In this document: positions 1 to 23,811 of the stretch, piece by piece
Position numbering within the stretch: position 1 is the first letter of the stretch
Layout of the letters: every line of letters starts with the position of its first letter
NCBI GenBank assembly: GCA_025981625.1
Contig: JAICXF010000027.1
Location: 1-23,811 of the forward strand
Source of the DNA: Sphingomonas sp.
GTDB taxonomy: Bacteria; Pseudomonadota; Alphaproteobacteria; Sphingomonadales; Sphingomonadaceae
Length of the DNA stretch: 23,811 nt
Direction of reading: 5' to 3'
Translations under genes and position numbers: made by a program
Notes under the pieces: generated by a model
Told to the model about the DNA's origin: nothing
Seen by the model: only the letters and a program-made list of their open reading frames with translations
Databases searched by the model: none

Positions 1-1
1 A

Positions 2-2068
2 GCCGACATCCCCGGCAGCGGCATCACATTGAAGGTCGCTGCCATCCGTGGAGTCGAGAGCCGCGGCATGATGTGCTCGTCGCGCGAGCTGGAGCTCGGC
101 GAGGATCATAGCGGGATCATCGAGCTTCCCGACGACGCACCAGTTGGCCAGGCATTCACCGCCTACGCCGGGCTCGACGACCCCGTGTTCGACGTCAACA
201 TCACGCCCAACCGGCAGGACTGCATGGGCGTGCGTGGGATCGCCCGCGATCTGGCGGCGGCGGGGATCGGTACGCTGAAACCGCTCGCCGTGCCGCAAAT
301 CGAGGGAAGCTTCCCCAATCCGGTGCCGATCCGGATCGACGACCCGGACGGCTGCCCCGCCTTTTTCGGCCGCGCGGTTCGCGGCGTGAAGAACGGTGCC
401 TCCCCCGAGTGGATGCAGCGCCGGCTCAACGCGGCGGGCCAGCGCCCGATCTCCGCGCTGGTCGACATCACCAATTATGTGATGCTCGATCACGGCCGGC
501 CGGCACACGCCTATGATATCGCCAAGCTGAGCGGCGGGCTCACCGCCCGTGCTGCCCATGAAGGCGAAAAAGTGCTCGCGCTGAACGAGAAGGAATATCT
601 CCTCCAGCCGTTCATGACGGTCATCGCCGACGACAGGCAGGTGCACGACATCGGCGGCATCATGGGCGGCGAAGACTCGGGCGTCAGCACCGGCACCACG
701 GACGTCATGCTCGAAGTCGCCTATTTCACACCCGAACGGATTGCGCGCACCGGGCAGGCGCTCGGTCTCACAAGCGATGCACGAACCCGCTTCGAGCGTG
801 GCGTCGACCCCGCCTTCCTCGACCAGGGGCTCGCGATCCTGACCGGCCTCATCCTCGATATCTGCGGCGGCGAAGCGTCGGCGGCCGAGCGCGTTGGGCA
901 GCCGCCGGTCGAAGGACGGACGATCCGGTTCGATTTCGCGCGCACCAAGGCGCTTGGCGGCATCGACGTGCCGGAACAGCGCCAGCGCGAGCTTCTCGAG
1001 AGCCTCGGCTTCGAGCTTCGCGGCGACGAGGTGAAGATTCCTTCGTGGCGGCGTGACGTCGACGGACCGGCCGATCTGGTCGAGGAAGTCGCCCGCATTG
1101 TCGGCTATGACAGCGTCCCTCCGACACCGCTCAACCGCGGCGCAGGTGTCGCGAGGGCAACCGCCACCCGCTCGCAGCTTGTCGAGCGGCGAGTGCGGCG
1201 CACCGCGGCAGCACGGGGAATGGACGAGGCGGTCACCTGGAGCTTCATTTCCGACGCGCAGGCGGAAGCATTCGGGGGCGCCGACTGGCGGCTGGCCAAT
1301 CCAATCAGCGAGGAAATGAAGGTCATGCGGCCTTCGCTGCTGCCTGGACTGATTGCCGCCGCCCGCCGCAATCTCGATCGCGGCATTGCCTCGGTCAGGC
1401 TGTTCGAAATCGGCCGCCGCTATCTGGGAGACCGGGAGCATCCGAGTGTCGCACTACTGCTGGCCGGCGAGCGGCAGGCGCGTGGCTGGCAATCGGGCAA
1501 GGCGCTGCCGTTCGACCCATTCGACGCCAAGGCCGAAGTTCTGGCGCTGCTGGACGCCGCCGGGGCGCCGGTAGGCAACCTTCAGGTGCTGCCCGATGCC
1601 GGCCCGACATGGCATCCGGGGCGCTCGGCAAGGCTTGGCCTTGGGCCCAAAACGATCGTTGCCGTCTTCGGCGAGCTTCACCCGAGCCTCGCGAAGACCC
1701 TCAATGCACCGGCCGGAGCGATCGGCGCGGAAATCTATCTCGACGCCATCCCGCCAGCGCGCGCGAATGCCCGCGCCCGACCGCCGTTCACGCCGCCGGC
1801 ACTGCAAGCGGTCACTCGTGACTTCGCGTTCATCGTCCCGGCGGACCTGCCCGCGGACAAGCTGCAGCGGGCCATTCGTGGGGCCGAGAAGGCCCTGATC
1901 AGCGGCGTCCGCCTGTTCGATCGCTTCGAGGCCGCCGACGGGCTGTCGCTGGCCTTCGAGGTGTCCCTTCAGCCGGCCGACAAGAGCTTCACCGACGAGC
2001 AGATCGCGGAAATTTCGAAGCGCATCGTCGCGGCGGCGGAGAAGCTAGGCGCTCGCCTCCGGACGTAG
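2..2068 (+). CDS. pheT: Phenylalanine-tRNA ligase beta subunit, 5'-truncated by window edge
   Basis: This is the beta chain of the cytosolic alpha2beta2 phenylalanyl-tRNA synthetase, which charges tRNA-Phe. The open frame runs in from the left edge; the first whole codon is at base 2, so the TTG at 29 is internal. About 688 residues are visible of the roughly 800 usual for the family, so about 110 N-terminal residues are missing. What remains begins inside the tRNA-binding OB-fold (SRGMMCSSRELELG). It continues through the B3/B4 and B5 regions (ISALVDITNYVMLDHGRP; DGPADLVEEVARIVGYD) and ends in the ferredoxin-fold anticodon-binding domain (AVTRDFAFIVPADLP to LGARLRT). The last 24 bases overlap the end of the convergent acyltransferase gene. 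pheS is expected just upstream, outside the window. Confidence 0.97.
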   Translation, partial: ADIPGSGITLKVAAIRGVESRGMMCSSRELELGEDHSGIIELPDDAPVGQAFTAYAGLDDPVFDVNITPNRQDCMGVRGIARDLAAAGIGTLKPLAVPQIEGSFPNPVPIRIDDPDGCPAFFGRAVRGVKNGASPEWMQRRLNAAGQRPISALVDITNYVMLDHGRPAHAYDIAKLSGGLTARAAHEGEKVLALNEKEYLLQPFMTVIADDRQVHDIGGIMGGEDSGVSTGTTDVMLEVAYFTPERIARTGQALGLTSDARTRFERGVDPAFLDQGLAILTGLILDICGGEASAAERVGQPPVEGRTIRFDFARTKALGGIDVPEQRQRELLESLGFELRGDEVKIPSWRRDVDGPADLVEEVARIVGYDSVPPTPLNRGAGVARATATRSQLVERRVRRTAAARGMDEAVTWSFISDAQAEAFGGADWRLANPISEEMKVMRPSLLPGLIAAARRNLDRGIASVRLFEIGRRYLGDREHPSVALLLAGERQARGWQSGKALPFDPFDAKAEVLALLDAAGAPVGNLQVLPDAGPTWHPGRSARLGLGPKTIVAVFGELHPSLAKTLNAPAGAIGAEIYLDAIPPARANARARPPFTPPALQAVTRDFAFIVPADLPADKLQRAIRGAEKALISGVRLFDRFEAADGLSLAFEVSLQPADKSFTDEQIAEISKRIVAAAEKLGARLRT

Positions 2069-2746
2069 CTCCAGCGCATTGATCGCCGCGTGCACGCGCG
2101 CCTCGACCTCCTCTCGCCTGAGGTCCGGCGGGATGCTCTTCCCCACCTTGATGGTCATGGTCCCGCTGCGATGGACAAGGCCGCGGCCCCACAGGCGCCC
2201 GCTGTCCACCGCTATCGGAACGACCGGCACATCAAGTGCCCGGTACAGCGCGGCGAAGCCCGAGCGCAGCGGGGGCGCCTCACCCACGGGCACCCGCGTC
2301 CCTTCGGGATAGATGAGGAGCGGCCGGCCGCTTGCCAGCGCCCGCCTGCCTTCTGCGAGCATCGCGCGAAGCGCTTTCGCGCCCGCGGTGCGTTCGACTG
2401 CGATGATGCCGTAGCGCCGCGTCAGCCAGCCGAAGAGGGGAAGATCCGCCAGTTCCTTCTTGATCACGACCACCGGGAAATCGGTCAGCCGGAACATCTC
2501 GAGAGTCTCGAGCATCGACTGGTGCTTGACCGCGATCAGGTGGGGGCCGGTGGGAATGATCCCTTCGACGCGGATGCGAATCCCGAGGACATGCTCAACC
2601 AGCCAATGGTTCAGTCCCGCCCAGCACAGCACGACCGCGAACGTCGGCCGCGGTCCGATCGCGGTCGCGAGGATGCCGGCCAAGACGCAGGCGAGTGTCA
2701 GCGGATAGAAGAGGATCGCGTAAAGCAGCGATCGAAGAACCGCCAT
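2045..2746 (-). CDS. 1-acyl-sn-glycerol-3-phosphate acyltransferase (PlsC-like)
   Basis: A 233-residue membrane-associated acyltransferase of the PlsC/LPLAT family, expected to acylate lysophosphatidic acid during phospholipid synthesis. It has a hydrophobic N-terminus (about residues 5-30). The catalytic block is KHQSMLE (H75 to E80), an H-x4-E form of the usual H-x4-D; this variant is common in alphaproteobacterial members. The substrate-binding block is YPEGTR (about 146-151), and PVVPIAVDSGRLWGR follows the typical fourth block. The ATG at 2746 overlaps the TGA of the upstream ydcF-like gene by one base (TGATG), so translation is probably coupled. It is the last gene of the ftsE-ftsX-ydcF-plsC string and runs 24 bases into the 3' end of pheT. 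The substrate is inferred from the family; other lysophospholipids are possible. Confidence 0.93.
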   Translation of the reverse strand: MAVLRSLLYAILFYPLTLACVLAGILATAIGPRPTFAVVLCWAGLNHWLVEHVLGIRIRVEGIIPTGPHLIAVKHQSMLETLEMFRLTDFPVVVIKKELADLPLFGWLTRRYGIIAVERTAGAKALRAMLAEGRRALASGRPLLIYPEGTRVPVGEAPPLRSGFAALYRALDVPVVPIAVDSGRLWGRGLVHRSGTMTIKVGKSIPPDLRREEVEARVHAAINALELRPEASA

Positions 2747-3282
2747 CAGATGTCCGCCCAGACGGCCAACCGGCGCAGCAGATACTTGTTGTACTCGCCA
2801 AACAGCAGGAGGAAGCCGGGCTCGGTCGCGACGGCGTCGGTGGTCAGCCTGTAGTTCGACCGGAGCACCTTCCTAAATTCGTAGCGGGCGCGGCGCATGT
2901 GCCAGTCGCTGGTGATCAGCCGCAGCGACTTGTAATCGTGCTTCGCGAGCCAGCGCGATGCCTCTTCGGCATTAGAGCGCGTATCGACGGACTCGCTGCC
3001 AAGATCGACGCAGCAGGCGAGCCATTTGCCGCTTGCGGGAATCCGGCGGGCGAGATCGGGCTTGGTCACCGCCGGATCGACACCGGCGATGAGCAGCCGA
3101 CGCGCCTTCCCGTTGCGCAGGACGTCGATCGCATGCTCGATCCGCCCGGGACCACCGGTGAGCACGATCGCCGCGTCGCTCGCCGGAGCGTCGGCCGGTG
3201 CGGGCTTCCCGAGCGTAAACGCGAAGAGGACGAACCCGAGCGCGTAAAGGAGGAGCAGGAAAGCCCCGAGGCGAGCGATCAT
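2746..3282 (-). CDS. YdcF/DUF218-family membrane-anchored protein
   Basis: A 178-residue protein with one N-terminal membrane segment (about residues 4-24), followed by a DUF218 (YdcF/SanA/ElyC) domain presumably facing the periplasm. Diagnostic stretches are AAIVLTGGPGRIEHAIDVL, ARRLLIAGVDP, SVDTRSNAEEA and LRLITSDWHMRRARYEF. Relatives influence cell-envelope integrity and peptidoglycan or lipid-carrier metabolism, but no firm reaction is established. Its start overlaps the ftsX stop by four bases (ATGA) and its stop overlaps the acyltransferase start by one base, placing it in the middle of a translationally coupled envelope operon. At 178 residues it is at the short end of the family. The exact role is not known. 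Confidence 0.9.
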   Translation of the reverse strand: MIARLGAFLLLLYALGFVLFAFTLGKPAPADAPASDAAIVLTGGPGRIEHAIDVLRNGKARRLLIAGVDPAVTKPDLARRIPASGKWLACCVDLGSESVDTRSNAEEASRWLAKHDYKSLRLITSDWHMRRARYEFRKVLRSNYRLTTDAVATEPGFLLLFGEYNKYLLRRLAVWADI

Positions 3283-4148
3283 AGCGCCTCCCGCAAGGCC
3301 CGCAGCACGGCGGCGCGCGCGACCCAGGTGGCGAGCGCGGTCAGCGCCAGCGGCAGGAGCGCAACAATGAGAATGTCGACAGCACCAAGCGTCGCGCCTC
3401 CGGTCAGTTCGCCCGCGAAAGCTGCACCGCCGGCAAGCAGCAACAGCACCAGGGCAGCGGCGAGGCCGCCGGCGATGCTGCCGATGAACGCGTCGATGCC
3501 GATCTTGCGCTGAAAGAGGTGGGTGACCTGGAGGTCGGTCGCGCCGATGCCGTGCATGACTTCGATCGTGAAGCGATGCGTATCGAGCGCACTGCGCGCC
3601 GCCAGGACGACAGCGGCCGCGGCCGCCGCGCTCAGCAACAGTACGAGCCCGAATGCGACCGCCTGGAGCAGATCGAGCGAGTGGAGCAGCGGTGCTACGG
3701 TCTCGCTATGCGCCGCAAAATGCGCGGCTGGCGCGATGGCCTGCGCCTGCTTCTCGATGGCGGAGAGATTCGATCCGGGACCCGTGTCGAAGTTGATCAG
3801 CGCAGGCACCGGCAGGTCACGGCTGCTCGCTGCCGGTCCGAGCCAGCGGGCAAGCGTCTGGCGCATCGCGCTTTCGGGAACAGCCTGAACAGCAGTCACT
3901 CCGGGTGACGAGCGGAGGCTCGCGACCAGTTTCTCGAGGTCGGCGGTGCCGGGCGGCACTTCGATCGCGTAACGGGTCTCGATCGCCCGGCTCAGCAAGC
4001 CGGCCGTATTCGCCAGTGCAAGGCCGGTCGCGGCGATCAGCATGATCGAGAAGCTCATGATCGCGATTACCCATGGAGTCGGTGCGCGGCGCGCCTCAGC
4101 GCCGAGCAACCGGCGCTGCGCCGGAGACACGAAGAGCCAGCGGAGCAT
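3279..4148 (-). CDS. ftsX: Cell division protein FtsX (ABC transporter permease)
   Basis: A 289-residue FtsX-type permease that pairs with FtsE at the divisome and, in studied bacteria, transmits ATP-driven conformational change to periplasmic peptidoglycan hydrolases. Four predicted membrane segments lie at about residues 26-47, 163-186, 220-241 and 256-277. The large loop between segments 1 and 2 (about 48-160) is the periplasmic domain, containing YAIEVPPGTADLEKLVASL and SSPGVTAVQAVPES. The cytoplasmic stretch FTIEVMHGIGATDLQVTHLFQRKI is the family coupling region. The ATG at 4148 shares a base with the ftsE stop (TGATG), and the stop overlaps the YdcF gene start (ATGA). Sequence conservation is modest, but position behind ftsE and topology make the call secure. 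Confidence 0.94.
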   Translation of the reverse strand: MLRWLFVSPAQRRLLGAEARRAPTPWVIAIMSFSIMLIAATGLALANTAGLLSRAIETRYAIEVPPGTADLEKLVASLRSSPGVTAVQAVPESAMRQTLARWLGPAASSRDLPVPALINFDTGPGSNLSAIEKQAQAIAPAAHFAAHSETVAPLLHSLDLLQAVAFGLVLLLSAAAAAAVVLAARSALDTHRFTIEVMHGIGATDLQVTHLFQRKIGIDAFIGSIAGGLAAALVLLLLAGGAAFAGELTGGATLGAVDILIVALLPLALTALATWVARAAVLRALREAL

Positions 4149-4861
4149 CAGGATGCCCTTCGCGGCGGCCGCGCCGACGGGCGAAGCGTTCCCGCCGGAT
4201 CGACCAGCGTGCCGTTCTCCAGCCGGATCAGCTGCGCGCCGGGGGTCGCCTCGATGAGGCCGGTGTCGTGCGTCGCGACCACGACCGTCGTACCCAGCCG
4301 GTTCATCGCGGTGAACAGGCCCATCAAGCGGTTCGCCATTTCGGCGTCGACGTTGCCCGTAGGCTCGTCGGCGACCAGCAGCTCGGGGCGGTTGATCACC
4401 GCGCGGGCGATCGCGACACGCTGCTGCTCTCCGCCCGAGAGTGTCGGCGGACGGGCGCTGGCGCGGTCCGCGAGTCCGACCCAGGCGAGCATTTCGCGGA
4501 CGGGGCCTTCGATGTCGCTCTCGGTCGCGCCGGCAACCCGCAGCGGCAGCGCGACGTTATCGAATGCCGAGAGATGCCGGATCAGGCGGAAGTCCTGGAA
4601 GACCACGCCGATCCGGCGGCGAAACGGCGGCAGCGCTTCGCGCGGCGCTTCGCTCAGTTCCTCGCCGAACAGCTTGATGCGCCCTCGCGTCGGACGCTGG
4701 GCGAGGTAGAGCAGCTTGAGCAAGGACGTCTTGCCGGCTCCGGATGCGCCGGCCAGAAAATAGAAGGACCCGCTGCGAAGGCGGAAATCGAGGTCGCGAA
4801 GCACCTCGGCGCCTGTCCCGTAGCGCAGCCCAACGCTGTCGAATTCGGCGACTGCCGCCAC
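4148..4861 (-). CDS. ftsE: Cell division ATP-binding protein FtsE
   Basis: A 237-residue ABC ATPase that partners FtsX on the inner face of the cytoplasmic membrane. All ABC motifs are present: Walker A GASGAGKT (38-45), Q-loop VVFQDF (Q89), signature LSGGEQQR (141-148), Walker B LLVADE (161-166) and the switch His in VVATHD. It opens the ftsE-ftsX-ydcF-plsC string. The start is GTG at 4861, with GGGGAG about seven bases upstream; no ATG lies nearby in frame. The C-terminus has a short basic, proline-rich tail (RPSARPPRRAS). It is transcribed divergently from the zinc-ribbon gene, so the control region is the 111-base gap 4862-4972. Confidence 0.96.
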   Translation of the reverse strand: MAAVAEFDSVGLRYGTGAEVLRDLDFRLRSGSFYFLAGASGAGKTSLLKLLYLAQRPTRGRIKLFGEELSEAPREALPPFRRRIGVVFQDFRLIRHLSAFDNVALPLRVAGATESDIEGPVREMLAWVGLADRASARPPTLSGGEQQRVAIARAVINRPELLVADEPTGNVDAEMANRLMGLFTAMNRLGTTVVVATHDTGLIEATPGAQLIRLENGTLVDPAGTLRPSARPPRRAS

Positions 4862-4932
4862 TCAAACACTCCCCACCCGCTCGCCGGCCGGCAAGTCCCG
4901 ACGGGAACTTGCCAAGCCGCAGTCATTCCTGT

Positions 4933-4952
4933 TTACCGTCCACTTACCGTCC
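4933..4952. repeat. Tandem TTACCGTCC direct repeats in divergent promoter gap
   Basis: TTACCGTCC occurs at 4933-4941 and again at 4944-4952, offset by 11 bases, about one turn of the helix. The pair lies about 20 bases upstream of the zinc-ribbon gene start and about 70 bases from the ftsE start. The spacing suits a protein binding tandem sites on one face, but no known regulator motif is recognised. Confidence 0.4.
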
Positions 4953-4972
4953 CGGAAGAGGGTTTTGCTGAA

Positions 4973-5887
4973 ATGATCCTCACCTGCCCGAATTGCGGCA
5001 CGCAATATGTGGTGAAGGACGGCGCCATTCCACCGGAAGGACGCCAGGTGCGCTGCGCCGCATGCAAGCACAGCTGGCACCAGAATCCCGAGCCGCAGGC
5101 ATTCAACGAGGAAGCCCAGACCTCCGAAACCGATACATCCGTTGCGGATGAGGCAGCTGCGGGCGGGAGCCCCGAGGAACGCGGCGGCGCCGAGGACGAG
5201 ACGCTCGCCGAAGCGACGATGATCGATCCGCGAAACGGCCCCGAGTCGGAGGAGCGGACCTACGAGGAGGCGGTCATTGACGGTGATGCCGATGCTGCCG
5301 TCGCCGATCAGGCCGCGACTGTGCCGCCCCCCGAAACGCCCGCGCGGGAGACGACTTCCGTCGAAGCTGCGCAGTCCAACACCGACTGGAATGAACCTCC
5401 GGAGGCGGAGGCGGTGCCCGACACATTCAGCCCGTTTGCCGCGGAGGACGAATTCGAGCCGGAGCGCCGAAGCCCGCTGCTGACGCTGCTTCTGATTGCG
5501 CTGTTCGTCGTCATCGTCGTCGCCGGGATCTGGTTCTTCGCGCCCGTCGGGCTCAAGGCCAAGCTCGGTTTGGCGGCGGTGGGAACGACTCCGCTCCAGA
5601 TCGTCACCACGCACATGGACCGGCAGCACCTGGAGAGCGGCAATGACCTGCTGACATTGACCGGGCGGGTGATCAATCCGTCAGGCAAGGAGCAGACGGT
5701 CCCGCCAATCCAGGCCGAGCTCAAGAACCATAGCGGACAGGTCGTCTATAGCTGGACCATCCAGCCGCCGGCGCCGTCGCTTGCGCCAGGTGCAAGCGCG
5801 AGCTTCAACAGCGCCGAGGTCAGCGTGCCGCCGACTGGCGAGGAATTGACGATTACGCTTGGCGGAGCCGCTGGGCGAAACAGCTAA
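4973..5887 (+). CDS. MJ0042-type zinc-ribbon membrane protein
   Basis: A 304-residue protein opening with a zinc ribbon, CPNC (C5, C8) and CAAC (C28, C31), in the pattern of the MJ0042 family (MILTCPNCGTQYVVKDG). A long acidic, proline- and alanine-rich low-complexity linker follows (about 40-162). One membrane helix spans about residues 168-190 (LLTLLLIALFVVIVVAGIWFF). The C-terminal domain is about 110 residues, beta-rich and DUF3426-like (LTLTGRVINPSGKEQTVPPIQAEL). Topology suggests a cytoplasmic zinc ribbon and a periplasmic C-terminal domain. The start is ATG 4973, where similarity begins, preceded by GGAAGAGGG; the open frame upstream of it is only the complement of ftsE and ftsX. Such proteins often neighbour ftsEX in alphaproteobacteria. 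The function is unknown; a signalling or envelope role is an inference. Confidence 0.9.
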   Translation: MILTCPNCGTQYVVKDGAIPPEGRQVRCAACKHSWHQNPEPQAFNEEAQTSETDTSVADEAAAGGSPEERGGAEDETLAEATMIDPRNGPESEERTYEEAVIDGDADAAVADQAATVPPPETPARETTSVEAAQSNTDWNEPPEAEAVPDTFSPFAAEDEFEPERRSPLLTLLLIALFVVIVVAGIWFFAPVGLKAKLGLAAVGTTPLQIVTTHMDRQHLESGNDLLTLTGRVINPSGKEQTVPPIQAELKNHSGQVVYSWTIQPPAPSLAPGASASFNSAEVSVPPTGEELTITLGGAAGRNS

Positions 5888-5888
5888 G

Positions 5889-6116
5889 TTATTGAAACTC
5901 AACGAGCCTTGCTGATCTAATAGTCCCATCCGAGGCTCTGATGACCGAGTCTCGCGCCGGCGGCGCGCCAAGGTTGTCCCCGGCAGCGAAGCTGATCCGG
6001 ACCGCTTCGACGATCCGAATTGTCGCGGTCGCCTGCGCCGTCGCGGAGGTCGGACTCGACGGCGGAGCCGGAACGCTCGCGAGCGCAACTGCGGCGGCGA
6101 TGAGAAGCATAGGCAT
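5889..6116 (-). CDS. Small exported hypothetical protein
   Basis: A short protein of 75 residues from ATG 6116 (81 from GTG 6134). It begins with a hydrophobic signal-like segment (MLLIAAAVALASVPAPPSSP), continues with TATIRIVEAVRISFAAGD and ends SARLVEFQ. I do not recognise a family; the sequence after the signal segment weakly recalls small sphingomonad periplasmic proteins. GGGTGAG lies 13 bases upstream of ATG 6116, slightly far for a ribosome site. GTG 6134 has no clear site, so the start is uncertain. The stop lies one base beyond the stop of the convergent zinc-ribbon gene, with no terminator between them. Codon use looks like its neighbours. Confidence 0.6.
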   Translation of the reverse strand: MPMLLIAAAVALASVPAPPSSPTSATAQATATIRIVEAVRISFAAGDNLGAPPARDSVIRASDGTIRSARLVEFQ

Positions 6117-6248
6117 GAGCGCTAACGCACTCACCCGCCAATGGTAAACGTCTTGTTAGGGATTGTGCCATTGTGGAGCGAATTCGCCACCCACCGACCG
6201 GCATTGCGCGCTCCGGACGCCTTTGCTAGGGGCCGCGCCTTGCCAGTA

Positions 6249-6273
6249 CCGGCCGACCTGGGCCGGTCTTTTC
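6249..6273 (+). terminator. Intrinsic terminator-like hairpin upstream of tRNA-Leu
   Basis: A perfect 7-bp stem, ACCGGCC (6249-6255) with GGCCGGT (6262-6268), closes a 6-base loop and is followed by CTTTT. It points along the plus strand and ends eight bases before the tRNA. The only annotated plus-strand gene upstream is the zinc-ribbon gene ending at 5887, so it may stop that readthrough or end a small RNA. There is no T-tract on the other strand. Confidence 0.6.
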
Positions 6274-6281
6274 ATGACGTG

Positions 6282-6368
6282 CGGTCGTGGCGGAACTGGT
6301 AGACGCGCAGCGTTGAGGTCGCTGTGGCCGAAAGGCCGTGGAAGTTCGAGTCTTCTCGACCGCACCAG
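6282..6368 (+). tRNA. tRNA-Leu (anticodon GAG)
   Basis: An 87-base class II tRNA. The acceptor stem GCGGTCG (6282-6288) pairs perfectly with CGACCGC (6358-6364), followed by discriminator A and an encoded CCA (6366-6368). The anticodon stem CAGCG/CGCTG encloses the loop TTGAGGT, with anticodon GAG at 6316-6318, which reads CUC and CUU leucine codons. The long variable arm (TGGCCGAAAGGCCG region) is typical of leucine tRNAs, and the T arm contains TTCGAGT. It stands alone, 13 bases after the hairpin at 6249-6273, and is convergent with the usher-like gene that ends at 6430. Confidence 0.97.
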
Positions 6369-6429
6369 CACGAAGCCATGCCAGTCCAGTGGGTTGGCGG
6401 AATGCGCGATCGGCGAGCGAGGCCCGCGC

Positions 6430-9159
6430 TTACCTGCTCTTTGGATGCTCCGGCGCGCTGATGTCCGTCGCTGCGGCAATCTGCTGTGCGGGACGCGCTG
6501 TTAGCGATCCGAGCCGTACAACGGGCTTTTCCGGTGTGACGTCGAGGCTGACGCCAAGATTGACGGCGATCTTCGCGGCCGTCGCCGCGGCCGTGCTCAC
6601 GCGCAATCGATAGTGTCCATAAGCGACGCGTTCGAACAGGAAGAAGCCGTCGAAGTCGGTTCGGGCGGTCCCGACGGTCTTTCCGGTCGTGTCGACCAGC
6701 TCGAGGTCGACACCTTCAAAGCCGAGTTCGCCACTCTTCATCAGCGCGCCCTCCACGTCGCCGCCACCGACGAGGCCGATTTCGACGTCCGCGGCAATGC
6801 CTGGCCGCGGTACGACGACCTGGATCGCCTTTTTGGGCGTGAGCATCGGGTCGTCGAGGCTGGTGGTGTCGACGCCGACCGGGACCGGGACATAGGCAGT
6901 GAGGCCGCCGATCGTCGCCGAGCCACTCGAGTCCGTCTTGCGCTCGGACTGGCGGGCGCCCGTCGTGATCAGCGCACCTTTCTCGAGCGGCTCGCCAGGA
7001 TCACGAATGCCGTTGTCGTTGAGGTCGCGATAGACGATCGCGTGGACCATTCCGCCGGCGGCGAGCGGCTGGCGCGACAAAGTGACGCCATGGCGTGGGT
7101 CAAGCGAGAAATTGAGGTTGAACCCAATCGCGAGATCTCCGTTGCTCGCAGCCTCGCCGGTCAGCGCCACCGCCATCGAGTTAAAGCGGAGGATATGGGA
7201 GAAGCGCGCCCGGGCGCGGTGCTCGACCGAATCGTAGGTCAGCACGGCTTCCCAGTCGCTGCGGTCGGAAGAAGACCAGTAAGCCGAGATTTCCGCGTCC
7301 CGGAACCGCGGCCTCGGCTCAATGTCGAAATCGGTCGAGCCCCGGACCCGCACACGGCCGATGTGGCCGCTGCCAAGCATACCAACCATGAGTTCGGCCG
7401 GGGCCGATTGCCCGACCGGTACCGTTTGCTTGCGATAGCTCATCTCGCTGCCGAGGTTGAACCGCCCCAGGCTCGCCGAAAGGCGTGCGGCAGCCTCGAG
7501 AAGCCGGGATCCGTCAACGCGCCTGGCGAAATGAGCTTCGACGTGGGCCGGGATGCTCTGCGTGCCGACCTTCAACGGCGCGTCGAGGGAGACCCGCGCT
7601 TCCTTGGAGCTGACTTCCTCGCCGCCCTGCAAATGAAAATCGTTCGCGATAAGTGCGTCGATATTGACGTACACCGGCCCGACCTTGCCGAGCATCTGCG
7701 CATGCGCAGCGGTTCCCCCATTCGACTCGCGCGCCGCGGTGACGGCAAACAGCGCGCCGCCGATCGAGCGTCGCACCGTTCCCTCGACGAATGTCAGGCG
7801 CTCGTCGCCAATGAGCATGGCTCGAGCCAGCACGCCGACCGACGTGCGGGCATCGAGCCCATGTTCCACCGACACCGCCGCTTGCGCCTTTGGCAGCCCG
7901 AGCTCGTCGGGAGGTTTTTCGAGCATGACGAGGTCCCGCCCAGGCTGATTGGCGCCCAGCCAGTACCAGGTCTTTCCCTTTGGCACGTCGTCCTGGCCGA
8001 CGTTGTAGATTTCATCGCGCGTTCGCACCTGGCCCTGGGGCCCGTAGAGCACGACATGAATGCGGTTTTCGCCATAAAGAAGCTGAACGTCGTCAAAGAC
8101 ATAGCGCTGCGAACCGTCTGACCTGGCGAAGCCGAGCAACTCTCCATTACGGTAGAGTTCAGCTTCCCATCCGGAGGGCAGATCGCCCTCGACGCGCGTG
8201 TGATCGAACGCTGTGCGCGCCGTCAGCGGCCGATTGGTGACCACGAAGCCCCGTCCAGCGGCAAGCGAGCCGGCCAGGCTGCCGTCGAATCCCTCGACAT
8301 CGCCCACACCGAAATGTGTGGCCTTCAACGGCCCGAGCAGATGCCCGTCCGGGTCCGAGCGGAAGGCGCGGAGCCGGAGCAGGCTCGGCTTGCCGGTCGA
8401 GGTCGTCGTAATCTGGGCATCGTAGGACATCTTGGCGATTTCACCCGCGGCATATACCGACGCTTCGCGATCCACCTTGACGCCATCTCGGGCGCGATAG
8501 GTCACCCCGCCGCTGACCACGAAGTCGAGCGCCGGCGCGCGCCACATCCGGTACGGAACGCGCACCTGCGGTAGGCTCTTGAGATCGAAGCTCGCGTGGT
8601 GGATCCGCGCCGCGCGCTTCTGCCGCTCCATTTCCAGCTCGATCGGCAGCTTCTCGTCCGAGGACAGCACCAGGACGGAGCCGGAAGTGACCGGCTTCAC
8701 GCCGATTCCGAGCCAGCGCGACAACGCCGAGGCCTGGACGCACCAGCCCTCGGGAATTTCGCGGATGACCCCTGGAGCGATCGCCTCGGTCGATTTGACG
8801 CCATAGCTAACGTGGCCCGTCCGATAATCGATCGCGAGGCGGTTGCTTTCCTTGAACGCCCACCCGGTCGCCGTCTTCGCGCTCAAGTCGACGCGGATCG
8901 GTAGGTTCAGGGCAGTCAGAAAGTCGCCTAAGACGACACAGGTGCCTTCGGGAGCATTGTAGGCCCGCACCGTATCGCCGAGCCGCAGCTGGTGAATGGT
9001 GACGTCGAGGACGAATTGCTCATCGGGATCGGCTGTCCAGGCGACGGCCGCAGCGGGCGCCCGTGCGGGTGCGGGTGCGGGTGCGCCACGGGCGAGGCCG
9101 GTTGCGCACAACGCCAGCAATGCTGCTGCCTTGCGCAGCCAGCGACGGCCGCCCGCCAT
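6430..9159 (-). CDS. Usher-like outer-membrane protein with SdrD-B/CnaB-like C-terminus
   Basis: A 909-residue exported protein, probably the outer-membrane pore of a chaperone-usher-like pilus. A signal peptide spans about residues 1-26. The next 150 residues resemble a copper-amine-oxidase-N-like domain, with C74 and C140 able to form a disulfide. The middle is rich in alternating beta strands, as in a barrel. It includes an usher-plug-like stretch at about 327-345 (LPSGWEAELYRNGELLGFA) and LLYGENRIHVVLYGPQGQ. At about 710-724 is YRDLNDNGIRDPGEP, an SdrD-B-like calcium-loop motif. From about 798 a CnaB/carboxypeptidase-regulatory-like Ig domain follows (GKTVGTARTDFDGFFLFERV). It starts 29 bases after the chaperone stop, so the two are probably cotranscribed. 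It lacks an obvious classical PapC N-terminal domain, so 'usher' is an inference from plug-like sequence and context. Confidence 0.82.
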   Translation of the reverse strand: MAGGRRWLRKAAALLALCATGLARGAPAPAPARAPAAAVAWTADPDEQFVLDVTIHQLRLGDTVRAYNAPEGTCVVLGDFLTALNLPIRVDLSAKTATGWAFKESNRLAIDYRTGHVSYGVKSTEAIAPGVIREIPEGWCVQASALSRWLGIGVKPVTSGSVLVLSSDEKLPIELEMERQKRAARIHHASFDLKSLPQVRVPYRMWRAPALDFVVSGGVTYRARDGVKVDREASVYAAGEIAKMSYDAQITTTSTGKPSLLRLRAFRSDPDGHLLGPLKATHFGVGDVEGFDGSLAGSLAAGRGFVVTNRPLTARTAFDHTRVEGDLPSGWEAELYRNGELLGFARSDGSQRYVFDDVQLLYGENRIHVVLYGPQGQVRTRDEIYNVGQDDVPKGKTWYWLGANQPGRDLVMLEKPPDELGLPKAQAAVSVEHGLDARTSVGVLARAMLIGDERLTFVEGTVRRSIGGALFAVTAARESNGGTAAHAQMLGKVGPVYVNIDALIANDFHLQGGEEVSSKEARVSLDAPLKVGTQSIPAHVEAHFARRVDGSRLLEAAARLSASLGRFNLGSEMSYRKQTVPVGQSAPAELMVGMLGSGHIGRVRVRGSTDFDIEPRPRFRDAEISAYWSSSDRSDWEAVLTYDSVEHRARARFSHILRFNSMAVALTGEAASNGDLAIGFNLNFSLDPRHGVTLSRQPLAAGGMVHAIVYRDLNDNGIRDPGEPLEKGALITTGARQSERKTDSSGSATIGGLTAYVPVPVGVDTTSLDDPMLTPKKAIQVVVPRPGIAADVEIGLVGGGDVEGALMKSGELGFEGVDLELVDTTGKTVGTARTDFDGFFLFERVAYGHYRLRVSTAAATAAKIAVNLGVSLDVTPEKPVVRLGSLTARPAQQIAAATDISAPEHPKSR
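9063..9086. repeat. Four tandem 6-bp repeats inside the usher-like gene
   Basis: GTGCGG is repeated four times (the last copy ends in C) just after the signal-peptide codons. On the coding strand it gives the Ala-Pro run APAPAPARAPA. Since the unit is six bases, slippage would change the length of the linker without shifting the frame. Confidence 0.75.
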
Positions 9160-9188
9160 CGGACGCGTCCCGCGCTACCCGCCCAGCT

Positions 9189-10016
9189 CTAGCGCAGCAC
9201 CGCCTGGGTTTCGGCGAGGAGCTGGTTCCCGTCGTCGAATGCCTCGACATACTGGACCGTCACGGGGCCGGCGATGGTGGCCTTATAAGCATCCGCAACC
9301 GCCACGCTGACGTGACGCTTGCCGACTTCGGTGTACACGGCAATTCCCTTCGCAAGCGCGACGGGCTGCTTCACGCCGGGCTTCAGCACGCGCACTTCGC
9401 CATAGGTCGATCGCGTTCCCTGCCGCGCGAGATCCAGCGAAACGCGCGGACCCGCGGGTGTCGTCTCCAGATGAACGTTGCTGATTGCCGCCGTCGCCTG
9501 GAGGTTGCCGAGACGAACGATGACCGGGATGGTCACCCCGTAAATGGGCGTGAGCTTGAACTGCACGCCCTTCGGCGCCTCGCCAGCCGGCTGGACCACC
9601 GGGGTCGCGGGAGGAATTGCGCGGAACAGCATGTGGACACGATATTCCCCGTCGGGGAGCCCCTGCGGAGCGCGCGCGGCAATCCGGATCGCCTGCGGCT
9701 CGTGGGGCGGGAGAGTGACCTTGCGGGGTGTATAGACGATCATGTCCTGCGCCTTCAGGTCGGCGTCGGTGGGTGTGGCCACGTCGACCAGGTCGCCATT
9801 CTCGTTCATCCGGCGGAACTCGATCGAGACGCGGTAGGTCGCGGGTTCGTCGCCGATGTTGTTGAGAACGACTTCGGCGCCCTTGCGGCCGTCGAGCACG
9901 ATGCGGGTCGGAGCGACGAGCAGGTCGCCCACGCCGGCGCTGGCGCTCGAAGGCAAAGCGATGAACGACGCTGCCGAGACGCACGCGGCGGCGATGGACC
10001 TGGTCCAGAAACTCAT
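9189..10016 (-). CDS. PapD-like periplasmic pilus chaperone
   Basis: A 275-residue exported protein that should fold and cap the DUF4402 subunits in the periplasm by donor-strand complementation. The signal peptide is about residues 1-27 (MSFWTRSIAAACVSAASF, then SSASA). The N-terminal Ig-like domain follows the PapD pattern: LLVAPTRIVLDGRKGAEVVLNN, ATYRVSIEFRRM, then VTLPPHEPQAIRIAAR and GEYRVHMLFRAIPP. KLTPIYGVTIPVIVR leads into the second Ig domain. It is somewhat longer than the usual 220-250 residues. The start ATG 10016 has GGGGA about ten bases upstream. It sits between the DUF4402 genes and the usher-like gene on the same strand, 29 bases before the latter. The 107-base gap upstream contains two hairpins. 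Confidence 0.9.
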   Translation of the reverse strand: MSFWTRSIAAACVSAASFIALPSSASAGVGDLLVAPTRIVLDGRKGAEVVLNNIGDEPATYRVSIEFRRMNENGDLVDVATPTDADLKAQDMIVYTPRKVTLPPHEPQAIRIAARAPQGLPDGEYRVHMLFRAIPPATPVVQPAGEAPKGVQFKLTPIYGVTIPVIVRLGNLQATAAISNVHLETTPAGPRVSLDLARQGTRSTYGEVRVLKPGVKQPVALAKGIAVYTEVGKRHVSVAVADAYKATIAGPVTVQYVEAFDDGNQLLAETQAVLR

Positions 10017-10034
10017 GACGGCGATTCCCCACTT

Positions 10035-10050
10035 GTCCCCGGCTGGGGAC
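10035..10050 (-). promoter_or_regulatory. Hairpin just upstream of chaperone ribosome site
   Basis: A perfect inverted repeat of GTCCCC and GGGGAC around a 4-base loop, ending five bases before the GGGGA ribosome site of the chaperone gene. In the transcript the CCCC arm could pair either with its own partner or with the ribosome site, so it may influence chaperone translation. No T-tract follows, so it is not a standard terminator. Confidence 0.45.
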
Positions 10051-10074
10051 CATCGCCCGAGTTTTGCTCCAGAA

Positions 10075-10095
10075 TGGTTGATATTCAGTCAACCA
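10075..10095 (-). promoter_or_regulatory. Inverted repeat between DUF4402 gene and chaperone gene
   Basis: TGGTTGA (10075-10081) and TCAACCA (10089-10095) are perfect 7-base arms around a 7-base loop, 28 bases after the stop of the upstream subunit gene. No T-tract follows. It may be an mRNA-processing or stabilising hairpin, as found between pilin and downstream genes in some pilus operons, or a DNA operator. Confidence 0.45.
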
Positions 10096-10123
10096 TGACC
10101 GGAAACCAGTCCGTTTCGACCGA

Positions 10124-10639
10124 TCAATAGTCCACGGTCACGTTGAATGTACCTACATAGGTCCCGGCTACCGTGCTGGAGTTCACGGTCACCGAGCCAC
10201 CGATGCTGAAGTTCGACCCTGGAAAACCGGAGTTCGCCAGGACAATCGACTTTGGCGCGTCGGTCGTCAGGGTCAGCGTCTGCGTCGAATCGTTCTGATT
10301 CACCATCGTCACGTTCGGTGCGCTGATCTGAACCGACTGCTGCTTCGATCCCTGAACATTGTACTGAGCGACCGTCGTTGCGCCCGAGCAGGTTAGATTA
10401 CCGCTGGCGCAGCTCAGGACGCCCGCCTGGGAGAGCGACACGGTGGCGTTGCTCCACACACCGGGTCCAAGGGTCACCGTGCCAAGGTTGAGATCCTGGA
10501 TTTTCGCAATGACCAGAGGCTTGACGTTGTTGGCGGTGACCTGCGCGTTGATTGTCGCGGCGGAGCAGGGAGGAACGCTGCACAAGGCGACAAGCGCCGC
10601 CGCCGGTCCGCACCAGTATCTTGCCTTTCGCGAGCTCAA
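10124..10639 (-). CDS. DUF4402 exported protein, putative pilus subunit (third)
   Basis: A 171-residue secreted protein of the DUF4402 family. The signal peptide ends near residue 28 (ALCSVPPCSA, then ATINAQ). The mature part opens with the family pattern VKPLVIAKIQDLNLGTVTLG and continues with LSQAGVLSCASGNLTCSGA (two Cys that may form a disulfide). It ends in SNFSIGGSVTV and TYVGTFNVTVDY, alternating hydrophobic strands like the terminal strand of a chaperone-capped subunit. The start is TTG at 10639, the only usable start after the in-frame stop at 10655-10657; GAGG precedes it by seven bases. It lies 15 bases after the preceding DUF4402 gene and shares its plan, so the two look like a tandem duplication that has diverged. 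The subunit role is inferred from the chaperone and usher-like neighbours. Confidence 0.88.
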   Translation of the reverse strand: MSSRKARYWCGPAAALVALCSVPPCSAATINAQVTANNVKPLVIAKIQDLNLGTVTLGPGVWSNATVSLSQAGVLSCASGNLTCSGATTVAQYNVQGSKQQSVQISAPNVTMVNQNDSTQTLTLTTDAPKSIVLANSGFPGSNFSIGGSVTVNSSTVAGTYVGTFNVTVDY

Positions 10640-10654
10640 GTCCGTGCCTCGAGC

Positions 10655-11167
10655 TTACTGATAATCGGCGGTGACGGTGAAGGTGCCGGTGTACACACCG
10701 TCCGGCGTGGTCGAAGCGAGCGTGATTGATCCGCCGATCGCGAAAGTAACGCCCGTCGTCGAACCGCTGGCGCCAAGGTTGACGGTTGCGGGCGCGCTCG
10801 GAGTGAAGGCCAAGGTGCTGGGACCGGTCAGATTGAAGCCGGGCGAGCTGATCGTCACGGTCGCGTTGTTGGTCCCGACCAGCGTGTACTTGGCCGGCTG
10901 TGATGCACCGGTGCAGGTGAGAAGGACGCCCGGATTGCTGCCGCAGGTCAGGACACCGGCCTGACTGATCGACAGCACTTCGTTGGTGAAGCTGGCGCCG
11001 GTCAGCACAATCGTGCCGAAGTCGAGATCCTGGACCCTCGAAATCGTCAGCGGCTTGAAGATCTTGGCGGTCGCGGTGGCCTGCGTCGCGGGACTCACGG
11101 CGCCAGCCGGGCCCGCCGCCACGATGAGCAGCGCAGCCGCAGCCGCCGTTGCAAGAAGTCGTGTCAT
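10655..11167 (-). CDS. DUF4402 exported protein, putative pilus subunit (second)
   Basis: A 170-residue secreted DUF4402 protein. The signal peptide MTRLLATAAAAALLIVAA ends at about AGPAGA. The mature protein begins TQATATAKIFKPLTISRVQD, then LDFGTIVLTGASF and LSISQAGVLTCGSNPGVLLTC (two Cys). It ends VTFAIGGSITL and DGVYTGTFTVTADYQ. I chose ATG 11167, which has TGGGGAC upstream and begins the signal peptide; an upstream GTG at 11221 would add 18 residues unlike a signal peptide. The 137-base gap upstream (11168-11304) is the largest in the cluster and carries an inverted repeat, so this is the likely first gene of a transcript running on through the third DUF4402 gene, chaperone and usher-like gene. 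Confidence 0.9.
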   Translation of the reverse strand: MTRLLATAAAAALLIVAAGPAGAVSPATQATATAKIFKPLTISRVQDLDFGTIVLTGASFTNEVLSISQAGVLTCGSNPGVLLTCTGASQPAKYTLVGTNNATVTISSPGFNLTGPSTLAFTPSAPATVNLGASGSTTGVTFAIGGSITLASTTPDGVYTGTFTVTADYQ

Positions 11168-11225
11168 CGGGTCCCCACTCGATCTGGCAAGCCCCGCGCA
11201 AAGCGGGAATTGTGTCACCATCGCA

Positions 11226-11267
11226 TTAACCAGAACCGCTTACGGCTTCGCTCAATCTTATGGTTAA
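11226..11267. promoter_or_regulatory. Inverted TTAACCA/TGGTTAA pair upstream of DUF4402 gene
   Basis: TTAACCA (11226-11232) and TGGTTAA (11261-11267) are perfect 7-base inverted arms, 28 bases apart, about 60-100 bases upstream of the DUF4402 start at 11167. Read on the minus strand, the second arm gives TTAACCAT, which matches a short motif described for the alphaproteobacterial cell-cycle regulator CtrA. The regulator assignment is a guess. Confidence 0.45.
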
Positions 11268-11304
11268 CGGCGCCTTAGGATTCGGTCCGGTCCGGAGCAG
11301 TGGT

Positions 11305-11829
11305 TCAGAGATATTCGACGGTGATCGGCAGATCGCCGCGATACTGGCCATCCGAATCGCCGCTGACGAGCAGCCGTCCCCCGAAACGGAAGCTGAGGTT
11401 GCCGGCCGCGTCGAGCCTTGGCGCAGGCGGCAAATCACTCGTGACGTCATCGAGCGTAATTCGTCCGCCGGAGAGCGAATAGAGCTCGATTCGGCGCGGG
11501 AGGTCGACCCGAAGGGCACGATTCGCCGCGCCATGGACCGTCACTGTCCCGACGGTGGCGCGTGGCCCGACGGCGACGACCGCGCCCTCGCTGCTGTTGA
11601 CCCCATCCGGCCGGATGGTCGCCGCCCCGCTTCCCGCTCCGGAAAGGACGAGCCGGTCGAAGCTGAGCGAGGTTTCGATCTGAAGCTGCACATCGCCGTC
11701 TGCGCTGGCAATCGGCAGTTGCGTGGTCGGCGCGTCGCACAAGCGGCACTGCGCCAGGAGCGGAGGCGCCGATCCAGCTGTCGCAACCACCGCCACGGCG
11801 ATTCCGACGAGGTGCTTGAGAGGTTTCAC
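11305..11829 (-). CDS. DUF4402-like exported protein, putative minor or tip subunit (first)
   Basis: A 174-residue secreted protein. The signal peptide is about residues 1-26 (MKPLKHLVGIAVAVVATAGS, then PPLLA). The mature N-terminus carries QCRLCDAP, a CxxC pair the other two subunits lack. SLSFDRLVLSGAGSGAATI corresponds to the LDFGTIVL block of DUF4402, and the C-terminus (LSFRFGGRLLVSGDSDGQYR, then GDLPITVEYL) matches the family's end. The start is GTG 11829 with no strong ribosome site. It is separated from the other DUF4402 genes by 137 bases, so it may be on its own transcript or at the head of a long one. It is divergent from the penicillin-binding protein gene. Its divergence from the other two suggests a distinct role, such as tip, anchor or terminator subunit; this is inference. 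Confidence 0.82.
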   Translation of the reverse strand: MKPLKHLVGIAVAVVATAGSAPPLLAQCRLCDAPTTQLPIASADGDVQLQIETSLSFDRLVLSGAGSGAATIRPDGVNSSEGAVVAVGPRATVGTVTVHGAANRALRVDLPRRIELYSLSGGRITLDDVTSDLPPAPRLDAAGNLSFRFGGRLLVSGDSDGQYRGDLPITVEYL

Positions 11830-11861
11830 GGCGCCAACCTAGCGGCCGCGCCCTAAAACAG

Positions 11862-11880
11862 GGTTAAGCCGCGGCTAACC
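11862..11880. promoter_or_regulatory. Near-palindrome in divergent gap, candidate operator
   Basis: AGCCGCGGCT is a perfect 10-base palindrome flanked by GGTTA on the left and AACC on the right, making a 19-base inverted repeat with a single unpaired A. It lies 33 bases before the first DUF4402 gene and 57 bases before the penicillin-binding protein gene. It could serve either gene. Confidence 0.5.
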
Positions 11881-11936
11881 TTGTCAGCCGTAGCCCTATT
11901 GTCGCCGCTCGCGCAGCTTTCTATCCCCACACTCGA

Positions 11937-14081
11937 ATGGCCCGCCCGCGCCCCGCCCCAAGCCCCAGAGGACGCTCCACCTTCATGAAGATCATCAAGG
12001 GCTTCGGTTACGCAGCTCTCCTGTCGGTCCTGGCGCTGATCGTCGCAGTCGCGGTCGCGACGGCCTATCTGCCGAGCTTCGGCGAACTCACCAAGCGCAA
12101 CGATCTCGGGCAGATGATTCGGGTCCGCGCCGCCAACGGACAGGTGCTGGTGTCGATGGGCCCAAGCTTCGGCAAGTGGCTTCCGTACGATCAGATCCCG
12201 CCCGAAATGCGCGCGGCGCTGATCTCGACCGAAGACCGGCGGTTCCGAGACCACATCGGAATCGACCCGATCGGGATCGCTCGCGCCGTCGGCTCGGCCG
12301 TCGTCCAGGGCCATCGGGTGCGCGCCACCTCGACGATCACACAGCAGCTCGCGCGCAACATCTTCCTGACCAACAAGCGCGACTATATTCGCAAGTTCAA
12401 GGAAGCGATCCTGGCGCTCGCGCTGGAGCGGAAGTTCAGCAAGGATCAGATCCTCGAGCTTTACCTCAACCGTGAATATTTCGGTGGCGGGGCCTATGGA
12501 ATCGACGCCGCGTCCCGGAAGTTCTTCGGCCACGGCGCCGATCACCTCAGCCTCGGCGAAGCGGCCATCATGGCCGGACTGGTCAAGGCGCCATCCAACT
12601 ATTCGCCGACCGCGGATATCGAAGCGGCGCGGGCGCGATCCAGCGTCGTGCTGCAAACGATGGTCCGCAACGGATTTATCACTGCCGACACGGCCGCCGC
12701 CGCAAACCCGGCGGCCGTTCGAATCCAGCAAGCCACCAGCCAGAACAGCGTTCGCTACTTCACTGACTGGGCGCTGCCGCAACTTGACACGCTGATCGAT
12801 CAGACCGGCGAGCCGATCGATGTCTGGACCACGCTCGATCCGAAGATGCAGGTGGCGGCGGACCGGGCGGTTCGCGCGAACGCTCCTGACGGCACGCAGG
12901 GGGCGCTGGTCGCGATCGACCGCGACGGCGCCGTTCGAGCCATGGTCGGCGGCAAGGACTATGTCTCTTCAATCTACAACCGCGCAACGCAGGCGGAGCG
13001 GCAGCCAGGATCCGCTTTCAAGCTGTTCGTCTACCTCACCGCGCTCGAATCCGGGATGAAGCCGACCGACACCATCGTTGACGAGCCGGTGACGATCGAC
13101 GGCTGGAGCCCGCGCAACGCCGAGCGGGAGAACCTGGGCCCCGTCAGCCTGCGCGAAGCCTTCTCGCGATCGATTAACACGGTCAGCGCCAAGATTGGCG
13201 CCCAGGTCGGCTTTTCGACGATCGCCGACATGGCGCGGCGGTTCGGGATCACCACTCCGATCTCGACCTACCCGTCGATGGTGCTGGGAAGCAGCGACGT
13301 TCGGCTGATCGACATGACCCGGGCGTTCGCCTCGGTGGCGAACAAGGGCGTCGCCGTCACGCCGTACGCGATCCGCCGCGTGGTGACCGCCGATGGACGC
13401 ATGCTTTACCAGCATGAGGGCGACGACCAGCGCGTCCTGGTTGCTCCGTGGGTCGCGGCCGAGATGACCGACCTGTTGCAATCCGCGGTGCTCTCCGGCA
13501 CCGGCCGCGCCGCGCAGATCGGACGGCCCGTCGCGGGCAAGACCGGGACCACCACGCTCAACAAGGACGGCTGGTTCATCGGCTTTTCGAGCGGTCTCAC
13601 GACCGGTGTGTGGATGGGCCGTGACGACGCGCGCCCCGTCGGCGGGCTGCAGGGCGGGACCGCGCCGGCGCGGGCGTTCCACGACTTCATGACCGTCGCG
13701 GTCGCCAACCGACCGGTCGAGCAGTTCGAAACGCAGGTGCCGATGCCCGACTGGCAGCTCACCCCGGAAGAAGAGATGTACGGCGACCAGACCGTCGATT
13801 CGAATCAGATGCAGCCAATGGTCGATGAAAATGGGATGCCGCTGCCCAATTCGCCCCAGCAGGACCAGGGCTATCCACAGCAGCCGCAGCAGCAGCAGCC
13901 GATGGTCAGGCCCGACGGGTCGGGTCAGCCAACCCAGCAGGAGCTGGACCAGGCGTTCCCGCCACAACAGCGTTCACCTTACCCGCAACGTCAGCAGCAG
14001 CCGTATCCGCCGCCGCGGCAGCCGCCGCCCGATTCAGCTCCCCCGCCCGATGCGGCGCAGCCGCGGCCCGACGCGGCGTAG
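11937..14081 (+). CDS. Class A penicillin-binding protein (PBP1A-like), bifunctional peptidoglycan synthase
   Basis: A 714-residue inner-membrane enzyme that polymerises glycan strands and cross-links peptides. One membrane segment (about 22-45) precedes the GT51 domain, with EDRRFRDH (catalytic E99), STITQQLARNIFL, KEAILALALERKFSKDQIL and NREYFGGGAYGIDAASRKFF. The transpeptidase domain has the SxxK motif SAFK (S359), SIN (412-414) and KTGT (535-538). The last 110 or so residues are a Gln/Pro-rich low-complexity tail. No extra OB domain is evident and it is shorter than the typical alphaproteobacterial PBP1A, so it may be a second class A enzyme. The ATG at 11937 lacks a clear ribosome site; ATG 11985 (MKIIKGFGY) has AGAGGA 12 bases upstream and is a plausible alternative. 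The 3' end overlaps the convergent peptidase gene by 48 bases. Confidence 0.95.
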   Translation: MARPRPAPSPRGRSTFMKIIKGFGYAALLSVLALIVAVAVATAYLPSFGELTKRNDLGQMIRVRAANGQVLVSMGPSFGKWLPYDQIPPEMRAALISTEDRRFRDHIGIDPIGIARAVGSAVVQGHRVRATSTITQQLARNIFLTNKRDYIRKFKEAILALALERKFSKDQILELYLNREYFGGGAYGIDAASRKFFGHGADHLSLGEAAIMAGLVKAPSNYSPTADIEAARARSSVVLQTMVRNGFITADTAAAANPAAVRIQQATSQNSVRYFTDWALPQLDTLIDQTGEPIDVWTTLDPKMQVAADRAVRANAPDGTQGALVAIDRDGAVRAMVGGKDYVSSIYNRATQAERQPGSAFKLFVYLTALESGMKPTDTIVDEPVTIDGWSPRNAERENLGPVSLREAFSRSINTVSAKIGAQVGFSTIADMARRFGITTPISTYPSMVLGSSDVRLIDMTRAFASVANKGVAVTPYAIRRVVTADGRMLYQHEGDDQRVLVAPWVAAEMTDLLQSAVLSGTGRAAQIGRPVAGKTGTTTLNKDGWFIGFSSGLTTGVWMGRDDARPVGGLQGGTAPARAFHDFMTVAVANRPVEQFETQVPMPDWQLTPEEEMYGDQTVDSNQMQPMVDENGMPLPNSPQQDQGYPQQPQQQQPMVRPDGSGQPTQQELDQAFPPQQRSPYPQRQQQPYPPPRQPPPDSAPPPDAAQPRPDAA

Positions 14082-14750
14082 CAAAGCCTTCGCTTCGCTG
14101 AGCCCGGAGCCGTAAAGGCGCGCCTCCACCGCCTTGAAGCTCGCGCTGTGGTCGAGGTGGACGAGGTGCGCGACTTCGTGAGCGACGACGTACCGACGGA
14201 CCTCCGGAGGGGCGAGAATCAGGCGCCAGCTGAGCCGGATCTTGCCGCGTGATGAGCAGCTTCCCCAGCGAGTCCCGGCATCGCCGACGCTGACCGATGA
14301 CGCTGTGACGCCAGCCAGGCGAGCATAATCCGCCACCTCCGCCGACATGATCTGCAGCGCCCGCCGTCTAAGGAACAGCTCAACGCGGCGCGATAGCCCA
14401 GCTTCCGGACCGCCGACGCACAGTTCGTCTCCAGCGAACATCGGAGTTCTCGGGCCTGCATTGTCCCAGGCGATCCGGACCTCGCGGCCTTCGACCGGGA
14501 TGATGGCGCCGGCCGCGAACGGCTCGGGCGGCTGCGCCCGCGCAAGCTGCGCGTCAATCCACTCGCGCTGATCGAGCGCCCAGGCGAGCGCCGCGCGCCG
14601 GCTGGTGCGCGCCGGGCAGGTGAGCTTGAACGTGCCGTTCGCCTCGTCGAAGCGCAGTCGCAATCGCCGCGCTGCCCGCATCGGACGGATGTCGATCGGC
14701 GCCGGCAGCGCGGCCGCCAACGCGGCTTCAGAGCGCGCCGTCGACCACAT
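14034..14750 (-). CDS. YgjP-like (DUF45) zinc metallopeptidase
   Basis: A 238-residue protein of the YgjP/DUF45 family, related to SprT and WLM peptidases. The zinc site HEVAH (H191, E192, H195), with a third His at LDH (H201), is intact. The family block DAGTRWGSCSSRGKIRLSWR (159-178) precedes it. The N-terminal half (RAARRLRLRFDEANGTFKLT) matches the beta-rich leading domain. The substrate is unknown. The C-terminus, rich in Arg, is encoded opposite the Gln/Pro-rich end of the penicillin-binding protein gene (48-base overlap). Its 5' end overlaps the YcgN gene by 23 bases on the same strand, suggesting coupling. Confidence 0.92.
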   Translation of the reverse strand: MWSTARSEAALAAALPAPIDIRPMRAARRLRLRFDEANGTFKLTCPARTSRRAALAWALDQREWIDAQLARAQPPEPFAAGAIIPVEGREVRIAWDNAGPRTPMFAGDELCVGGPEAGLSRRVELFLRRRALQIMSAEVADYARLAGVTASSVSVGDAGTRWGSCSSRGKIRLSWRLILAPPEVRRYVVAHEVAHLVHLDHSASFKAVEARLYGSGLSEAKALLRRVGPRLRRIGRGS

Positions 14751-15165
14751 GATATTCGAGATCGCCCGCGTCGTCCTCGCTGACCGTCCAGCCGCGCGTC
14801 GACTGGCCGGCTTCGTGCACCGTCTCGAAGCTTCCCGATTGCAGATAATGCCATTCGGGCAGCGGCTCGCCCGCGGCGCGCAGGCGGTAGGCGCAGGTCG
14901 AAGGGAGCCAGTCCAGGCGCGTGAGATTCTTGCGATCCAGCTTCACGCAGTCCGAAACCAGCTTCATCCGGTGCTTGTAGTCGAGGCACCGGCCGTTACG
15001 CCGGTCGAGCAGCTTGCACGCGACGTTGGTCGGATAGAGGAGGCCACTTTCCTCATCCTCCAGCTTATGGAGGCAGCAACGGCCGCAGCCGTCGCACAGC
15101 GCTTCCCATTCGCCGCGATCCAGCGACGCGAGCGGCTTTTCCCAAAATGGCGTGGCGCTGTTCAT
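14728..15165 (-). CDS. YcgN-family cysteine-cluster protein
   Basis: A 145-residue cytoplasmic protein of the YcgN/UPF0260 family. Eight cysteines are placed as in the family: CDGCGRCC (C24, C27, C30, C31), C50, C60, C73 and C91. This arrangement suggests metal or Fe-S binding. Other conserved stretches are FWEKPLASLDRGEWEALCDG, YKHRMKLVSDCVKL and LDWLPSTCAYRLRAAGEPLP. The start is ATG 15165, and MNSATPFWEKPL is a normal family N-terminus. It is upstream of and overlaps the metallopeptidase gene. The biochemical function is not established. Confidence 0.95.
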   Translation of the reverse strand: MNSATPFWEKPLASLDRGEWEALCDGCGRCCLHKLEDEESGLLYPTNVACKLLDRRNGRCLDYKHRMKLVSDCVKLDRKNLTRLDWLPSTCAYRLRAAGEPLPEWHYLQSGSFETVHEAGQSTRGWTVSEDDAGDLEYHVVDGAL

Positions 15166-15228
15166 GACAAGTCGAGCCTTGCTCTGCTAAGCCGCAGCAA
15201 TCAAGCGGGTGAATTGGGGCTTAAGATT

Positions 15229-15816
15229 GTGAAACGGCTGGCTTTTGCAATACTCGCAGGGACCATGTTCATCGCTTCCCCGCTTGCGGCGCAGGGGATG
15301 TCGACACCCGGCTACGACCTGATCGACGCGGTCAAGAAGAAGGACGGCGACAAAGCGACCTCGCTGCTGTCCAGCCATCCGGAGGGAATTGTCGACGCCA
15401 AGGACGGTGACGGCAACACCAGCCTGATCATCGCGATCAACCGCGGCGACGACCAGTGGGCGGGCTTCCTGCTCGACAAGGGCGCCGACCCGAACCTCGC
15501 GGGCAAGGGCGGCGATACGCCGCTGATCGCCGCGGCGCGGGTCGGCCTGGAGCAGGCAATGGAGTGGTTGTTGACCCTCGGCGCCAAGGTGGATGCGACC
15601 AACCGCATGGGCGAGACGCCGCTGATCATCGCCGTGCAGCAGCGCGAAACGCCGATCGTCCGACTGCTTCTCCAGCACGGCGCCGATCCCGACAAGACCG
15701 ATCACGCGGCCGGCTATTCGGCGCGCGACTATGCGTCACGCGACGCTCACTCCCGCGATATCCTGAAGCTGATCAACGACCGAAAGCCGTCGCCCTCGGC
15801 AACCGCCGCTAAATAA
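15229..15816 (+). CDS. Exported ankyrin-repeat protein
   Basis: A 195-residue protein with a signal peptide (KRLAFAILAGTMFIASPLAA, cleavage near AQG) followed by ankyrin repeats. The repeats are visible as GNTSLIIAINRGDDQWAGFL, GDTPLIAAARVGLEQAMEWL and GETPLIIAVQQRETPIVRLL, each ending in a G-A-(D/K) turn such as LDKGADPN, LTLGAKVD and LQHGADPD. There is a degenerate last repeat. It is expected in the periplasm as a protein-binding module; the partner is unknown. I start it at GTG 15229, just before the signal peptide; TTG 15214 would add five residues. The open frame upstream is antisense to the YcgN gene. Its 3' end overlaps the convergent mmcB gene by eight bases. Confidence 0.88.
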   Translation: MKRLAFAILAGTMFIASPLAAQGMSTPGYDLIDAVKKKDGDKATSLLSSHPEGIVDAKDGDGNTSLIIAINRGDDQWAGFLLDKGADPNLAGKGGDTPLIAAARVGLEQAMEWLLTLGAKVDATNRMGETPLIIAVQQRETPIVRLLLQHGADPDKTDHAAGYSARDYASRDAHSRDILKLINDRKPSPSATAAK

Positions 15817-16294
15817 GGTCGCCAAGCGAGGGATCGACCTGCGCCGCCAGCCTTCGGGCCGAGCGGCGGGCGAAGCGCAGCAGCTCCGCCTTTCGACGCG
15901 CGGGGGACAGTGGCCGATGCGCGGCGTCGCGAACGACGGCGGCATCATAGCGGTCGGCGACGATGAGCCCGGCCTCTCCGGGCAGATAGCGTTCCTCCTC
16001 GAGGATTCGCGCCAGATGCGGCGGCACGGCCCAGAAGAAGCGATCGCAATAATCGAGATAGTCGCGCCACTTGCAATCGCCGAGCAGGTCCGCCCTGGCG
16101 ACCTTGATTTCGACAATCGTGAAAGCGCCCTTGCCGTCGATCGCCATCAAATCGGCGCGCCGGCCGTTCGGCAGCGGCATCTCGCAGACGGCGAACAGAT
16201 CCTGTCGGCACAGCAGGCGGGTGACTCCGCGCGCGACTTCGGCGGCGATCGGCGGAGCGTCAACAAAGCAGTGGGACTCGGGCAGCGTGGCCAT
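15809..16294 (-). CDS. mmcB: MmcB family DNA repair protein
   Basis: A 161-residue protein of the MmcB family (formerly DUF3287), linked to mitomycin C resistance and SOS-type DNA repair in Caulobacter. It has a PD-(D/E)xK-nuclease-like core: GRRADLMAID (D48) and IVEIK (E62, K64), followed by WRDYLDYCDRFFWAVPP, GEAGLIVADRYDA and RRKAELLRFARRSARR. No LexA box was identified upstream. It is convergent with the ankyrin gene (8-base overlap). ATG 16294 is the natural start. Confidence 0.93.
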   Translation of the reverse strand: MATLPESHCFVDAPPIAAEVARGVTRLLCRQDLFAVCEMPLPNGRRADLMAIDGKGAFTIVEIKVARADLLGDCKWRDYLDYCDRFFWAVPPHLARILEEERYLPGEAGLIVADRYDAAVVRDAAHRPLSPARRKAELLRFARRSARRLAAQVDPSLGDLI

Positions 16295-16320
16295 CCGTTC
16301 ACCTAGAACAAATCGTGGCC

Positions 16321-16355
16321 AAAAAGAAAGCGGGCGAGCCGAAGCCCACCCGCTT
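16321..16355 (-). terminator. Intrinsic terminator of the cell-wall hydrolase gene, UUCG loop
   Basis: On the minus strand AAGCGGGTGGGC pairs with GCTCGCCCGCTT around a TTCG tetraloop, giving a stem of about 12 pairs including G-T wobbles. It is followed by a T-rich run (TCTTTTT, the A-run at 16321-16327 on the plus strand). It lies 24 bases after the hydrolase stop and ends the hpf-to-hydrolase region. This is a textbook rho-independent terminator. Confidence 0.9.
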
Positions 16356-16378
16356 GCACGTCCGTCCGGAAGAGCCGC

Positions 16379-17029
16379 CTAGCGGTAGAAGACGTGGTTG
16401 CCGATCGAGGCCACGCGCTTGGCGTGCCACGCCGGCGAGACGTAACGCGCATGGAAGAACAGCGCGTCGCCGGCTTCGGACTGCTTGAGGTTCTCGTCAA
16501 CGATCTTGGCGATCGCTACCGCGGTCTGCCACTGCCGGTTCGCGTGCGAGACGTTCGGAAGCGAGTGGCCATGGACGAAAGAAAACTGGCCGCGCTGGAA
16601 CAGCACGCCGCAATAGGTGTCGGGGAACCGACCGCCACTCGCCGCGCGATTAGCGATTACCCGGCCGACCGCGAGCTGGCCGGCCAGCGGTTCGCCCTTC
16701 GCTTCAAAGTAAACGCCCGTGGCGAGACACTCGAGCTCATGGTTGCCGGCATCGGCAGCGCGCAGTTGCGCGACCATCGAGGGGAGGTCCCCGGTCGGCC
16801 TGGCGACCGCTTGTTCATCATCGCTGCTTGCCTGCGGCTGGGCCGGCTGGGCCGGCTGTGCCAGCGTCGGTACCCCATTCGGATCCATGAGATCCTCGAC
16901 GTGAACCTGGGGCAGGGTCTGGTTTGCAACCTGGACCAGGCGCTCACTCGGAGGTCCTGCTTTGGCCGGCGCAATACCCGTGACGGTAAGCGCAGCAAGC
17001 ATCAGCAATGCTGAACGAAAAGAAGGCAA
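16379..17029 (-). CDS. SleB/CwlJ-type cell-wall hydrolase
   Basis: A 216-residue exported hydrolase of the Hydrolase_2 (SleB) family, expected to cleave peptidoglycan as a lytic transglycosylase-like enzyme. The signal peptide is about residues 1-24 (MPSFRSALLMLAALTVTGIA, then PAKA). The catalytic domain covers about 96-216: LECLATGVYFEAKGEPLAGQ with the catalytic Glu (E109), VGRVIANRAASGGRFPDTYC, VLFQRGQFSFVHGH and ALFFHARYVSPAWHAKRVAS. The linker holds an AQP repeat. The start is TTG at 17029; the next ATG at 17002 would lose the basic n-region. It is followed by a strong terminator at 16321-16355. Confidence 0.9.
   Translation of the reverse strand: MPSFRSALLMLAALTVTGIAPAKAGPPSERLVQVANQTLPQVHVEDLMDPNGVPTLAQPAQPAQPQASSDDEQAVARPTGDLPSMVAQLRAADAGNHELECLATGVYFEAKGEPLAGQLAVGRVIANRAASGGRFPDTYCGVLFQRGQFSFVHGHSLPNVSHANRQWQTAVAIAKIVDENLKQSEAGDALFFHARYVSPAWHAKRVASIGNHVFYR
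16836..16862. repeat. Three 9-bp tandem repeats in hydrolase linker
   Basis: GGCTGGGCC, GGCTGGGCC and GGCTGTGCC follow one another, encoding three Ala-Gln-Pro units between the signal peptide and the catalytic domain. The unit keeps the frame, so copy number could vary between strains. Confidence 0.75.
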
Positions 17030-17081
17030 TATTCTGGCCGTAAACAGTGCGGTGAATCGCCGAACAGGTGCGTCGATTATT

Positions 17082-17097
17082 GGCGATGATTATCGCC
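17082..17097. promoter_or_regulatory. 16-base inverted repeat upstream of hydrolase gene
   Basis: GGCGAT, a 4-base spacer, then ATCGCC: a perfect 6-base inverted repeat 53 bases upstream of the hydrolase start, inside the 180-base gap 17030-17209. No T-tract follows on either strand. It may be an operator. Otherwise the gap shows nothing I can support. Confidence 0.3.
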
Positions 17098-17209
17098 GAC
17101 GCCCTTGGTTATTCCCCGTCTCGCGTGGCATTTCCGGCAGCTGTTGCCTGGAAGAAATGCCCCCCGCTCTTGTTGTCGAGACGGGTTGTTTCGCGCCCTG
17201 CGCGGCAGG

Positions 17210-17554
17210 TCAACCTGAAGCGGTCGTTTCAGCGATGAACCGTTCGGGCTCCGCGATGTCCAGTTCAATTGCCCACGAATCCTCGTCGAACCGTTCACGC
17301 CGAGCGAGGAAATCGGCAATTTCCGCGGAACCTGCCGATTCGGCGGGTCCCACCCGGCGCCAGCCATAGGCGCCGTCGAGACTCAACACGCGCTCGAGAC
17401 CCGCGACATGCGCACCACGATTGGTGATCAGCAGGAGCAGCGATCCCCTGTCCGGATCACCGCGGCGAAGCACGGTCGCGAAACCTCCCTCTGCCGTGAC
17501 TCGCCGAAGGATTGCGGCCACTTCGACATGGGTGGGAAGGCGATCGCTGCTCAG
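17210..17554 (-). CDS. DUF1491 family protein, apparent CTG start
   Basis: A small cytoplasmic protein of the DUF1491 family, function unknown. Family stretches are AEGGFATVLRRGDPDRGSLL, ERVLSLDGAYGWRRV, FLARRERFDEDSWAIELDIA and ERFI. The first conventional start is GTG 17521 (103 residues). However, the frame stays open upstream and encodes LSSDRLPTHVEVAAILRRV, which reads like the normal N-terminus of this family. The only candidate start there is CTG at 17554. It overlaps the TGA of ptsN in a CTGA arrangement equivalent to the common ATGA coupling. With that start the protein has 114 residues. The gene is certain; the start is inferred. Confidence 0.85.
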   Translation of the reverse strand: MSSDRLPTHVEVAAILRRVTAEGGFATVLRRGDPDRGSLLLLITNRGAHVAGLERVLSLDGAYGWRRVGPAESAGSAEIADFLARRERFDEDSWAIELDIAEPERFIAETTASG

Positions 17555-18015
17555 GCGGCGTCCAGTTCATCGGCGCCGATGAGGACCGCGGCGACGGCGT
17601 CACGGCTGCGCGCGCCGCGCAATCTTTCGAGGGTAGCGGCATCGCGCGTCACGCGGCTGATCGCCGCGAGCGCTTTCAAATGCTCCGCTCCGGCGTCGGG
17701 CGGCGACAGCAGCAGGAACACGAGGTCGATCGGCCGCCCGTCGATGGCCTTGTAGTCGAGCGGCTCGCCGAGCCGCGCGAACAGTCCATAAATCCGGTCC
17801 AAGCCCTCGATCTTCGCGTGCGGAATGGCGACTCCGTGACCAAAGCCGGTCGTTCCGAGCTGCTCGCGCTCATTCAGTCCGGCGAGAATCGCGGCGGGCT
17901 CGAGCCCGAGCCGCTGCCCGGCGAGTTCCGCCAGCTGCTTCATCAGCGAACGCTTGTTCCCACCGGGTAGCCCCGTCTTGATCGCGTCGCAGTCGAGGAA
18001 ATCGGCAAGCTGCAT
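17551..18015 (-). CDS. ptsN: PTS IIA-like nitrogen-regulatory protein PtsN
   Basis: A 154-residue EIIA-Ntr protein, the terminal phosphate acceptor of the nitrogen phosphotransferase system (EI-Ntr, NPr, EIIA-Ntr), which regulates rather than transports. The active-site block GFGHGVAIPHAKIEGLDR contains the phosphorylated histidine H66. MQLADFLDCDAIKTGLPGGN and RSLMKQLAELAGQRLGL are the normal N-terminus, so I start at ATG 18015. The longer frame to 18096 adds a basic stretch with no family support and crosses the end of hpf. It lies 61 bases after hpf on the same strand, a pairing conserved in many Proteobacteria, and its stop overlaps the apparent start of the DUF1491 gene. Confidence 0.95.
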   Translation of the reverse strand: MQLADFLDCDAIKTGLPGGNKRSLMKQLAELAGQRLGLEPAAILAGLNEREQLGTTGFGHGVAIPHAKIEGLDRIYGLFARLGEPLDYKAIDGRPIDLVFLLLSPPDAGAEHLKALAAISRVTRDAATLERLRGARSRDAVAAVLIGADELDAA

Positions 18016-18076
18016 AGAAGCGTAACTCGTGACTGGTGCGACCGGTCGCACCGTGGTCGCTCGTTTCGAAGATGGC

Positions 18077-18643
18077 TTAGTCCGCGTGCGGCTCAACCCA
18101 GCCGATGTTTCCGTCCTCGCGGCGATAGATCATGTTGAACTCGCCAGTCGCGCTGTTTTTGAACATCAGCGCGGTCGTGTTTCGAAGGTCCATCAGCATG
18201 ACCGCGTCCGACACGCTGGATTGAGGGATGTCGACCCTCGTTTCGGCAACGATTGCCGGGTGATCCGCCTGTTCCTCGTTGCGCGGGCTGCCCGAGAAGA
18301 TGGTGTAGGCTGCGTTTTCGACATAGGCCTGCGCATCCTCGTCGACCTTATGGTCCTTCAGCCTCCTGGTGTAGCGGCGGAGCTGCTTTTCGATGCGGTC
18401 CGCGGCCCCGTTGAAGGCCATCTCCGCATCGCGCGCGCTGTGCGACGCCTTGAGCACCACGCCCTGCATCGCGGGGGCCACAATGTCGCAGGTGAAGTCG
18501 TTGTTCGGCCCTCGTCCGAAAGTCACGTTGGCGCCAACCGAGCGCGAGAAATATTTATCCGTGATTTCGGCGACGCGCCGCTGAGCATGATCGCGCAGCG
18601 ATTCGCCGGTGTCGACCTGATGACCCGCGACCCGTACGTCCAC
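18077..18643 (-). CDS. hpf: Long-form ribosome hibernation promoting factor
   Basis: A 188-residue long HPF that binds the small ribosomal subunit and dimerises ribosomes into inactive 100S particles in slow growth. The N-terminal HPF/YfiA domain (about 1-100) has VRVAGHQVDTGESLRDHAQR and VLKASHSARDAEMAFNGAAD with EKQLRRYTRRLKDH. The C-terminal dimerisation domain (about 130-185) has VIVAETRVD-like IVAETRVDIP, then SVSDAVMLMDLRNTTALMFK, NSATGEFNMIYRREDGNIGW. The start is GTG 18643 with a near-perfect TAAGGAG nine bases upstream, which decides it. It heads the hpf-ptsN-DUF1491 group and follows dnaQ after a 53-base gap containing a hairpin. Confidence 0.96.
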   Translation of the reverse strand: MDVRVAGHQVDTGESLRDHAQRRVAEITDKYFSRSVGANVTFGRGPNNDFTCDIVAPAMQGVVLKASHSARDAEMAFNGAADRIEKQLRRYTRRLKDHKVDEDAQAYVENAAYTIFSGSPRNEEQADHPAIVAETRVDIPQSSVSDAVMLMDLRNTTALMFKNSATGEFNMIYRREDGNIGWVEPHAD

Positions 18644-18666
18644 TTTGCCTGGCTCCTTACGTCTGG

Positions 18667-18688
18667 CGGGCGCTTAGGACCGCGCCCG
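18667..18688. other. GC-rich hairpin between dnaQ and hpf
   Basis: CGGGCGC and GCGCCCG form a perfect 7-base stem around an 8-base loop, nine bases after the dnaQ stop in transcription order and 23 bases before the hpf start. No T-tract follows on either strand. It may separate the two transcripts by pausing or protect the dnaQ 3' end. Confidence 0.4.
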
Positions 18689-18696
18689 ACGACCCG

Positions 18697-19395
18697 TCAA
18701 CCGGCGCGAAGGAACCGTTCCCATAGCGGATTGGCGAGCTTGGCAATAAACGCGCGGTGGCGCTCAAGTTCCTCAGCCAAAGGCGCATGGGGACGCGCCG
18801 GCCGGGGTTCGCGAAGAGTGACCGGGCCAGCGCTCGAGTGGACTGCCACCGAGCCGGCCTCTGCGACAAGGCCGAGCCCGATCTGCCTGCCGCCGGTCAG
18901 CTCCACATAGACCTGCGCCAGCAACTGCGCGTCGAGCAGAGCGCCATGCTTCACCCGATGACTGCGGTCGATCCCGAAGCGTACGCACAAGGCATCGAGG
19001 CTATGCTTCGCGCCGGGGTGCCTCGAGCGCGCGAGCGTCAGCGTGTCGACCATCCGGTGCATGCCGACGGTCGAGCGCCCGCAGCGTTGCAGTTCATGAT
19101 TGAGAAATCCGAAGTCGAACGCCGCGTTGTGTGCAACCAGCGGGGCGTCTTCGATAAAGTCGAGGAGCTCTTCGGCGCGTTCGGCAAAACGCGGCTTGTC
19201 CGACAGAAAGATCGCCGAAAGTCCGTGCACCGCCTCGGCCTCGAACGGCATGTCGCGCTCGGGATTGAAATAAGCGTGGAAGTGCCGTCCGGTCTCGATG
19301 CGGTTGACGATCTCGACACAGCCGATCTCGACCATCCGGTCGCCGCTCGCGGGGTTGAGCCCCGTGGTTTCCGTGTCGAAGACAATCTCGCGCAT
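18697..19395 (-). CDS. dnaQ: DNA polymerase III epsilon subunit (3'-5' proofreading exonuclease)
   Basis: A 232-residue proofreading subunit of the replicative polymerase core. The DEDDh exonuclease motifs are intact: ExoI FDTETTGL (D7, E9), ExoII LVAHNAAFDFGFLNHEL and ExoIII HRVKHGALLDAQLLAQVY. The C-terminal tail (about 180-232, ending AKLANPLWERFLRAG) should bind the alpha subunit. I start at ATG 19395 (MREIVFDTETTG); a longer frame to 19431 adds 12 residues and would overlap coaE. The start lies eight bases after the coaE stop, so it belongs to the maf-coaE-dnaQ operon. Confidence 0.97.
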   Translation of the reverse strand: MREIVFDTETTGLNPASGDRMVEIGCVEIVNRIETGRHFHAYFNPERDMPFEAEAVHGLSAIFLSDKPRFAERAEELLDFIEDAPLVAHNAAFDFGFLNHELQRCGRSTVGMHRMVDTLTLARSRHPGAKHSLDALCVRFGIDRSHRVKHGALLDAQLLAQVYVELTGGRQIGLGLVAEAGSVAVHSSAGPVTLREPRPARPHAPLAEELERHRAFIAKLANPLWERFLRAG

Positions 19396-19403
19396 CCGCG
19401 AAA

Positions 19404-19997
19404 CTATCGGTCCGGCGCAATTCCGAGACAAGCGAGAATGTCGCGAACCTGGCGTTCAGTTGTGGATAGGTCCGTGCCGGTGTCGACGATGAAATCGGCG
19501 CGGGCGCGCTTCTCTAAGTCCGGCAGCTGGCGAGCGACGATGGCATCGAATTTCGCGGCGCTCATGTCTGTTCGCTCGAGCACTCTTGCTTGCTGAACCT
19601 GAGGCGGCGCGGAGACCACGATCACCTTGTCGAACTCTTTCTCTCCACCGGTTTCGAACAGCAGTGGAATTTCAAACACCAGCGCGGGTGATTCCTTGTG
19701 TTCCGCGACAAATGCCTCGCGCGCCTCGCGGACCGCGGGGTGCACGATCTGCTCCAGGGCAGCGAGCTTCTTCGGGTCCGAGAGCACGATGTGCGCCAGG
19801 CATTCACGGTCAAGCGTGCCGCACCGGACCGTTCCCGGGAATAGCTCGGCGATCTTTTGGACGAGACCTCCGCCGGGACCTTGCAGCGCCCGGACCACCG
19901 AATCGGCATCGAACACCGGGACGCCGGCGCGCTCGAACATCCTCGCAACGGTCGACTTGCCCATGCCAATCGAGCCCGTGAGCGCGATTCGGATCAT
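19404..19997 (-). CDS. coaE: Dephospho-CoA kinase
   Basis: A 197-residue kinase that catalyses the last step of coenzyme A synthesis, phosphorylating the ribose 3'-hydroxyl of dephospho-CoA. The P-loop GSIGMGKST (8-16) follows the MIRIALT strand. FDADSVVRAL carries the conserved Asp, and HPAVREAREAFVAE and VFEIPLLFETGGEKEFDKVI are family blocks. RVLERTDMSAAKFDAIVARQ is the lid region. The ATG at 19997 overlaps the maf stop by four bases (ATGA). In many alphaproteobacteria aroE lies between maf and coaE; here it is absent. Confidence 0.97.
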   Translation of the reverse strand: MIRIALTGSIGMGKSTVARMFERAGVPVFDADSVVRALQGPGGGLVQKIAELFPGTVRCGTLDRECLAHIVLSDPKKLAALEQIVHPAVREAREAFVAEHKESPALVFEIPLLFETGGEKEFDKVIVVSAPPQVQQARVLERTDMSAAKFDAIVARQLPDLEKRARADFIVDTGTDLSTTERQVRDILACLGIAPDR

Positions 19998-20566
19998 GAC
20001 CGCAGCAGTCCGCGCTCGCGAAGCGCCCCCAGCAGCGGGATCAGCGGCATGCCAAGAATGGTGAAATGGTCGCCTTCGATCCGGTCAAACAATTGCACAC
20101 CGCGCCCTTCCAGCCGGAACACGCCAACAGTGTAGCCGACCTCGGGCCACTCGGCATCGAGATAGTCGGCAATGAACCCGTCGGAGAGCGGGCGCACCTG
20201 CAGCCGCGCGGTTTCGACATGCGTCCAGTCCACCATGCCCTCACGGGCAAGCGCGACGGCGCTCGTCAGCAGCATCGTCCTGCCCGAAAAGAAGCGCAGA
20301 TGCTCCTCGGCCTCATCGCGGTTCCCCGGCTTGTCGAACAGACGATCGCCGACCGCGACCACGCTGTCGCTGCCGACGACCCAGTTTGGGCCTGCGATGC
20401 TGATCGCTTTGGCGACAGCGAGCTCACGCGCGATCTGCGCGGCGTCATCGAGCCGCGCCTTCACCGCACCCTCATCGACGTCCGGCTTCGCGGTGTCATA
20501 TTCGACGCCGGCGGCGTTCAGCATTTGCCGCCGGATTGCACTGGTTGAGGCGAGGATCAGGGCCAA
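19994..20566 (-). CDS. Maf family nucleoside triphosphate pyrophosphatase
   Basis: A 190-residue house-cleaning enzyme that hydrolyses non-canonical nucleoside triphosphates. The N-terminal Maf signature is LASTSAIRRQMLNAAGVEY. The catalytic region reads VVGSDSVVAVGDRLFDKPG. The GSD (rather than ADT) form resembles the YceF subgroup, which prefers 7-methyl-GTP, so that substrate is possible. FFSGRTMLLTSAVAL and GVQLFDRIEGDHFTILGMP complete the fold. The start is TTG 20566, preceded by AAGG eight bases upstream. It begins the maf-coaE-dnaQ operon and borders the candidate origin region. Confidence 0.94.
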   Translation of the reverse strand: MALILASTSAIRRQMLNAAGVEYDTAKPDVDEGAVKARLDDAAQIARELAVAKAISIAGPNWVVGSDSVVAVGDRLFDKPGNRDEAEEHLRFFSGRTMLLTSAVALAREGMVDWTHVETARLQVRPLSDGFIADYLDAEWPEVGYTVGVFRLEGRGVQLFDRIEGDHFTILGMPLIPLLGALRERGLLRS

Positions 20567-20667
20567 TCGAACAACCTTGTGGAAAAGACGCGAACCAATG
20601 CTAGCGCGAGCCTGGGGACCGCCTCAACCGCCGATTTCCGGCGGGCCGCGCGAGGACCATTCCACAT

Positions 20668-20685
20668 TTCATCCCCGGGGATGAA
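20668..20685. repeat. 18-bp perfect palindrome in maf-hemE gap
   Basis: TTCATCCCC and GGGGATGAA meet without a spacer to form an 18-base perfect palindrome, which extends further with one mismatch. Each half contains a TCCCCG, close to the TCCCCA box. A T-tract is absent, so it looks like a protein-binding site rather than a terminator. Confidence 0.8.
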
Positions 20686-20826
20686 TTCCGTCCCCAGCCT
20701 GTGAATCACGGGATCGAATCGGTCCGACTCGTGCTTTCACGCAGGGCAGTGCTTCGGCGGCCTTGTTGGCAATTTGGGGAGCCGCGCCTAAACCCCGCTC
20801 TCCAGCGCCCTACAACATCATCAATC

Positions 20827-20839
20827 TTTAGAATCTAAA
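20827..20839. promoter_or_regulatory. TTTAGA-A-TCTAAA palindrome upstream of hemE
   Basis: A 13-base perfect inverted repeat centred on one A, six bases before the AAGGAG ribosome site of hemE, embedded in an AT-rich stretch. It contains one GANTC site. It partly resembles the TTTAGAA...TTCTAAA iron-control element bound by Irr in Rhizobiales, but the spacing is shorter. It could also be part of an unwinding element. Confidence 0.45.
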
Positions 20840-20859
20840 TATATAAGGAGATAGAAAGG

Positions 20860-21921
20860 GTGCGTTCGAAGCCTGCGACACGAACCCTGACGCAGGCAAA
20901 GAAACCGTTGCTTGCGGTGCTCCGGGGTGAGCATCGCGACCCTCCTCCGCTCTGGATGATGCGCCAGGCCGGGCGCTATCTGCCCGAATATCGCGAGCTC
21001 AGGCGAGAGAAAGGGAGCTTCCTCGATCTCGTCTATGATTCAGAGGCGGCGGCGGAAATCACCTTGCAGCCGTTGCGGCGATTTCCCGCGCTCGACGCGG
21101 CAATCCTGTTTTCCGACATCCTGATCGTGCCGTTCGCGATCGGGCAGAACCTCACCCTGATTACCGGCGAGGGCCCGCGCCTGACACCGCCGCTTGCGAC
21201 CAGCGCGCTTGACCAGCTGACCGCTTATCCGGCGCGGCTCGATCCGATCTACGACACCGTGCGCCGGGTCAAAGCCCAGCTCCCCGCGGACAAGACGCTG
21301 ATCGGCTTCGCCGGCAGTCCGTGGACCGTGGCGACCTACATGATTGCCGGGGAGGGTAGCCGCGAACAGGCCGATGCTCGGCGGATGGCCTATTCGGATC
21401 CGGGCGCATTCGGAGAAATCATTGCTCGCATCGAGGAGGTCACGCTCGGCTATCTGACCGGGCAGGTCGAGGCCGGAGCCGAGGCGCTGCAACTATTCGA
21501 CAGCTGGGCCGGCAGCCTGTCGCCCGGGCAATTCGAGCAATGGGTTATTGCGCCGACAGCGCGGCTGGTTGCCACGCTCAAGGAGCGTCATCCTGAAGTG
21601 CCGGTGATCGGCTTCCCAAAGGGCGCGGGTGGCAAGCTTGCGTCTTATGTGCGGGAGACGGGTATCGCTTCGGTCGGCCTCGACGAAACGGTCGATCCGG
21701 TCTGGGCCGCCAAGGCGCTCCCGGAGAGGTTCCCTCTTCAGGGCAATCTCGACCCGCTCGCGCTGGTCGCCGGGGGTGAGGCCCTGGAAAGCGCCGTGAA
21801 GCGAATCCTTGACGCTTTCGCCGGCCGTCCTCACATCTTCAATCTCGGGCACGGCATCCTTCAGGATACGCCGATCGCCAATGTCGAGCGGCTCATCGCG
21901 CTGGTGAAGGGGGACATGTGA
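20860..21921 (+). CDS. hemE: Uroporphyrinogen decarboxylase
   Basis: A 353-residue cytoplasmic enzyme that removes four carboxyl groups from uroporphyrinogen III to give coproporphyrinogen III in haem synthesis. The signature PPLWMMRQAGRYLPEYRELR holds the substrate-binding Arg (R35, R39). ILFSDILIVPFAIG has the catalytic Asp. GFAGSPWTVATYMI, LQLFDSWAGSLSP, VIGFPKGAGG and HIFNLGHGI follow in family order. The start is GTG 20860, with AAGGAG nine bases upstream. It overlaps hemJ by four bases (GTGA), so the two are coupled. It borders the candidate origin region, as in Caulobacter. Confidence 0.98.
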   Translation: MRSKPATRTLTQAKKPLLAVLRGEHRDPPPLWMMRQAGRYLPEYRELRREKGSFLDLVYDSEAAAEITLQPLRRFPALDAAILFSDILIVPFAIGQNLTLITGEGPRLTPPLATSALDQLTAYPARLDPIYDTVRRVKAQLPADKTLIGFAGSPWTVATYMIAGEGSREQADARRMAYSDPGAFGEIIARIEEVTLGYLTGQVEAGAEALQLFDSWAGSLSPGQFEQWVIAPTARLVATLKERHPEVPVIGFPKGAGGKLASYVRETGIASVGLDETVDPVWAAKALPERFPLQGNLDPLALVAGGEALESAVKRILDAFAGRPHIFNLGHGILQDTPIANVERLIALVKGDM

Positions 21922-22370
21922 CGCAGTGGACCGGTTGGCTCGGGCTTGCTTACCCTTGGGTCAAGGCGGCGCACGTTACCTTTGTCATTTTCTGGATGGC
22001 CGGGCTGTTCTTGCTTCCGCGCCTCTACGTCTATCACCAGGAAAGCACGCCCGGATCGCCCGAGGACCGCGCCTGGATCGAGCGGGAAGCGCGCGTCCGG
22101 TCGATTATTCTCAATCCGGCGATGATCGTGGTGTGGGTTCTCGGCCTGATGCTCGCGTTCGACGTCGATGCGTTCAGCCAGCACTGGTTTCACGCCAAGC
22201 TGCTGCTCGTCATTGCACTGACCGGCTATCAGGGTTGGCTGAGCGTCTACGGCAAGAAGCTGGCCAAGGGAGAGCGGCCCTTGTCGGGCAGGGCGGTTCG
22301 AATGCTCAATGAGGTTCCGGGGATCGCTGCGGCATTGATCGTCGTCCTGGTCATTGTCCGCCCGTTCTGA
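21918..22370 (+). CDS. hemJ: Protoporphyrinogen IX oxidase HemJ
   Basis: A 150-residue inner-membrane protein of the HemJ (UPF0093) family that oxidises protoporphyrinogen IX to protoporphyrin IX, the penultimate step of haem synthesis, in bacteria lacking HemG or HemY. Four membrane segments are visible (about 9-35, 62-82, 92-108 and 130-148). The family haem-ligand histidine is in KAAHVTFVIFWMAGLF (H19), and NPAMIVVWVLGLML and WFHAKLLLVIAL are characteristic. The start is GTG 21918, overlapping the hemE stop (GTGA). HemE and HemJ act in the same pathway, so joint expression makes sense. Confidence 0.95.
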   Translation: MTQWTGWLGLAYPWVKAAHVTFVIFWMAGLFLLPRLYVYHQESTPGSPEDRAWIEREARVRSIILNPAMIVVWVLGLMLAFDVDAFSQHWFHAKLLLVIALTGYQGWLSVYGKKLAKGERPLSGRAVRMLNEVPGIAAALIVVLVIVRPF

Positions 22371-22401
22371 ACGATTCGGCGCGGCGCCTGCTCGCGGCTG
22401 A

Positions 22402-22407
22402 TTGACA
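22402..22407 (+). promoter_or_regulatory. Possible -35 element of a rho promoter
   Basis: TTGACA occurs in the 197-base gap between hemJ and rho. The matching -10 is weak (CATACC or ATACCT at about 22423-22429, after 15-16 bases). The rest of the gap (22371-22567) is a leader of about 140 bases that is pyrimidine-rich in places, with GANTC sites at 22373, 22431 and 22476 and CTATCCACA overlapping the rho start. Rho genes often have autoregulated leaders. Confidence 0.3.
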
Positions 22408-22567
22408 GCGGCCCGAACCAGACATACCTCGACTCGAGAGCGGCTCCGGCCAGTTTTCCTTATCCGCCGGCTGTCGACTCCTCCCACATTCGCGGCGTCC
22501 TGCCGCCTCGGCTTTCGATCGACATCTGACCGGCTCGAGCACCACTTCCCAAGAAAAGACTATCCAC

Positions 22568-23811
<1,244 letters not shown>

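What the first reader, a model, noticed from the sequence alone, without database searches (positions are those of the whole stretch)
6430..11829. Non-classical chaperone/usher-like secretion cluster with DUF4402 subunits
Seen: on one strand, three exported DUF4402 or DUF4402-like proteins, a PapD-like chaperone and a 909-residue usher-like outer-membrane protein, in the order subunit-subunit-subunit-chaperone-pore. The subunits end in alternating hydrophobic strands (GTFTVTADYQ, GTFNVTVDY, LPITVEYL) and two have a Cys pair. Known: classical chaperone-usher pili use Ig-like subunits lacking one strand. Inference: this is a divergent pilus or surface-fibre system in which DUF4402 proteins are the subunits. 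DUF4402 has no well-described function, so the assignment would be new for it.
Basis: partly seen in the sequence, partly recalled or inferred. Interest (0 to 1): 0.78.

Follow-up and report, generated by a model that had tools for sequence, protein, structure and literature searches.

The report
Divergent chaperone-usher pilus of DUF4402 subunits
A relative of Sphingomonas carries a gene set that most likely builds a hair-like surface fibre by the known chaperone-usher route, but with an outer-membrane gate and building blocks (DUF4402 proteins) that standard family models do not recognise as such, which gives a likely job to a protein family of unknown function.

Summary
In detail: three exported DUF4402 proteins, a PapD-like chaperone and a 909-aa outer-membrane protein lie on one strand (11829 to 6430). 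The 909-aa protein has no Pfam usher hit, yet its AlphaFold model matches FimD/PapC far above other barrels. A model of two neighbouring subunits read as one chain places the N-terminal extension of subunit 3 in the missing-strand position of subunit 2 (moderate confidence), as in donor-strand exchange; best matches are CfaB/CfaE and Csu pilins. DUF4402 and this usher occur in the same 19 of 118 sampled genomes of the order. The chaperone keeps the arginine typical of non-classical chaperones. Whether this is a separate clade or a deep branch of the alternative pathway is open. New variant of a known kind; fibre formation is not shown.

The parts
11305..11829 (-). sub1: DUF4402 subunit of the CxxC class; candidate tip subunit
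   Evidence: Pfam DUF4402 75.6 bits; CRLC after the signal peptide; no alternating donor-strand pattern (score -1.48 against 3.24 and 4.14 for sub2 and sub3). Tip role is inference.
11737..11748 (-). CRLC motif of sub1 (residues 28-31), at or near the mature N terminus
   Evidence: sequence; C[RLQ]LC found once each in the window and 25 loci
10655..11221 (-). sub2: DUF4402 subunit (likely start ATG 11167)
   Evidence: Pfam DUF4402 61.1 bits; Ig-like fold lacking one strand, completed in the model by sub3's extension
10661..10699 (-). last strand of sub2 (residues 175-187), long in the model where a donor is present
   Evidence: DSSP of model m74eaebc1314b; coordinates checked
10124..10639 (-). 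sub3: DUF4402 subunit (TTG start)
   Evidence: Pfam DUF4402 70.6 bits
10523..10558 (-). predicted donor strand of sub3 (residues 28-39; model residues 222-233)
   Evidence: strand E222-233, block mean pLDDT 62 (221-230) and 80 (231-240); matches to self- or donor-complemented pilins run to model residue 232-235; coordinates checked
9189..10016 (-). periplasmic PapD-like chaperone of non-classical type (P97, R126, R202, Y228)
   Evidence: PapD_N 21.7 bits, just under the cut-off of 23; R126 pairs with EcpB Arg89 in a weak profile alignment; P97 20 of 20, R126 18, R202 18, Y228 18 of 20
6430..9159 (-). outer-membrane usher, 909 aa; SdrD_B-like C-terminal domain at residues 808-860
5889..6134 (-). 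81-aa exported small protein kept downstream of the usher in close relatives; link to the pilus not shown
   Evidence: its mature part shows no significant similarity to DUF4402

Best explanation
A non-classical chaperone-usher pathway that exports and polymerises DUF4402 pilins into a surface fibre. Subunits enter the periplasm by signal peptides; the PapD-like chaperone holds each by lending a strand to its incomplete Ig fold and by anchoring its C terminus (R126, probably with R202 and Y228); the usher takes the complexes, and the N-terminal extension of each incoming subunit (alternating small hydrophobic residues, A-x-A-x-A-x-I) replaces the chaperone strand in the subunit before it; the fibre leaves through the usher barrel. 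Sub2 and sub3 can both give and accept a strand and would form the shaft. Sub1 lacks the giving strand and carries CxxC in its place, so it can only sit at the far end: a candidate tip. Shown by computation: gene set and its conservation, usher fold, incomplete pilin fold with strand donation in the model, conserved non-classical chaperone residues. Inferred: chaperone-subunit binding, fibre formation, tip role, adhesion.
Confidence: 0.86

Rival explanations
1. It is simply a deep branch of the known alternative (alpha, Mat/Ecp- and CFA/I-like) chaperone-usher pathway, not a separate clade.
For: The usher profile aligns better with EcpC (E 2.8e-4, C-terminal part only) than with FimD (0.14); pilin model best matches are CFA/I entries; two relatives bear the automated name Mat/Ecp fimbriae major subunit; three loci (L034, L036, L038) have the order chaperone-subunit-subunit-usher, the CFA/I order as recalled.
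Against: No TcfC or CooC_C hit in the window usher nor among the families matched by 19 ushers of the family, both present in EcpC; the match to EcpC is weak (41% probability, 155 columns); Csu (archaic) pilins rank close to the Cfa ones.
Confidence: 0.4
2. The usher exports DUF4402 proteins that form a short or amorphous adhesive coat, not a pilus.
For: Single-domain subunits only, no two-domain adhesin in the window; some chaperone-usher systems make thin or capsule-like coats (general knowledge).
Against: Sub2 and sub3 both have the donor-strand pattern and the acceptor fold needed for a linear polymer; the fold search lists subunits of fibre-forming pili first.
Confidence: 0.2
3. DUF4402 proteins are autonomous secreted Ig-like proteins and their closeness to a chaperone and pore is only shared secretion or conserved gene order.
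For: The cluster sits in a conserved core region (PBP1A, zinc-ribbon protein, FtsE, FtsX), so close relatives inherit the order; many DUF4402 genes lie away from the usher.
Against: The association holds in loci titled Nitrospinaceae, Elusimicrobium, Gemmatimonadales and Alteromonadaceae; in the order sample no genome has DUF4402 over cut-off without the usher; fold incomplete without a donor.
Confidence: 0.05

Closest known systems
Alternative (alpha) chaperone-usher pathway: CFA/I and E. coli common pilus (EcpA-E)
   Same: Non-classical chaperone arginine (EcpB Arg89 paired with R126 here); pilin model closest to CFA/I entries; usher profile nearer EcpC than FimD.
   Different: No TcfC/CooC_C usher domains, no MatB-type pilin, no EcpB_C in the chaperone by Pfam; different subunit family; subunits before the chaperone in 34 of 40 loci.
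Archaic (sigma) chaperone-usher pathway: Csu pili of Acinetobacter
   Different: Subunits hit DUF4402 and no spore-coat-U model; the usher lacks the Pfam Usher domain.
Classical chaperone-usher pili: type 1 (FimA-D) and P (PapA-D)
   Same: Usher barrel with inner and C-terminal domains as in FimD/PapC; PapD-like chaperone; donor strand from the next subunit.
   Different: No Usher, PapC_N or PapC_C hit; chaperone of the non-classical type.

Membership tests
chaperone-usher superfamily | outer-membrane usher: large barrel with plug and C-terminal domains | tested here: met
chaperone-usher superfamily | PapD-like two-domain chaperone next to the usher | tested here: met
   13 of 20 chaperones match PapD_N at E up to 1, best 2.6e-8 (window 21.7 bits, under the cut-off of 23); superfamily proline = P97, 20 of 20; 39 of 40 loci. 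No structure predicted for it.
chaperone-usher superfamily | pilins with an incomplete Ig fold completed by the N-terminal extension of the next subunit | tested here: met
   two-subunit model only, donated strand at moderate confidence
chaperone-usher superfamily | surface fibre made | not testable with these tools
   needs microscopy
classical pathway | Pfam Usher / PapC_N / PapC_C domains in the usher | tested here: not met
   none in the window usher at E up to 1; Usher weak in 2 of 19, best 0.02; FimD hits all three
non-classical (archaic or alternative) chaperones | conserved arginine that anchors the subunit C terminus (CsuC and EcpB Arg89) | tested here: met
   R126 pairs with EcpB precursor residue 109, 29 residues after the conserved proline in both (numbering from passages of PMC4654587); 18 of 20. 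The profile alignment is weak (4.9%).
non-classical (archaic or alternative) chaperones | Arg and Tyr anchor in domain 2 (CsuC R174/Y196, EcpB R148/Y169, CfaA R154/Y182) | tested here: inconclusive
   R202 and Y228 conserved 18 of 20 each with spacing 26 against 21-28 in the three known chaperones; not aligned residue by residue
alternative (alpha) pathway | usher with TcfC and CooC_C domains | tested here: not met
   absent at E up to 1; present in EcpC
archaic (sigma) pathway | spore-coat-U type pilins | tested here: not met
   no such hit at E up to 1 for the three subunits; that archaic pilins are of this family is recalled
DUF4402 (PF14352) | match over the curated cut-off | tested here: met
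   75.6, 61.1 and 70.6 bits against 25.2

The most novel reading that the evidence does not exclude
A separate, so far unrecognised clade of the chaperone-usher superfamily, spread over several phyla, with DUF4402 as its pilin family. In sphingomonads it works as a split system: one chaperone-usher pair serves subunit genes placed at two or three distant loci (at the usher, beside PBP1A, and as a pair beside an ABC ATPase), and the fibre is capped by a subunit whose donor strand is replaced by an N-terminal CxxC that could bind metal or form a disulphide at the tip.
Probability: 0.4. Interest if true: 0.66.

Novelty: new variant of a known kind. Interest (0 to 1): 0.52.

Why it matters
It gives a mechanism-level role (donor-strand-exchange pilin) to a Pfam domain of unknown function and shows that current usher models miss a set of ushers, which now bear names such as 'hypothetical protein' or 'collagen binding domain-containing protein'. 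Surveys that count pili by the Pfam Usher model would miss them in sphingomonads and other groups. The tip and split-locus ideas can be tested directly.

Tried and rejected
Sequence search of usher and subunits against PDB sequences: no usher or pilin found, only SdrD-, NOMO- and similar domains for the usher and chance matches for the subunit profile. The chaperone profile found a WxL-interacting protein first (E 0.003), then PapD (0.08) and FimC (0.25); the single sequence found nothing useful. NCBIfam: nothing useful. Profile comparison of DUF4402 with EcpA and FimA: no relation at sequence level. Relation of the 81-aa small protein to DUF4402: first hits may come partly from signal peptides; with the mature part alone the best subunit hit has E 0.3, so the idea of a donor-strand-only terminator is not supported. 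L067 looked like a 471-aa two-domain adhesin, but its frame overlaps a gene on the other strand and a start with signal peptide lies at residue 285: dropped. Sigma-70 promoters: none found; six terminator-like sites against 4.3 expected. First two-subunit alignment (A7) put the single subunits on the second half and was replaced by A8 and A9. E-values come from profiles built on the same loci and are inflated; the loci are other stretches, mostly of other genomes (the genomes of L004 and L009 recur). Literature searches were seen as listings only and 57 found nothing; I read passages of one paper, PMC4654587.

Full report
What is there. On the minus strand between 11829 and 6430 five genes follow one another: three DUF4402 proteins, a PapD-like chaperone and a 909-aa protein. 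The chaperone and the last gene are 29 bases apart. No whole genome is held for the window, so it is probably a metagenome contig; its nearest relatives are Sphingomicrobium and Sphingomonas. The cluster lies between a PBP1A-type gene (Transgly plus Transpeptidase) and a zinc-ribbon protein followed by FtsE-like and FtsX-like genes (gene names by recall from those domains).

Donor strand in the family. Of 159 DUF4402-like proteins of 140-300 aa (the window's three and those of the loci), 144 had a locatable strand-A motif (15 dropped; some are visibly out of register and were kept). In the 118 without a C[RLQ]LC motif the segment before strand A alternates (median score 2.84, 70% over 1; shuffled segments about 0, 27% over 1); in the 26 with the motif it does not (median 0.35, 23% over 1; Mann-Whitney p 1.4e-5, relatedness not corrected). 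The window's sub1 is of the second kind (-1.48), sub2 and sub3 of the first (3.24, 4.14). The window and 25 loci have one such protein each. A pilin that can accept but not donate can only be the first exported, so sub1 is a candidate tip; this is inference. In L088 and L037 a longer protein with a C-terminal DUF4402 domain lies behind the usher gene, the place of the tip adhesin in other systems (recalled).

The chaperone is of the non-classical type. [quoted passage not shown] The profile alignment with EcpB (weak, probability 4.9%, E 0.008) pairs P97 with EcpB Pro60 and R126 with Arg89 (precursor residues 80 and 109; a 20-residue signal peptide is my inference from the paper's numbering). 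Proline and arginine are 29 residues apart in both. Among 20 diverse chaperones P97 is kept in 20, R126 in 18, R202 in 18, Y228 in 18.

Neighbourhoods. A scan of one genome per species gave 40 usher loci, mostly Sphingomonadales but also titled Nitrospinaceae, Oleiphilus, Alteromonadaceae, Psychromonas, Elusimicrobium and Gemmatimonadales. 39 of 40 have chaperone and DUF4402-like genes near the usher; L017 is cut by its contig; 34 of 40 have subunits before the chaperone and then the usher. Pfam DUF4402 is found in 34 of the 37 genomes searched (I gave 37 of the 40 loci); in the three others the subunits are seen only by my own profile, which was built partly from them. Evenly drawn samples around G004, itself a carrier: order, 118 genomes, 19 with a full-length usher and 19 with DUF4402 over cut-off, the same genomes (a twentieth DUF4402 match is under cut-off; 12 further genomes match the usher profile only in its C-terminal domain, positions 779-879); class, 142 genomes, 5 with DUF4402 over cut-off, all among the 12 with an usher match under E 1e-30, so 7 of those 12 have no Pfam DUF4402 hit; phylum, 299 genomes, 6 with DUF4402 over cut-off, 5 of them among the 6 with a full-length usher (four of these five were already in the order sample); the sixth has DUF4402 next to a chaperone and an 831-aa protein that aligns with the usher profile over 500 columns, E 6.5e-9; G538 has the usher without a DUF4402 hit. 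In all, 54 of 299 match the usher profile somewhere, 48 of them only in part. Fisher p-values are not corrected for relatedness. Of the usher stretches from the class sample without a Pfam DUF4402 hit, L091, L092 and L098 have DUF4402-like genes and a chaperone by profile (L098 and L094 are two contigs of one genome); L093, L095, L096 and L097 showed no chaperone and no subunit at E 1e-5, L095 being a short contig with a weak subunit match (E 1e-3) and L097 a 160-aa usher fragment.

Split subunit loci. In 15 of the 19 order-sample genomes with the usher there are further DUF4402 genes with no usher in the stretch fetched around them (one, L048, lies at a contig end and is doubtful); each of the 19 genomes has one full-length usher match. 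Two kinds recur: a single gene near PBP1A (7 proteins, 5 of them with CxxC in the first 75 residues) and genes beside an FtsE-like ABC ATPase gene (23 proteins in 13 loci, ten of them pairs; labelled by distance, one ATPase checked by Pfam). Since no sampled genome of the order has DUF4402 over cut-off without the usher, these probably use the same usher; this is inference.

Place among known systems. By fold and chaperone residues it works like a non-classical chaperone-usher pathway. Membership in the classical, alternative and archaic groups as defined by Pfam domains was tested and not met; profile comparison leans weakly to EcpC (E 2.8e-4) over FimD (0.14). Automated JGI names already of 120 listed relatives 'Mat/Ecp fimbriae major subunit', and source names for the chaperone include 'P pilus assembly chaperone PapD' and 'fimbrial biogenesis chaperone', so the idea is not wholly unannounced; the word DUF4402 occurs in no paper of the open PMC library held (nothing else was searched).

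Noticed in passing
window 5889-6134 (-): Exported 81-aa protein with conserved A-x-A-T-V-R-I-V and C-terminal LIEFQ, between usher and zinc-ribbon gene in close relatives. In the order sample found in 4 of 118 genomes, all among the 19 with the usher, but it may just follow one clade.
   Followed up: partly
window 6281-6367 (+): tRNA-Leu (GAG) on the opposite strand, just downstream of the usher gene.
   Followed up: no
L026 (Sphingomonas daechungensis), also L019: In L026 the PBP1A, chaperone, usher and subunit genes of this region are all split into separate frames, which looks more like sequencing indels than gene decay.
   Followed up: no
P0109: An usher 74% identical to the window's is labelled Thermoleophilaceae (Actinomycetota, recalled) MAG; likely a misbinned sphingomonad contig.
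   Followed up: no
L088:6744-7736, L037:10950-11882, L066:8123-9211: Longer proteins of 330, 310 and 362 aa with a DUF4402 domain: at the C terminus in the first two, which follow the usher gene, and at the N terminus (25-165) in the third.
   Followed up: partly
L049, L054, L056, L061, L063, L067, L071, L073, L076, L078, L083, L085, L089: DUF4402 genes away from the usher, mostly pairs, sit beside an FtsE-like ABC ATPase gene on the opposite strand (ATPase checked by Pfam in L089 only).
   Followed up: partly
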